This document shows positions 1-64,000 of a stretch of 64,000 bases of DNA, one piece after another (the first letter of the stretch is position 1; every line of letters begins with the position of its first letter). A program made the position numbers and the translations under genes. A model generated the notes under the pieces. The model saw only the letters and a list, made by a program, of their open reading frames with translations. It was not told where the DNA came from and made no database searches. Source of the stretch: Stutzerimonas balearica DSM 6083. GTDB lineage: Bacteria; Pseudomonadota; Gammaproteobacteria; Pseudomonadales; Pseudomonadaceae. The stretch lies in NCBI RefSeq assembly GCF_000818015.1, contig NZ_CP007511.1, forward strand, positions 2,490,501-2,554,500, given 5' to 3'.

Positions 1-1
1 G

Positions 2-1756
2 GCGATCATCGGCGTCGGCTCGGTGGGCCTCTCGGCCCTGACCAGCGCCTGGATCATCTGGCAGTTCAATGTCGCGCCGCCCGCCGCGGGCGTGCATACC
101 CAGCTGCTCTGGCAATGGCTCGATGTCGCGGGCTTTCGCGCCGACATCGGCCTGCACCTGGATGGCCTGTCGCTGACCATGCTCGGCGTGGTCACCGGCG
201 TCGGCTTTCTGATCCACCTGTTCGCCAGCTGGTACATGCGCGGCGAGGAAGGCTACTCGCGCTTCTTCGCCTACACCAACCTGTTCATCTTCAGCATGTT
301 GCTGCTGGTACTCGGCGACAACCTGCTGCTGCTGTACTTCGGCTGGGAAGGCGTGGGCCTGTGCTCGTACCTGCTGATCGGCTTCTACTTCAAGGAACGC
401 AAGAACGGCAACGCGGCGATGAAGGCCTTCATCGTCACCCGCGTCGGTGACGTGTTCATGGCCTTCGGCCTGTTCATCCTCTTCGTCCAGCTCGGCACGC
501 TGAACATCCAGGAGTTGCTGACGCTGGCGCCGCAGCGCTTCGCCGAAGGCGACCTGTGGATCACCCTGGCGACCCTGGCGCTGCTCGGCGGTGCGGTGGG
601 CAAGTCCGCCCAGCTGCCGCTGCAGACCTGGCTGGCCGACGCCATGGCCGGCCCGACTCCGGTCTCGGCGCTGATCCACGCGGCGACCATGGTGACCGCC
701 GGCGTATACCTGATCGCCCGCACCCACGGCCTGTTCCTGCTGGCGCCCGAAGTGCTCGAACTGGTCGGCCTGGTCGGCGCGGTGACGCTGGTGCTGGCCG
801 GCTTCGCCGCGCTGGTGCAGACCGACATCAAGCGCATCCTCGCCTACTCGACCATGAGCCAGCTGGGCTACATGTTCCTCGCCCTTGGCGTGCAGGCCTG
901 GGATGCAGCGATCTTCCACCTGATGACCCACGCCTTCTTCAAGGCGCTGCTGTTCCTCGCCTCGGGTGCGGTGATCCACGCCTGCCACCACGAGCAGAAC
1001 ATCTTCAACATGGGCGGGCTGTGGAAGAAGCTGCCGCTGGCCTACGCCAGCTTTGTCGTCGGCGGCTGCGCACTGGCCGCGCTGCCGCTGGTCACCGCCG
1101 GCTTCTATTCGAAGGACGAGATTCTCTGGGAGGCCTTCGCCAGCGGCCACCAGGGCCTGCTCTATGCGGGCCTGGCCGGTGCCTTCCTGACCTCGCTGTA
1201 CACCTTCCGGCTGATCTTCACCGCCTTCCACGGCGAGGCGAAGACCCAGGCGCATGCCGGCCACGGCCTGGCCCACAACCTTCCGCTGGCGGTGCTGATC
1301 GTGCTGTCGACCTTCGTCGGTGCCTGGATCGCGCCACCACTGGCCGGCGTGCTGCCCGAGAGCCTCGGCCATGCCGGTGGCGAGGCCAAGCACAGCCTGG
1401 AGATCGCCTCCGGCGCCATCGCCCTGGCCGGCATCGTCCTCGCGGCGCTGCTGTTCCTCGGCCGGCGCAGCCTGGTCAACGCCGTCGCGCAGAGTGCCCC
1501 CGGCCGTCTGCTGGGTGCCTGGTGGTATGCCGCCTGGGGCTTCGACTGGCTTTACGACAAGCTCTTCGTGCAGCCCTACCTGCTGCTCTGCCGGCTGCTG
1601 GCGCGCGACCCGATCGACGCCACCATCGGCCTGGTTCCGCGCACCGCGCAAGGCAGCCACACGCTGCTCAGCCGCAGCGAAACCGGCCGACTGCGCTGGT
1701 ATGCGGTGTCCCTCGTCGGCGGAGCAGTGCTACTGCTCGGCATCGTTCTGCTCTGA
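2..1756 (+). CDS. nuoL: NADH-quinone oxidoreductase subunit L (5' end outside window)
   Basis: This is a proton-pumping membrane subunit of respiratory complex I. About 584 residues are visible; the frame is open to the left edge, so the N-terminus lies upstream and the internal GTG at 23 is not the start. The antiporter-like core is clear, with [16 protein letters not shown], a [20 protein letters not shown] motif carrying the conserved Lys, and [13 protein letters not shown]. The hydrophobic C-terminal stretch matches the long lateral helix and terminal transmembrane segment of NuoL. nuoM follows after 21 bp, in the usual nuoLMN order. Nothing unusual was seen. Confidence 0.97.
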
Positions 1757-1777
1757 CTTGCCCAAGGACCATCAATC

Positions 1778-3310
1778 GTGATTCTGCCCTGGCTAATCCT
1801 GATTCCCTTCATCGGTGGCCTGCTCTGCTGGCTGGTCGAGCGCTTCGACCAGACCCTGCCGCGCTGGATCGCCCTGTTCACCATGGCCCTGCTGTTCGGC
1901 CTGGGCCTCTGGCTCTGGGGCTCGGGTGACTACAGCTTCGCCCCGCGCCCGGACGCCGCCGCCAGCTGGCCGCTGGAGTTCAAGCACGTCTGGATCGAGC
2001 GTTTCGGCATCAACCTGCACCTGGCGCTGGACGGCCTGTCGCTGTTAATGATCCTGCTCACCGGCGTGCTCGGCGTGCTCTCGGTGCTCTGTTCGTGGAA
2101 GGAGATCCAGCGCCACGTCGGCTTCTTCCACCTCAACCTGATGTGGATTCTCGGCGGCGTGGTCGGCGTGTTCCTTGCGCTCGACCTGTTCCTGTTCTTC
2201 TTCTTCTGGGAAATGATGCTGGTGCCGATGTACTTCCTCATCGCGCTCTGGGGTCACAGCTCCAACGAAAACAAGCGTTCGCGGATCAACGCGGCGACCA
2301 AGTTCTTCATCTATACCCAGGCCAGCGGCCTGATCATGCTGGTCGCCATCCTCGGCCTGGTGCTGGTCAACTACAGCAACACCGGGGTACTGACCTTCGA
2401 CTACGCCCTGCTGCTCAAAGCCCAGCTCGCCCCGGCGATCGAGTACCTGCTGATGCTCGGCTTCTTCATCGCCTTTGCGGTGAAGTTTCCCATCGTCCCG
2501 CTGCACGCCTGGCTGCCCGACGCCCACGCCCAGGCGCCGACCGCAGGCTCCGTCGACCTGGCCGGCATCCTGCTCAAGACCGCCGCCTACGGCATGATCC
2601 GCTTCGCCCTGCCGCTGTTCCCCAATGCCTCGGTGGAGTTCGCGCCGATCGCCATGGCGCTGGGCCTGATCGGCATCTTCTATGGCGCCCTGCTGTCGTT
2701 CGCGCAAAGCGACATCAAGCGCCTGGTGGCCTACTCGAGCATTTCGCACATGGGCTTCGTGCTCATTGGCATCTACTCGGGCAGCGAGCTGGCGCTGCAG
2801 GGCGCGGTCGTACTGATGATCGCCCACGGTCTGTCGGCCGCCGCGCTGTTCATCCTCTGCGGCCAGCTCTACGAGCGCCTGCATACGCGTGACCTGCGCG
2901 AGATGGGCGGCCTCTGGTCTCGGCTGCCGTGGCTGCCGGCGCTGAGCCTGTTCTTCGCCGCCGCCTCGCTCGGCCTGCCGGGCACCGGCAACTTCGTCGG
3001 CGAGTTCGTCGTGCTGTTCGGTGCCTTCGCCCAGGCGCCCTGGGTGGTGGTAATGGCGACGTTCGGCGTGGTGCTGGCCTCGATCTACTCTCTGGCGATG
3101 GTTCATCGCGCACATTTCGGCCCGGCCCGTAGCGACGCCGCACTGGCCGGCATGGACGCCCGCGAGGTCGGCATGATCCTGCTGCTCGCCGCGCTGCTGG
3201 TACTGCTCGGCGTCTATCCGCAGCCGGTCTTCGATACCTCGCTGGCGACCATGAACGGTGTGCAGCAGTGGATCGGATCCACCCTCTCCCCTCTCGTTTC
3301 GGCCCGGTAG
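1778..3310 (+). CDS. nuoM: NADH-quinone oxidoreductase subunit M
   Basis: This is the second antiporter-like membrane subunit of complex I, 510 residues, the usual length. It holds [40 protein letters not shown] with the conserved Lys and His residues, and a late [11 protein letters not shown] segment. It starts at GTG, preceded by an AAGGA-type ribosome binding site; no better ATG is in frame nearby. It lies between nuoL (21 bp upstream) and nuoN (7 bp downstream), so the three genes are surely cotranscribed. Confidence 0.97.
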
Positions 3311-3317
3311 TCGCGCT

Positions 3318-4787
3318 ATGGAATTCACTGCACAACACTTCATCGCCCTGCTGCCGTTGCTGGTCGTCAGCGCCACCCTGGTGGTGGTGATGCTGGCGAT
3401 CGCCTGGCGGCGCAACCATGGCCTGAGCTTCGTGCTCAGTGCCGCTGGCCTGGTACTCGCGCTGCTCTCGATCCCCGTCGCCCATCAGCCGGTGGCGCTG
3501 CAGGTCACCAGCCTGTTGCAGTTCGACAGCTTCGCCTACTTCTACATGGCGTTGATCCTGCTGGCGACGCTTGCCTGCGTGACCCTGGCGCACGCCTACC
3601 TGGGCGAGAAGCCCGGTGCCGAGGGTTTTCCCGGCAACCGCGAGGAGCTCTATCTGCTGATGCTGCTGTCGGCGGCCGGCGGCCTGGTACTGGTCTGCGC
3701 ACGGCACCTGGCGGGCCTGTTCATCGGCCTGGAGCTGCTTTCGGTGCCGGTCTACGGGCTCGTCGCCTATGCCTTCTTCAACAGGCGCTCGCTGGAGGCC
3801 GGCATCAAATACATGGTGCTGTCGGCCGCCGGCAGTGCGTTCCTGCTGTTCGGCATGGCGCTGCTGTATGCCGAGTCCGGCAGCCTGGCGTTCGTCGAGA
3901 TCGGCGCCAGCCTCGCCGCGCAGGGCGCCTCGCCGCTGGTCCAGGCCGGCATTGGCCTGATGCTGATCGGCCTCGGCTTCAAGCTCTCGCTCGTGCCCTT
4001 CCACCTGTGGACGCCGGACGTCTACGAGGGCGCGCCGGCGCCGGTCTCGGCATTCCTGGCCACGGCCAGCAAGGTCGCGGTGTTCGCCGTGCTGCTGCGC
4101 CTGTATCAGCTCTCACCGGCCACCAGCGGCGGCTGGCTGAACGATGCTTTGAGCCTCATCGCCATTGCCTCGATCCTCGGCGGTAACCTGCTGGCGCTGA
4201 ACCAGAGCAACCTCAAGCGTCTGCTCGGCTACTCCTCCATCGCCCACTTCGGTTACCTGCTGGTGGCGCTGATCGCCAGCGATGGCCTGGCGGTGGAGGC
4301 CATCGGCGTCTACCTGGCCACCTATGTGCTTACCAGCCTCGGAGCCTTTGGTGTGATCACCCTGATGTCCAGCCCGTTCAAGGGCCGCGACGCCGATGCC
4401 CTGTACGAATACCGCGGGCTGTTCTGGCGCCGCCCTTACCTGACCGCAGTGCTCACGGTGATGATGCTGTCCTTGGCCGGTATTCCGCTGACGGCTGGCT
4501 TCATCGGCAAGTTCTACGTGGTGGCCACCGGTGTCGAGTCGCGCCAGTGGTGGCTGATCGGTGCGCTCATCGCCGGCAGCGCCATCGGCCTGTATTACTA
4601 CCTGCGGGTGATGGTCACGCTGTTTCTCGTCGAGCCGGGGCTGCGCCGTCACGATGCGCCGTTCGACTGGGGCCAGCGTGCCGGTGGCGTGATGCTGCTG
4701 GCCATCGCACTGCTGGCGTTCTTCCTTGGCGTCTATCCCCAGCCGCTGCTGGAACTGGTGCAGCAGGCGGGTCTCGCGGCCCTCTGA
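3318..4787 (+). CDS. nuoN: NADH-quinone oxidoreductase subunit N
   Basis: This is the third antiporter-like subunit and the last gene of the complex I operon, 489 residues. The ATG at 3318 gives the usual NuoN N-terminus; the longer open frame reaching back into nuoM is not needed. Family motifs include [20 protein letters not shown] with its conserved Lys, and [16 protein letters not shown] strong hairpin terminator follows 17 bp after the stop, which marks the operon end. Confidence 0.97.
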
Positions 4788-4804
4788 TTCACCCGCGCTG
4801 CAGC

Positions 4805-4840
4805 CAGAACGCCCCGCCCGTCGGGGCGTTCTGCTTTACG
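4805..4840 (+). terminator. Intrinsic terminator of the nuo operon
   Basis: There is a perfect 12-bp stem (CAGAACGCCCCG pairing with CGGGGCGTTCTG) around a 5-nt loop, followed by a short CTTTA tail. It begins 17 bp after the nuoN stop codon. Confidence 0.85.
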
Positions 4841-5077
4841 CATCAGCCCCGCTGCCGTTACCCCGTCATCCTGCCACCAGGTGAAGCGCAGGCGGCTCGC
4901 CCGGCGTCCCCTTGTTTCAACGAGGCAATGCCGTCACGCATTTACCGCTTGGACCGACGCGCCACGCAGCCAGACAGCACTGTGCTGATCGGCCAGCATT
5001 CGACGCACAGCGCTTCGCCCCTCCTCCGTTCAGGTAGCAGCGTCGGACCGCGCCCTTTGACCCTCTTGTGCCTTACA
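4841..5077. other. Intergenic spacer between two terminators
   Basis: About 240 bp separates the nuo terminator from the terminator of the convergent RND operon. No gene, promoter or repeat that I can support was seen here. Confidence 0.5.
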
Positions 5078-5113
5078 AAGCAAAGAGGCCCGCATCTTCC
5101 GATGCGGGCCTCT
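5078..5113 (-). terminator. Intrinsic terminator of the RND/YCF48 operon
   Basis: A perfect 13-bp stem (GAGGCCCGCATC core) surrounds a TTCC tetraloop, the loop read on the plus strand. Read on the minus strand it is followed by a T-rich TTTGCTTTG tail. It lies just past the stop codon of the exporter gene. Confidence 0.88.
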
Positions 5114-5130
5114 GCGTGCAGCGGCTGCGA

Positions 5131-7506
5131 TCAGCCCGCCAGTGCGGGGTCGCCCACCTTGCCGGCGAGCTTCTCCGGCTTGATCAGGAAGCGCGCCAGC
5201 GCCGGCAGCAGCCAGATGGCGCCGACCATGTTCCAGAGGAACATGAAGGTCAGCATCAGCCCCATGTCCGCCTGGAACTTGATCGCCGAGAACACCCAGG
5301 TGACCACGCCGATGGCCAGGCAGATGCCGGTGAACACCACCGCCTTGCCGGTCGACTTCAGCGTCTGATAGTAGGCCTCCTGCAGCGTCATGCCCTGGCG
5401 CAGGTAGCTCTCCAGACGACTGTAGATGTAGATGCCGTAGTCGACGCCGATACCGACACCCAGGGCGATGACCGGCAGGGTCGCGACTTTCACGCCGATC
5501 CCCATGAAGGCCATCAGCGCATTACCGAGGATCGAGGTCAGCACCAGCGGCAGGATCACGCACAAGGTCGCCGCGACGGAACGGAACGTCAGCAGGCACA
5601 TGAAGCTGACCGCCGCATACACCGCGATCAGCATGGTGATCTCGGACTCGGCGATCACCTCGTTGGTCGCCGCCTCGATCCCGGCATTACCGGCCGCCAG
5701 CACGAACTCCAGCCCTTCGCGGTTGTTTTCCTCGGCAAATTCCTTGGCCACCGCAACCACGTGCTGCAGCGTCTCGGCCTTGTGATCGTTGAGGAACACC
5801 AGCACCGGCGCCAGCGAGCAGTCGCTGTTGTACATGCCCTCGGCACGGGCAATGGAATTGTTCAGCACGAAGGGGTTGCGCGACAGGGTTTCCCACTTGA
5901 GGCTGCCCTCGTTCATGCCCTTGATGCCCTGCCGCGCGACCGTGACCATCGAGACCGCCGACTGCACGCCTTCGGTGTTCTCCATGCGCCACATCAGCTC
6001 ATCCATCGCCGACAGCGTGTCGTAATGCGCGCAGCCTTCGGGCGCGGTCTTGACCATCACGACCAGGACGTCAGAGCTCGTCGAGTAGTTGCGGATGACG
6101 AAGTCGTTGTCCAGGTTGTAGCGCGAATCGGGATGCAGCTCCGGCGCGCCCTGATCGAGGTCGCCGATCTTCAGGTTCTGCCCGTACCAGAGTCCACCGG
6201 CCAGCGCGAGCACGGCGATGCAGATCGAAATCGGTGCGACCGTCGGATTGGCGAAGTTCGACAGCAGACGCCAGAACGGATGATCCTTGGCGGCTTCCTC
6301 GCGGCTCTGCTTGATCGCCTTCTGGCTGATGCCCAGGTAGGAAATGGTCACCGGCAGCAGGATCAGGTTGGTCAGGATGATCACCGCCACACCCAGCGAG
6401 GCGCCGATGGCCAGCTCGCGGATCACCCCGATATCGATCAGCAGCAGAGTCACGAAGCCCACCGCATCGGAGAGCAGCGCGACCATGCCCGGCACGAACA
6501 GTTGGCGGAACGCCATGCGAGCTGCGGCCAGCGGATCGGTGGTCTGCCCCGAGGCGATCGCGATGCCGTTGATCTTCTGCACGCCGTGGGAAATACCGAT
6601 GGCAAATACCAGAAACGGCACCAACATCGAATAGGGATCGAGACCGAAGCCCAGGGTGTGCAGCAGGCCCAACTGCCAGACCACCGCGATCAGCGTGGTG
6701 ACCAGTACGGCGACCGTGCTCTTCACGCAGCGGGTGAACCACAGCAAGAGGAAGAAGGTGACGCCGATGGCGACGATGAAGAACAGCGCCACGTCGACCA
6801 GGCCGTCGATCAGGTCACCCACCTTCTTGGCGAAACCGATGATGTGCACCTGCACATTCGGGTTCTGCGCCTGGTACTTGTCGCGGATCTTCTGCTCGAG
6901 TTCGTGGGAAAACTGCTGGTAGTCCAGCTTGATCTGCCGTGCGGGGTTTTCCGGGTCCGGGTAGGACTCCATCAGCGGCACGTCGACAATGCTGGATTTG
7001 AAGTTGTTCGCCACCAGGCGACCGATCTGGCCCGAGCGCAACACGTTGTCGCGCAGATCGTCGAGGCTTTCCGGCGAACCGTCATAGGTCTGCGGTATCA
7101 CCTCGCCACCGGCGAAGCCCTCTTCCGTCACCGCGGTCCAGCGGACGCTCGGGCTCCACAGTGATTTGAGGTTGGAGCGATCGACCCCGCGGATGTAAAA
7201 CACCTCGTCATGGATCTGCCGCAGCGTCTCCATGTACTCCTTGGTAAAGATGTCGCCGTCGACCGCTTCGACGGAAATACGCACCGTGTTGCCGAGGTTG
7301 GCCAGGTCGTTGCGGTGTTCGAGCATCTTCTGGATGTACGGATGCCCCAGCGGAATCATCTTTTCGAAGCTGGTTTCCGGACGCACCTGAGCGGCCTGGT
7401 AGAACAGCACGATGCTGATCAGCAGGCAGATGAAGATGACCGCCGGTCGATTGTTGAACACCAGGCGCTCGAGAAAGGACGCCGGTCGTTGCTGATGTTG
7501 GCTCAT
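5131..7506 (-). CDS. RND superfamily (MMPL/HAE3-type) exporter
   Basis: This 791-residue polytopic membrane protein has the two-fold RND layout: an N-terminal transmembrane helix, a large periplasmic loop, a block of helices (VALFFIVAIGVTFFLLLWF onward), a second periplasmic loop and a second helix block containing GVGIGVDYGIYIYSRLE. The length and absence of HAE1 motifs place it with the single-protein MMPL/HAE3 exporters rather than the tripartite drug pumps. The substrate is unknown; lipids, hopanoids or hydrophobic compounds are typical of the family. It starts at ATG 18 bp after the YCF48-type gene, so the two form an operon. Confidence 0.9.
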   Translation of the reverse strand: MSQHQQRPASFLERLVFNNRPAVIFICLLISIVLFYQAAQVRPETSFEKMIPLGHPYIQKMLEHRNDLANLGNTVRISVEAVDGDIFTKEYMETLRQIHDEVFYIRGVDRSNLKSLWSPSVRWTAVTEEGFAGGEVIPQTYDGSPESLDDLRDNVLRSGQIGRLVANNFKSSIVDVPLMESYPDPENPARQIKLDYQQFSHELEQKIRDKYQAQNPNVQVHIIGFAKKVGDLIDGLVDVALFFIVAIGVTFFLLLWFTRCVKSTVAVLVTTLIAVVWQLGLLHTLGFGLDPYSMLVPFLVFAIGISHGVQKINGIAIASGQTTDPLAAARMAFRQLFVPGMVALLSDAVGFVTLLLIDIGVIRELAIGASLGVAVIILTNLILLPVTISYLGISQKAIKQSREEAAKDHPFWRLLSNFANPTVAPISICIAVLALAGGLWYGQNLKIGDLDQGAPELHPDSRYNLDNDFVIRNYSTSSDVLVVMVKTAPEGCAHYDTLSAMDELMWRMENTEGVQSAVSMVTVARQGIKGMNEGSLKWETLSRNPFVLNNSIARAEGMYNSDCSLAPVLVFLNDHKAETLQHVVAVAKEFAEENNREGLEFVLAAGNAGIEAATNEVIAESEITMLIAVYAAVSFMCLLTFRSVAATLCVILPLVLTSILGNALMAFMGIGVKVATLPVIALGVGIGVDYGIYIYSRLESYLRQGMTLQEAYYQTLKSTGKAVVFTGICLAIGVVTWVFSAIKFQADMGLMLTFMFLWNMVGAIWLLPALARFLIKPEKLAGKVGDPALAG

Positions 7507-7524
7507 GCGTAGATAACTCCCGGC

Positions 7525-8619
7525 TTACTTATTGTTTTGTGCCAGATCTGCGCCGGTCGGCGAGGCGAGATGGACGCCGCCTTGCCCGACGAGAACGAGG
7601 TTGCCGCCGTTGTCGGCCGCGACGCCGGCGAGCGACAGGCGATCGGGACGCGCGTGGTAGGAGAATGTCCGCCCCTGGTCGGCGCTGGTCAGTACGCTGC
7701 CGCCATGCCCGACGACCACGACACGCCCGTCCGGCAGCCGTGCGCCATCGGCCAGGCCGGCCTCCAGGACGTTGCCGCCGCCGTTCTGCAGGCGGATCTG
7801 CTGCCAGCTGTCACCGAAGTCGGTCGAGCGGAACAAGTGGCCGCGCAAGCCGTAAGCGAGGACGACTTCCGGGTCGTTGCCGCCGAGCACGCCAAAGAAG
7901 GAACCGTCATAGGGGGATTCGACACGTTCCCAGGACTGGCCAAGGTCACGCGAGCGGAAAATGCCGCCCATCTCGCCGACGATGAACAGGCCGCGGTCGC
8001 CGACCTGGGCAATAGCGTTCAGGTGATAGCCGTCTTCGTTGTCCAGCCGGTCGCTGACATCGTTCCAGTGCTGGCCACCGTCGGTGGTTTCCAGCAGGGC
8101 ACCATAGGCACCAACCGCGATGCCGTGCTGCGCATCGCCAAACCAGACGTCCAGCAGGGGGGCCTCGCGCTCGCGCTCCTCGTACTGCACGGTCCAGGTC
8201 TGCCCCGCGTCGGCGGTAGCGAGGATCAGCGCATCGTGGCCAACCGCCCAGCCATGCTGCTCGTCGGCAAAATAGACGGCCGTGAGCATCTGCCGGGTCG
8301 GCACCTTGGCCTGGGTCCAGCTGCGACCTTCGTCATCGGAATAGAGGATGTGCCCGCGATCACCGGCGGCCACCAGGCGCTTGCCGGCACGCACGACGTC
8401 GAGCAACAGGCTGGAAACGGCCTTGGGCGATTCGATGGAATAGCGAACCTGCGGATCGGCAACCGCCTGCGCCTGGGCGATCGAGGCTGCCCCCAGCAGC
8501 GAGAACGAAATGACGCCACACAGCGATAGCACGCCTATCGCCGGGCCCCGAGGAACCGCATGGCGAGCGATAGCCAGAGCGCGGCCGGACAAAGCGCGCC
8601 GCGAAACGGGCTCACGCAT
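7525..8619 (-). CDS. YCF48-like secreted beta-propeller protein
   Basis: This 364-residue protein has a basic N-region and a hydrophobic stretch ending near AQA at about residue 51, consistent with Sec export. The mature part is built from repeated BNR/YCF48-type units with recurrent G.SW and T.DGG.W patterns (for example GRSWTQ, GQTWTV, GQHWNDV, GQSWERV, GDSWQQI), indicating a six- or seven-bladed propeller. In pseudomonads such genes commonly sit beside an MMPL exporter and are presumed periplasmic partners; the biochemical role is unknown. The ATG is preceded by AAGGGGG. The DUF1302 and DUF1329 genes often seen with this pair are not present. Confidence 0.85.
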   Translation of the reverse strand: MREPVSRRALSGRALAIARHAVPRGPAIGVLSLCGVISFSLLGAASIAQAQAVADPQVRYSIESPKAVSSLLLDVVRAGKRLVAAGDRGHILYSDDEGRSWTQAKVPTRQMLTAVYFADEQHGWAVGHDALILATADAGQTWTVQYEEREREAPLLDVWFGDAQHGIAVGAYGALLETTDGGQHWNDVSDRLDNEDGYHLNAIAQVGDRGLFIVGEMGGIFRSRDLGQSWERVESPYDGSFFGVLGGNDPEVVLAYGLRGHLFRSTDFGDSWQQIRLQNGGGNVLEAGLADGARLPDGRVVVVGHGGSVLTSADQGRTFSYHARPDRLSLAGVAADNGGNLVLVGQGGVHLASPTGADLAQNNK

Positions 8620-8844
8620 ACATACCCCCTTTATTCTTATTTAGGTAAGGCCCGGTTTTTACCAGGCAGCATCATCTAGCCAGCTTTCAGGAAGCCTTAC
8701 AATTGGCGGGACGTTATGTTTTGTTAACTCTGACGTGGCGATTGGCGGGCCATCAGGGCCGGTTATGCAGGGCCCACCGTGCGGGGATTTGGACAGGCCA
8801 GCGCGCCGGCCGGCCGCGTTGCACGACCGGCCGGTAACGGTGAT

Positions 8845-11505
8845 TCAGGCCAGGCTCTTGCTGACCACTTCGTACACGTCGCTGGAGAGCTCGCCGGACG
8901 CGAGGATTCGCTCGAGCTGCCCCTTCATCAACAGCTGGCGAGCGGAATCGTACTTGCGCCAGCGGGTCAGCGGCGCCAGCAGCCGGGAAGCGATCTGCGG
9001 GTTCATCGCGTTGAGCGTGATCACCTGGTCGGCCAGGAAGGCGTACCCGGCGCCGTCGGCCCGGTGGAAATTGACCAGGTTCTGGTTGGCGAACGCACCG
9101 ATCAGGGCGCGGACCTTGTTCGGGTTCTTCAAGGTGAAGGCCGGGTGGTTCATCAGCTGCTGAACGCGCTCCAGGCCGCCCGGCAACGGGCTGCCGGCCT
9201 GCACGCTGAACCACTGATCCATGACCAGCGGGTTGTCCTTGAAGTGCTCGGCGAATGCCTGCAGCGCCTTGTCGCGCTCGGCCTCGAACGGAGAGTTGAC
9301 CAGCACGGCCAGCGCCATGAGTCGCTCGGTCATGTTGTCGGCCTGCTCGAACTGCTCGAGGCAGGCCTCGAGCACCTCGGCTTTTTCGCTCAGCATGAGG
9401 TAGGACAACGCGATGTTCTGCAGCGCGCGACGAGCGAAATGCTCGGCCGTGGCGACATAGGGCGTCTCCCGCGAAACCGCGCGATTGGCCTGATAACGCT
9501 GCCAGAGCGGCTCGAACAGGGCTTCGGCGATACGCTTGCGGGCGAACTCGCGGGCCGCATGGATGGCATCGACGTCGGCCACTTCAGCGATCTCGGTAAG
9601 GTAGGCCTCGCCGGGCAGCGAGAGCATCTCGGCAACCATCGCAGGATCGAGTCGTTCGTTGCCCAACAGGGTGCGCAGCGCCTCGACCAAACGCTCGTCC
9701 ATCGCCAGCGCCTCGCCACGCTGCTGCTGGCCGATCAGCTCCTGCAGCACCTGCACCGCCAGCTGTTGCCCGGCCTCCCAGCGGTTGAAACCATCGGAAT
9801 CGTGCTGCATGAGGAACATCAGCTGGTCGCGGTCATAGGCGAATTCCAGCTTCACCGGTGCGGAAAACCCGCGCAGCAACGACGGCAGCGGACGCTCGGC
9901 GACATCGACGAAGGTAAAGCGCTGCTCGGCCTCGCTCACCGCGAGCACCCGACTGGTGCCCCTGGCCGACGCCTCGCCCTCCAGGCGCAGCGGTATGTCG
10001 GCACCATCCGCGGCGAGCAGCCCCAGCTCCACCGGGATCACGAAGGGCTCCTTGGTCGCTTGGCCGGGCGTCGGCGGGCAGCTCTGGCGGAAGGTCAGGG
10101 TATAGGTCTGCGCAGCCGCGTCGTACTCCTCGCTGACGGCCAGACGCGGTGTGCCGGCCTGGCTATACCAGCGCTTGAACTGGCTGAGGTCGGCCGCGTT
10201 GGCATCCTCCATCGCCTTGACGAAGTCATCGACGGTCACCGCCTGGCCGTCGTGGCGCTCGAAGTACAGGTCGCTGCCCTTGCGAAAGCCCTCCTTGCCC
10301 AGCAGCGTCTGGATCATGCGTACCACTTCGGCACCCTTCTCGTAGACCGTCAGGGTGTAGAAGTTGGAGATTTCGATGAAGGATTCCGGGCGCACCGAAT
10401 GGGCCATGGGACCGGCATCCTCGGCGAACTGATGGGTGCGCAGATAAGCCACGTCCTCGATGCGCTTGACCGTCGGCGAGTTCATGTCGGCGGAGAACTG
10501 CGAGTCGCGGAACACGGTGAAGCCTTCCTTGAGCGACAGCTGGAACCAGTCGCGGCAGGTCACGCGGTTGCCGGACCAGTTGTGGAAATACTCGTGGGCG
10601 ACGATCGCCTCGACGCGCTGGTGCGCCGCGTCAGTGGCGGTTTCGGCACGTGCCAGCACCGCGCTGGAGTTGAAGATGTTGAGCCCCTTGTTCTCCATGG
10701 CGCCCATATTGAAATCGTTCACCGCGACGATCATGAAGATGTCCAGATCGTATTCGCGGCCATAGGCCTCTTCGTCCCACTTCATCGAACGCTTGAGGCT
10801 GTCCATGGCGTGCTGGCACTTGTCGATGTTTTCCGGCTCGACATAGATGCGCAGCGCCACCTCGCGTCCGCTCATGGTGGTGAAGCTGTCCTCGACGCAC
10901 CAGAGGTCGCCCGCAACAAGGGCGAATAGATAGGCCGGTTTCTTGAACGGGTCCTCCCAGGTCGCCCAGTGCCGGCCATCGTCCTCTTCGCCGCTGGCGA
11001 TCGGGTTGCCGTTGGACAACAGGATTGGATAGCGCTGCTTTTCCGCGCTGACCGTCGTGGTGAACCGGCTCATCACATCCGGCCGATCCAGGTAATAGGT
11101 GATCTTGCGGAAGCCTTCGGCCTCACACTGGGTGCAGAACATCTTGCCGGACTTGTACAGCCCCTCGAGTGCCGTGTTGCTCTCGGGATGGATCACCACC
11201 GTGCTGTCGATGACGAACTGTTCGGCCTGCGGCTGCAGCGTCAGGCTGTCGGCACTGACCTGGTAATCGCCCAGGCCGAGTTCCCGATCATCGAGCGCGA
11301 GCGACAACAGCTCCAGGTCCTGGCCGTGCAGCTCCAGCGGCGGCAGCGCGCCGGCCGCCTGCGCGGGGTTGCGCCGCATCACCAGCTGAGCGTGCACCAG
11401 GGTGCGGTCCTCATGCAGCTCGAAGGTCAGATGGGTCTCGTCGATCAGGTACTCGGGTGCCTGGTAATCCTTGAGATGAATGACTTTCGGTTGTTCGGTG
11501 CGCAT
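8845..11505 (-). CDS. pepN: Aminopeptidase N (M1 zinc metallopeptidase)
   Basis: This cytoplasmic aminopeptidase removes N-terminal residues from peptides. It has 886 residues, typical of bacterial PepN. The exopeptidase motif GAMEN lies at residues 268-272 and the zinc site HEYFH at 304-308, with the third ligand Glu at about 327 in SLKEGFTVF. The large C-terminal helical domain is intact. The gene stands alone, with about 290 bp upstream carrying a repeat pair. Confidence 0.97.
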   Translation of the reverse strand: MRTEQPKVIHLKDYQAPEYLIDETHLTFELHEDRTLVHAQLVMRRNPAQAAGALPPLELHGQDLELLSLALDDRELGLGDYQVSADSLTLQPQAEQFVIDSTVVIHPESNTALEGLYKSGKMFCTQCEAEGFRKITYYLDRPDVMSRFTTTVSAEKQRYPILLSNGNPIASGEEDDGRHWATWEDPFKKPAYLFALVAGDLWCVEDSFTTMSGREVALRIYVEPENIDKCQHAMDSLKRSMKWDEEAYGREYDLDIFMIVAVNDFNMGAMENKGLNIFNSSAVLARAETATDAAHQRVEAIVAHEYFHNWSGNRVTCRDWFQLSLKEGFTVFRDSQFSADMNSPTVKRIEDVAYLRTHQFAEDAGPMAHSVRPESFIEISNFYTLTVYEKGAEVVRMIQTLLGKEGFRKGSDLYFERHDGQAVTVDDFVKAMEDANAADLSQFKRWYSQAGTPRLAVSEEYDAAAQTYTLTFRQSCPPTPGQATKEPFVIPVELGLLAADGADIPLRLEGEASARGTSRVLAVSEAEQRFTFVDVAERPLPSLLRGFSAPVKLEFAYDRDQLMFLMQHDSDGFNRWEAGQQLAVQVLQELIGQQQRGEALAMDERLVEALRTLLGNERLDPAMVAEMLSLPGEAYLTEIAEVADVDAIHAAREFARKRIAEALFEPLWQRYQANRAVSRETPYVATAEHFARRALQNIALSYLMLSEKAEVLEACLEQFEQADNMTERLMALAVLVNSPFEAERDKALQAFAEHFKDNPLVMDQWFSVQAGSPLPGGLERVQQLMNHPAFTLKNPNKVRALIGAFANQNLVNFHRADGAGYAFLADQVITLNAMNPQIASRLLAPLTRWRKYDSARQLLMKGQLERILASGELSSDVYEVVSKSLA

Positions 11506-11621
11506 GGAAACCTCGTCGGCTGAGCTTCAAGCGGCAAGCTTCAAGCAGGAAAGTGGCGATGGCGCCAGCCCTGGGGGCCGCGCCGCAATGCCTCGAGCTT
11601 AACGCCTGTCGCGGGGGACTT

Positions 11622-11653
11622 GTAGGGTGGAAAACGCGCGAAGCCTTTTCCAC
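11622..11653 (+). repeat. REP-like hairpin repeat, copy 1
   Basis: This copy begins GTAGGGTGGAAAACGCGCG and ends CTTTTCCAC; the ends are inverted (GTGGAAAA / TTTTCCAC), so it folds alone into a hairpin. An inverted, almost identical copy lies at 11770-11802, differing by a 2-nt indel near the loop. The pair brackets about 115 bp of GC-rich DNA with no gene. Confidence 0.75.
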
Positions 11654-11769
11654 GCGGCTGCTCCGCCCCGCTCACCCCGAGCCTGGCGCTGGCGACGGCG
11701 CTGGCGACGGCTTGGGCCCGGCGTCGGCAGCAGCCTGGGCTTGACGCTGGCAGCCGGCGTCAGGCGGTG

Positions 11770-11802
11770 GTGGAAAAGCGCTTCGCGCGTTTTCCACCCT
11801 AC
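11770..11802 (-). repeat. REP-like hairpin repeat, copy 2 (inverted)
   Basis: This is the reverse-complement partner of the repeat at 11622-11653, with the GTAGGGTGG end facing the DUF2797 gene. The TAG stop codon of that gene lies inside the repeat. A diverged relative occurs at 62048-62080 between leuD and leuB. Confidence 0.75.
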
Positions 11803-12632
11803 GCCACGCTGCTGGCGGCTACCTGGTAGGCGGTGAACTTGCGGATGTTGATCACGCCGGTATCGAGGATCAGGTATTGACCCTTGATGCCCTTGAGCGT
11901 GCCTTCCACCACCGGCGTCTTGTCCAGATCGAGGCTGACCACCTTGGTCGGATAGGCCTCGACCGGATAGCGGATCTCTACCACCTCGGCGCTGGGCAAA
12001 AGCTGCAGGGCCTGCAGGCCGAAGCGTTGCTGCAGGTAATCGAGGCCCTCGGCACAGGCATCGAAGATGCGCTCGCGCACGGCGGGCAGGTCCAGCGGTT
12101 CCGCGTCGCCCTTGAGCAACGCACGCCAGTTGGTGCGGTCGGCCACCTGACTGCGCAGCAGGTCCTCGACCAGCCCGGACTGCTGCCGGGTGGCGACGCG
12201 CATGATCGGCAGGGCCTGGCTGGCCCCCTGATCGAGCCAGCGTGTGGGCAACTGGGTCGCGCGGGTGATACCGACCTTGATGCCGGACGAATTGGCGAGA
12301 TAGACCACGTGATCGGTCATGCAGAACTGCGTGCCCCAGTCCGGATCGCGGCAGGTGCCAAGCTCGTGGTGGCATTTTTCCGGGCTGACGATGCAGGTGT
12401 CGCACTGGGGCAGCTTCTTGAAGCAGGGATAGCAGTAACCCTGGCTGAAACTCTTGTTGGTCTTGCGCCCGCAGTGCGTGCAGTGGATCGCGCCCAGATA
12501 CTCGAGCTTCAGCCGCTTGCCGATCAGCGGATTCACCGGCACCCGGCTATCGCCCAGGCGGAAGTGATACTGAGCCGTGGCGCCCAGTTCGACGGCCATC
12601 TTGTCCAGGGCGCCGCGTCCGAGCTCCTGCAT
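11799..12632 (-). CDS. DUF2797 family protein
   Basis: This 277-residue protein of unknown function belongs to DUF2797. A cysteine/histidine-rich segment near residues 37-80 (CTHCGRKTNKSFSQ, CYPCFKKLPQCDTC, CHHELGTC) probably binds zinc. A following region (HVVYLANSSGIKVGITR) resembles a GIY-YIG-like fold. The ATG shares its A with the TGA stop of the upstream YeaC-family gene (TGATG), so the two are translationally coupled. A longer frame upstream overlaps that gene and was not used. Confidence 0.85.
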   Translation of the reverse strand: MQELGRGALDKMAVELGATAQYHFRLGDSRVPVNPLIGKRLKLEYLGAIHCTHCGRKTNKSFSQGYCYPCFKKLPQCDTCIVSPEKCHHELGTCRDPDWGTQFCMTDHVVYLANSSGIKVGITRATQLPTRWLDQGASQALPIMRVATRQQSGLVEDLLRSQVADRTNWRALLKGDAEPLDLPAVRERIFDACAEGLDYLQQRFGLQALQLLPSAEVVEIRYPVEAYPTKVVSLDLDKTPVVEGTLKGIKGQYLILDTGVINIRKFTAYQVAASSVA

Positions 12633-12910
12633 CAGTGGCGGGTCCCCGATGCCGGGGCGAACAGGCTGGTGTCGACCGGGGCCTCGGCCTTCTTGCTCTT
12701 GGAGCCGCATTCCTGACCACCCATGAAGCCGGTGCGCTCTTCTTCGGGCAGGTTTTTCATTTCCCAGGCGATCATCGCCGCCAGGCAGGTTTCCTTCTGC
12801 TCCTGAGTGAGCTTGCGCCCATCGCCCCATTTGCCGAGTTCAACGGCCTGCTTGAGGTTCTCGTAGATTTCAGGGGTGATGTTTTCGATGGCTTCGATAA
12901 AGGATGACAT
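12632..12910 (-). CDS. YeaC family (DUF1315) small protein
   Basis: This 92-residue protein matches the DUF1315/YeaC family in its core SFIEAIENITPEIYENLK and the later helical segment. It is small, soluble and charged, with no signal peptide. The function is unknown. It is the first gene of a two-gene unit with the DUF2797 protein, overlapping it by one base; the pairing is common in pseudomonads as I recall. Confidence 0.85.
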   Translation of the reverse strand: MSSFIEAIENITPEIYENLKQAVELGKWGDGRKLTQEQKETCLAAMIAWEMKNLPEEERTGFMGGQECGSKSKKAEAPVDTSLFAPASGTRH

Positions 12911-12977
12911 GGCCGACTCCCGGAGAAACGAGCGGCCATTCTAGCGGAATTGCGTCGCAATGCTCGAAGCCGTTGCG

Positions 12978-13844
12978 CTACCGCTCCGACCGAACGCTTC
13001 GGCGCGCCAGCCAGCCGCCCAGCACCCCGGTCAGGCAGCCGCTGACGAGTCCGCCGACATGAGCGGCGTTGGCGATGGCCAGGGCTCCGAAGCTGAGCAC
13101 TTCGACCACGCCGGTCAGGCAGATCACCAGCCAGACCAGCATCAGCACGACGACGCCCGGCGGCAAGCGGTAGGCGGCGTTCGGCGCGAGCATCTGGAAC
13201 AGCCAGCAATGCCCGAGCAGCCCGTAGAGCACGCCGGACAGCCCACCGAAGATGCCGGGACCACCAAACAGGTACTGCGCGAGATTGGAAACCAGTGCGA
13301 AGAGCAGGGTCAGCCCCAGCAGCATGAGCCCGCCCTGCCGGCTTTCGATGCGCCGCCCCAGCTCCCAGTACCACATGCCGTTCATGGCCAGGTGCAGGAT
13401 GCCGAAATGCACCAGCATGGGCGTCAGCAGGCGCCACCACTGACCGGCGTCGATCATCTGCGGCAAGGTGGCGAAATAGATGTAGTCGCCGTCGATTCGG
13501 AAATCGACGAAGTTTAGCCAGCGGATGACGGCAAAGTTCTCGCCGAGCTGGGTCAGCGCCGCGGCCATCAGCGTCAGCACCAGCACTGCAGCGGTCAGAG
13601 GGCAGGCTCGCAGTGCCCGGAGGAAGCCGCCCTTGGCAGCCTGCCGCGGATCGGGCGCGGCTTCGTCGCCCTGTGGATAGCGCTGGTAGAGATCGCGCAC
13701 CTGCTCGACCAGATCGGCCGGCACACGCAGGACCTGCTCGCCGGCCTCTTCGCTCACCCGAAAGGGCACGCCGAGCCGGCGCAACAGGGCGACGAACCCG
13801 CTCAGATCCTGCGACAGCGGCAGGCGCAATGCTTCTACAGCCAA
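12978..13844 (-). CDS. Rhomboid-family intramembrane serine protease (GlpG-like)
   Basis: This 288-residue integral membrane protease has a soluble N-terminal domain of about 65 residues resembling the GlpG cytoplasmic domain, then about six transmembrane segments. The catalytic dyad is visible: Ser203 in GGLSGVLYG and His262 in ANAAHVGG. The HFGILHLAMN segment (His151, Asn155) matches the oxyanion region. The best start is TTG, with TAGGAGA six bases upstream; no ATG is suitably placed. The metallophosphatase gene ends 9 bp upstream, so they are probably cotranscribed. Confidence 0.9.
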   Translation of the reverse strand: MAVEALRLPLSQDLSGFVALLRRLGVPFRVSEEAGEQVLRVPADLVEQVRDLYQRYPQGDEAAPDPRQAAKGGFLRALRACPLTAAVLVLTLMAAALTQLGENFAVIRWLNFVDFRIDGDYIYFATLPQMIDAGQWWRLLTPMLVHFGILHLAMNGMWYWELGRRIESRQGGLMLLGLTLLFALVSNLAQYLFGGPGIFGGLSGVLYGLLGHCWLFQMLAPNAAYRLPPGVVVLMLVWLVICLTGVVEVLSFGALAIANAAHVGGLVSGCLTGVLGGWLARRSVRSER

Positions 13845-13853
13845 CGGACTCTC

Positions 13854-14813
13854 CTAGCGCTCGACATCGACCCAGACGAACTTGCCCGGGTCCAGGCGGT
13901 TTTCCGCATCCAGCCGGTAAGCCACGAGCTTGCCACTCTTAACCGCGCTGTAATCCAGGCAGGCAAGATTGTGCCGGATCGGCTTAGGCCGACCGCGCCG
14001 CCAGTAATGACCGATGAACAGCAGCGGCTCGTCGGGACCATAGAGGAACAACCGATTTTTCTGCTGCTCGGTAAGCAGGCGGCGAGCGGCCTCCTCCGGC
14101 AGCGCATCGGGCTGGAAGACCACATCGGCGTAGGTGCGCGGGTTCTCCTCCCAGAACTTGGTGCGGAAGAACGTGCGCACGAAGCCTTCCTCGCTGGTGA
14201 GCGTCAGCCCATCGGGCAGCGGCATGTTGGTGCCGCGCAGCAGCCGGTCGATGGCGCGACCGGTAAAGCCCTTCTCGTTACCGGCCTCACGCAGCAGCTG
14301 CGGGTCGATGCAGCCCTCTTGCAGGCGCGGTCGCAGCTGTTCGATCACCTCCGTGTCCCAGCAGGCGTGGACGACACGGAAGCGCTCGCTCTCGAGGAAC
14401 AGGGGCAGCTCATAGAACCAGTCGCGGAAGGCTCGCCATTCATCCTGATGCTGCTCGAACTGGCGAAACGTCTCGCCCAGCAGCATCGCATAGCGCGGCG
14501 AGTGATCCCGCACGAACTGTCTGCCGCTCTCAGGCGGCGCGGGCATGTACCAGCCCAACGCGCTGAACTCGTGATTGCCCATGATGCACAGGGCCTGGTC
14601 GCGTTCGACCATGTCGTGCACCAGGTGCAGGGCCTCGCGGATGTGCGGGCCGCGATCGATGATGTCACCGAGAAAGATCACCTGCCGCCATGGGTGTCGC
14701 CAGATCCCGCCCTGGCGCCGATAGCCCAACCCTTCGAGCAGACGAGCCAGCGCATGCGCACAGCCATGCACGTCGCCGATCAGGTCGTAACTTCGCCCGG
14801 GATCAATCTGCAT
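13854..14813 (-). CDS. Calcineurin-like metallophosphoesterase
   Basis: This 319-residue protein has the metallophosphatase motifs in order: GDVHG near residue 13, GDIIDRGP near 49 and GNHE at 79-82, with later His residues (HACWD, GHYWR). These bind a dinuclear metal centre. The substrate is not clear; phosphoprotein or dinucleotide polyphosphate phosphatases of this fold are the nearest types. It sits 18 bp downstream of nadK and just ahead of the rhomboid gene. Confidence 0.88.
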   Translation of the reverse strand: MQIDPGRSYDLIGDVHGCAHALARLLEGLGYRRQGGIWRHPWRQVIFLGDIIDRGPHIREALHLVHDMVERDQALCIMGNHEFSALGWYMPAPPESGRQFVRDHSPRYAMLLGETFRQFEQHQDEWRAFRDWFYELPLFLESERFRVVHACWDTEVIEQLRPRLQEGCIDPQLLREAGNEKGFTGRAIDRLLRGTNMPLPDGLTLTSEEGFVRTFFRTKFWEENPRTYADVVFQPDALPEEAARRLLTEQQKNRLFLYGPDEPLLFIGHYWRRGRPKPIRHNLACLDYSAVKSGKLVAYRLDAENRLDPGKFVWVDVER

Positions 14814-14831
14814 GATGCTCGCCCATTGCGC

Positions 14832-15719
14832 TCAGTCCCCGCCGCCGAGGCGGCTGCCCCAGCCGAGTTTTGTGCGGCAGACCTCGTAATAGTTGTGGTC
14901 GAGCGGATGAATCAGGTGCAGCTTGTGCGGTTTCTTGCGCACCGTGACGATGTCGCCCGGCGCACAGGTGAAGTGGTTCTGACCGTCGCAGGAAACCTGC
15001 GGGTAGATCTGCATGTTCGGCGAAACCACGATCTTCAGCTCGCTGTTGCCATCGACCACGATCGGCCGACTCGACAGCGTATGTGGGTACATCGGCACGA
15101 TCACGATCGCGTCCAGCCGCGGATGCATGATCGGGCCGCCGGCCGACAGCGCGTATGCGGTCGAGCCGGTGGGCGTTGCGACGATCAGGCCATCGGCCTT
15201 CTGCGAGCAGACGAACTGGCCGTCGATGTACAACTCGAACTCGATCATGCGGGTGGACTTGCCCGGGTGCAGCACCACGTCGTTCAGCGCGTCCCCTGCC
15301 CCGATCGGCTCTTCGTTGCGTCGCGCATGCGCTTCGAGGAGGAAGCGGTTCTCCAGCGTGTACTGGCCGTTGAGGACCTCGGCGACCTTTTCCTCCAGCT
15401 CGTCCGGCCGAATATCGGTCAGAAAGCCCAGGCTGCCGCGGTTGATCCCCAGCACCGGCACACGGTGCTTGGCCATGGCACGCGCCGCACCGAGCAGGCT
15501 GCCGTCGCCGCCGACCACGATGACCAGGTCGCAGGTTTCACCGAGACGCTGGCGTGACGACGTCTGCATGCCGTGGCCTGGCAACACCTCGGCAATGTTC
15601 TCTTCGAGGATGACGTGCAGGTGGCGCTCGACGAGGAACCGCTTCAGCCGGCGGATGGTGTCCAGCACCTGGGAGCTGCCCAGGCGACCGATGATGCCGA
15701 TATTGCGGAATTGCTCCAT
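14832..15719 (-). CDS. nadK: NAD kinase
   Basis: This enzyme phosphorylates NAD to NADP. It has 295 residues, the usual length. The nucleotide-binding GGDGS motif is at residues 70-74 and the NE/D-type segment follows in ALNDVVLHPG. ATPTGSTAYALSAGGP is the typical NADK signature. The gene leads a minus-strand run with the metallophosphatase and the rhomboid protease and is divergent from the DUF1853 gene. Confidence 0.97.
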   Translation of the reverse strand: MEQFRNIGIIGRLGSSQVLDTIRRLKRFLVERHLHVILEENIAEVLPGHGMQTSSRQRLGETCDLVIVVGGDGSLLGAARAMAKHRVPVLGINRGSLGFLTDIRPDELEEKVAEVLNGQYTLENRFLLEAHARRNEEPIGAGDALNDVVLHPGKSTRMIEFELYIDGQFVCSQKADGLIVATPTGSTAYALSAGGPIMHPRLDAIVIVPMYPHTLSSRPIVVDGNSELKIVVSPNMQIYPQVSCDGQNHFTCAPGDIVTVRKKPHKLHLIHPLDHNYYEVCRTKLGWGSRLGGGD

Positions 15720-15908
15720 TGAAATTCCCTGTTTACATGGCGGCGGCAGGGCCTGAGGTCAGTTCGGCGCGCAGCGCGCACAGGCAACGACGCTGGCAAG
15801 GGCTCTGGACGTTAGACGCGCCGATCGCGGCAGATTTCCGCAGGGTCCGGCGATTATGGGCGAAACGCCAAACCAGCGGCAAACGGCGCGGCCGGCTATG
15901 CTTCTGGC

Positions 15909-16826
15909 ATGACTCTGAGCCTGGACGAAATCAACGCCGCGCTGACCCAGCAACCGGTCCGCGATCTGGCCTGGGTATTGCTCTCGCCGCCCTTGCTGGA
16001 TGAGGGCTGGCAGCAGCGTCATCCCTTGAGCGCCAGCGCCTGGTGGGCCTCGCCAGATCTGCTGGCCGACTGGCTGCGCCAACTGGATCGTCAACCGGCA
16101 CCTTTGCAGGACTGGCTGGCGCGGCACAGCATTCGCCGGCTGGGCCTGTACTACGAGCGGCTCTGGCAGTTCGCTCTGCTCAATGCACCGGGCGTCGAAC
16201 TGCTGGCCGCCAATCTGCCCGTGCGCCAGGCAGGCCATACGCTTGGCGAACTCGATCTGCTGCTGCGCGATGCCGAGGGCGTGTTCCACCTGGAACTGGC
16301 GGTCAAGTTCTACCTCGGGCTGGCCGGAGATGGCCAGGCGCATGACCGTTGGCTCGGCCCCGACAGCCAGGATCGGCTCGATCTCAAGATTGCCCATCTG
16401 TGCCAGCGCCAGTTGCCGCTGGGCAATGCCGCACCGACCCGTGAACTGCTGGCCGAAATCACCCGCGAGAAGGTGCACAGCCGTTTCTGGCTCGGCGGCT
16501 ACCTGTTTCGCCCCTGGCCCGACCGCGGGCCAGGCCCTCGGGGCGCACATCCCGGACACCTGGCCGGCCGCTGGCTTCACCGCAGCGCCTGGCCGCGCTT
16601 CTGCGAGCAGCAGCCGTCGTCGCTCTGGCGGCCGCTGCCGCGCGCCAATTGGCTCGCACCTGCGCGCCTGACCGCCGAGGAGCTGCTACCCGAGCGCGAA
16701 GCGGAAGCCTGGCTCCACGACCCCGAGTCGCACGCACGGATGCTCGTGCATCTTGCGCCGGATAGCCAGGGTGCCTGGCGCGAACAGGAGCGCCTGTTCC
16801 TGGTCGCCGACGATTGGCCGGGTTGA
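15909..16826 (+). CDS. DUF1853 family protein
   Basis: This 305-residue soluble protein matches DUF1853 (PVRDLAWVLLSPPLL; RLGLYYERLWQFAL; GELDLLLRD; LELAVKFYLGL). The ELD...ELAVKFYL arrangement recalls PD-(D/E)XK nuclease-type cores, but I cannot confirm that. No convincing ribosome binding site is present at this ATG. chrA follows 70 bp downstream. Confidence 0.8.
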   Translation: MTLSLDEINAALTQQPVRDLAWVLLSPPLLDEGWQQRHPLSASAWWASPDLLADWLRQLDRQPAPLQDWLARHSIRRLGLYYERLWQFALLNAPGVELLAANLPVRQAGHTLGELDLLLRDAEGVFHLELAVKFYLGLAGDGQAHDRWLGPDSQDRLDLKIAHLCQRQLPLGNAAPTRELLAEITREKVHSRFWLGGYLFRPWPDRGPGPRGAHPGHLAGRWLHRSAWPRFCEQQPSSLWRPLPRANWLAPARLTAEELLPEREAEAWLHDPESHARMLVHLAPDSQGAWREQERLFLVADDWPG

Positions 16827-16896
16827 GCTCGCGGTCTTTATCCTGTCATCGCTGCAGACTAACCTGACCCGCCACCGGCAAGACTATGGAAGAGGC

Positions 16897-18102
16897 ATGT
16901 CGACGCAGCTCGGTGCCCGGGAAACGCCCTGGCAGGTATTCATCATCTTTCTGCGCCTCGGCCTGACCTCCTTTGGCGGCCCGATTGCCCACCTGGGGTT
17001 CTTCCGTCAGGAGTTCGTGGAACGACGGCGCTGGCTCGACGAACGCGCCTATGCCGACCTGGTTGCCCTCTGCCAGTTCCTGCCGGGGCCGGCAAGCAGT
17101 CAGGTGGGCCTGGCCATCGGCTTGCTGCGCGCTGGCTATCGTGGTTCGCTCGCGGCATGGCTGGGTTTCACCCTGCCCTCGGCGCTGCTGTTGGCTCTGC
17201 TCGCGATCGGCCTTGATGCCTGGCCGGGCGCCCTGCCACAAGGGCTGCTGCATGGCATGAAAATCGTCGCCCTGGCGGTGGTTACCCAGGCCGTCTGGGG
17301 GATGGGCCGCAGCCTTTGCGCCGGCCTTCCGAAGGCGCTCATTGCGGTGGCCGCGGCCGGCCTGGTTCTGCTGTTGCCAGGCCCCGGCTACCAGGTCGCG
17401 GTCATCCTCGCCGGAGGCCTGCTGGGCCTGCTGCTGTTTCGCCCGGCCGAAGCTATCTCGCCATCTCCCCTGGCGCTCCGAACCGGGATAAATACCGCAC
17501 TCGCCTGCCTGGCGTTGTTCGGCGCTCTGCTGATCGTGCTTCCCTTGATCTCAGCCGGGACCGAGGTTTCCTGGCTCAAGGTGTTCAACGGCTTCTACCG
17601 AGCCGGAGCGCTGGTCTTCGGTGGTGGCCATGTCGTGCTGCCGCTGCTGGAGGCCGAGGTCGTCGGCAATGGCTGGCTCGATGCCGATCGTTTCCTAGCC
17701 GGTTACGGTGCCGCGCAGGCCGTGCCTGGCCCGCTGTTTACCTTTGCTGCCTTTCTCGGCGCCGCGCTTGACGTCGAGCCCAGTGGCTGGACGGGAGCCG
17801 CCGTCGCACTGGTGGCGATCTTTCTACCGTCGTTTCTCCTGGTCTATGCCGCGCTGCCCTTCTGGACCCGCCTGCGAGCCAGCCGCTGGGCCGCCGGCGC
17901 CCTCGCCGGCACCAACTGCGCAGTTGTCGGTCTGTTGCTCGCCGCACTCTACGATCCAGTCTTCACACGTGCAGTCGCGGGCCCCTGGGATGTGCTCGCT
18001 GCCCTGCTCGCGCTCATCGCACTGATGCGTTGGCAATTAGCCCCGTGGCTGGTGGTGGCGGTTGGCGCCGGCGTGGGCCTGTTACTGTCGGGGCTTGGCT
18101 AG
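16897..18102 (+). CDS. chrA: Chromate transporter (CHR family)
   Basis: This 401-residue inner-membrane protein has two homologous CHR halves. The first contains FGGPIAHLGFFRQEFV and QFLPGPASSQVG; the second contains FGGGHVVLPLLEAEVV and GAAQAVPGPLFTFAAF. This is the long, bidomain form that exports chromate by an anion/proton mechanism. The ATG at 16897 has an upstream AAGAGG. Its stop overlaps tail-to-tail with the stop of the convergent gene. Confidence 0.92.
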   Translation: MSTQLGARETPWQVFIIFLRLGLTSFGGPIAHLGFFRQEFVERRRWLDERAYADLVALCQFLPGPASSQVGLAIGLLRAGYRGSLAAWLGFTLPSALLLALLAIGLDAWPGALPQGLLHGMKIVALAVVTQAVWGMGRSLCAGLPKALIAVAAAGLVLLLPGPGYQVAVILAGGLLGLLLFRPAEAISPSPLALRTGINTALACLALFGALLIVLPLISAGTEVSWLKVFNGFYRAGALVFGGGHVVLPLLEAEVVGNGWLDADRFLAGYGAAQAVPGPLFTFAAFLGAALDVEPSGWTGAAVALVAIFLPSFLLVYAALPFWTRLRASRWAAGALAGTNCAVVGLLLAALYDPVFTRAVAGPWDVLAALLALIALMRWQLAPWLVVAVGAGVGLLLSGLG

Positions 18103-19106
18103 CCCTGCCTGCGACTCGCCGCGGGCCGCTTCTCTCGCCCGGTTTCAGCGGCACCCGGGCCAGGCTCCGCTTGCAGAACGGCGTCCAGATTTGCGCCTCG
18201 TAGCCCTTGCAATCCTCCGGTATGAACGAATACCAGACGCGAACCAGGCGCAAAGAAGCCCGCCCGGACTTGTTCGCGTAGCGCCATCAGGGCTTTTGCC
18301 GTGTAGACCGGTTCGAGCGGCATGCCGCCCTCGCGTTCCGCGTCACGCATGAAGCGCACCAGCTCGGGGTCGAAGCGACCGAAGCCCCGGCGACTGGCGT
18401 CGAACAGTCGATACCCGGTGTCGTCCCGTCCCGCCTGCTGCAACAGCGTGGCGACTGTCGCCGCCACGGCATGCTCACCGGGGCCGGCTAGCGCACCATA
18501 GACCGGGTGCCGGCCTGCTTCGCCAAGCACCAGGCCAGCCAAGGTCGTGCCGGTGCCGGCGGCCAGCCAGCAGCCGTGGTAATCGCCCCAGCCAAATGCC
18601 TCGAGTGGCTGCTGAAGCTCTGCGACCAGTTCGGCACACCCGAGCGCACCAAGCAGGCCGCCGCCACCTTCGGGGACACAGTGAAAGCCAGGGTAGCGGG
18701 CTTGCCAGGGTGCCCAGAACTCCGGCTGATAACGCTCCCGGTAGCCGCCATAGCCGAGCCAGTGCAGCGCCATGCCGCAGTCGAGCAAATCCTGCACGGT
18801 CGGCGTGTCTTGCGGGTGCCCGCGCAGCAAGCCGACCGTACGCAACCCGAACCGGCGCCCGGCTGCGGCCAGCGCATGCAGGTGGTTGGAATGAGGCCCG
18901 CCCAAACTGATCAGCCCCTCAGCCCCGGCCGCCGCAGCCGCCTCCAGGTGATGCAGTAGCTTGAACCACTTGTTGCCCGAGAGCTCCGGATCGACCTGGT
19001 CCAGGCGCAGCGCGGCGAGCTCGATCGCGTGCCCGTCCAGCCAGGTGAAAGACAGCGGCTGCAACTGGATGGGCGCGCCCGCCAAATACGGCGAAGGAGG
19101 CGCCAT
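18099..19106 (-). CDS. PLP-dependent D-cysteine desulfhydrase / ACC deaminase family enzyme
   Basis: This 335-residue fold type II PLP enzyme has a Schiff-base Lys in LSGNKWFKL (about residue 46) and the substrate/phosphate motif LGGPHSNHLHALA. In this family the usual reaction is D-cysteine breakdown to pyruvate, sulfide and ammonia; ACC deaminase activity is less likely but cannot be excluded by eye. The ATG overlaps the upstream coiled-coil gene as TGATG, so they are coupled. The TTG one codon earlier is not needed. The last 25 residues are a basic, probably disordered tail. Confidence 0.85.
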   Translation of the reverse strand: MAPPSPYLAGAPIQLQPLSFTWLDGHAIELAALRLDQVDPELSGNKWFKLLHHLEAAAAAGAEGLISLGGPHSNHLHALAAAGRRFGLRTVGLLRGHPQDTPTVQDLLDCGMALHWLGYGGYRERYQPEFWAPWQARYPGFHCVPEGGGGLLGALGCAELVAELQQPLEAFGWGDYHGCWLAAGTGTTLAGLVLGEAGRHPVYGALAGPGEHAVAATVATLLQQAGRDDTGYRLFDASRRGFGRFDPELVRFMRDAEREGGMPLEPVYTAKALMALREQVRAGFFAPGSRLVFVHTGGLQGLRGANLDAVLQAEPGPGAAETGREKRPAASRRQG

Positions 19107-20464
19107 CAACTACCGGTTCGCTGGGCGGCCTGGCGATGCCGTGCACAGCAGTTGGACTGGCCGACGACGAAACGTGCCGGCGAGTCGACCTTGTCCAGCG
19201 GAATTGCGCAGCGCTCGCCACTGGGCAGCGTCGCTACGCACACTGGCGCCTGGTAGTGCTGCAGCCACTGCCGGTATTGTTCCTCGGCGACGTTACAGCG
19301 CGCGGCGACAAAGGCGATCGGATTTTCGTGGTAGCGCAGGATATCCGTCGGCGCGAGCGTCAGGTGCCCCACGCCCGGATGGTAGGCGGTGAACGCGACG
19401 CCCTGCTGCGACAGCTTTTCGAGCAGCTGCAGGCCATCGATGCGGCTGGCCAGCTCATCGCGCTCGCGGGTCAGGCGAGCGATCTCCTCCTCGAGCTGGG
19501 CATCGAGCTCGTTGCGATAGGCCAGCTCCACATCACGGATGGCGACCTGCTCCTTGAGCTCGGCCACCGCCGCGGCGATTCGCGCCTCCGCCTCGCGTTC
19601 GAGACGCTCGCGCAGGGCTCCGGCCTCCTGCTGGCCGCTGGCCTCGAGCGCGCGCAGCTGCGCGCCCATCTCTTCACGGGCCTTCTGGAAGTGCTCGGCC
19701 TCGGCCGCCAGCTGACTATGCAGGCTGGTATTGAGCGCCTCCTGTTCCTGCAGCTTGCGTTGCAGGTCGAGAACCTGCGCGCGCGCCTCGGCCTGCTGGG
19801 TCTCGGCCACCTGCCGCAGACGAGAGACCTCTTCCTCGCGCAGGCGCTCCAGATTGGCGATGCGCTGGCGCTGTTGCTTGATCAGCAACGCAGCCTTCTG
19901 CCGCTGCTCCTGATCGCTGAGCTTGGCGCCTCCGGCCGGCTTCTGCCGCGACTGTTCGGCGTACCAGGCATCCTCGGCCACCACCTGCAAGCGCTCGGTC
20001 GGCACCGGCGGCACGATGTCTTCGTCGATCAACAGCCCGAGCGGATTGCCGGCAATTCGATCACGTAGCTGGATCAGTTCACTGTCTGCGCCGGTGAGCT
20101 TGGGGTCCCAGAGGTGCATCTGATGCCAGGACACCGGGCACTGGCTGCGGCAGGCCAGACGGATCGGCCCGGCGCCCAGGTCAGGCCCGCGGCCGGTACG
20201 TTCGGCCAGATGACGCAGCGGGATGTTCCAGCCGCGGTCGGCCGAGCCGTCTTCATCGAAATCGATGCAGAAGAACACGGCCGCACGGATCAACAGCCGT
20301 GGGCTGATCAGGACGTAGGCGGCACGGATCTGCTGATCGGCGAACTCCTGCAGGTTGACCACCCCATCGAGCACCGCCTCGAACTCGGGAAACAGCATTT
20401 CCTTGCAGATACCGGGGCCCCTGAAGAACACGACTGCCTCGACCATCTGCGGTTTGTTCTGCAT
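19106..20464 (-). CDS. Coiled-coil protein of unknown function
   Basis: This 452-residue protein has three parts: an N-terminal globular region (VEAVVFFRGPGICKEM...), a long charged coiled coil at about residues 165-330 rich in Glu, Gln, Arg and Leu, and a C-terminal region with FTAYHPGVGHLTLAP and two Cys residues near the end. Homologues in pseudomonads have been labelled chromosome segregation or ParA-like, but no Walker motif is present. The ATG at 20464 is chosen because AAGG stands nine bases upstream; a start three codons earlier has poor spacing. It is coupled to the PLP enzyme gene. Confidence 0.75.
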   Translation of the reverse strand: MQNKPQMVEAVVFFRGPGICKEMLFPEFEAVLDGVVNLQEFADQQIRAAYVLISPRLLIRAAVFFCIDFDEDGSADRGWNIPLRHLAERTGRGPDLGAGPIRLACRSQCPVSWHQMHLWDPKLTGADSELIQLRDRIAGNPLGLLIDEDIVPPVPTERLQVVAEDAWYAEQSRQKPAGGAKLSDQEQRQKAALLIKQQRQRIANLERLREEEVSRLRQVAETQQAEARAQVLDLQRKLQEQEALNTSLHSQLAAEAEHFQKAREEMGAQLRALEASGQQEAGALRERLEREAEARIAAAVAELKEQVAIRDVELAYRNELDAQLEEEIARLTRERDELASRIDGLQLLEKLSQQGVAFTAYHPGVGHLTLAPTDILRYHENPIAFVAARCNVAEEQYRQWLQHYQAPVCVATLPSGERCAIPLDKVDSPARFVVGQSNCCARHRQAAQRTGS

Positions 20465-20780
20465 GCTCGGCATCCTTGGCCACCCGCGGTAGGAGTGGCT
20501 TTCTCTGCGGCTGCCGTCAGGATTCGGGCAGCGACTGTTGGGAGCGCCAAGTTTAGGAGAAAAGCCGAAACGGGCAATGTGATTAGGTTGGCAGCGGTCC
20601 GCCGCATCTGCCGCGTTGGTCGGGCGGTCATCGGAAATGCGATCGGCTTGGCTAAAGCGCGCCAGCCAGCGCGGCAGACGCCGCCGCTCTGCAGCCGGAG
20701 GGAGACCAGCGAACGCAGCGCACCCGGACAAGAAGCGCAGCCAGCGGGGTCACTTCGCGTTCCTGGCCGGGCTGTCAGGC

Positions 20781-20812
20781 CCCGCCCGGCCGCTCGTCAA
20801 CGGCCGGACGGG
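20781..20812 (-). terminator. Probable terminator after fadH
   Basis: A 12-bp GC-rich stem with one mismatch (CCCGCCCGGCCG against CGGCCGGACGGG) and an 8-nt loop lies 4 bp past the fadH stop codon. The tail is not T-rich, so termination is plausible rather than certain. Confidence 0.55.
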
Positions 20813-20815
20813 AAC

Positions 20816-22924
<2,109 letters not shown>

Positions 22925-23031
22925 TCAATGATCCAAACACACAACTTTATGACTCTACTGCGCGCAGCGCTTGGCAAGCCAGCAGCCATTGCCTAGGCTT
23001 GGCCCACCTATCGCTTCGCTGTCGGCCGCCG

Positions 23032-24039
23032 ATGCAAACCCGTCTCAAACTGCTCCTGCTCGTACCGGTGGCGCTCGTTGCCCTGGTGATCTATCTGGAC
23101 TGGACCGGCGACCGGCGTAGCGGCCCGCTGCTCTCCGACCTGCGCACCCTGCCTATCGAGAGCCTCGGTGTAGCAATTGGCCGCGGAAACCTCATCGGTA
23201 TCGAGACCCGCCTGCAGCCCGCCGATTACCAGAGCCGCGAACGACTCAAGCTCAAGTTCGCCACCTACCTGGCTCAGGCACGCGACGCCGGCCTGCTCAC
23301 GGACAAGACCATTGTCGTCCTGCCCGAGCATGTCGGCACCGGCCTGTTTGCCCTGGGTGAAAAGCCCGAGGTGCAGCAGGCGCGCACGCTGCGCGATGCG
23401 ATGCAGTGGATGGCACTGAGCAACCCCTGGCAGTACCTGCGCGCACTGAGCGGCGGCAATCCGCGCGACGACCGCCGAACCGAAGCCGTCCTGCTGCTCA
23501 AGGCCGAGCGCATGGCCGCCGACTACCAGGCGATCTTCGGCGAGTTGGCGCGCGAGTTCGGCGTGACGCTGGTAGCCGGCTCGATCGTACTGCCGGAGCC
23601 ACGCCTCGAGGAGGGTCGCCTGCGCCTGGACGATGGCCCGCTGCGGCAGGTCAGCCTGACCTTCGACCCGCAGGGTCGCCCGCTCGCGCCACTGCAGTAC
23701 AAGCAGCACCTGGGCCGCTACGAACGGCGCTACAGCGTCGCGCCGCAGGACTATCGCCCGACGCTGCTGCCGACACCCGCCGGTGCACTCGCCGTCCTGC
23801 TCGGCTGCGATGCCTACCGCCAGCCAGTCCCGCCGGGGGCCGACATGCTCGCCGTGCCGGGTGCGCCCGACGAACTCGCCACCGGGTGCCCCGATGGCGT
23901 GCGCCCGACGCTGCCACATGTCGCCGTTCGCACGCTCGGCATGCCCTGGAACCTGCTTGGTTCACCGCGACGCCCGGCGAGCACAACGCACAGCGAGCCG
24001 GTACGCATCACCAATCACTGGCTGCCGGAGCGTCCATGA
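23032..24039 (+). CDS. Membrane-anchored nitrilase-fold (carbon-nitrogen hydrolase) protein
   Basis: This 335-residue protein has a single N-terminal transmembrane helix (about residues 5-22), probably placing the rest outside the cytoplasm. The nitrilase catalytic triad is traceable as Glu99 (VVLPEHVG), Lys224 (LQYKQHLG) and Cys259 (LLGCDAYR). The substrate is unknown. The sequence around the Cys differs from the classic nitrilase pattern, so it may be a divergent member. The stop overlaps the start of the AraC regulator (ATGA), so the regulator is likely to control this gene or a related pathway. Confidence 0.78.
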   Translation: MQTRLKLLLLVPVALVALVIYLDWTGDRRSGPLLSDLRTLPIESLGVAIGRGNLIGIETRLQPADYQSRERLKLKFATYLAQARDAGLLTDKTIVVLPEHVGTGLFALGEKPEVQQARTLRDAMQWMALSNPWQYLRALSGGNPRDDRRTEAVLLLKAERMAADYQAIFGELAREFGVTLVAGSIVLPEPRLEEGRLRLDDGPLRQVSLTFDPQGRPLAPLQYKQHLGRYERRYSVAPQDYRPTLLPTPAGALAVLLGCDAYRQPVPPGADMLAVPGAPDELATGCPDGVRPTLPHVAVRTLGMPWNLLGSPRRPASTTHSEPVRITNHWLPERP

Positions 24040-25073
24040 AACATCAGCCGGTGCGCCTGGGCGACCTGTCGGTCGGCTTCGTGCACAGCCTGGCGGAGGC
24101 GCTGGCCGAGCGCGCTATCGACCCGCTGCCACTGCTTGCCGCCTATGGCCTGGATAGCGCGCGGTTGGCCGAGCCGCTCGGCCGGCTGTCGATCCCTCGC
24201 TACATGCGTCTCGGCCATGCGGCGATCCAATTGGCCGGCGACCCTGCGCTCGGCCTGGACATGGCGCGTCTGCGCAAGGCAGCCCATCTCGGGCTGGCCG
24301 GGCTTACCGCAATGCAGGCACCGAATGCGCGAGAAGCGGCGCGTGCGCTGATTCGCTTCGAACCGCTGTATGCGTCCAATTACCGTGGCCATTCCAGTTT
24401 CCACGAAGACACGACGGGCGCATGGCTGCGCTTCTATTCGATCAGCCCCTACAACGCCTACAACCGTTTCGTCGTCGATACCGTCCTGGCAGGCTGGGTG
24501 GCCCAGCTCCGTCACCTGACCGGCACGGCGCTTTCACCCGGCGTCGTGCACATCGAATTCGCCGCGCCGGAATACGCCGAGCGCTACGAGCCGCTGCTGG
24601 GCCAGCACATCGGCTTCGCGGCCGAAGCCAACGAGCTGCATCTGGATCACGCGACGCTGGCGCTGCGCAACCCCGAGCACTGCCCGAGCACCTGGCGCCA
24701 CCTGCTGCAACTCTGCGAGGGCGAACTGGAGCGGCTAACGCGCACCCGCAGCCTGCGCGAACGCGTCACCCAGCTGCTCGGCCCGATGCTCAAGGGGCAG
24801 GAGCCCGCCCTGGCGCAGATCGCCGCCCGCCTGCAGATGCCGGCCTGGACGCTGCGCCGCAAGCTGGACGAAGAAGGCACCAGCTATCGAGCCATTCTCA
24901 ACGACACCCGCCGCGACCTGGCGATGGCCTATATCCGTGATACCGATTCGGCCTTTGGCGAAATCGCCTGGCTGCTCGGCTTCTCCTCTGCCGAGGCCTT
25001 CCAGCGCGCGTTTCGCCGCTGGAGCGGGCAGACGCCCGGGGACTACCGGCGCGCCCAGCGTCGCGCGGGCTGA
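24036..25073 (+). CDS. AraC family transcriptional regulator (Arabinose_bd N-domain type)
   Basis: This 345-residue regulator has an N-terminal sensor domain resembling the OruR/ArgR-like AraC subgroup (LAERAIDPLPLLAAYGLD; LGLAGLTAMQAPNAREA) and a C-terminal AraC HTH with PAWTLRRKLDEEGTSYR followed by EIAWLLGFSSAEAFQRAFRRWSG. The ligand is unknown. The ATG overlaps the stop of the nitrilase-fold gene by four bases. Confidence 0.92.
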   Translation: MKHQPVRLGDLSVGFVHSLAEALAERAIDPLPLLAAYGLDSARLAEPLGRLSIPRYMRLGHAAIQLAGDPALGLDMARLRKAAHLGLAGLTAMQAPNAREAARALIRFEPLYASNYRGHSSFHEDTTGAWLRFYSISPYNAYNRFVVDTVLAGWVAQLRHLTGTALSPGVVHIEFAAPEYAERYEPLLGQHIGFAAEANELHLDHATLALRNPEHCPSTWRHLLQLCEGELERLTRTRSLRERVTQLLGPMLKGQEPALAQIAARLQMPAWTLRRKLDEEGTSYRAILNDTRRDLAMAYIRDTDSAFGEIAWLLGFSSAEAFQRAFRRWSGQTPGDYRRAQRRAG

Positions 25074-25094
25074 CCGGCCAGCCCTTCGACGGGC

Positions 25095-25181
25095 CTACAG
25101 TTCGAAGGCATCCTCGGCGGCATCGGTAAAGTCCTGCTCCGCGGCGTGCTGCTCGAGCAGTTCGTCCTGATAGTCTTCCAT
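25095..25181 (-). CDS. Small acidic peptide, 28 residues
   Basis: A short frame begins ATG GAA GAC TAT CAG and is preceded by a very strong GAGGGGAAAG ribosome binding site five bases before the ATG. The peptide is highly acidic (MEDYQDELLEQ... ending in AFEL) and ends at TAG, 21 bp beyond the convergent AraC gene. It is too short for standard gene calls. It lies about 155 bp downstream of the cio operon on the same strand. No function can be given. Confidence 0.55.
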   Translation of the reverse strand: MEDYQDELLEQHAAEQDFTDAAEDAFEL

Positions 25182-25336
25182 TGTTCTTTCCCCTCATGGT
25201 GGCGGCGCCGTCGCCGCTCGCTGGCTTCGTGTTCCAAGGTCCGTGCCAGCTTAAAGGGGATGTCTTACCGATAAATGACGAGGATCATGCTGCCTGCTGG
25301 TGCAGGCCGGCCTGCAGACGGGCGCGGGCGGTGCGC

Positions 25337-25486
25337 TCAGACCGTCAGGCCGGCCGCGGTCATGGCCTGGCGCAGCAGCCAGGCGACGACCGAGAGCGCC
25401 AGCACGCTGGCACTCCAGATCGCAACCAGCCAGGCCATGCGTTGCCAGAGCGGGCGTTGCTGCGGCCCCGGATCGCGATCATGCAT
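25337..25486 (-). CDS. DUF2474 small membrane protein of the cio operon
   Basis: This 49-residue protein has one transmembrane helix (MAWLVAIWSASVLALSVVAW) after a polar N-terminus. It matches DUF2474, a family usually found just after cioAB/cydAB and thought to be an accessory or small subunit of bd-type oxidases, analogous in position to CydX. A GGGAG site lies eight bases before the ATG. It begins 16 bp after the cioB stop. Confidence 0.82.
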   Translation of the reverse strand: MHDRDPGPQQRPLWQRMAWLVAIWSASVLALSVVAWLLRQAMTAAGLTV

Positions 25487-25502
25487 AAGCGTGCTCCCTG
25501 AT

Positions 25503-26510
25503 TCAGTGATAGCCATCCTCGGCGCTGACCTTGCCGCGGAACACCCAATAGCTCCAGGCCGAATACATCATGATCATCGGCAGGATCAGCAGCGCGCCGA
25601 CCAGCGCGAAGCCCTGGCTCTGCGGGGGCGCGGCGGCGGCCCAGATATCCACCTGATGCGGAATGATGTTCGGCCACAGGCTGATGCCCAGCCCGCTGTA
25701 GCCGAGAAAGATCAGCGCCAGCGTGAGCAGGAAGGGCTGGTAGTTGGCGTAGCGTTTGATCGCACGCAGCAGGCCCAGCGTGCAGAGCACCACCAGAATC
25801 GGCACCGGCATGAACCAGAACAGGTTCGGCAGGCTGAACCAGCGTTCGGCGATGTTCGGATGCGCCAGCGGCGTCCACAGGCTGACGATGCCGATCACCA
25901 GCAATGTCGCCCAGACCAGCGGCACGCCCAGGTCATGCATGCGTTTTTGCAACTCGCCGCCGGTACGCATCATCAGCCAGGTGCTGCCGAGCAAGGCATA
26001 GCCGACTACCAGCGCCACGCCGCAGAACAGCGAGAACGGCGTCAGCCAGTCCAGCGGGCCGCCGGCGTAGGACCGTCCCTCGACCGGCAGACCGTTGATG
26101 AAGGCGCCGAGTACCACGCCCTGAAAGAAGGTTGCAGCGAGCGAACCACCGATGAACGCCTTGTCCCAGATGTGCTGGCGCTGCTTGCTGGCCTTGAAGC
26201 GGAACTCGAAGGCCACGCCGCGAAAGATTAGCCCCATCAGCATGAAGATGATCGGCAGGTAGAGCGCCGACAACACCACCGAGTAGGCCAGCGGAAACGC
26301 CGCGAACAGCCCGGCGCCGCCAAGCACCAGCCAGGTTTCGTTGCCGTCCCAGACCGGCGCTACCGTGTTCATCATCACGTCGCGGTGAGAGCTGTCGTTG
26401 ACGAACGGATAAAGGATGCCGATGCCGAGATCGAAGCCGTCCATGACCACGTACATCATGATCCCGAAGATGATGATGACGGCCCAGATCAGTGAAAGAT
26501 CGATACCCAT
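25503..26510 (-). CDS. cioB: Cyanide-insensitive cytochrome bd-type oxidase subunit II
   Basis: This 335-residue polytopic subunit of the quinol oxidase has WAVIIIFGIMMYVVMDGFDL at the N-terminus, the signature of CydB/CioB, and TVAPVWDGNETWLV shortly after. It contributes to quinol oxidation and assembly of the haem subunit. The ATG is two bases after the cioA stop, so the genes are coupled. Confidence 0.94.
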   Translation of the reverse strand: MGIDLSLIWAVIIIFGIMMYVVMDGFDLGIGILYPFVNDSSHRDVMMNTVAPVWDGNETWLVLGGAGLFAAFPLAYSVVLSALYLPIIFMLMGLIFRGVAFEFRFKASKQRQHIWDKAFIGGSLAATFFQGVVLGAFINGLPVEGRSYAGGPLDWLTPFSLFCGVALVVGYALLGSTWLMMRTGGELQKRMHDLGVPLVWATLLVIGIVSLWTPLAHPNIAERWFSLPNLFWFMPVPILVVLCTLGLLRAIKRYANYQPFLLTLALIFLGYSGLGISLWPNIIPHQVDIWAAAAPPQSQGFALVGALLILPMIMMYSAWSYWVFRGKVSAEDGYH

Positions 26511-26512
26511 GC

Positions 26513-27952
26513 TCAGTTCCTCTCGCCCAGATGGTCGCCCTGCTCGTGTTCGAGGTTCTCGTCCGCCGCCGAGATCGGTCGCAGCGGGGTGCGCTGCTGG
26601 CCATAGCCGCCGACGCCGGTGGAACGCCCCTCGAAGGGCACCGGCCCCTTGGCCACCAGGCGCAACACGTAGAGCATGCCGACGCCGAACACCGCGAAGT
26701 ACACCAGCACAAACATCGCCAGTGTCAGGCCGAGCTGCCCGGCGCCGTGATCGGAGACTGCGTCGGCGGTGCGCATGACGCCATACACCACCCAGGGCTG
26801 ACGGCCGATTTCGGTGGTGAACCAGCCGGCGAGGATGGCGAGCAGCCCGGAAGGCCCCATCAGTACGGCAAGGCGCAGGAAGGGCCGCGACTGATAGAGG
26901 CGGTCGCCACGACGCAGCACCAGGCTCCACAACCCCGTAGCGATCATCAGCAGGCCGAGCCCGACCATGATGCGAAACGACCAGAACACGATGGTCGAGT
27001 TGGGCCGGTCCTCGGGCGGGAAGTCCTTCAGCGCCGGGATCGGCTCGCTCAGGCTGTGCTTGAGGATCAGGCTGCCCAGGTAGGGAATTTCGAGCTTGTA
27101 GCGCGTCTGCTCGGCTTCCATGTCCGGCCAGCCGAACAGCAGCAATGGCGTCGGCTCGCCCGACGAATTGTCCCAGTGCCCCTCGATGGCGGCGATCTTT
27201 GCCGGCTGGTGCTCCAGCGTGTTCAGCCCGTGGAAGTCGCCGATCACCGCCTGCACCGGCGCCACCAGCAGCGCCATCCACATCGCCATCGAGAGCATCT
27301 TGCGAATGCCGGGGTTGTCGTTGCCGCGCAGCAGGTGCCAGGCCGCCGAGGCGCCGACGAAGAAAGCCGTGGCAAGAAAGGCCGCGACCGCCATGTGCGC
27401 CAGGCGATAGGGAAACGAGGGATTGAAGATGATCGCCAGCCAGTCCACCGGCACCACCACGCCATCGATGATCTCGTGGCCCTGGGGTGTATGCATCCAG
27501 CTGTTGGAGGCGAGGATCCAGAACGTCGAGATCAACGTGCCCAGCGCCACCATCAGCGTGGCGAAGAAGTGCAGGCCCGGCCCCACGCGGTTCCAGCCGA
27601 ACAGCATGACGCCGAGAAAACCCGCCTCGAGAAAGAAGGCGGTGAGCACCTCATAGGTCAGCAATGGCCCGGTGACGCTACCGGCGAATTCGGAATAGGC
27701 GCTCCAGTTGGTGCCGAACTGGTACGCCATGACAATGCCCGAGACCACCCCCATGCCGAAATTGACCGCAAAGATCTTCAGCCAGAAGTGATAGAGGTCG
27801 CGGTAGACCTCACGGCGGGTCTTGAGCCAGAGCCCTTCGAGCACCGCCAGGTAGCTGGCCAGGCCGATGGTGATGGCGGGAAAAATGATGTGAAAGGAAA
27901 TCGTGAAGGCGAATTGGATTCGCGCGAGTTCCAGAGCTTCCAATCCGAACAT
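26513..27952 (-). CDS. cioA: Cyanide-insensitive cytochrome bd-type oxidase subunit I
   Basis: This 479-residue haem-binding subunit oxidises quinol and reduces oxygen. LARIQFAFTISFHIIFPAIT carries the haem ligand His, and the GWFTTEIGRQPWVVYG motif marks the quinol site. It is shorter than E. coli CydA, consistent with the short Q-loop CIO type described for Pseudomonas. The start used has GAGGA eight bases upstream; the longer frame reaches into the upstream spacer. It is divergent from the small GNAT gene with 163 bp between. Confidence 0.94.
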   Translation of the reverse strand: MFGLEALELARIQFAFTISFHIIFPAITIGLASYLAVLEGLWLKTRREVYRDLYHFWLKIFAVNFGMGVVSGIVMAYQFGTNWSAYSEFAGSVTGPLLTYEVLTAFFLEAGFLGVMLFGWNRVGPGLHFFATLMVALGTLISTFWILASNSWMHTPQGHEIIDGVVVPVDWLAIIFNPSFPYRLAHMAVAAFLATAFFVGASAAWHLLRGNDNPGIRKMLSMAMWMALLVAPVQAVIGDFHGLNTLEHQPAKIAAIEGHWDNSSGEPTPLLLFGWPDMEAEQTRYKLEIPYLGSLILKHSLSEPIPALKDFPPEDRPNSTIVFWSFRIMVGLGLLMIATGLWSLVLRRGDRLYQSRPFLRLAVLMGPSGLLAILAGWFTTEIGRQPWVVYGVMRTADAVSDHGAGQLGLTLAMFVLVYFAVFGVGMLYVLRLVAKGPVPFEGRSTGVGGYGQQRTPLRPISAADENLEHEQGDHLGERN

Positions 27953-28115
27953 GAAGCCAATCCTCGTCAGCTGCTCGCTCCCTGCGGTTAACCTGCGTTC
28001 CAGCACAACTGACAGCGCAGACGCGCGAGGGTGCAGTCGCCTGGCCCGCGAACCGCTGAACCCTTGCCCCAGCCCGTCACTCGTAAGAACAGGCAAATCA
28101 CGCAGGAGACGCACG

Positions 28116-28409
28116 ATGACGAGCGCCGATACCCAGGTCCGTCGCAACGACGAAGCCCAATGCTACGAACTCATCGTCAACGGGCAGCCTTGCGGCACAG
28201 CGCGCTATCAGGAGGAAGGCGACTGCACGATCTTCACGCATACCGACGTCGATCCGAGCCTGTCCGGGCAGGGGCTCGGCAGCCGCCTGGCCAGTGGCGC
28301 CCTGGAAGACGTCCGCGCCCGGAACCGGCGGGTGGTCGCCCGCTGCAGCTTCATCGCCGAGTACATCGCGCGGCACCCGCAATGGCAGGATCTGCTGCCC
28401 GACGCCTGA
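28116..28409 (+). CDS. Small GNAT-like (YidJ/GTL-type) N-acetyltransferase
   Basis: This 97-residue protein belongs to the minimal Gcn5-related family (PF14542). It has the acetyl-CoA loop in SLSGQGLGSRLASGAL and the downstream VVARCSFIAEYIARHPQW. The ATG is preceded by CAGGAGA. Targets of this family are unknown. The gene is divergent from cioA. Confidence 0.88.
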   Translation: MTSADTQVRRNDEAQCYELIVNGQPCGTARYQEEGDCTIFTHTDVDPSLSGQGLGSRLASGALEDVRARNRRVVARCSFIAEYIARHPQWQDLLPDA

Positions 28410-28434
28410 ACCACCCGCGCCCGCACCGGGCCGG

Positions 28435-29079
28435 CTAATCCAGCGATGCCGTCAGCCAGCGGCGCACCTGACGGCGCTCCCTGCGCGAGGTCAGCTGGTG
28501 CGTGTAGGGGCTTTCCGGAACCAGGCGGCACTCGGGGTTGGCCATGTCCAGCAGACGAAAGCGGCGAATGACGCCCAGCGGATGGCGCTCCGGGCCATAG
28601 AACGCCACCGCGCGCACCTCCAGATGATGAAACGCGACGTCGCCGACGGGACGGTCGCCCTCGAGTTCGATGCCGTTGCATTCGGCCACCCGGCGCAACA
28701 TCCCGCGGAAAGTGCCGATGTGGATGCAGTCACCGCCGCGCAGCGGGCCCTGGTGCGTGGTCTGGTGGACCGCCAGATCCGGCGTGGCGTCGTCGCCGAC
28801 GCTCTGGCGAATGTCGGTGACATCGACATCCAGCGGGCCGCGCGAGCTGTCGATCGAGACCACCAGCTGATTGATGAACATGGGTTCGGCACTCATGTTC
28901 GAGATCAGGCAGAGCGCGCCGATACCCTTTCCCGCCCCGCGGTTGATGATCAGGCTCGGCTTGCGCTGGCGCTGGAAGCTGCGCAGCAGCAGCTGGGCGT
29001 AGAACACCCAGACCAGCAGGGTGCTGAGTGAAATGCCCAGAGAGATGAGCGGCTGGTGCTCCTTGATCCAATCCAACAT
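28435..29079 (-). CDS. Membrane-anchored protein of unknown function
   Basis: This 214-residue protein has one N-terminal transmembrane helix (about residues 9-30, ISLGISLSTLLVWVFYAQLLL), then a soluble domain of mixed beta strands with no motif I recognise. The ATG has GAGG six bases upstream. It is 84 bp downstream of the chemoreceptor gene on the same strand, so cotranscription is possible. Confidence 0.75.
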   Translation of the reverse strand: MLDWIKEHQPLISLGISLSTLLVWVFYAQLLLRSFQRQRKPSLIINRGAGKGIGALCLISNMSAEPMFINQLVVSIDSSRGPLDVDVTDIRQSVGDDATPDLAVHQTTHQGPLRGGDCIHIGTFRGMLRRVAECNGIELEGDRPVGDVAFHHLEVRAVAFYGPERHPLGVIRRFRLLDMANPECRLVPESPYTHQLTSRRERRQVRRWLTASLD

Positions 29080-29162
29080 GAACGACCTCGACACACGGTT
29101 TGTCGCTGTGACAGCGCCGGTGTCGGGTCGTGCCGGGAATCGGACAGCCGCGCCTGGCAGCC

Positions 29163-31124
29163 TCAGGCCAGCGTGAAGCGCCCCACCAGTTGCTGTTGTT
29201 GCTCGGCTAGCCGTGCCAGTTCCAGGCTCGTTGCAGCCGTCTGCTCGGCGCCTGCGCTGACCTGGATCGCGACGTCGTTGATCTGCATGACGTTGCGATT
29301 GATGTCTTCGGCGACCAGGCTCTGCTCCTCGGTGGCCGAAGCGATCTGCATGTTGCGATCGCTGATGCCGGTCACGCCCTCGGCGATCCGTGCCAGCAGC
29401 TCGCCGGCGCGCACCACGTTGCTCGCGCCGGTCTGCACCGTACCCAGGGTGTCCTGCATGGAGCGGGCAGCACGATCGGAGCCCGCCTGCAGGTTGGCGA
29501 TCATCTGCTGGATGTCGCCGGTCGACTCCTGAGTCTTCTGCGCCAGCACCCTGACTTCCGACGCCACCACCGCGAAGCCGCGCCCGTGATCGCCGGCACG
29601 GGCCGCTTCGATCGCGGCGTTCAGCGCCAGCAGGTTGGTCTGCTCGGCAATGCCGCGAATCACATCGAGCACCGAGGAGATCGAGTCGGTCTCGCTCTTC
29701 AGGTCGGCAATGATCCCGGCGGTCTGCTCCGCCTGCGTCGACAATCGACGGATGAGTTCGATGGTCCCGTCGATCTCGGCCTTGCCCTGCAAGGTGCTGG
29801 CGCTGACCTGCTGCGACAGCTCCGCCGCGTCGCTGGTGCTGCGCGCGACCTCGCGCACCGTGGCACTCATCTGGTTAATCGCGGTCACGACCTGCTCGGT
29901 GCCCTCGCGCTGTTGCTCGACGCTCTGGCTGGTCTGCGTGGTGACCGCCGAGCATTCCTCGGCAGCGGTAGCCAGCTGGCCGGTGGCGTTGCCGATCTGT
30001 TCGACGATCTGCGCGAGCTCGCCCGCCATGGCGTTGAGGTTGGCGGCGATCACACCGAACTCGTCGCTGCCCTGATAACGCGCCCGCGCCGTGAGGTTGC
30101 GCCCGGATAGCGCGAGCAGCGCTCGGTTCACCTCGCCCACGGCGAGGTTGATGTTGCGGATGATCAGGTAGGACAGCAGCGAGACCAGCGCCAGTGCGAC
30201 GACGATAGCCGCCAGGGCCGTCCACAAGGCCAGGCGTGCACGGTCGCGCGCCTGCGCGGCCAGCTCACCGACGTGCTGGCCCAACGCCTCCTCGACTTCG
30301 TTGAGCAGGTCGATCCGCTGGGTTGCCAGCTCGAACCAGGCCTCTGGCTTGACATCCAGCGCCTCGCCCAGCGGCACCTCGAAGGCCAGCCGCTGCAGCC
30401 GTGCCACTTCCTGCGCACTGGGACGTTGCAGTCGCTCGTCGAGCTGACGGACGAAGTCATCCGATGCGGCACGCCGGAAGTTCTCCTGGTAGGCGGAAAA
30501 CTCGCCAAGGTTGCGACTGAACGTCGACACCAGGCCGGCATCGAAATGGCCCTGGTTGAAAACCACCCCAAGCACGGCACGCTCGCGCCCTGCCCGCTCC
30601 TTCATCTCGATGAACTGGTTCAGCGAGTTGAGCGCCTGGAACAGGCGGACGTCGTCAACGCTGAGTTCCAGTTCATAGGTGAAACCGATGAGCGCCTGGA
30701 TCAGCTCGGTGTAACGGGCGCCCGAGTCGCGGCCGCTGATGGCCAGGGCGTCCACCTGGCTGCGGGTGGCCTGCAAACCGCCCAGCGCCGCAATCGCCTT
30801 GCCGACCCGCGCGTCGCCAGCGGCGGCAAGCGCCTGCACGGCCCGGGTCGCCTCATCGGTGTCGGCACGAAGACGCGGCAGACGGTCCTTCATTACGCGG
30901 CCCTGGCTGCCCAGGTAGACGCCACTGGCGCCGCGTTCGCGCTGCAGCGTGGTGATCAGCCGGCTGACCTGGTGTGCAGCGGCGCTCGCCGAGACGGTCT
31001 TTTCCATCGCCCGCAGCGTCTCGTAGCTGCCCACGACGAGCTGCCCGGCCAACCAGAGAAAACCGAGCAGGGGAAGCAGGAGAATCATCGCCAGCTTCAG
31101 TCGCAGTGGCACATTCCTAAGCAT
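29163..31124 (-). CDS. Methyl-accepting chemotaxis protein with NIT sensor domain
   Basis: This 653-residue chemoreceptor has a transmembrane helix at about 11-31, a periplasmic NIT-type (nitrate/nitrite sensing) helical domain starting near LITTLQRERGASGVYLGSQG (57-73), a second transmembrane helix at about 298-322, a HAMP region, and a cytoplasmic signalling domain with the conserved hairpin tip EQTNLLALNAAIEAARAG. The NIT assignment suggests nitrate or nitrite as ligand, but it is inferred. The start at 31124 has GAGG eight bases upstream. Confidence 0.92.
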   Translation of the reverse strand: MLRNVPLRLKLAMILLLPLLGFLWLAGQLVVGSYETLRAMEKTVSASAAAHQVSRLITTLQRERGASGVYLGSQGRVMKDRLPRLRADTDEATRAVQALAAAGDARVGKAIAALGGLQATRSQVDALAISGRDSGARYTELIQALIGFTYELELSVDDVRLFQALNSLNQFIEMKERAGRERAVLGVVFNQGHFDAGLVSTFSRNLGEFSAYQENFRRAASDDFVRQLDERLQRPSAQEVARLQRLAFEVPLGEALDVKPEAWFELATQRIDLLNEVEEALGQHVGELAAQARDRARLALWTALAAIVVALALVSLLSYLIIRNINLAVGEVNRALLALSGRNLTARARYQGSDEFGVIAANLNAMAGELAQIVEQIGNATGQLATAAEECSAVTTQTSQSVEQQREGTEQVVTAINQMSATVREVARSTSDAAELSQQVSASTLQGKAEIDGTIELIRRLSTQAEQTAGIIADLKSETDSISSVLDVIRGIAEQTNLLALNAAIEAARAGDHGRGFAVVASEVRVLAQKTQESTGDIQQMIANLQAGSDRAARSMQDTLGTVQTGASNVVRAGELLARIAEGVTGISDRNMQIASATEEQSLVAEDINRNVMQINDVAIQVSAGAEQTAATSLELARLAEQQQQLVGRFTLA

Positions 31125-31337
31125 TGATCTGACCTCGTTGTGCGGCTCCGGTCGGCATGTCCCGGAGCCCACTCATCCTCTGCCGCGGTCGTTCAGCGAC
31201 CGGCAAAGGGCATACGCATGCCCGCCATGGCATGCGTATCGACGGTGACCGGGCTTTGTTGAAGCGACACGCGGCGCTGGCGACAAGCGGTAGAACCGGC
31301 ACACGGAGCGCACCAAAAGAGGACAGGCCGAGGGCGT

Positions 31338-31945
31338 TCAGGCGAGCCAGTCGAGCGTCAGCAACAGCCGGCGCTCGCCGGCTGCAACGGGAGGCGAGCG
31401 ATGCAGCAGCCCCCTGCCCTCGTTACCGGCCCATCGCTCGCCCTTGAGCAGCGCGACATCGCCACAGCTCAGCGCGTGTACCGACGTCCCCGTCGCCTCG
31501 GGCCGGCCATCGCACCACTGACTGCCTGGGCCGAAATAGGTGGTGACGAGCCGCAGCGGAACCTGGTCGACATGAAAACGCGGGCACATGGCGCATTCGA
31601 GCAGGCGCAAACGCAAGCCGATACGCCTGGCACCCAGCAGGCAACCGTAGGCGCTCACCAGCCAGGCGACATCGGCGATGAACTCGGCGTAACCCTCCAG
31701 CGCCGTATGGCCGGCGAGCAGGTGGCTCAAGTCGGGCGCGGCATCCTCTGCGCCACAGTGCAGCGCGATGCTCTCGGCCAGCGGACCCGGCTGAGCGGCC
31801 AGTTGCGCCACGAACGCCTGTACCGCGCCGGGCAGTTGCCGGCGCCAGACGGCAAGGTTCGTTTCCTCGCGCAGGGCCTCGGCGAGGACCTCGGGCGTCG
31901 AGCCCAGTACCTGCCGCGGCGAAGCCCGGTTCGGTTCTGCCGGCA

Positions 31946-31946
<1 letters not shown>
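31338..31946 (-). CDS. DUF1826 family protein
   Basis: This 202-residue protein matches DUF1826. Conserved-looking metal-type residues occur in CAMCPRFHVDQVPLRL and later SCGDVALLKGE. The function is unknown. It is immediately downstream of the COG0523 GTPase gene, sharing a TGATG-type junction, so it is part of the presumed Zur-controlled unit. The same pair occurs in P. aeruginosa next to zinc-starvation genes, as I recall. Confidence 0.85.
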
Positions 31947-33148
<1,202 letters not shown>

Positions 33149-33255
33149 TGGCAAATTCCTTGACGAGAAGAGGTTATCGATCGGCCTGTTGCGGGGCCGG
33201 GCAACCGGGCCCATGCCTGCCGAGCCATGCAGCTCGGCCACTCGGCCCGACAGCG

Positions 33256-33274
33256 AATGTTATGTTATAACTTG
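33256..33274 (-). promoter_or_regulatory. Zur-like operator upstream of the COG0523 gene
   Basis: The core GTTATGTTATAAC (33259-33271) differs from the gammaproteobacterial Zur palindrome GTTATANTATAAC at one position. The flanks AAT and TTG partly extend the dyad. On the minus strand it overlaps a TATAAC -10-like element, as expected for repression. Confidence 0.7.
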
Positions 33275-33409
33275 TTTATCGTATTAGCCAGCCGCTCGAG
33301 TGGCAACGCTACGCGGCGCCGCGGCAGGACGTGGCGGGACTCAGCGATGCGGTGGCATCGAACGGAAACGCCGAAAGCCGGCCGGGCCGGCCGGCGTGGG
33401 AAAGCCGTC

Positions 33410-35545
33410 TCAGCGCTGGCGGCCCAGCCGCCAACGATGCAGGCGCTGGGCCCACTTCAGCGTGCGGGCCGGGCGCCGCCGCTGTTGCCAGGCTTCGGCC
33501 ACCAGCCGACTGGCTTCACCCAGGGTGGCATCGAGTTGGACGATATCGGCCAGCTTGTTCATACCCAGCTTGTGCTTCATCGCCACCACGAAACCGGACA
33601 GGGTTTCACTGGCCTGCTCGCCAACGATGGTGACGCCGACGATGCGATCGCTGCCGTGCTCGGTCAGCACCTTGACGAACCCCGCATCGGCGCCGCCAAG
33701 CGCGCCCGGCAAGGTGGCGAGTTCGAGCCGCGATATATCCAGCTCGAAGCCCTGCGCCTTGGCCTCGGCTTCGGTCAGCCCCACCGTGGCGATCTCGGGA
33801 GCGGTGAACACTGCCCGCGGCAGCACGCGCTCACTCACCGCGAATCGCTTGAAGTCGCCGAACAAGGCATTCACCGCGGCGTACCAGGCCTGATGCTCGG
33901 CCACATGGGGCGCGCCCTGGGGGCCGGCAACGCTGCCCACCGCATAGATGTTCGGATAGCGGGTCGAGAGGTATTCGTCGACCTCCAGGCTGCCATCCTC
34001 CGCGCACTGCAGCCCAAGCGCCTCGAGGCCCAGACCGGCGACATCGGCGCTCTGCCCCAGCGCCAGCAGAATGCGCTCGAAGGGCAGCGCCTGCTCGGCC
34101 TCGTCACCGGCCCGGCAGATCAACCTGCGCTCGCCGTCAGCGACTTCGACACGTTGCGCGACCAGGCCAAGGCGCAGCTCGACACCATCTTCGCGCAGTG
34201 CCGCGGTCACCGCCTCGACGGCCTCCGGGTCTTCCTGTTCGAGCAGCGCCTCCCGCTCGCTGACCAAGGTGACGCGGCAGCCCAGGCGCCGGAACGATTG
34301 CGCAAATTCGCAAGCGCCCGCACCGCTGCCGTACACCAGCAGATGGGCGGGCCGTTCGCGGAGTTCGCAAAGGTTGTCGCACGTCAGCGGCTCGACGGAC
34401 TCGAGACCGGGAATCGCGGGCAGTCGCGGGCGGCTTCCCACGGCGATGACGATGGCGCGCGCGGTCAGGATGCGCCCCTGCACCTCCACCGACCAGGGCG
34501 AACGCAGCCTGGCTTCGCCGCTGATCACCTCGACACCGAGCCGTTCGAGTTCCGCTACCGATGCCCCCTTGCGCGCGCTGCTGGCCTGGCGCTGCACACG
34601 GCTCATCACCTCGGCAAAGTCGAGCGCGTCGGCCGCACGGTCGACGCCCGCCTGCCGCGCGGCCCTGGCGAAAGCCGCCGAGCGCGCCAACGCACGGGCC
34701 AACACACCCCCCTCATGCATCGTCGTGCCACCCAGGCGGCCACGCTCGACCAGACTGACCTGCGCTTTCAACGAGGCGGCGATACGCGCCGTCGCCAGGC
34801 CCCCGGTGCCACCGCCGATCACCACCAGGTTGCGCTCGAAGCGCTTGGGCCTGTCCCAGCCGCGGTAGGCCCGCCGCGCCTTGTAGGAAGTCAGCAGGCG
34901 CGTGGCCACCAGCGGGAATACCGCCAGCAGAACCAGCGTGCCGATCATGGCCGGGGAAAGAATGCCGGACAGCGAGTCGATCCTGACCAGCTGCAGGCCG
35001 GCGTTCACGTAGATCGCATGCCCCGGCAGCATGCCCAGCTGCGTCGTCCACCAGAAGGTCCAGAAGCCGACCCGCGTCAACCCGAGCGCGGGATTCAACA
35101 GCACGAAAGGAATCAAGGGAATCAGCCGCAACGAGACGAGGTAAAGGCTGCCGTCGCGCGCCAGCCCCTTGTTGATCCCGGTGATCTGCCTCCCGAAGCG
35201 GCGCTGGATCCAGCCACGCAGCATGAACCGGCTGATCAGCATCGCCACGACGGCGCCGACGTTCGAGGCGAACGACACCAGCACGGTGCCTTCGACCAGG
35301 CCGAACAGGGCACCGGCCAGCAGCGTCAGCACCACGGTACCGGGGAACGACAGCGCGGTGAGCAGCGCGTAGCCGGCAAAGAACAGGCCGCGCGCCCACC
35401 AGGGGTGCGCCTGAACCTGCGCATGCAGCGCGCCGCTGTTGGCCTTGATCGATTCCAGGGTGAGGTATTGGCCGAGATCGAAGGCGAAGAAAGCGGCCAC
35501 CGCCGCCGCCAGAATCGCCAGAAGCAGCAGCCGCGACGAGCTCAT
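33410..35545 (-). CDS. VTT (TVP38/TMEM64) membrane domain fused to a disulfide-reductase-fold flavoprotein lacking redox cysteines
   Basis: This 711-residue fusion has an N-terminal VTT/DedA-like membrane domain (to about residue 225; FPGTVVLTLLAGALFG, RLIPLIPFVLLNPALG). A mercuric-reductase-like module starts near 240: FAD loop VVIGGGTGGLATA, second nucleotide loop YGSGAGACEFA, and a dimerisation domain. The usual CxxxxC site reads LGGTTMHEGGV (271-281), so both Cys are replaced (Thr275, Gly280), and the C-terminal His of HPT.SE is replaced by Asp672 (DATLGE). Disulfide chemistry is therefore unlikely; quinone or other electron transfer at the membrane is possible. The ATG at 35545 is preferred over the GTG nine bases upstream because of the TGGGAG spacing. 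Confidence 0.88.
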   Translation of the reverse strand: MSSSRLLLLAILAAAVAAFFAFDLGQYLTLESIKANSGALHAQVQAHPWWARGLFFAGYALLTALSFPGTVVLTLLAGALFGLVEGTVLVSFASNVGAVVAMLISRFMLRGWIQRRFGRQITGINKGLARDGSLYLVSLRLIPLIPFVLLNPALGLTRVGFWTFWWTTQLGMLPGHAIYVNAGLQLVRIDSLSGILSPAMIGTLVLLAVFPLVATRLLTSYKARRAYRGWDRPKRFERNLVVIGGGTGGLATARIAASLKAQVSLVERGRLGGTTMHEGGVLARALARSAAFARAARQAGVDRAADALDFAEVMSRVQRQASSARKGASVAELERLGVEVISGEARLRSPWSVEVQGRILTARAIVIAVGSRPRLPAIPGLESVEPLTCDNLCELRERPAHLLVYGSGAGACEFAQSFRRLGCRVTLVSEREALLEQEDPEAVEAVTAALREDGVELRLGLVAQRVEVADGERRLICRAGDEAEQALPFERILLALGQSADVAGLGLEALGLQCAEDGSLEVDEYLSTRYPNIYAVGSVAGPQGAPHVAEHQAWYAAVNALFGDFKRFAVSERVLPRAVFTAPEIATVGLTEAEAKAQGFELDISRLELATLPGALGGADAGFVKVLTEHGSDRIVGVTIVGEQASETLSGFVVAMKHKLGMNKLADIVQLDATLGEASRLVAEAWQQRRRPARTLKWAQRLHRWRLGRQR

Positions 35546-35829
35546 CGCGCGCACTCCCAGGCCATGGCAGCGCCGGCTCCGGCATCTGTGCGCCCGTCGT
35601 CGGGCGGGAGGTCGCGGATATGGAACGGATGACGCGCGGCGGGAGGTCGGAACATCGGGCGCTGCTCTGTGGGCTTCTCGGCTTTGAGCCCCCCGCTTCG
35701 CCTACGTTCCCGGGCGCCTGGGATGGTGCAGGCGTGCCAGTGCGCTCGCGCGAGCGGAAACTATGTCTCCCGTCGCGGAGCCAAAGACCGTAACCACATG
35801 ACCTGCACTCGCCCTGACAAGGATTACCG

Positions 35830-37254
35830 ATGAAGCAACCCAGGCTTATCCACCATGGTGCCCGCGAAGGCGTTACCGGCTCCTGCCATCAGCTGTGGAT
35901 GGACGAAGACAGCAGCGTGCTCATCGACTGCGGACAGTTCCAGGGAGCGGATGCGCCGGACGACGACGAGCTGGCGCTGGACTTCGCCATCGATGGCATC
36001 AAGGCCCTGATCATCACCCACGTGCATATCGACCACGTCGGGCGCATTCCCAACCTGCTGGCCGCCGGTTTCGAAGGCCCGATTCTGTGCAGCGAGCCCT
36101 CGGCCCGGCTATTGCCGATCGTGCTCGAAGATGCGTTCCGCCTGACCATAAGCCGCGACCAGGCCTATCTCGAGCGGTACCTGAAGATCGTCGAGCAGCG
36201 CATCATCGCGCTGCCCTATGACCACTGGTTCAGCCTCCACGACACCGACACGGCCGTATGCAAGGTGCGCCTGCAGCCGGCCGGGCACGTGCTGGGCTCG
36301 GCGTACGTGGAGTTCGACTTGCAGACGCCGGCGCGGGACAGCAGACGAATCGTCTTCAGCGGCGATCTCGGCGCGCCCCATTCGCCCATCCTGCCGGACC
36401 TGGCGCCACCGGAGCGGGCCGACCTGCTGGTGCTGGAGAGCACCTATGGCGATCGCCGCCACGAAGATCGCACGCACCGGCGCGAGCGCCTGCAAGCCGC
36501 GATCGAACGTGCGCTGGCCGACCAGGGTAGCGTGCTCATTCCGTCTTTCAGCATCGGCCGAACCCAGGAACTGCTCTACGAACTGGAGGAGATCCTCTTC
36601 GAACATAGCCAGTCCGACGATGACTCCGGCTCGTCGAGCAATGACCCGATCGACTGGCCCGAGCTGCCCATCATTCTCGACTCACCGCTGGCCAGCCGGT
36701 TCACCCGTACCTACAAGGACCTGCAGGTATTCTGGGATGACGACGCGCGACGTCGCCTGGAGGAAGGTCGCAAGCCGCTATCGTTCCGCCAGCTGGTGAC
36801 CGTGGACAGTCATGACGAGCACCTGCGCGTCGTCGAACACCTGGCCGCCACGGCGCGCCCGGCGATCGTCATCGCAGGCAACGGCATGTGTTCCGGAGGG
36901 CGCATCGTCAACTATCTCAAGGCCATGCTGGGTGACCCGCGCCACCATGTGCTGTTCGTGGGCTATCAGGGCAAGGGCACGCCGGGCCGGGACATTCAGA
37001 CTTACGGCCCGGAAGGCGGGTACGTCGACCTCGACGGCGAGCGCATCGACATCCGCGCCAGCATCGATACGGTTGGTGGCTACTCGGCGCACGCGGACCA
37101 GGCCGACCTGGTCGGCTTCGTCACCCGGATGAAGCAGTGGCCAGGCGAGATTCGGCTGATTCACGGAGAGCCCCAGGCCAAGCAGCGCCTCGCCGAGCTG
37201 CTGCGGGCACGCTATCGCGAGGCCGGCCAGCCAGGCGAGGTAACGATTCCCTGA
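35830..37254 (+). CDS. MBL-fold/beta-CASP metallo-hydrolase, probable RNase
   Basis: This 474-residue protein has the metallo-beta-lactamase metal site HVHIDH at 64-69, further ligands in QPAGHVLGSA and FSGDLG, then a beta-CASP region (PSFSIGRTQELLYELEE; GNGMCSGGRIVNYL) and the C-terminal RNA-specificity motif GGYSAHADQADL. This architecture is that of CPSF-like RNA exonucleases and endonucleases. It is a single-gene unit, convergent with the asparaginase gene. Confidence 0.92.
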   Translation: MKQPRLIHHGAREGVTGSCHQLWMDEDSSVLIDCGQFQGADAPDDDELALDFAIDGIKALIITHVHIDHVGRIPNLLAAGFEGPILCSEPSARLLPIVLEDAFRLTISRDQAYLERYLKIVEQRIIALPYDHWFSLHDTDTAVCKVRLQPAGHVLGSAYVEFDLQTPARDSRRIVFSGDLGAPHSPILPDLAPPERADLLVLESTYGDRRHEDRTHRRERLQAAIERALADQGSVLIPSFSIGRTQELLYELEEILFEHSQSDDDSGSSSNDPIDWPELPIILDSPLASRFTRTYKDLQVFWDDDARRRLEEGRKPLSFRQLVTVDSHDEHLRVVEHLAATARPAIVIAGNGMCSGGRIVNYLKAMLGDPRHHVLFVGYQGKGTPGRDIQTYGPEGGYVDLDGERIDIRASIDTVGGYSAHADQADLVGFVTRMKQWPGEIRLIHGEPQAKQRLAELLRARYREAGQPGEVTIP

Positions 37255-37409
37255 GCAACGGCCGGGCCGATGGATGTGCTCATAAGAAGCCAATGCGGGT
37301 CCACCCGCTCTGAGCCGACAGTTCCAGCTCGGCAGCCCGTGGATTTCGCACTTGCGTATGGAGCAGCTCTAGAGCACTGCGCTCGGTATCGGCCACTGTC
37401 CCGCGAGGC

Positions 37410-37445
37410 GGCGTAGCCCTGGAGTGCCCCGTCCAGCGCTACGCC
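37410..37445. terminator. Stem-loop between convergent genes
   Basis: An 8-bp outer stem (GGCGTAGC / GCTACGCC) and a 5-bp inner stem (CTGGA / TCCAG) are separated by a C-C mismatch, with an 8-nt loop. It lies between the beta-CASP gene and the asparaginase stop, so it could end transcription from either side. A TTTTAT run follows on the plus side at some distance. Confidence 0.45.
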
Positions 37446-37461
37446 GCGATGCGCTGCCGTT

Positions 37462-38517
37462 TTATATCGCGTCGAATGCCGCCTGCAGCTCGTCCTGCTC
37501 CGTCTTCCCGTCTTGCAGAAGCAGCATGAGCAGAATGCGCGCCTTCTGTGGGCTGAGATCCCCTGCCATGACGGCGCCGGCATCTGCGGTGGTTTTGCCA
37601 CCGCCTTCGAAGCCGTAGTTGGCCATGACCCGACCGTTATGGACGCGCGTCGAGATCACCACGGGGATCTGTTTGCCCAGCGCGTACTTGACGGCCTCGA
37701 ACATCGGCTGGTTCATGTTGCCCATGCCCAGCGCCTGGACCACGATTCCTTTCGCCCCCTGGTCGACCGCGCTGCGCAGCAAGGCACCATCGGCACCGCC
37801 GTACATGGCAACGATCTCGACCTTTGGCATGGCGTCGCTTTTGATCGCGATATGCTGCCGACGCAGCGGCTCCCGCGCGAAGATCACGCGATCGGGATAG
37901 ACCTCTCCGAGCAACCCGTAATCACCCGACTGAAAGGTCTCCACGTTCGCCGTATGGGTCTTGGTCACGTGACGTGCGGCGTTGATCTGGTTGTTCATGG
38001 CCAACAGGACGCCCTTGTCCTTCGCCTGCTCATCGACGGCAATACGCACCGCGTTGAGCAGGTTGCGCGGGCCATCGAAGTCCGACGAGGAGGCGTTGCG
38101 CTGTGCGCCGATGACCACGACCGGCTTTTCGGACTCGACAGTCAGGTCAAGCCAGAAAGCGGTTTCCTCCAGCGTATCGGTGCCGTGCGAGACGATGACG
38201 CCTGACACCTCCGGGCGCTGCAGCGCAGCGTTGACCGCCTTGGACAGTTCGATCCAGCGCGGCGGATCCATGTAGTCCGAAGGCACGTTCGACAGGTTGT
38301 CGACCTCGATCTTCGCGTATTCGGCCACCTCCGGCACCGTGGCGAGCAGGTCATCTCCGGAAATGGCAGGCACGGGCGCCTTCTTGATCGGGTCGATCTT
38401 CATGGCGATCGTGCCGCCCGTGGCAATGAACTGGACGGTCGGCTTCTCTTGCGCGTTGGCGCTGCCGATCAGGGCCGCACAAAGCCCGGCCAGCAAAAGT
38501 GTTTTTTTCTTCTTCAT
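37462..38517 (-). CDS. ansB: Type II (periplasmic) asparaginase/glutaminase-asparaginase
   Basis: This 351-residue enzyme hydrolyses asparagine (and possibly glutamine). A cleavable signal peptide (MKKKKTLLLAGLCAALIGSANAQ, cut near residue 23) directs it to the periplasm. The first catalytic Thr lies in FIATGGTIA (about residue 36) and the second triad in VSHGTDTLEETAFWL. The pattern matches Pseudomonas-type glutaminase-asparaginases. The ATG has AAGGA six bases upstream, but that site is inside the 3' arm of a long inverted repeat. Confidence 0.93.
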   Translation of the reverse strand: MKKKKTLLLAGLCAALIGSANAQEKPTVQFIATGGTIAMKIDPIKKAPVPAISGDDLLATVPEVAEYAKIEVDNLSNVPSDYMDPPRWIELSKAVNAALQRPEVSGVIVSHGTDTLEETAFWLDLTVESEKPVVVIGAQRNASSSDFDGPRNLLNAVRIAVDEQAKDKGVLLAMNNQINAARHVTKTHTANVETFQSGDYGLLGEVYPDRVIFAREPLRRQHIAIKSDAMPKVEIVAMYGGADGALLRSAVDQGAKGIVVQALGMGNMNQPMFEAVKYALGKQIPVVISTRVHNGRVMANYGFEGGGKTTADAGAVMAGDLSPQKARILLMLLLQDGKTEQDELQAAFDAI

Positions 38518-38561
38518 GTCAGTTCCTTGCCAATCAATTTTTATGGGGCAAGGGAACTGAC
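38518..38561 (-). promoter_or_regulatory. Inverted repeat enclosing the asparaginase ribosome binding site
   Basis: On the minus strand GTCAGTTCCCTTGCC (from 38561) can pair with GGCAAGGAACTGAC (ending at 38518), leaving one bulged base and a 15-nt A/T-rich loop. The 3' arm includes the AAGGA ribosome binding site and ends at the base before the ATG. It could be an RNA hairpin that controls translation, or a DNA operator if transcription begins inside it. Confidence 0.65.
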
Positions 38562-38808
38562 AGCCGGTCGGCCGTTTCGTTGAAGTTGCAGCCAGCAAGC
38601 CGAGGTGTTCGGCGTCCGCTGGTTATGCCCACTGAACCTCATCGAACAAGGCCATCGCAACCCTGGCTAGCGGAAGCTGCCTGCCATCGAGTTCAACGAG
38701 CAGCACGCGTGCCCGCTCGAGCGAGCCTGGTCCAATGCTGCGGAAGCAGCCGACGGCATGCCCTTCGGGTGCGCAGCGCTAGGGCAGCTGTTGCCGAGCC
38801 GATCTGCT

Positions 38809-39342
38809 TCAGCCTCGGTGGAGTGCCTGCAGAACGAAGTCAGTGCGGTCGGCAACACTGGCCCTTGGGAGTATCCGGACGTCGTATCCGAGGGTTTTGT
38901 ACGTGGCTTCCAGGTGAGTGTATTCGGCCACGGCCTCGGCGAAACCATGCCGTCGCTGCTCGTCGACACGATAGATGTCCGGCCAGGGCGGGGTCAGAAA
39001 GACGAGCCGCCCGTAAGGCTGGAGGTCGCCCAGGGTGTATGACATCGACAGTCCGCAGAGCCGCTGAAGGGCAGCCGCGGCATCTATGAGCCCGCGGTCG
39101 AAGAACACCGGCCCGCTGGCCGATGCCACGCGCTCGAGGTCCAGCCTGGCGACGCGCAGCGCCTCGTGGAGGAACGCGGCCATATCTACCCAAGGCAAGC
39201 CAGCATTTCGACTCTGCTCGGCAATGACCCGCCGGCCGGGTTCCTTGACCACGGCATACCCGCGCCGGCGTAGCGCCTCGAGCAAGGTCGACTTGCCGCC
39301 GCCGGAGCACCCGGAGATGACCACCAATTGCTGCACTCGCAT
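38809..39342 (-). CDS. P-loop AAA-type ATPase/kinase
   Basis: This 177-residue protein has a Walker A motif at residues 11-19 (GCSGGGKST) and an acidic FFDRGLID segment resembling nucleoside kinase catalytic sites. The family is annotated as AAA_28-type ATPase; the substrate is unknown. AGGA lies eight bases before the ATG. It stands alone between the TonB receptor remnant and the asparaginase gene. Confidence 0.8.
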   Translation of the reverse strand: MRVQQLVVISGCSGGGKSTLLEALRRRGYAVVKEPGRRVIAEQSRNAGLPWVDMAAFLHEALRVARLDLERVASASGPVFFDRGLIDAAAALQRLCGLSMSYTLGDLQPYGRLVFLTPPWPDIYRVDEQRRHGFAEAVAEYTHLEATYKTLGYDVRILPRASVADRTDFVLQALHRG

Positions 39343-39490
39343 CAGCTCATCCTGCTGCGTAGCCCTACCCGACCGCACCGGACACCGCAATGGCCGGCCA
39401 GGTGCTCACTTACCATGGCGCGCCGGCCGCAAGCACGCGTTGCCCAGCGAGCCAGGGCGTGCGACCGGCTTCCGGCCCGCTGGCCGACCA

Positions 39491-41492
39491 TCAGTCAAAC
39501 GTCAGCTTCGCCCCCGCATAAATCGTCCGCCCGGGCGCGGGCTCGTAGTAGCGGCCGAAGTTATCGTTGATGCGCAGGTTGTCGTAGTAGTCGCGGTCCA
39601 GCAGGTTGTCGATGCCGACGTAGGGCTCCCAGCGCTGATCGCCCCACGCCATTCGCCAGCCCAGGCGGGCGTTGGTGACCGCGTAACCGGCCACGCGATC
39701 GCGGTTGGCGTTGTCTGCGTACTGGTCGCCGTAGGCGTTGACGTTGACCCGCGCATACCAATCGTCACGGTCATAGCTGACCTCGGCGAACAGGCTCTGC
39801 CGCGGAATCCCCGGGATGCGGTTGCCGTCGTAGCCCTCGAACTGGTCGAAACGGTAGTGGTTGTAGCTCCAGGCCCCGGTCAGTCGCCAGAAGCGCCCCA
39901 CCAGCCAGTCCCCGCTCAGCTCGACACCGTCGCGACTGGAGCGGCCGGCGTTGGTGTAGAAGGTGCGTCCGTCGACTTCCGGGACCAGCTCGTCCTCGAT
40001 GCGCATGCTGTAGAGCACCGCTTCGTAGCGCAATCCCGGGTACTCGCCTTTCAAGCCAATCTCGCGATTGACCGACTGCGCCGGACCGAGCGAGGGATTG
40101 AAGCCGCCCCCGTTCGGGTTGGCCATTTCGTTGATCGTCGGCGTCTCGAACGAGGTCGCGTAACGCATGTACGCCACATGATGGGCGTCCAGTTGCCGGC
40201 TCAGGCCCAGGCTGTAGTTCCAGTCCTCCAAGGTTGCGCTCGCCCGAGGCATCGCCGTCACTCAGGTAACGGTCCTTCGCCTCGAGCCGCACGCTGTCAT
40301 AGCGCACGCCGGCGGTGAGCAGCCAGGCATCGCCGAGGCTCAGCTGATCCTCGACGAACACACCCCGGCTGTCCGCCGTTTCGCGCTGGCGCTGAGTCAG
40401 GGCGCCGGTGATGCCGCCGGGCAGGTTGTCGTTGCGTGAGCGCTCGTCGCGCTGGCTTTCCAGGTCCATGCCGACCGTTAACTGATGCGGCAGGCCCGCC
40501 AGTTCACGGTGAAAAGTGCGCTGCGCGCCCAGCCCGGCGAACCAGCGGTCATAGGCGGTCTGGCCGTTGTTCTGCAACGGGAGGCGGTTGCTGAACTCGC
40601 GCTGGCCGTAATAGCTGCGCAGCTGGTAGGTATCGTCGCCTGCGGCCTGTCCATCCCAGACCAGCGAGACGCGCTGCTGCTCGACAGTCTCGTCGGAATC
40701 GTACTGCAGGCTCTGCGGCCGTGCCTGGGAACGGTCCGCCCGGACCTGATCCAGCGTCAGGCCACCGGGATCTTCGGCGCGGTTGTCGATTGCATGGAGG
40801 GTGAGCCCGAGCGTGCCGCCCTCCCCCTGCCAGCGCAGCTTGCCAGTGAGGTGGTTGGTTTCGGCGGTGCCGTGCGTGCGGTAGCCGTCGAGCTGTGTGG
40901 CGTTGACGGCGAGCAAGGCACCCAGCGAGCCGGCACTGCCACTGGTTTCCGCACGCATGCGGCGATAGCCCAGTTCGCCGCCGGTCACCTCGACCTGCGT
41001 GAACGGCGTGTCGCCCGGTTCTCGCGTCTGGATCGCCAAGACGCCACCGGCGGCATTGCCGTAGATGGTGGACGACGGACCGCGAATCACCTCGATGCGC
41101 TCGACCAACGCGGTATCCAGCCCATCCATCTCGGTCTGCCCGTCAGGCATGGTCAGCGGCACCCCGTCGACCAGCACCCGCACGCCGCGAACGCCAAAAC
41201 TGGAGCGCGACCCGAAGCCGCGAATGGACAAGCGCATGCCCTGCGCCAGGTTGTAGCGGCTCTGCGAAAGCGCGCCCGGCACAGGCCCGAGCAGGCTGTC
41301 GAGGGTGAGCAACTGCTCGCCGGGCTGGTCCTGCGCCGACACGGCGGACACCGCCATCGGCAAGGTAAACCAGTCGGATTCCGTCCGGGGTGAGCTCACT
41401 ACCAGGGGGTCGAGCGTGAGCGGTTCGCTCGTCTGCGCGAGCAAGGGTGCGGTCGCCAACGAGAGCGATCCGGCAAGAAACAGTCGATACAT
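39491..41492 (-). pseudogene. TonB-dependent outer-membrane receptor, split by a frameshift
   Basis: A full receptor is spread over two frames. The first (from ATG 41492) has a signal peptide ending LLAQ, a TonB-box-like EPLTLDPLVV, and a complete plug (SIRGFGSRSSFG; DGVPLTMPDGQT; IEVIRGPSSTIYGNAAGG). The barrel continues to about RYLSDGDASG, then the frame goes wrong. The remaining 250 residues lie one base ahead (SATLEDWNYSLGLSRQLD through GRTIYAGAKLTFD with terminal Phe-Asp). Removing one base near 40241-40246 restores DASGSATLEDW. This is either a recent loss or a sequence error. The ligand is unknown; iron chelates are likely for this subgroup. Confidence 0.85.
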
Positions 41493-42028
41493 GGTTGAGC
41501 CTTGTTGTTATGGAGTGACGTTGCTGTCGCCGACCTCTGTGAAAAAAGCCTGACCAGAAGAACGCGATTGGGCCGCCTTGGCGCCCAGCGCTCCGGCACA
41601 CCGGTTTCAAACTACAGAAACGACCTGAAGCGGGGAATCCTCCCTTAGCGTCATCAAGGCAACGCACATGCCAAGCCACTTGAGCCACCACCAACTGCGG
41701 TTCGCGTATTCGACATGGCCCAACGGCCACCGGTCCTGCTGACGTGGGCACGTCGTTCTTAATCGCTCGGTTCTGCAAGCAGTCTGCGGGAAGCGGGTCA
41801 GGAGTCGCCGCGTCCCCGTAGCGACGCGACAGCTGTCGCCGCCGTGAACGGTCAGGTTGCGACACGTCGCTTCAACCTCGACGCCCATGGACCGCGCAAC
41901 GCCGCGCCATCGCGGGCGTAGCAACCCAATCGCAACGGCGACACCCCCGAATCGAGCCCGCCGTAGCCCTGCGATCGGTCCGCAGTTAGACCCGCGATTA
42001 GCGCTGAGCGAGCCATCGTGCCGGCCTA
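41493..42028. other. Spacer upstream of the TonB receptor and SoxR cassette
   Basis: About 540 bp without a convincing gene. An open minus-strand frame across 41607-42080 has no ribosome binding site or recognisable protein pattern. I looked for a cobalamin riboswitch and a Fur box near the receptor start and saw neither clearly. A TTTTTT run after a GC-rich patch near 41545-41600 may be a leader structure. Confidence 0.4.
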
Positions 42029-42059
42029 TTGACCTCAAGTTCACTTGAAGTCCTAGAGT
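42029..42059 (+). promoter_or_regulatory. SoxR-type promoter with SoxR box
   Basis: The -35 TTGACC (42029-42034) and -10 TAGAGT (42054-42059) are 19 bp apart, the long spacing typical of MerR-family activated promoters. Between and overlapping them, CCTCAAGTTCACTTGAAG (42033-42050) matches the SoxR consensus CCTCAAGTTAACTTGAGG at 16 of 18 positions. soxR itself is the third gene downstream. Confidence 0.85.
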
Positions 42060-42124
42060 CGCTCGCGTCGGGCCTGGCAACCGTTGCCTGCCTTCCCTGC
42101 TTGTGGATCAGGATCAAAGCGCCG

Positions 42125-42733
42125 ATGTGCGATTTAAATGAGATATTCCTGGATACCGGCGACCTGTCGCCCGCGCCCTCCATTGTCTCGCCGGCCTCCA
42201 TGCCAGATGGCGGTATGAGGGTCCGCCGGGCGGCGTGTCGCGATCTGCTCGCCTTGTTCGCGATTCACCGGGCGCTGTTCTTGCCGCACATCGCCCGGCT
42301 CTGGGGCTGGGATGAACGTTGGCAGCGCGCCAATTTTCTAGAGCAGGTGGCCACGGCCAGCACCTGGGTCGTGGAGAGCGATTCGGGCATCGCCGGCTAT
42401 CTGCAGTTCGAGGAACAGGCCCGGCGAATCTACCTGCGCAACATCGCACTGGTACCGGCGTACCAACGGCGGGGAGTCGGTACCCGGCTGGTGGAGGCCC
42501 TCAAGACGAAGGCGTCAGCACGCCGCATCCCCCTGACGCTCAGCGTGTTCAGGACGAACCTGGCAGCCAGGCGGTTCTATGAGCGCCAGGGGTTCACCGC
42601 TACGCACGAGGCGCGCACCCATATCGACATGCGCTGGGTGCGCCCCGGCGCAAGCGATCAATGCCCGGGCAGCGGTACTGACCGGGTCGATTCGATGATG
42701 ACTGTGCATGGATCGCAGTCAGTCGATGGCTGA
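42125..42733 (+). CDS. GNAT family N-acetyltransferase, predicted SoxR target
   Basis: This protein of up to 202 residues has a GNAT core: IYLRNIALVPAYQRRGVGTRLVEALKTKA (acetyl-CoA loop RRGVGT) and NLAARRFYERQGF near the end. The start is uncertain: the ATG at 42125 has AGGA 11 bases upstream and is 66 bp from the -10, whereas ATGs at 42200 and 42215 lack a good site but give a more usual GNAT N-terminus (MRVRRAACRDLLALF). It is the first gene behind the SoxR box and is followed by a LysE-type exporter and soxR. Confidence 0.82.
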   Translation: MCDLNEIFLDTGDLSPAPSIVSPASMPDGGMRVRRAACRDLLALFAIHRALFLPHIARLWGWDERWQRANFLEQVATASTWVVESDSGIAGYLQFEEQARRIYLRNIALVPAYQRRGVGTRLVEALKTKASARRIPLTLSVFRTNLAARRFYERQGFTATHEARTHIDMRWVRPGASDQCPGSGTDRVDSMMTVHGSQSVDG

Positions 42734-42800
42734 GACTTCCTGGCTCATGGCTGTCAGTCGAAAGCCCGTCGTTTCCGGTCGACCGCACCCGGAGGAACCC

Positions 42801-43397
42801 ATGCCCTCGGAAACCCTGCTTGCCTTTGTGACCTATGCCTTCGTGACCTCAATCACCCCCGGCCCGAACAACACCATGCTGCTGGCGTCCGGTTTGAACT
42901 ACGGTTTCGTCCGCAGCTTGCCGCACGTCCTGGGCATCAGTATCGGCTTTGCGGTACTGGTGATGGGCGTGGGCGCGGGCCTGGGGCGCCTCTTCGAGGC
43001 CTTCCCTGCGCTGTACGCTCTGCTGCGGATCGTTGGCGCGGCCTACTTGCTATATCTGGCCTGGCAGATCGCGACGGCCGCACCGATGCAGGATGCTTCG
43101 GCGCCGGGGCGTCCTTTCGGCTTCTGGAAAGCGGCGGGCTTCCAATGGGTCAATCCCAAGGCCTGGATCATGGCTATCGGAGCCATCACGGCCTATCTGC
43201 CGGCCGGTGGCGGCGTGCAGGCGGTCGTGGTGCTCGCGCTGCTCTTTGCCCTCGTCAACGCGCCCAGCGTGGTGGTTTGGGTCACCTTTGGCACCACGCT
43301 ACGCCGCTGGCTGACCGATACGCGCCATTTACGGCTCTTCAATATCGCGATGGCCTTACTGCTCGTACTGTCGCTGCACCCACTGCTGCTCGGGTAA
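42801..43397 (+). CDS. LysE/RhtB family exporter
   Basis: This 198-residue inner-membrane protein has about six hydrophobic segments and the family signature TSITPGPNNTMLLASGLNYG near the N-terminus, followed by GFQWVNPKAWIMA. LysE/RhtB proteins export amino acids or related small molecules. GGAGG lies seven bases before the ATG. It stands 67 bp after the acetyltransferase and 86 bp before soxR, so the three are probably one transcript. Confidence 0.9.
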   Translation: MPSETLLAFVTYAFVTSITPGPNNTMLLASGLNYGFVRSLPHVLGISIGFAVLVMGVGAGLGRLFEAFPALYALLRIVGAAYLLYLAWQIATAAPMQDASAPGRPFGFWKAAGFQWVNPKAWIMAIGAITAYLPAGGGVQAVVVLALLFALVNAPSVVVWVTFGTTLRRWLTDTRHLRLFNIAMALLLVLSLHPLLLG

Positions 43398-43483
43398 GGG
43401 CGTATCGGTCGGTTCATGCGGCTGCCTGCCCATGGCTGAACCACCAATCAGCGTCTTCGGATCCGATTCGGGAGGACCAAGCG

Positions 43484-43960
43484 ATGGCCGGGAAAGCCAC
43501 CCACAAGGACCCTTTGCTACCGATTGGCGAAATCAGCAAACGCAGCGGAGTTGCCGCCTCGGCCCTGCGCTATTACGAATCGCTCGGCTTGATCAGTTCG
43601 TCCCGCCAGGGCACCAGCCGGCGCTATTTCCCGCGTTCGACGCTGCGCCGCGTGGCGTTCATCATCTTTGCCCAGAAGATCGGCTACTCGCTCGAGGCAA
43701 TCGGTCAACAGCTGGCTTGCCTGCCCACCGACAAGCTGCCGACGAACAGGGATTGGCAGGCGCTATCTCGCGGCTGGAAGCAGCAGGTTGCCCAGCGCAT
43801 CAGGGAATTGCAGCGACTCGATATGGATCTCGATCACTGCATCGGCTGCGGCTGTCTCTCGCTGCAGCGCTGCAAGCTGGCCAACCCCAACGACTTGGCC
43901 GGCAACTATGGGTCCGGCCCTCTGCGATGGCTCGCGGACGAGATGCCCGAGCACGAGTAA
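43484..43960 (+). CDS. soxR: Redox-sensitive transcriptional activator SoxR
   Basis: This 158-residue MerR-family sensor has an N-terminal winged helix (IGEISKRSGVAASALRYYESLGLI), a dimerisation helix, and the [2Fe-2S] site with Cys at 119, 122, 124 and 130 (CIGCGCLSLQRC), the same numbering as in E. coli SoxR. Oxidation of the cluster by redox-cycling compounds activates target promoters. GGAGGA lies eight bases before the ATG. A SoxR box lies 1.4 kb upstream at the head of this gene run, implying autoregulation. Confidence 0.96.
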   Translation: MAGKATHKDPLLPIGEISKRSGVAASALRYYESLGLISSSRQGTSRRYFPRSTLRRVAFIIFAQKIGYSLEAIGQQLACLPTDKLPTNRDWQALSRGWKQQVAQRIRELQRLDMDLDHCIGCGCLSLQRCKLANPNDLAGNYGSGPLRWLADEMPEHE

Positions 43961-44404
43961 AAGCGCATCAATTTCAGTTCCCGATCCGGAGCTACTGATC
44001 GACGTCCATGCTGGGCGCGATTTGTTTTGCCCGTCAGAAAGCCACCACCCTCGCCTCGTAACCGTTTCCCTTGCCATTGCCCAGATCCGTTGGGAACTCT
44101 GGTGGTAGCCAGCCCCCGCACCCTGTCCCCACTATGGGCAGGACACAGGCTCCAGCGCGGCGTGGTTTCGAACATCCAGGCAAGGGTGGTCAGCGGAACA
44201 AGTAGGCACAAGCCGACGTCGAGGTGTAGTCCAGATCCAGCGCGCCCCCGTGACCTTGCCTCCGGCACAGCGCCAGTCCAGGTCCGGAACAGGTGGCGGC
44301 TCATGTCGCAGGCGAACCAGGGACCGGTCATCACGTTCTGAAGCGACGCAACCTCTGGCTTCAGCTGATGCGCCAAATCTTCCGCACGGGTTTTCGGCGG
44401 GCAC
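43961..44404. other. Spacer between soxR and the tRNA terminator
   Basis: About 440 bp. Open frames exist on both strands (for example 43906-44406 minus) but none has a ribosome binding site or recognisable protein pattern. It may be degraded DNA near a tRNA locus. No direct repeat of a tRNA end was seen. Confidence 0.4.
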
Positions 44405-44430
44405 AAAAAAAGCTGCCCTTGGCAGCTTCT
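44405..44430 (-). terminator. Intrinsic terminator of the tRNA operon
   Basis: On the minus strand AAGCTGCC and GGCAGCTT form a perfect 8-bp stem with a 3-nt loop, followed by a run of seven T residues. It lies 37 bp after the 3' end of tRNA-Asp. Confidence 0.92.
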
Positions 44431-44466
44431 CTCGTTCCACCCTTTTAAGAAAAGGAGGGACTTGTA

Positions 44467-44543
44467 TGGCGCAGCGGACGGGACTCGAACCCGCGACCCC
44501 CGGCGTGACAGGCCGGTATTCTAACCGACTGAACTACCGCTGC
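44467..44543 (-). tRNA. tRNA-Asp (GTC)
   Basis: The 77-nt gene folds as a complete cloverleaf: acceptor GCAGCGG pairing with CCGCTGC, anticodon loop CTGTCAC with anticodon GTC, T-arm GGTTCGAGTCC, and encoded CCA. It is cotranscribed with tRNA-Val, 37 bp upstream. Confidence 0.96.
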
Positions 44544-44580
44544 GCGTCGGCCGGACTTTCGTCCGTAATTTCGCAAAGGT

Positions 44581-44656
44581 TGGTGGCTGATGACGGGATC
44601 GAACCGCCGACCCCCTGCGTGTGATGCAGGTGCTCTCCCAGCTGAGCTAATCAGCC
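44581..44656 (-). tRNA. tRNA-Val (CAC)
   Basis: The 76-nt gene has acceptor GGCTGAT pairing with ATCAGCC, anticodon stem CCTGC/GCAGG around loop ATCACAC (anticodon CAC, reading GTG), T-arm GGTTCGATCCC with one G-T pair, and encoded CCA. It is the first gene after a clear promoter. Confidence 0.94.
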
Positions 44657-44676
44657 GTTCGCCTTGCGAGGCGCGC

Positions 44677-44705
44677 AATTTACTGGCGAGCCACAGGCAA
44701 GTCAA
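44677..44705 (-). promoter_or_regulatory. Sigma-70 promoter of the tRNA-Val/tRNA-Asp operon
   Basis: TTGACT and TAAATT are spaced by 17 bp, followed by a GC-rich discriminator (GCGCGCC), a typical stringently controlled stable-RNA promoter. The expected start is about 14 bp before the tRNA-Val 5' end. Confidence 0.8.
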
Positions 44706-44876
44706 CACCAGCGTTGGATTTTTTTGCGGAACGCGTGGTCCACCGTCATCACCGTTCAGCCTGTCATCTTCGCCGGGCACTCTTGCCGCTTGCTGCTGTC
44801 ACTGCTCAGACCGGCGGCAAAACCCGGCAACTCGATTCGATGGATATCAGAACCATAAAAGGCCAAGGAGCAACGC

Positions 44877-45500
44877 TTGTCTTTGCCTGACGTCTTGCGC
44901 AAATACCGGCCCTACTTACCGCTAGCCCTGAGCGCGCTGCTGGTCGCCCTGTTCGCCGTCTACCTGGTCGGCCGTGTGAACGAATGGCTGGCCTTGACCG
45001 ATACCACCGCCCCCCCCGCTGGCACGCCGCAAGACACCCAGGCCCTGGCGCGCCCCGAGGTCGAACAGTTGCAGCGCGTGTTTGGCTCCCCTGCCCTGCC
45101 AGCGGAAGGTGCGTCGACCACCGCTGCGGCCAACCTGACACTGCACGGCAGCTTCGTCAGCGCCGACCCGGCGCGCTCGAGCGCGATCATTCAAATTGAC
45201 GGGCAACCGCCGCGTCTGCTGTTCACTGGCGATGAGCTCGAGCAGGGCGTCACCCTGCAGCAGGTCAACGCAAACGGCGTGCAGATCATGCGCAACGGGC
45301 GAATCGAGCAGCTGATGTTTCCCAAGTCCCGCTCGCCCCTCTACGCGCCAGAGCCCTATTCCGAGCCGCCTGCAAACGCACCTGACCCGGCGGCTGAACA
45401 GATGCAGCAGCAGATGGAAGCGCTGCGCCAGCAGCTGGAGCAAGCGATCGACCAGCCGCAAGACACGCCCACCAATGACCAGCCTATGGAAGAAGACTGA
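44877..45500 (+). CDS. gspC: Type II secretion inner-membrane protein GspC (XcpP-like)
   Basis: This 207-residue protein links the inner-membrane platform to the secretin. It has a short cytoplasmic N-terminus, one transmembrane helix (about 14-32), the periplasmic homology region (LTLHGSFVSADPARSSAIIQ; LFTGDELEQGVTLQQV) and a C-terminal coiled-coil-like segment (AEQMQQQMEALRQQLEQAID) in place of a PDZ domain, as in XcpP. The TTG start is supported by AAGGAG seven bases upstream. gspD follows three bases later. No other gsp gene is adjacent. Confidence 0.9.
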   Translation: MSLPDVLRKYRPYLPLALSALLVALFAVYLVGRVNEWLALTDTTAPPAGTPQDTQALARPEVEQLQRVFGSPALPAEGASTTAAANLTLHGSFVSADPARSSAIIQIDGQPPRLLFTGDELEQGVTLQQVNANGVQIMRNGRIEQLMFPKSRSPLYAPEPYSEPPANAPDPAAEQMQQQMEALRQQLEQAIDQPQDTPTNDQPMEED

Positions 45501-45503
45501 ACG

Positions 45504-47744
45504 ATGCCGCCGCTTCTCTCTCGCCCGCTAATCATGCTGGCCGCCGCCGGCCTGCTCGTCGGCGCTCCGGCGCTGGCCCAGGTTGCCGAGCCCGGCATCG
45601 AGCCAAGCCAGACCCAGATGAATGGCTGGACGATCAATCTGAAGGACGCCGACATCCGCGCCTACATCGACCAGATGAGCCAGCTCACCGGGCAGACATT
45701 CATCGTCGACCCGCGGGTCAAAGGCCAGGTCACCGTGGTGTCGAACGCGACGCTGGACACCGAAGAGGTGTACCAACTGTTCCTTTCGGTGATGGCCACC
45801 CATGGCTACAGCGTCCTGTCGCAGGGCGACGTGACACGCATCGTGCCCAACGCCGAGGCCAAGGCCGAGCCAGGGGGCGGGCCGACCGGCGGCGATCAGC
45901 TGGAGACGCAGGTCATCCAGGTGCAGCACACCTCAGCCACCGAGCTCATTCCACTGATCCGTCCTCTGGTGCCCCAGTACGGGCATCTGGCGGCGGTCGG
46001 CTCGGCCAACGCACTGATCATCAGCGATCGCAGCGCCAATATCGCACGCGTCCGCGACCTGGTGCGCCAGCTCGATCGCGCCGAGAGCGACGATTACACG
46101 GTGTTGAATTTGCGCCACGGTTGGGCGGTGGACATCGCCGAGGTGCTGCGCAACTCGCTGCTGCGCGGTGAAGCGAAAACCAGCGCCGGCCTGCAGATCA
46201 TCGCCGACTCGCGCACCAACCGACTGATCTTCATCGGCCCGGCGCAAGCACGCAGCAAGCTGGCGGCGCTCGCGCAATCGCTCGACTCCCCCGCCACGCG
46301 TTCGGCCAACACCCGTGTCATCCGCCTGCGCCACAACGACGCCAAGTCGCTGGCCGAGACCCTGGGCGACATTTCCGAAGGGCTGGCAGCACCCGCCGAG
46401 GGGGACAACACCACGACACGCAATCAGCAGATTCTCATTCGCGCCGACGAAAGCCTCAACGCGCTCGTTCTGCTGGCCGATCCGGAACTGGTGGGCACGC
46501 TGGAAAGCATCGTCCGGCAGCTCGATGTGCCACGCGCGCAGGTCATGGTCGAAGCCGCCATCGTCGAGGTGTCAGGCGATATCAGCGACGCGCTCGGCGT
46601 GCAGTGGGCGGTCGATGCCAGAGGCGGCACCGGTGGCGTCGGGGGGGTCAATTTCGGCAATACCGGTATTTCGATCGGGAGCGTACTCAACGCCATCAAC
46701 GACAACGAGATCCCGAACAACCTGCCCGATGGCGCGATCATCGGTGTGGGCACGCGCAGCTTCGGCGCCCTCATCACCGCGTTGTCCTCCAACAGCAACA
46801 GCAACTTGCTGTCGACGCCGAGCCTGCTGACCCTGGACAACCAGGAGGCGGAGATACTGGTCGGCCAGAACGTGCCCTTCCAGACCGGCAGCTACACCAC
46901 CGACTCGGCCGGGGCCAACAACCCGTTTACCACCATCGAGCGGCAGGACATCGGTGTGACGCTGAAGGTAACGCCGCACATCAACGAAGGCGCAACGCTA
47001 CGCCTGCAGATCGAGCAGGAGATCTCCTCGATCGCCCCAAGCGCCACGCTTGCCGCACAGGCCGTCGACCTGGTCACCAACAAGCGCTCGATCAAGAGCA
47101 CCATCCTCGCCGAGGATGGCCAGGTCATCGTGCTTGGCGGCCTGATTCAGGACGACGTGACGCGCACGGCGTCGAAGGTACCGTTACTCGGCGATATACC
47201 GCTGCTTGGCGGGCTGTTCCGCTCGACCGAGGAAACGCGCATCAAGCGCAACCTCATGGTCTTTCTCCGGCCGACGGTGGTGCGCGACCGTGCCGGCCTG
47301 GCAGCGCTGTCGGGCAAGAAGTACAGCGACATCCGGGTGATCGAAACCGATGCGGGCTATCCGAGCATCCTGCCGGCCGATCCGACGCGGCTGTTCGACG
47401 GCCAGGGCGAGCCGGCGCCGGCGATCGATCTGCGCGCCGCGCCGCAATCTTCCGTGCGCCCGGTGGCACCGACGAGCGCACCTGCGACCACCGAGGCGGC
47501 CAGTACCCCGGTGCGTACTGGTTGGGTCGTCCAGGTGGCGCGCGTCAGCAACCGCAATACCGCCGAAGCCCTGCAGGAACGGCTGCGCGCCGAAGGCTAT
47601 GACGCATTCATTGGGGACGCAGGTGCGATGACGCTGGTCTATGCCGGCCCGCTTGCCGACCGCGATGAGGCCAACCGGTTGCGTGATCGCCTCTCCGCCG
47701 AGCAGCGGCTGGACGGCATCGTGGTGCGTATCGGCGACGATTGA
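45504..47744 (+). CDS. gspD: Type II secretion secretin GspD with a C-terminal SPOR domain
   Basis: This 746-residue outer-membrane channel has a signal peptide (cut after about residue 26), the N0 domain (WTINLKDADIRAYIDQMSQLTG), N1-N3 repeats, and the secretin core (VPLLGDIPLLGGLFRSTEETRIKRNLMVFLRPTVV). Instead of ending with the pilotin-binding S-region, it continues through a Pro/Ala/Thr-rich linker into a SPOR domain at about 674-742 (WVVQVARVSNRNTAEALQER ... ANRLRDRL). SPOR domains bind denuded peptidoglycan glycans. This tail closely resembles the SPOR domain of the DedD-like protein encoded nearby. Confidence 0.94.
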   Translation: MPPLLSRPLIMLAAAGLLVGAPALAQVAEPGIEPSQTQMNGWTINLKDADIRAYIDQMSQLTGQTFIVDPRVKGQVTVVSNATLDTEEVYQLFLSVMATHGYSVLSQGDVTRIVPNAEAKAEPGGGPTGGDQLETQVIQVQHTSATELIPLIRPLVPQYGHLAAVGSANALIISDRSANIARVRDLVRQLDRAESDDYTVLNLRHGWAVDIAEVLRNSLLRGEAKTSAGLQIIADSRTNRLIFIGPAQARSKLAALAQSLDSPATRSANTRVIRLRHNDAKSLAETLGDISEGLAAPAEGDNTTTRNQQILIRADESLNALVLLADPELVGTLESIVRQLDVPRAQVMVEAAIVEVSGDISDALGVQWAVDARGGTGGVGGVNFGNTGISIGSVLNAINDNEIPNNLPDGAIIGVGTRSFGALITALSSNSNSNLLSTPSLLTLDNQEAEILVGQNVPFQTGSYTTDSAGANNPFTTIERQDIGVTLKVTPHINEGATLRLQIEQEISSIAPSATLAAQAVDLVTNKRSIKSTILAEDGQVIVLGGLIQDDVTRTASKVPLLGDIPLLGGLFRSTEETRIKRNLMVFLRPTVVRDRAGLAALSGKKYSDIRVIETDAGYPSILPADPTRLFDGQGEPAPAIDLRAAPQSSVRPVAPTSAPATTEAASTPVRTGWVVQVARVSNRNTAEALQERLRAEGYDAFIGDAGAMTLVYAGPLADRDEANRLRDRLSAEQRLDGIVVRIGDD

Positions 47745-47752
47745 CGGACCAG

Positions 47753-47793
47753 ACGCACCTGCAACCTGCCGATTCGGCGGGCTGCAGGTGCGT
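47753..47793. terminator. Bidirectional stem-loop between gspD and metZ
   Basis: A perfect 11-bp inverted repeat (ACGCACCTGCA / TGCAGGTGCGT) encloses 19 nt that can form a second small stem. It sits centrally between convergent stop codons. T-runs are weak on both sides. Confidence 0.65.
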
Positions 47794-47810
47794 AATGGCA
47801 ACAGCGGGGC

Positions 47811-49022
47811 TCAGAGTGCAGCGAGCCCGCGCGCAAGATCCGCCTTGAGATCATCGAGCTCTTCCAGACCGACAGCGACACGCACAAGGCTATCGCTGAT
47901 ACCGGCCTTGGCGCGCTCTTCGGGCGCCAGGCGGCCATGGGTGGTCGAAGCCGGGTGGGTGATGGTGGTCTTGCTGTCGCCCAGGTTGGCGGTGATCGAA
48001 ATCAGCCGGGTAGCGTCGATGAAGCGCCAGGCGCCCTCCTTGCCGCCGCTGACCTCGAAGCTGAGCACAGCGCCAAAGCCCTTCTGTTGGCGCCGCGCCA
48101 GCTCATGCTGCGGGTGGCTGGGCAGCCCAGCGTAGTAGACCCGCTGCACACCTGGCTGCTGCTCCAGCCATTCGGCCAGCGCCTGCGCGGAGGCGCAATG
48201 CGCCTGCATGCGCAGCCGCAGCGTCTCCAATCCCTTGAGGAACACCCAGGCATTGAACGGGCTGAGAGTCGGCCCGGCGGTGCGCAGAAAACCGACGACC
48301 TCTTTCATCTGCTCGCTTCGCCCAGCGACGACACCACCCAGACAGCGCCCCTGCCCGTCGATGTACTTGGTCGCCGAGTGAATGACGATATCGGCGCCCA
48401 GCGCCAGCGGTCGCTGCAGCACCGGCGTGCAGAAGCAGTTGTCCACCGCCAGCAGCGCGCCCCGTTCGTGGCAGAGATCGGCCAGGGCGGCAATATCAAC
48501 CAGCTCGGCGAGCGGATTGGACGGCGATTCGACGAATACCAGCTTGGTATTGGGCTTGAAGGCGGCTTGCCAAGCGCTGAAATCGGTCAGCGGGACGTAG
48601 TCGACCTCTACGCCGAAACGCTTGAAATATTTGTCGAACAGCGAGACGGTGGCGCCAAACACGCTGCGCGATACGAGGATGTGGTCGCCCGCCGAGCACA
48701 GACTCATCACCATGGCCAGGATCGCCGACATGCCCGACGCGGTGGCGACGGCCTGCTCGGCTCCCTCAAGCGCCGCCATACGCTCTTCGAAGGTGCGCAC
48801 TGTCGGGTTGGTGTAACGGGAATAGACATTGCCGGGCAGCTCGCCGGCAAACCGCGCGGCTGCATCGGCCGCGCTGCGGAACACATAGCTGGAGGTCAGA
48901 AACAGCGGCTCGCCATGCTCGGCTTCAGGGGTACGGCGCTGACCGGCACGCACCGCCAGCGTATCCTGCCCGACATCCGCCAGGTCGCTGTCCAGGCGCC
49001 CGGCTTCCCATTCAATTGTCAT
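47811..49022 (-). CDS. metZ: O-succinylhomoserine sulfhydrylase
   Basis: This 403-residue PLP enzyme makes homocysteine directly from O-succinylhomoserine and sulfide. It is of the Cys/Met metabolism family: SSYVFRSAADAAARFAGE, YSRYTNPTVRTFEERMAALE, and the PLP Lys in IHSATKYIDGQG. The length and the position ahead of the gsp genes and after purF match metZ in pseudomonads. It is 33 bp from purF and likely cotranscribed. Confidence 0.95.
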   Translation of the reverse strand: MTIEWEAGRLDSDLADVGQDTLAVRAGQRRTPEAEHGEPLFLTSSYVFRSAADAAARFAGELPGNVYSRYTNPTVRTFEERMAALEGAEQAVATASGMSAILAMVMSLCSAGDHILVSRSVFGATVSLFDKYFKRFGVEVDYVPLTDFSAWQAAFKPNTKLVFVESPSNPLAELVDIAALADLCHERGALLAVDNCFCTPVLQRPLALGADIVIHSATKYIDGQGRCLGGVVAGRSEQMKEVVGFLRTAGPTLSPFNAWVFLKGLETLRLRMQAHCASAQALAEWLEQQPGVQRVYYAGLPSHPQHELARRQQKGFGAVLSFEVSGGKEGAWRFIDATRLISITANLGDSKTTITHPASTTHGRLAPEERAKAGISDSLVRVAVGLEELDDLKADLARGLAAL

Positions 49023-49055
49023 GCTCGTTCCTCAGACCCATACGGCGTTCGCGGT

Positions 49056-50564
49056 TCAGTTGGTGTTGTACAGGTCGATGATGGCGCTGACCGCATTGGT
49101 CTTCGCCTTGCTCGCATCGTTTCGCGCCTGTTCGATCTTGTGCAGATAGGCCTCGTCCACGTCGCCCGTCACGTAGTGACCGTCGAAGACGGCGCAATCG
49201 AACTGCTCGATCTTGACCTTGCTGCCACCGACCGCATCGATCAGGTCGGGCAGGTCCTGATAGACCAGCCAATCCGCACCGATCAGCTCCGCGACCTCTT
49301 CCGTGCTGCGGTTGTGGGCAATCAGCTCATGCGCGCTCGGCATGTCGATGCCGTAAACGTTCGGGTAGCGCACCGCCGGCGCGGCGGAACAGAAGTAGAC
49401 CTTCTTGGCGCCCGCTTCACGCGCCATCTGGATGATCTGCTTGCAGGTGGTGCCGCGGACGATGGAGTCATCGACCAGCATCACGTTCTTGCCACGGAAC
49501 TCGAGATCGATGGCGTTGAGCTTCTGGCGCACCGACTTCTTGCGTGCCGCCTGACCCGGCATGATGAAGGTCCGGCCGATGTAGCGGTTCTTGACGAACC
49601 CTTCGCGGAATTTCACGCCGAGACGGTTGGCCAGCTCAAGCGCGGCGGTCCGACTGGTATCCGGGATCGGGATGACCACGTCGATGTCGTGCTCGGGACG
49701 CTCTCGGAGGATCTTGTCGGCCAGCTTCTCGCCCATGCGCAACCGCGCCTTGTAGACCGAAACACCGTCCATCAGCGAATCCGAACGCGCCAGGTAGACG
49801 TATTCGAAGATGCACGGCGTGAGCTTCGGATTCTCGGCGCACTGACGGGTGAACAGCCGGCCGTCATTGGTGATGTACACCGCTTCGCCCGGGGCCAGGT
49901 CACGGATCAGCGTGAAGCCCAGCACATCGAGCGAAACGCTTTCCGAGGCGATCATGTACTCGACGCCCTCGTCGGTGTGCCGCTGGCCGAAGACGATCGG
50001 CCGGATGGCGTTCGGGTCACGGAAGCCGACAATTCCGTAGCCGGTGATCATGGCGACCACGGCATAGCCGCCCCGGCAGCGCTCGTGCACCTTGCTGACA
50101 GCGGCGAAAACGTCTTCTTCGGTGGGCTGCAGCTTGCCGCGCACGGCCAGCTCATGAGCGAAGACGTTGAGCAGTACCTCGGAATCGGAGTTGGTGTTCA
50201 CATGGCGCAGATCCGACTCGTAGATTTCCTTGGTCAGCTGCTCGACATTGGTCAGATTGCCGTTGTGCGCCAGGGTGATCCCGTAGGGCGAATTCACATA
50301 GAAAGGCTGGGCTTCGGCGGAGCTGGAGCTGCCAGCGGTGGGGTAGCGGATATGACCAATCCCCATGTTGCCCACCAACCGTTGCATGTGCCGCTGTTGG
50401 AACACATCTCGAACCAGCCCGTTGTCCTTGCGCAGGAACAGGCGCCCATCGTGGCTGGTCACGATGCCGGCGGCATCCTGGCCGCGATGCTGCAGCACGG
50501 TAAGCGCGTCATAGAGCGCCTGATTGACGTTCGACTTACCGACGATGCCGACAATGCCACACAT
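49056..50564 (-). CDS. purF: Amidophosphoribosyltransferase
   Basis: This 502-residue enzyme catalyses the first step of purine synthesis. The N-terminal MCGIVGIVG provides the catalytic Cys2 of the glutaminase domain after Met removal. The phosphoribosyltransferase domain has the PRPP loop [13 protein letters not shown]. The gene order cvpA-purF is conserved in enterics and pseudomonads. Confidence 0.98.
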
Positions 50565-50631
50565 GCAAGGAACCTCTCAGTTTCTACAGGAACCGGAGAC
50601 GACGTCTGCCGCCCTCTCCGTGATAACTCAC

Positions 50632-51144
50632 TCAACCCGGCGGATTGAGCGACCCGGCCAGCCACTGGCCACTCATGCCAAGGATCAGATTCTTAGACCA
50701 GTCAGCGACCAGCAGGAAATGCGGCAGCAGAGCGGATTCGCGCCACCATAGATCCTCATGGACAGGCGCCAGGCTCACCAGCCCCGCCACCACGACGATA
50801 AGCAGGGCTCCGCGTGCCGCACCAAAGACCATGCCGAGAAATCGGTCGGTACCGGACAGCCCGGTTACGCGAATCAGCTCACCGATGAGAAAGTTGACCA
50901 GCGCTCCGACCAGCAATGTCGCCACGAACAGAATGGCGCACGCCGCGATGACCCTTGCTGAGGGCGTTGCGATGAATTCCTCCAGATGATGCGAGAGCGC
51001 ACCGCCGAACATCCAGGCAACGACACCGGCAACGATCCAGGTCAGAAGCGACAAGGCCTCCTTGACGAAGCCCCGCTTCAAGCTAATCAGGCTGGACACC
51101 GCAATGACAGCGATGATGCCCCAGTCAACCCAGGTAAGAGCCAC
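50632..51144 (-). CDS. cvpA: CvpA family membrane protein
   Basis: This 170-residue inner-membrane protein with four helices begins ALTWVDWGIIAVIAVSSLISLKRG, the CvpA signature. It is needed for colicin V production in E. coli, but the general role is unclear. The start is GTG with AAGG six bases upstream. purF follows. Confidence 0.94.
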   Translation of the reverse strand: MALTWVDWGIIAVIAVSSLISLKRGFVKEALSLLTWIVAGVVAWMFGGALSHHLEEFIATPSARVIAACAILFVATLLVGALVNFLIGELIRVTGLSGTDRFLGMVFGAARGALLIVVVAGLVSLAPVHEDLWWRESALLPHFLLVADWSKNLILGMSGQWLAGSLNPPG

Positions 51145-51246
51145 GACGCCTTCGAACAGGAGAGATAAAGGCCGCGGAGTTTAGCAGACACCCTCGGAAC
51201 GAGTAAGCGTCAGGCGACCTCCTGCAAACCGCTGGCCTCGTTTGAA

Positions 51247-51846
51247 TCAGCCGGCCTCAGGCTTGAAGCGCACCACGAAACCATCGAGCTTTTGCTGGCG
51301 ATGCAGCTGATCACGCAGCTTGTTGGCCTCGTCGCGTTCGATGAGCGGCCCGACGAACACACGATTCATACCATCCACCGTCCGGACGTAGGCGTTGTAG
51401 CCCTGCGCACGCAGACGCGCCTGCAGTGCTTCGGCGCTCTGGCGGTTAGAGAGGCTGGCCAACTGGACAGACCAGCTGACGGGCAGGTTGGCCGCATCCA
51501 GCCGCTTCGGCTCTGGCTCAGGCTCTGGCTTCGCCTCGGGCGCAGTCGGTTCGGCGCTTGCCGTTGGTGGGGTAACGGGGCCAGGAGCAGTGATCGCCGG
51601 CGCCTCGCCGTTGGAGGATTCGAGAGCGTCGTCCTCGACGATTTCAAAGCCTTCGGGAACAGAGCCAGGCTGCGGTTCGGCAACATCGATCTGTGCAGTG
51701 GGGGCTGGCATCGGTGGTGCATCGACCTCGACGGGACGACGTTCGTCCTTGCTGCTGAGCAGCATCGGCAGGAAGATGACGGCCAGTGCGACGAGCACCA
51801 GCGCCCCGACCATACGTTGCTTCAGACCTCTGTCCAGCATGGGCAT
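51247..51846 (-). CDS. SPOR-domain division-associated protein (DedD-like)
   Basis: This 199-residue protein has a short N-terminal cytoplasmic part, one transmembrane helix (MVGALVLVALAVIFLPMLL), a long Pro/Glu-rich linker and a C-terminal SPOR domain at about 125-193 (WSVQLASLSNRQSAEALQAR; GPLIERDEANKLRDQL). DedD-like proteins localise to the septum by binding peptidoglycan. The gene lies between folC and cvpA, as in other pseudomonads. Forty of 69 ungapped residues match the SPOR tail of GspD in this window, by my count. Confidence 0.92.
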   Translation of the reverse strand: MPMLDRGLKQRMVGALVLVALAVIFLPMLLSSKDERRPVEVDAPPMPAPTAQIDVAEPQPGSVPEGFEIVEDDALESSNGEAPAITAPGPVTPPTASAEPTAPEAKPEPEPEPKRLDAANLPVSWSVQLASLSNRQSAEALQARLRAQGYNAYVRTVDGMNRVFVGPLIERDEANKLRDQLHRQQKLDGFVVRFKPEAG

Positions 51847-51852
51847 GCCACC

Positions 51853-53124
51853 TCAGCGTCGATTGAGCCAGTTCAGCGCTTCGGAAACGGTATAAAAGGA
51901 TCCGAACAGCACGATTTCATCGCCCGGCAGGGCTCGTTCGCACTGCGCCTCAAGCGCCGCACAAACATCGGCATGTTCGCTTACCGCTGCGCCGTGCTCA
52001 AGCAGCGCGGTACGCAAATCGGCCACGCTTCTCGAGCGCCCGGTAGGCAGCGGCGCGACCGCCCAATGCGAGATCAGCGGCAGCAGTGGCTCGATGACAC
52101 CCTCAAGGTCCTTGTCGGCCAGCAGCCCGAAGACGGCCAGCCGACGACCAGTCACGGGGCGTTCTGTCAGCTGCCCAGCCAGGTACTGCGCGGCGTGTGG
52201 GTTGTGCCCCACATCCATCAGGAGAGCAAGTTCGCGGCCTCGCCAGCAGAGCGACCGCCGATCGATCCGGCCAAGCAGCCGGGCAGCTGAAAGCGCCTGC
52301 CTGATCGAACGCTCCTGCCATGGCAGGCCGAGTAATGCGAAGGCCTGCAGCGCCAGAGCGGCATTTTCCAGAGGCAATGAGGGTTGCGAGAGGCCGTGCA
52401 GCTCGAGAGTTCCCCCTTGCGCATCAATACCCCGCCAATCCCAGCCCTGGTCGGTGACGGCCAGGTCGTAATCCCGCCCCCGCAGCGACAACGGCGCGCC
52501 AAGCTGTCGTGCGCGCTGCAGCAATGGCAACGGAGGCTGCAGGTCGCCACAAACCACGGGCCTGCCGGTGCGCATGATGCCAGCTTTTTCGGTAGCGACA
52601 CTGTCCCGGGTAGTGCCGAGCCATTCCGCATGGTCGAGCCCGACGTTTGTGATCACGGCGACATCGGCATCCACCAGGTTGACTGCGTCGAGCCGACCAC
52701 CCAGCCCCACCTCCAGGACAGCCGCATCCAGCTGCGCGCGCTCGAACAACCAGAATGCTGCGAGCGTGCCCATCTCGAAGTACGTAAGCGACACCTCGCC
52801 ACGCGCTTGCTCGACAGCCTGGAACGCCTCGCATAGCTGGTCATCGCCGGCTTGCTCGCCAGCGATTCGCACACGCTCGTTATAGCGAAGCAGGTGGGGC
52901 GAGCTGTAGACCCCGACCCGCAGGCCCTGCTTCGAGAGCAGAGCCGCCAGGAAGGTACAGGTCGAGCCCTTGCCGTTGGTACCGGTGACCGTGATGACCT
53001 TGGGTGCGGGACGGGTAAGCCCCAGCCGATCCGCCACTACCCTGACCCGCTCGAGCCCCATGTCGATCGCGGTCGGGTGCAACTGCTCCAGGTAGCTCAG
53101 CCAGTCGGCCAGAGTTCGGCTCAT
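51853..53124 (-). CDS. folC: Bifunctional dihydrofolate/folylpolyglutamate synthase
   Basis: This 423-residue ATP-dependent ligase of folate synthesis has the Mur-ligase-type P-loop [12 protein letters not shown] early in the protein and [13 protein letters not shown] with its metal-binding His. The ATG overlaps the accD stop (ATGA). The DedD-like gene follows 6 bp later. Confidence 0.95.
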
Positions 53125-54014
53125 GCGGTTGCGGCAACCGGGGCCGACTCCACCGGGCTAGGCAGACGCTGTAGTTGAGCGAGCAGGCGCGCCAGGCGCG
53201 AACGCAGTTCGGCACGCGGAACGATCAGATCGATCGCACCATGATCAAGCAGGAATTCGCTGCGCTGGAATCCTTCCGGTAGCTTCTCGCGCACGGTCTG
53301 CTCGATCACGCGAGGGCCAGCAAAACCGATGAGGGCCTTCGGCTCGGCTACAATCACATCGCCCAGCATGGCCAGACTGGCCGACACACCACCATAAACC
53401 GGGTCGGTCAGTACCGACACGAACGGCAGGCCTTCTTCACGCATCCGAGCCAGAACTGCCGATGTCTTGGCCATCTGCATCAGCGAGATGAGCGCTTCTT
53501 GCATGCGTGCACCGCCGGACGCGGAGAAACACACCAGTGGGCAGCGCAACTCCAAGGCCACATTGGCGGCCTGAACGAAACGCTCGCCCACGATCGCACC
53601 CATCGAGCCCCCCATGAAGGAAAACTCGAAGGCACACGCGACAACTGGCAATTTGTGCAGCGTGCCCCGCATGGCAACTAGTGCATCCTTTTCACCGGTC
53701 TGCTTCTGAGCCGCCACCAGGCGATCCTTGTACTTCTTGCTATCGCGGAACTTCAGGCGGTCCACCGGCTCGAGATCGGCGCCGATCTCTTCGCGGCCTT
53801 CGGCGTCCAGGAAGATGTCGAGACGCGCACGCGCGCCGATACGCATGTGATGTTGGCACTTGGGGCAGACGTCGAGGGTCTTTTCCAGCTCCGGGCGATA
53901 CAGAACGGCTTCGCAGGAAGGGCACTTGTGCCACAGACCTTCCGGCACCGAGCTCTTGCGGGTCTCGGAGCGCATGATGGAAGGGATCAGCTTGTCTACC
54001 AGCCAGTTGCTCAT
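53121..54014 (-). CDS. accD: Acetyl-CoA carboxylase carboxyltransferase subunit beta
   Basis: This 297-residue beta subunit of the carboxyltransferase has the N-terminal zinc ribbon ([12 protein letters not shown] and [12 protein letters not shown]) and the crotonase-fold CoA and oxyanion region ([29 protein letters not shown]). It acts with AccA in malonyl-CoA formation. GGAGA lies ten bases before the ATG; the longer upstream frame is not needed. Confidence 0.97.
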
Positions 54015-54205
54015 GCTTGTTGTTCTCCAGAACTTCAATTCGGCATGCTGTGATGCCAGGCAGATTCTTTCCAAGGCGGATCGAAGGCTCGATTCACCCC
54101 GCTTATGCGACGCGCTCGTGGGCATCGCCAAGGGTCAGCTCGACCCGATAAATACCGTACCGATCTCCGGCAACTCGTAACTGGACGGCTGCGACCGCAT
54201 CGGCG

Positions 54206-54823
54206 TCACACCGCGCGCACCCTGGCCACGAAATCACGAACCTTGGCCAGGTCCTTGACGCCTTTACTTTGTTCAACGCCTCCGCTCACGTCGACCGCAT
54301 AGGGTCGAGTCTGCTCGATTGCCTGGCGCACATTCTCCGGCGTCAAGCCACCGGCCAGGATCAGAGGCAGTGGAAGGTCTTGTGGAATACGCGTCCAGTC
54401 GAAACGCTCGCCGGTCCCACCTGGCACGCCCGGGACGTAACTGTCGAGCAGGATCGCACAGCCATTTCCGTAGCGTTCGATCCGCCCGGCAAGATCGTCC
54501 TCCTGACCCACACGAAGCGCCTTGAACCAGGGACGGCCGTGCCCCTCGCACTGCTCAGGCGTCTCGTCACCATGAAACTGCAGCACATCGAGCGAGACGG
54601 CATCGAGCACCTCGCCAATCTCGCAGCGGCTCGCATTGACGAACAAGCCGACCTTGCTGACAAACGGCGGCAAAACCTCGACGATCTGGCGCGCCTGGGC
54701 CACGTTGACGGCCCGAGGGCTGGCGGCATAGAAGACAAGACCGATCGCATCGGCACCAGCCTCAGCCGCCGCCAGCGCATCTTCCACGCGGGTGATGCCA
54801 CAGATTTTGCTGCGTACGTTCAA
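54206..54823 (-). CDS. trpF: Phosphoribosylanthranilate isomerase
   Basis: This 205-residue (beta/alpha)8 enzyme of tryptophan synthesis begins [16 protein letters not shown] with the catalytic Cys in KICGIT, and contains [12 protein letters not shown] and the phosphate-binding AGGLTPENV. The start is TTG: an in-frame stop lies three codons upstream and AAGGTGA is well placed. accD follows after 190 bp, which may hold its own promoter. Confidence 0.95.
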
Positions 54824-54882
54824 AGGGGGTCACCTTGAAATGATCGCCGATGGTAACAAAAGCGGCCCCTACTGCAACCGCA

Positions 54883-55755
54883 CTAGCCGCTCAGCTGGAG
54901 GCAATCCGGCAAGCCCGAAAGAAAGTGCGGCCCGAGGTAGCGCTCGGGGACGTCGAACTGCGCTGGGTATTCGACGTGAACCAAATACAGACCGTACGGA
55001 TGGGCGGTTACCCCACCCTGCTCCCGACGACGCGATTCGAGCACCTGGCGCGCCCAATCGACCGGCTGCTCTCCTGCCCCAATCGTCATCAGAACACCCG
55101 CAATATTTCGCACCATGTGATGGAGAAATGCATTGGCGCGGATATCGATGACAATCAACCGTCCGAACTCCAGCAATTCCAGATGATGAACCGTCTTGAC
55201 CGGCGACTTGGCCTGGCACTGGCTCGCACGAAAGGCACTGAAATCGTGAGTACCGACGAGCATCGCCGCGGCTTCGCGCATTGCCACGATATCGAGTGGG
55301 CGGTGATTCCAAGTCACTTCCTGGGCAAGGTGCGCCGGACGTATAGGGTCGTTGTAGATGACATAACGGTAACGGCGCGATACCGCACTGAAACGTGCAT
55401 CGAACCCCATCGGCATCTGCTGCGCCCAGGTGACGCTGATATCGGCGGGCAGGTTGGCGTTTGCCCCCATCACCCAGGCGTGCGGGCTGCGCTGCACCGT
55501 GGTATCGAAATGGACGACCTGACCGCTCGCATGCACCAGCGCATCGGTCCTGCCGGCGCAAGTGAGGCTGACCGGCTGCCCGCCCGCCACGCGCGAAAGC
55601 GCGCGCTCAAGGGTTTCCTGGATAGAAGGCACACCATCCACCTGGCGCTGGTAGCCACGGTATCGGGCGCCCTTGTACTCGACGCCCAGTGCAATCCTGG
55701 AAACGGCAACGGCAGCCATATCGGCTGCCGTTTCTGTGCTGACTGCGTGGTTCAT
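54883..55755 (-). CDS. truA: tRNA pseudouridine(38-40) synthase
   Basis: This 290-residue enzyme modifies uridines 38-40 of tRNA. The catalytic Asp lies in CAGRTDALVHASGQVVHF, and RRYRYVIYN and NAFLHHMVRNIAG are family motifs. The ATG is two bases after the fimV stop, so they are coupled. An alternative ATG about 14 codons in would remove a non-conserved N-terminus. Confidence 0.96.
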   Translation of the reverse strand: MNHAVSTETAADMAAVAVSRIALGVEYKGARYRGYQRQVDGVPSIQETLERALSRVAGGQPVSLTCAGRTDALVHASGQVVHFDTTVQRSPHAWVMGANANLPADISVTWAQQMPMGFDARFSAVSRRYRYVIYNDPIRPAHLAQEVTWNHRPLDIVAMREAAAMLVGTHDFSAFRASQCQAKSPVKTVHHLELLEFGRLIVIDIRANAFLHHMVRNIAGVLMTIGAGEQPVDWARQVLESRRREQGGVTAHPYGLYLVHVEYPAQFDVPERYLGPHFLSGLPDCLQLSG

Positions 55756-55757
55756 CG

Positions 55758-58427
55758 TCAAGCTAGCTTGGCGAGCATTTCACGCGCCTCCTGCTGTTGG
55801 GCACTGTTACCCTCCGCCAGTACTTCATCGAGAATATCGCGAGCCCCCTCGGCATCACCCATGTCGATATAGGCGCGCGCCAGATCCAGCTTGGTTGTTG
55901 CCTCATCGGTGTCAGCGAAGAAGTCGAAGTCTTCTTCGTCCGAAGCGGCAGCTATCGGCTCTTCGGCCGCTGCTGGAGACTCATGTTTCTGTTCTTCGAC
56001 AGGAGATAGCATCTCTTCGTCACCCGCTTCGGCGGCACTCGAGGCGCCAGCCACCTCGTCCCCGTCGAACGAGAGTTCATCGAGGGAAAGATCGAAGGCA
56101 TCGGACAAAGGCTCTGGCGCTTTCTCTTCTTCGACCAGGCCGAAGTCGAAATCCTCTGTCTCCGATTCCGAGCTCAGCGTGAGGTCATCCAACGTCACAG
56201 GTTCGCTCACCTCTCCCAGATCACTGGCCGGTCGCTGGGTGTCATCCAGATCGAAAGAGAAGTCACCAAGCTCTTCGTCGAGGCTGGACGACGCCGCGCT
56301 TTCTTCCGGCAGCTCCAAGGAGAAGGCATCGAGCTCCTGCTCATCTGTACGACTGGAAGCGTCGGCCGAAGCACTCTCTTCAAGGAAGAGGTCGGAGCTG
56401 GTATCCAATTCTGCGGCACCAGCGCCCTGGGCACTGAGCTCAGCATCCAGATCATCAAGACTGAGATCGAAAGCGTCATCCAGGTCCTGTCCGGGTGCAG
56501 CGGGCAGGTCATCCAGCTGCAGCTCATCCAGATCGAGGCTGTCCAGCTCAGTCTGCGAAGCCGCCGCGCCAGCGACCACCGCGCCGACCGCCATGGCCGG
56601 GTACTTGAACTTGAGCTGTTCCACCTGAGCGCTGCTGCCGACGGCGTCGATGTCCCGCAACTCTGCCTCTTGCCGAGCGAAACCATCACGGTCGCCAAGT
56701 TCGGCGTAGACCTCCATCAGCTTCAGCCGAAGGTCGGTTCGCTGGGGCTCGTCATTGAGTGCTGCCTGCAACAACTCAGCAGCCTGGTTGAAGCGCCCAT
56801 AGGCGATGTAAATATCCGCTTCGGCAAGAGGGTCGGCAGTGGCCGGCGAAACGGGTTCGACGCTTTCCTGCGCAGCATCGGCGTCCGCAATCGGCGCGCC
56901 GAGATCGACGGGCTCGGCCGGATAATTGCCAGGCAGCCCGAGGTCATCCTCGCGCTGGCTCGCTAGCAGGCTCTCCTGCAGCTCCGCTTCTTTCATCGCG
57001 TTGCGACGCGACAAAGCCATCAGGCCGACCAGCAGGAGCAACAACGCACTTCCGCCCAACACGCCGAGCAGAATCGGGTTGTCCGTGTATTGATCCAGCA
57101 ACCCCGGCTCCTCGGGCGCCTGCGCCGGAACCGCTGCGGCTGGCTTGGGCGCCTTGGCTGGCTGGGCAGGTTTGGCTGGGGCCGGCTGCTGGCCTGCAGA
57201 TTGCTCGATCTTAGCTTCCGAGGGTTTGTCGGTACTTGCCGGGGTGGACTGCGAACTCTCCGGCGCACTTGTCGGCGCAACCGTGGGCTGTGACGCTTCG
57301 GCCGCCTGGCCATCGGTCGCCAGTTGAGCTTGCAGCTTGGCCAACTGGTCGTCCTTGAGCTGCATGAGCTTCTGCAGCTTGTCCAGCTGGCCTTGCAGAT
57401 CGCTGAGACGATCATTGAGCTCTGCGTTCTCGCGCCGGCTGGAATCGAGGTTTTCCTGCGTCACCGCCAGCTTGTCACGGAGCGCCGCTGCATCGCTTGC
57501 CGCACCGCTATCGGAGCCGGAAGTCGCCTTGCCCGCTTCGCCAGCGACCAGACGCAGGCTGTCGCGGCTCTCGCTTCTCGCCGGCGCGTCACCTGCGCCA
57601 GTCCGCCGCGTGGCGTCGAGTTGACGAGCCGAAGCGCCCCCTGCTCTGCCTTGGCGCCAGACAGCATTTTGTCTGGCGACCTCGGCAATTGCATCGCTTT
57701 GACTGCGCTGGGCGATCTGCTCGGCGGTCGGCAAGCGCAGCACCTGACCACTTTTCATCCGGTTGATGTTGCCGTCGATAAAGGCGCCCGGATTGAGCTC
57801 CTGGATCGCCAGCATCGTTTGGTGAACCGTTCCGCCACGCCGGGCCCGCTCAGCTACCTGCCAAAGGGTGTCATCAGCCGTGGTGCGATACTCCTCGCCA
57901 GACTGCCCAACCGCGGGAGCCGAGGTGGTGCCAGCGGAAGCAGCAGGCCGTGGCGCCGGGACACGAGCAGGCTGCGGCGCCGCAATCGGCAACTGCGGGG
58001 CAACGGCCGCCACGGTTTCCGGTGAATAGAGCGGTGGATCCAGAAGCAGTGTGTATTCGCGCAGCAGCCGGCCGCTGGGCCAGACCACCTCGACGAGGAA
58101 ATTCAGATAGGGTTCACGGACCGGCTTATTGGAGGAAACCTGAATCACGCTCTTGCCATCTGGGCGCATTACCGGCGTGAACTTCAGATCAGTGAGAAAG
58201 TACTGTCGATCGATTCCGGCACGATTGAATTCTTCCACCGAAGCCAGGCCCGGAATCACCTCACCAGGGCCAAGGTTCTTCGCGTCCAGCAGTTCGATTT
58301 CTGCCACCAACGGTTGATTCAGCGACGACTGCAGCGTGACTTCGCCTAGCCCCACGGCGTGGGCCATTTCGGTGGTCAGCGCAGTAGCCGCTGCGATTGC
58401 CAGCACCAGATTTCGAACCCGAACCAT
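55758..58427 (-). CDS. fimV: FimV-type pilus assembly/polar hub protein
   Basis: This 889-residue peptidoglycan-binding protein organises type IV pili and the polar secretion machinery. It has a signal peptide (to about MAHA), the FimV N-terminal domain (LGEVTLQSSLNQPLVAEIEL), a LysM-like stretch (TTADDTLWQVAERARRGGTV), a coiled coil (LNDRLSDLQGQLDKLQKLMQ), a Pro/Ala-rich linker, one transmembrane helix (ILLGVLGGSALLLLLVGLMA), then a long Asp/Glu-rich cytoplasmic part ending in a TPR-like FimV C-domain (ATTKLDLARAYIDMGDAEGA). Length and order are typical. Confidence 0.95.
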   Translation of the reverse strand: MVRVRNLVLAIAAATALTTEMAHAVGLGEVTLQSSLNQPLVAEIELLDAKNLGPGEVIPGLASVEEFNRAGIDRQYFLTDLKFTPVMRPDGKSVIQVSSNKPVREPYLNFLVEVVWPSGRLLREYTLLLDPPLYSPETVAAVAPQLPIAAPQPARVPAPRPAASAGTTSAPAVGQSGEEYRTTADDTLWQVAERARRGGTVHQTMLAIQELNPGAFIDGNINRMKSGQVLRLPTAEQIAQRSQSDAIAEVARQNAVWRQGRAGGASARQLDATRRTGAGDAPARSESRDSLRLVAGEAGKATSGSDSGAASDAAALRDKLAVTQENLDSSRRENAELNDRLSDLQGQLDKLQKLMQLKDDQLAKLQAQLATDGQAAEASQPTVAPTSAPESSQSTPASTDKPSEAKIEQSAGQQPAPAKPAQPAKAPKPAAAVPAQAPEEPGLLDQYTDNPILLGVLGGSALLLLLVGLMALSRRNAMKEAELQESLLASQREDDLGLPGNYPAEPVDLGAPIADADAAQESVEPVSPATADPLAEADIYIAYGRFNQAAELLQAALNDEPQRTDLRLKLMEVYAELGDRDGFARQEAELRDIDAVGSSAQVEQLKFKYPAMAVGAVVAGAAASQTELDSLDLDELQLDDLPAAPGQDLDDAFDLSLDDLDAELSAQGAGAAELDTSSDLFLEESASADASSRTDEQELDAFSLELPEESAASSSLDEELGDFSFDLDDTQRPASDLGEVSEPVTLDDLTLSSESETEDFDFGLVEEEKAPEPLSDAFDLSLDELSFDGDEVAGASSAAEAGDEEMLSPVEEQKHESPAAAEEPIAAASDEEDFDFFADTDEATTKLDLARAYIDMGDAEGARDILDEVLAEGNSAQQQEAREMLAKLA

Positions 58428-58452
58428 TATCTACTTCCCTTGTTTATCCTTT

Positions 58453-58469
58453 TTCTCGAACTTCGAGAA
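58453..58469. promoter_or_regulatory. Perfect 8-bp inverted repeat in the fimV leader
   Basis: TTCTCGAA C TTCGAGAA is a 17-bp perfect dyad 26 bp upstream of the fimV ATG, followed on the minus strand by AAAAAGGATAAAC. It could be an operator or a leader hairpin. No regulator is recognised. Confidence 0.4.
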
Positions 58470-58574
58470 GGGTCTCAAAGCCACTGCCCGCGCCGCATTG
58501 GCGCCCCCAACCAGTGATAAGCCGCTCCAGCAATTCGAGCTAGAACAGTTCTTCGAATTTCGGGCAAGTATCTT

Positions 58575-59573
58575 TTACGGATAGTCTTTTATCAACAACT
58601 CGCCAGACAGCACGGCATTGAGCGCCGCGCCTTTTCGCACGTTATCAGACACAATCCACAAATTGACTTCGCTGGCGTCGCGCAGGCCTGAACGCAGCCT
58701 GCCCACGTACACCAGGTCCTGCCCAAGCGCGTCACCAACGGCGGTCGGGTAGTCTGGCGAATCGACCAGTTCAAGCCCTTCAACCATATCCAGCGCTGCA
58801 TAAGCGCCGACAATATCGAGCGGCGCGTCGAACAGCGCGCAAACGCTGAGACTTTCACCGAAGAAAACGGGTGCCTGCACGAAGGTGGAAGAGACCTGAA
58901 GTTGTGGCAAGCCAAGCAAGTCCGTTAACTCCTCGGCAAAGGCACGTTCGGCGGCGCCATGACCTAGCTGGTCCGGCTCGTCGGTCTGCGCCAGCAGGTT
59001 GAAGGCGACCTGACGATCGAACAAGCGCGGCTCCAAGGGCCGCGCGTTGAGCAACTCAGCCGTCTGACGAGCCAACTCCTTGACCCCGGAGCGACCACGC
59101 ACTGAAACCGGTCTGCAGACGGTGACAACCAAGCGCTTCAGTGTCTGCAGTCGCGCCAGCGGTGCCAGAACCGTGACCAGCGCAACCGACGTAGGCATCG
59201 GGCAACGCAGCCGCCGTGGCGGGCAGCGCTCGGCGAGGGTTGCGTCATTGATGCCGGGCAAGAGGCAGGACGTGGCCTGCTGCCCCAGCGCGCCGACCAT
59301 ATCGACTACGTCGCAGCTGGCGGCCAGTAGCGCCTCGCGAGCAGCCGGACCAAGCCCCGCACCGGCGATGAACGCGAGAGCCACTCGCGAGAAGTCGAAG
59401 GACGCTGCAGCACGGATACGCAGATTTCGCGCCCCAAACGGAAGCGACTGACCTATCGAGTCGTCATCGGCCAGCAAATGCAACTCGCCGACCGGAAATG
59501 CCCGCTCCTGCATGAGCTCCAGCAGCGCTTCGCCTTCCAGCTCAGCCGCTCCCACGATGGCGACATCGATCAC
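58575..59573 (-). CDS. Aspartate-semialdehyde dehydrogenase-like protein (Usg-1/PA3116 type)
   Basis: This 332-residue protein has the ASADH fold (IDVAIVGAAELEGEALLELM, the NADP loop) and the dimer domain (LQVSSTFVQAPVFFGESLSV). It is a paralogue of the true Asd encoded next to it. The catalytic region reads RCPMPTSVALVTVL instead of the NCTVSLM seen in Asd, so the usual Cys seems absent or shifted. Activity in lysine synthesis is unlikely. The start is GTG with AAGGAG seven bases upstream. It is divided from asd by a terminator. Confidence 0.85.
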   Translation of the reverse strand: MIDVAIVGAAELEGEALLELMQERAFPVGELHLLADDDSIGQSLPFGARNLRIRAAASFDFSRVALAFIAGAGLGPAAREALLAASCDVVDMVGALGQQATSCLLPGINDATLAERCPPRRLRCPMPTSVALVTVLAPLARLQTLKRLVVTVCRPVSVRGRSGVKELARQTAELLNARPLEPRLFDRQVAFNLLAQTDEPDQLGHGAAERAFAEELTDLLGLPQLQVSSTFVQAPVFFGESLSVCALFDAPLDIVGAYAALDMVEGLELVDSPDYPTAVGDALGQDLVYVGRLRSGLRDASEVNLWIVSDNVRKGAALNAVLSGELLIKDYP

Positions 59574-59704
59574 GCTTGCGCTCCTTCCCGAAAAAACGTT
59601 CGGCACTTTAACTGAATGACCGGACCTCGTGGCAGCCTCTCGCGCGGTAAGCGACAAAGGGGCGCGCCACTGCAGCCAAGCCTTTCTCCACGCACCGCCA
59701 CCGA

Positions 59705-59746
59705 ACAAACGAAAGGCCCGGGACGACGAACGCCGCCCCGGGCCTT
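59705..59746 (-). terminator. Intrinsic terminator of asd
   Basis: A perfect 10-bp stem (AAGGCCCGGG / CCCGGGCCTT) with a 14-nt loop is followed on the minus strand by TTTCGTTTG. It lies about 35 bp past the asd stop codon. Confidence 0.85.
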
Positions 59747-59780
59747 GGCTGATCAAGCGCAGGCATGGCCCGCGCAGAAC

Positions 59781-60893
59781 TCAGCGCTCGAGCAGGATGC
59801 GCAACATGCGACGCAACGGCTCGGCGGCGCCCCACAGCAACTGATCGCCGACCGTGAAGGCCCCTAGGTAATGCGAGCCCATGTTCAGTTTGCGCAGGCG
59901 CCCCACCGGCACCGTCAGCGTACCGGTCACGGCCGCCGGGCTGAGCTCACGCATGCTCGCGTCTCGATGGTTAGGCACCAGCTTCACCCAGGGGTTGTGC
60001 TGGCTGATCAGCCCTTCGATGTCCGAAATCGGTACATCCTTGTTCAGCTTGATGGTCAGCGCCTGGCTGTGACAACGCATGGCACCGACCCGAACACAGA
60101 TGCCGTCAACCGGGATCGGACTCTTGAAGCGACCAAGGATCTTGTTCGTTTCAGCCTGCGCCTTCCACTCCTCACGGCTCTGACCATTGGGCAGCTCCTT
60201 GTCGATATAAGGAATGAGGCTACCGGCCAGCGGCACACCGAAATTATCGACCGGAAAGGCTTCGCTGCGCTGGGTTTCAGCCACCTGGCGATCGATATCC
60301 AGGATGGCGCTCGCCGGATTCGCCAGCTCCTCGGCCACCGAGGCATTGATCACTCCCATCTGGCGAATCAGCTCGCGCATGTTTTGCGCACCGGCACCGG
60401 AGGCCGCCTGGTAGGTCATGGCACTCATCCACTCGACCAGACCGGCTTCGAAAAGGCCGCCCAAGCCCATCAGCATCAGGCTGACGGTGCAGTTGCCACC
60501 GATGTAGTTCCTGGTCCCTGCGTCGAGCTGCTGGTCGATGACCTTGCGGTTGACCGGGTCGAGCACGATCACCGCATCGTCCTGCATGCGCAGCGCCGAG
60601 GCCGCATCGATCCAGTAGCCCTGCCAGCCTGCCTCGCGCAGCTTGGGGAACACTTCGTTGGTGTAGTCGCCGCCCTGGCAGGTGAGGATCACGTCGAGCG
60701 TTTTCAGCTCGTCGATGCTGTAAGCATCCTTCAGCGGAGCGGTTTCCTTGCCAATGCTGGGCCCCTGCCCGCCGACATTGGACGTGGTGAAGAACACCGG
60801 CTCGATCAGGTCGAAGTCACGCTCTTCCAGCATTCGCTGCATGAGCACGGAACCGACCATGCCGCGCCAACCGATCAGACCTACACGTTTCAT
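59781..60893 (-). CDS. asd: Aspartate-semialdehyde dehydrogenase
   Basis: This 370-residue NADPH enzyme supplies the lysine, methionine and threonine pathways. It begins [20 protein letters not shown], with the catalytic Cys in [16 protein letters not shown] and substrate residues in [20 protein letters not shown] lies nine bases before the ATG; a GTG one codon earlier is less well placed. Confidence 0.98.
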
Positions 60894-60917
60894 CACTGAC
60901 TACACCTATAAATAGAG

Positions 60918-60940
60918 TGGCCCGCCACGAGGACGGGCCA
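60918..60940 (-). terminator. Possible terminator between leuB and asd
   Basis: A 7-bp stem (TGGCCCG / CGGGCCA) with a 9-nt loop lies 7 bp past the leuB stop. On the minus strand it is followed by CTCTATTTAT, only partly T-rich. It may attenuate rather than stop read-through into asd. Confidence 0.5.
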
Positions 60941-60946
60941 GAAAGA

Positions 60947-62029
60947 TTACAACTTCGCGAGCGCCGCGACCACCGCATCACCCATGCCCTGGGTACCGAC
61001 CTTGGTACAGCCTTCGGACCAGATGTCGCCGGTGCGCAGCCCCTGATCCAGCACATCGCTGACGGCCCGCTCGATGGCGTCGGCCGCAGCAACCTGGCCA
61101 AAGCTATAGCGCAGCATCATCGACACGGAGAGGATGGTCGCCAGCGGATTGGCGATGCCCTGGCCGGCGATATCAGGCGCCGAGCCGTGGCAAGGCTCGT
61201 ACATGCCCTTGTTGTTGGCGTCCAGCGAAGCGGACGGCAGCATGCCGATCGACCCGGTGAGCATGGAAGCCTCGTCCGAGAGGATGTCACCGAACATGTT
61301 ATCGGTGACCATCACATCGAACTGCTTAGGCGCGCGGACCAGCTGCATGGCGGCATTGTCCACGTACATGTGCGACAGCTCGACCTCCGGGTAGTCCTTG
61401 GCCACTTCCTCGACCACCGCGCGCCACAGCTGGCTGGAGGCCAGCACGTTGGCCTTGTCTACCGAGCAGAGCTTCCTGTTACGCACCATGGCCATATCGA
61501 AACCGACCTTGGCGATGCGACGGATCTCGCTCTCGCTGTACGGCAGGGTGTCGTAGGCCATGCGCTCACCATTGTCGAGCACCTTGCTTTCGCGCGGCTT
61601 GCCGAAATAGATGCCGCCAGTCAGCTCGCGCACGATCAGGATATCCAGCCCGGCGACGATCTCGGGCTTGAGCGAAGAGGCGTCGGCCAACTGCGGATAG
61701 AGCAGTGCCGGGCGCAGATTACCGAACAGGCCGAGCTCGGAGCGAATCTTCAGCAGCCCGCGCTCGGGACGGATCGCAGGATCGATCTTGTCCCACTTAG
61801 GCCCACCCACGGCGCCCAGCAGGATGGCGTCGGCCTCACGGGCACGCACCAGGGTCTCGTCGGCCAGCGGCACGCCGTACTTGTCGACAGCCGCACCGCC
61901 CAGCTCGTCGTAGCTCAGCTCGAAGCCAAGGTCGTACTTCTCATTGGCCAGCTCCAGAACCTTGACCGCTTCGGCCACGATTTCCGGGCCGATGCCGTCA
62001 CCCGGGAGAACCAGAATCTGCTTGCTCAT
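60947..62029 (-). CDS. leuB: 3-isopropylmalate dehydrogenase
   Basis: This 360-residue NAD enzyme of leucine synthesis has the family start [20 protein letters not shown], the NAD loop and the [17 protein letters not shown] motif. GAGGA lies about six bases before the ATG at 62029; the GTG one codon earlier is not needed. It is separated from leuD by a repeat-bearing gap of 106 bp; the extra methyltransferase-like gene found between them in P. aeruginosa is absent. Confidence 0.98.
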
Positions 62030-62047
62030 CACATTCCTCTATCTTTC

Positions 62048-62120
62048 GTAGGGTGGATAACGGCCCTCGGCCCTAACCACCGGAATCCTCTGATGGAAAA
62101 CACTGCGCAGCTTTCCATCC
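62048..62120. repeat. REP-like repeat unit between leuD and leuB
   Basis: The first part (62048-62080) begins GTAGGGTGGATAACGGCC and ends ACCAC, related to the repeats at 11622 and 11770, with an inner GGCC-CTC-GGCC hairpin. The second part (62092-62119) has inverted ends GATGGAAA / TTTCCATC. Two adjacent hairpins could act on leuDB mRNA. Confidence 0.55.
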
Positions 62121-62135
62121 TGCCGACACGCTCGC

Positions 62136-62783
62136 TTACTTGATCGCGCCGAACAGCCAGGGGCTGCTGTGCTGATGCCGGCTTTCGAACGCCTTGATCG
62201 CGTCCGCGTCCTGCAGCGTCAGGCCGATGTCATCCAGGCCGTTGAGCAGGCAGTGTTTGCGGAACGCATCGATCTCGAAGCGATACTGCACGCCATCGGG
62301 GCGCGTCACGGTCTGCGCCGCGAGATCAACGGTCAGCTGGTAACCCTCGGCGGCCTCGGCCTGCTCGAACAGCGCGTCGACCTCCTCTTCCTTCAGCACG
62401 ATCGGCAACAGGCCGTTCTTGAAGCTGTTGTTGAAGAAGATGTCGGCGAAGCTCGGGGCGATGATCGCGCGAAAGCCATACTCGTCCAGCGCCCAGGGCG
62501 CATGCTCGCGGGAGGAACCGCAGCCGAAGTTCTCGCGCGCCAGCAGCACACTGGCACCCTGGTAGCGTGGCTGATTGAGCACGAAGTCCTTGTTCAGCGG
62601 GCGCTGCGAGCAGTCCTGGCCGGGCATGCCCTCGTCCAGGTAGCGCCACTCATCGAACAGGTTCGGGCCGAAGCCGGTGCGCTTGATGGACTTCAGAAAC
62701 TGCTTGGGGATGATCTGGTCGGTGTCGACGTTGGCGCGATCGAGCGGGCAGACCAGGCCGGTGTGTTGGGTAAAGGCTTTCAT
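62136..62783 (-). CDS. leuD: 3-isopropylmalate dehydratase small subunit
   Basis: This 215-residue subunit of the aconitase-like enzyme begins [20 protein letters not shown] and has [18 protein letters not shown] and the [14 protein letters not shown] loop. It pairs with LeuC. The ATG is 11 bp after the leuC stop. Confidence 0.98.
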
Positions 62784-62794
62784 GTCTCGTCTCC

Positions 62795-64000
62795 TCAGGC
62801 CTGGATCAGCTCGCGTACATCGATGAAGTGGCCGGTCACCGCGGCAGCCGCGGCCATCGCCGGGCTGACCAGATGAGTCCGCCCGCCAGCGCCCTGGCGG
62901 CCTTCAAAATTGCGGTTGGACGTGGACGCGCAGTGCTCGCCGTTACCCAGCTTGTCCGGGTTCATCGCCAGGCACATGGAGCAACCCGGCTCGCGCCATT
63001 CGAAGCCAGCCTCGATGAAGATGCGGTCCAGCCCTTCCTGCTCGGCCTGCTGCTTGACCAGGCCAGAGCCCGGTACCACCAGCGCCTGCTTGACGTTGGC
63101 CGCGACCTTGCGGCCCTTGGCGACTTCGGCGGCGGCACGCAGATCCTCGATACGCGAGTTGGTGCACGAGCCGATGAACACGCGATCCAGCTTGATCTCG
63201 GTGATCGGCTGGTTGGCCTGCAGCCCCATGTACTTGAGCGCGCGCTCGATCGAGCCACGCTTGACCGGATCGACTTCGGCGGCCGGGTCCGGCACGCGCT
63301 GGTCGACGGCCAGAACCATTTCCGGCGAGGTTCCCCAGGAAACCTGCGGCTTGATCTCTTCGGCCTTCAACTCGACCACCGCGTCGAACTGCGCATCGGC
63401 ATCGGAAACCAGATCGCGCCACTGCGCCACGGCCTGCTCCCACTGCGCACCCTTAGGCGCGTAGGGGCGCCCCTCGACGTAGGCGATGGTCTTCTCGTCG
63501 ACCGCCACCATGCCGACCCGCGCACCGGCCTCGATCGACATGTTGCAGATCGTCATGCGGCCTTCCATGGACAGCTCGCGGATGGCACTGCCGGCGAATT
63601 CCATCGCGTAGCCGGTGCCGCCGGCGGTGCCGATCTTGCCGATCACCGCCAGCACGATGTCCTTGGCGGTCACGCCGAACGGCAGTTGGCCTTCGACACG
63701 CACCTGCATGTTCTTCATCTTCTTGGCGATCAGGCACTGGGTGGCCAGCACGTGCTCGACCTCCGAGGTGCCGATGCCGTGAGCCAGTGCACCAAAGGCG
63801 CCGTGGGTCGAGGTGTGCGAGTCGCCGCAGACCACCGTCATGCCCGGCAGGGTTGCGCCCTGCTCCGGGCCAATCACGTGGACGATGCCCTGACGAACAT
63901 CGTTCATCTTGAATTCGAGGATGCCGAAGTCGTCGCAGTTCTCATCCAGCGTCTGCACCTGGATGCGCGAGGTTTCGTCGGCAATGGCATCGACGCCCGC
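62795..64000 (-). CDS. leuC: 3-isopropylmalate dehydratase large subunit (5' end outside window)
   Basis: The C-terminal 401 residues are present; the frame is open to the right edge. The 4Fe-4S ligands are visible in [14 protein letters not shown] and [13 protein letters not shown], and [26 protein letters not shown] is the family signature. It isomerises isopropylmalate with LeuD. Confidence 0.98.

Follow-up and report, generated by a model that had tools for sequence, protein, structure and literature searches.

A candidate one-operon SoxR regulon of a GNAT acetyltransferase, a LysE-type exporter and SoxR in Stutzerimonas

Introduction

Does a single SoxR-responsive promoter of Stutzerimonas balearica DSM 6083 govern an acetyltransferase gene, an exporter gene and soxR itself, and what might such a set of genes do? 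In the E. coli-type SoxRS system, soxR is divergent from soxS, the gene for an AraC-type activator. This arrangement was not found at the locus studied here, where soxR lies third on the same strand, after the genes for a GNAT acetyltransferase and a LysE-type exporter (hereafter, the trio). The locus is part of a window of 64 kb, by which we mean the whole stretch of DNA analysed, in a genome of 4.38 Mb that forms a single contig. SoxR regulons differ between bacteria, and those of antibiotic producers have been read as processing and transporting redox-active metabolites (PMC4146615).

Results

The initial annotation of this DNA had named three same-strand genes encoding a GNAT acetyltransferase, a LysE/RhtB exporter and a SoxR with four cysteines, and profile searches (PF00583, PF01810 and TIGR01950) together with the motif CIGCGCLSLQRC confirmed all three. 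The genes follow the SoxR box on the + strand in that order (Table 1), with intergenic gaps of 67 bp (GNAT-LysE) and 86 bp (LysE-soxR). SoxR scored 168.4 bits against TIGR01950 (cut-off 116.9), which identifies it as a SoxR equivalog, and it matched the solved E. coli SoxR (2zhg) at E 1.1e-34, with the four cluster cysteines (C-x2-C-x-C-x5-C) aligned. The exporter is a member of the LysE/RhtB family (61.1 bits against PF01810, cut-off 25.6), and the acetyltransferase was placed in the GNAT superfamily by its profile match, its acetyl-CoA loop and its fold. The acetyltransferase is 99% identical to an S. balearica protein record (P0001), and its start is most likely the ATG at 42125, since P0001 has the same start and alignment with other species suggests likewise. 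A TTG-started frame at 42029 was rejected as a merely mechanical open reading frame.

Table 1 Features of the GNAT-LysE-soxR locus, in window coordinates
Feature	Coordinates	Strand	Remarks
-35 hexamer TTGACC	42029..42034	+	identical in 4/4 trio species
SoxR box CCTCAAGTTCACTTGAAG	42033..42050	+	16/18 against the E. coli consensus
-10 hexamer TAGAGT	42054..42059	+	19 bp from the -35; identical in 4/4 trio species
GNAT acetyltransferase, 202 aa	42125..42733	+	PF00583, 61.5 bits
LysE/RhtB-family exporter, 198 aa	42801..43397	+	PF01810
soxR, 158 aa	43484..43960	+	four-cysteine [2Fe-2S] motif CIGCGCLSLQRC; TIGR01950
Terminator-like hairpin	44003..44017	+	just after soxR; consensus match only

The promoter at 42029-42059 reads TTGACCTCAAGTTCACTTGAAGTCCTAGAGT, with the SoxR box inside a 19-bp spacer. 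Compared with the E. coli SoxR-box consensus CCTCAAGTTAACTTGAGG (PMC4411124), the box has 2 mismatches in 18 positions. It was the sole site in the 64-kb window with at most 3 mismatches to CCTCAAGTTNACTTGAGG, matched on both strands, and 0.02 such matches were expected in the shuffled window. Both the box match and the -35/-10 spacing claimed by the initial annotation were borne out by these results.

The same type of soxR was present in 4 of 56 Stutzerimonas genomes, that of the window (G000) included, at 86-100% identity; the others were G012, G015 and G029. Exactly the same four genomes carried the acetyltransferase at E <=1e-8 and the exporter at >=87% identity, and the order and strand of the trio agreed in all four. 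A stop within the acetyltransferase match of G015 is positioned after the GNAT domain. Across the four genomes the 19-bp spacing was common to all, and 24 of 31 promoter columns were identical, compared with 2 of 76 columns immediately upstream; the downstream figure (1 of 54) was counted without gaps and is an underestimate, and only the upstream figure served as the comparison. By the initial annotation, its reading would have failed if homologous clusters lacked a conserved box; a box was found upstream of all three, although weaker there, with 3 (G012), 4 (G015) and 4 (G029) mismatches to the E. coli consensus compared with 2 in G000. The trio operators have CTTGAAG or CTTGAAC at the end, in place of CTTGAGG. 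The locus has the features of a SoxR-activated promoter, namely a box within an over-long 19-bp spacer that is conserved in relatives. Adjacency of the genes by coincidence, with a box that matches only fortuitously, is extremely improbable: this explanation is contradicted by the conservation of promoter and gene order in four species, and by a box match far above that of shuffled sequence.

The extent of the putative regulon was assessed with a degenerate whole-promoter pattern derived from the four trio promoters themselves. No other zero-mismatch site was found in the four trio genomes, so a one-operon regulon is predicted. At 2 mismatches, one site elsewhere was found in G000 and one in G012; the reversed control of the pattern gave 1 match in G000 and 0 in the other three genomes. 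In a separate genome-wide search with the box consensus at 3 mismatches, the other G000 site with 2 mismatches (G000:C1:682314, locus L010) fell among phage-like open reading frames, as judged from their translations, and was treated as noise since the reversed control of that search also gave 2 matches. The consensus search would miss 4-mismatch boxes like those of G015 and G029, and further SoxR targets are therefore possible.

The initial annotation had further proposed that the genes form a single autoregulated cassette run by SoxR. Comparison upholds this as a prediction, given the order, promoter and spacing kept in 4 of 56 genomes and the lack of any other zero-mismatch site in the trio genomes. 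Our preferred reading, which we consider probable, is that GNAT-LysE-soxR constitutes a one-operon SoxR regulon that probably activates itself. A less likely alternative is that SoxR controls the acetyltransferase and exporter genes, and that soxR is expressed from a weak promoter of its own in the LysE-soxR gap or is autorepressed, with no positive feedback; the cassette would then be an ordinary SoxR target that happens to adjoin its regulator gene. Both gaps exceed those of tight operons, and the 86-bp one that precedes soxR is not constant across the four species in either length or sequence. In Stenotrophomonas maltophilia, moreover, soxR is autorepressed and constitutive (PMC4411124). 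When positions 41500-44400 were scanned, 0 promoter-like sites were found compared with 0.5 expected, which argues against a separate soxR promoter, and neither promoter-like nor terminator-like matches fell in the two intergenic gaps, in keeping with a single operon. The scan does not detect every promoter, however, and misses the SoxR promoter itself because of its 19-bp spacer. Given the long gaps and this limit, soxR may have its own promoter. No second box with up to 4 mismatches was found in the searched stretches of G000, G015 and G029, which again speaks against the alternative. Terminator-like sites in the scanned region numbered 6 compared with 2.1 expected, and three of those on the + strand lie inside genes (42255, 43226 and 43639), so the hairpin match after soxR alone means little.

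At 0.636, the GC content of the trio differs little from the 0.648 of the window and gives no sign of recent arrival. G000 and G029 share a downstream flank with tRNA-Asp/tRNA-Val and gspC/gspD-like genes, and G000 and G015 share an asparaginase gene upstream; no flank matching the window was found in the 16 kb fetched from G012. The shared flanks indicate that the site of the trio may be ancestral in three of the four genomes. By a MetZ-like marker, G029 (90%), G015 (90%) and G012 (87%) fall within the spread of 80-92% identity to G000 seen in the 54 of 56 genomes matched, and this single marker did not group the four trio genomes. Gene loss, or transfer between members of the genus, would account for the scattered occurrence of the trio.

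The initial annotation had framed the regulator in terms of SoxR in pseudomonads. This framing calls for amendment, because the SoxR of the trio differs in type from those of the other Pseudomonadaceae sampled. The 30 best TIGR01950 matches in the Pseudomonadaceae sample scored 234.6-244.1 bits compared with 168 for the trio protein. In a tree of 69 rows chosen from 155 distinct sequences, built by a quick method and with several long branches flagged, the trio SoxR fell within a 22-row clade (SH-aLRT 99) whose other named members are Burkholderiales (Achromobacter, Bordetella and Burkholderia), apart from 10 other Pseudomonadaceae rows and from the SoxR proteins of three further Stutzerimonas genomes (G008, G043 and G044). 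G008 and G044 have this other soxR type accompanied by RND-type pump genes and a box 1 mismatch from consensus, which adjoins soxR in G008 and in G044 lies in front of the pump genes, at a distance of about 7 kb from soxR; the G043 stretch held no box with up to 3 mismatches. SoxR-like proteins of G023 and G041 (34-35% identity) were set aside, as the open reading frames around them suggest CueR adjoining a CopA-type ATPase, and they were absent among the SoxR matches listed for the family sample.

At five Achromobacter, Bordetella and Candidatus Burkholderia loci of the clade (L013, L014 and L016-L018), which have the nearest named soxR genes outside the trio group (61-76% identity) and a related operator, soxR is divergent from RND-pump genes, as judged from translations, and no match to the LysE or GNAT protein was found. 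The adaptor gene was readable in L013, L016 and L017, partly readable in L018 and masked by an antisense open reading frame in L014. In the direction leading away from soxR, six clade operators fit the form CTT(C/G)AAGTTNNCTT(T/C/G)AAC, with 5-7 mismatches to the E. coli consensus, and a right half-site of CTTNAAC or CTTNAAG is common to these and to the trio boxes. In its recognition region the clade is distinct both from E. coli SoxR and from other Pseudomonadaceae SoxR; the window protein has SALRYYESLGLI plus QGTSRRYFPRS, and E. coli SoxR has SALHFYESKGLI plus NSGNQRRYKRD. Taken with the shared half-site, this distinct recognition region indicates that regulator and operator agree with each other.

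The exporter has a different set of relatives. Its closest homologues outside the trio (65-81% identity) occur in scattered hosts, including P. aeruginosa, Serratia, Klebsiella, Comamonadaceae and Achromobacter, and 22 plasmid records matched at E <=1e-40, of which 15 were from Klebsiella. In a quickly built tree of 72 rows, the trio exporters grouped with the plasmid genes (SH-aLRT 99). Six of the 22 plasmid neighbourhoods were read, and none had a GNAT match adjoining the LysE gene. On the P. nitroreducens plasmid pPniHBP1_1 (L191; LysE 75-76% identical), the gene order is MocR-type regulator, DoxX, ClpP-like, GST, LysE and hydrolase, and the two Klebsiella plasmids read carry MocR-type, DoxX, ClpP-like and LysE genes with a GST remnant. 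Like the trio, the P. nitroreducens plasmid also has a soxR, about 1.3 kb after LysE (TIGR01950, 200.8 bits; absent from the PLSDB gene table, which is incomplete), with a box before it. Unlike the trio promoter, this box, which has 3 mismatches to consensus and lies between soxR and a second DoxX gene, serves DoxX.

An exporter gene near soxR was uncommon elsewhere. In a family sample of 398 Pseudomonadaceae genomes, at least 5, all of one genus (g15), carried a LysE gene of 62-65% identity near soxR, as judged by eye from the matches listed. At these loci (L223-L227) an ABM monooxygenase gene and a small lipoprotein-like open reading frame face soxR, with LysE collinear behind them, and a box with up to 4 mismatches was present in two of the five. 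They resemble the trio in the broad LysE family and in the collinear gene, but their SoxR is only 44-46% identical, ABM takes the place of GNAT and soxR is divergent. Their LysE genes (three near-identical, one close and one more distant) imply one or two events and fall in another part of the LysE tree, so the linkage is not orthologous to that of the trio. Among 80 soxR loci, LysE matches (E 1e-4) were confined to L012, itself the trio, and L049 (Rhodobacteraceae, 34%); the GNAT protein matched in L012 alone. Of LysE loci other than the trio, the 26 best (L197-L222) showed no soxR within about 1.5 kb on either side; 5 of them had a MocR-type match. Together these comparisons suggest that the SoxR-LysE neighbourhood is uncommon and arose more than once.

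The acetyltransferase yielded the fewest relatives. At E <=1e-10, 11 were found in 5.8 billion proteins, three with Stutzerimonas names and two below 50% identity; the protein search reaches a relative only through exact words in common with the query, and the count of 11 is therefore incomplete. More distant homologues (E <=1e-12) were present in 27 of 369 genomes of the class, and 29 such loci besides the window's own were retrieved (a locus was lacking for one listed match); tblastn searches of these with the window proteins detected no LysE and no SoxR. The protein matched 13 NCBIfam models, in every case under the cut-off, so that it was not assigned as an equivalog of RimI (52.3 bits, cut-off 86.4), AAC(3)-I (25.8, cut-off 200) or ArsN2 (36.1, cut-off 125). 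An AlphaFold2 model of P0001 (mean pLDDT 80) was confident over the GNAT domain, at about residues 30-175, with disordered ends. An N-terminal peptide, MC..NE..LD.G, is conserved in G000, G012 and G029 and is predicted to be disordered. A structure search gave NatD as the best match, with PaiA and RimI in the first ten; because these matches are generic, no substrate can be read from the fold.

Discussion

The regulatory reading of the operon as a putative SoxR regulon is well supported by comparison. According to the model we favour, SoxR would sit on the box at 42033-42050, and a redox cycler would oxidise its [2Fe-2S] cluster, upon which SoxR would distort the over-long spacer. RNA polymerase would then transcribe GNAT-LysE-soxR as a single message. 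Activation of an over-long promoter by oxidised SoxR is drawn from established SoxR biology (PMC4411124, PMC4146615), and the anatomy of the operon suggests that SoxR would activate its own gene together with its output, in positive feedback. The steps that would follow are weaker: the acetyltransferase may N-acetylate a toxic compound that bears an amine, or a product with such a group formed from that compound in the cell, and the exporter may remove the acetylated product.

Familiar parts are combined here in a new layout and an unusual gene order, and among the publications listed by literature searches none showed the GNAT-LysE-soxR trio in its title or the opening of its abstract. The closest parallel in promoter anatomy is mfsA-soxR of S. 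maltophilia, where the box likewise lies between a -35 TTGACC and a -10 at 19 bp and drives an exporter gene beside soxR; there, soxR stands head-to-head with an MFS pump gene and is autorepressed (PMC4411124), whereas in the trio one promoter precedes all three genes, with GNAT first and soxR last, and the exporter is of the LysE type. Streptomyces coelicolor similarly has a small SoxR regulon of modifying enzymes and a transporter, but its several targets are dispersed and its soxR is described as not autoregulated; a potential box likewise accompanies about 13% of the soxR genes of other Streptomyces (PMC4146615). The word acetyltransferase is absent from the main text of that account. The operon looks like a mosaic, which may combine a Burkholderiales-type soxR, an exporter from the clade of the plasmid stress cassettes and a lineage-specific acetyltransferase. 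The place of the trio SoxR in the Burkholderiales clade, with five relatives that face RND-pump genes, points to an exchange of partners.

It is plausible that a redox-active amine is acetylated by the GNAT protein and then exported, as the initial annotation had supposed. A quite unlikely reading in its joint form holds that SoxR senses redox cyclers, that the acetyltransferase N-acetylates amine- or cysteine-bearing adducts in a mercapturate-like manner, that an EamB-like LysE protein exports them, that SoxR within the operon makes a self-reinforcing switch, and that the Burkholderiales soxR came by partner exchange. The specific mercapturate-like version, in which quinone-type redox cyclers form thiol adducts, the acetyltransferase N-acetylates the cysteine S-conjugate and the product leaves through the EamB-like exporter, is improbable. 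Its appeal lies with the exporter, whose nearest NCBIfam model is the cysteine/O-acetylserine exporter (NF007653), as it is for one plasmid relative and one soxR-linked relative, and with the P. nitroreducens plasmid and the two Klebsiella plasmids, where LysE adjoins a GST gene or its remnant. These points suggest a thiol-conjugate as a candidate substrate. The exporter nevertheless scored 106.3 bits, well under the cut-off of 193, and so is not assigned as an EamB equivalog; the Stutzerimonas trio has no GST, and no GNAT match adjoins LysE in the six plasmid records read.

An unlikely alternative is that the acetyltransferase modifies a protein (RimI- or NatD-like) or a polyamine (PaiA-like) in stress physiology and that the LysE protein exports an unrelated amino acid. 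Structural matches of this kind are generic for the fold, and the protein fell below the RimI cut-off. The polyamine version is made less likely by the report that spermidine fails to activate SoxR in E. coli and even blocks menadione induction (PMC9038194). As for phenazines, PF03284 (phenazine production) matched in 0 of 4 trio genomes but also in 0 of 14 control genomes, from which no absence can be inferred.

Acetylation and export of a redox-active amine is a hypothesis for the chemistry. The trio suggests that soxR has swapped its RND-pump partner for a LysE exporter. Here SoxR apparently acts on a single operon with both a modifying enzyme and an exporter, a system small enough that the connection of inducer to substrate could be put to the test.

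Sequences within and adjoining the soxR cassette

The GNAT encoded by the first gene of the cassette carries a conserved N-terminal peptide (MC..NE..LD.G), which is followed by a variable linker that is predicted to be disordered. A TonB-dependent-receptor-like gene adjoins the cassette in the window. This gene is divided between two reading frames that overlap, and it therefore appears to be frameshifted, either naturally or through a sequencing error.

In the trio-bearing genome of S. nitrititolerans, a second SoxR-box-like promoter, CTTGAAGTTTACTCGAGG then TATAAG, was identified immediately 3' of soxR, with 4 mismatches to the 18-position E. coli consensus. The next sizeable ORF on the same strand, approximately 400 bases past this site, encodes a small membrane-like protein. 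Elsewhere on the S. balearica chromosome, a palindrome resembling a MerR-type promoter (TTGACCTGGAGTTCACTCCAGG...) lies approximately 240 bases from a different MerR-family gene at 863005.

Coordinates of features in and beyond the cassette
Feature	Location	Strand
GNAT N-terminal peptide	window 42125-42200	
TonB-dependent-receptor-like gene	window 39491-41492	minus
Overlap of its two reading frames	window 39771-40261	
Second SoxR-box-like promoter, S. nitrititolerans	L104 8349-8366; G012:C6:107626-107656	reverse complement (L104)
MerR-type promoter-like palindrome, S. balearica	G000:C1:862738-862768	
soxR and box, pPniHBP1_1	L191:6904-7378	
soxR, box and LysE gene, Rhodobacteraceae MAG	L049:3943-5527	

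soxR and LysE genes in other genomes and on plasmids

The P. nitroreducens plasmid pPniHBP1_1 carries a soxR with its own box, facing a DoxX gene; this soxR has no entry in the PLSDB gene table, which is incomplete. On two Klebsiella plasmids (L192, L193), a cassette was arranged in the order MocR-type - DoxX - ClpP-like - LysE, accompanied by GST remnants and IS elements. The soxR box in the Rhodobacteraceae MAG differs from the consensus by 1 mismatch, and a LysE gene (34%) is located approximately 560 bases 3' of that soxR on the opposite strand. In five Pseudomonadaceae genomes (L223-L227), soxR faces a collinear set in the order ABM monooxygenase - lipoprotein-like ORF - LysE.
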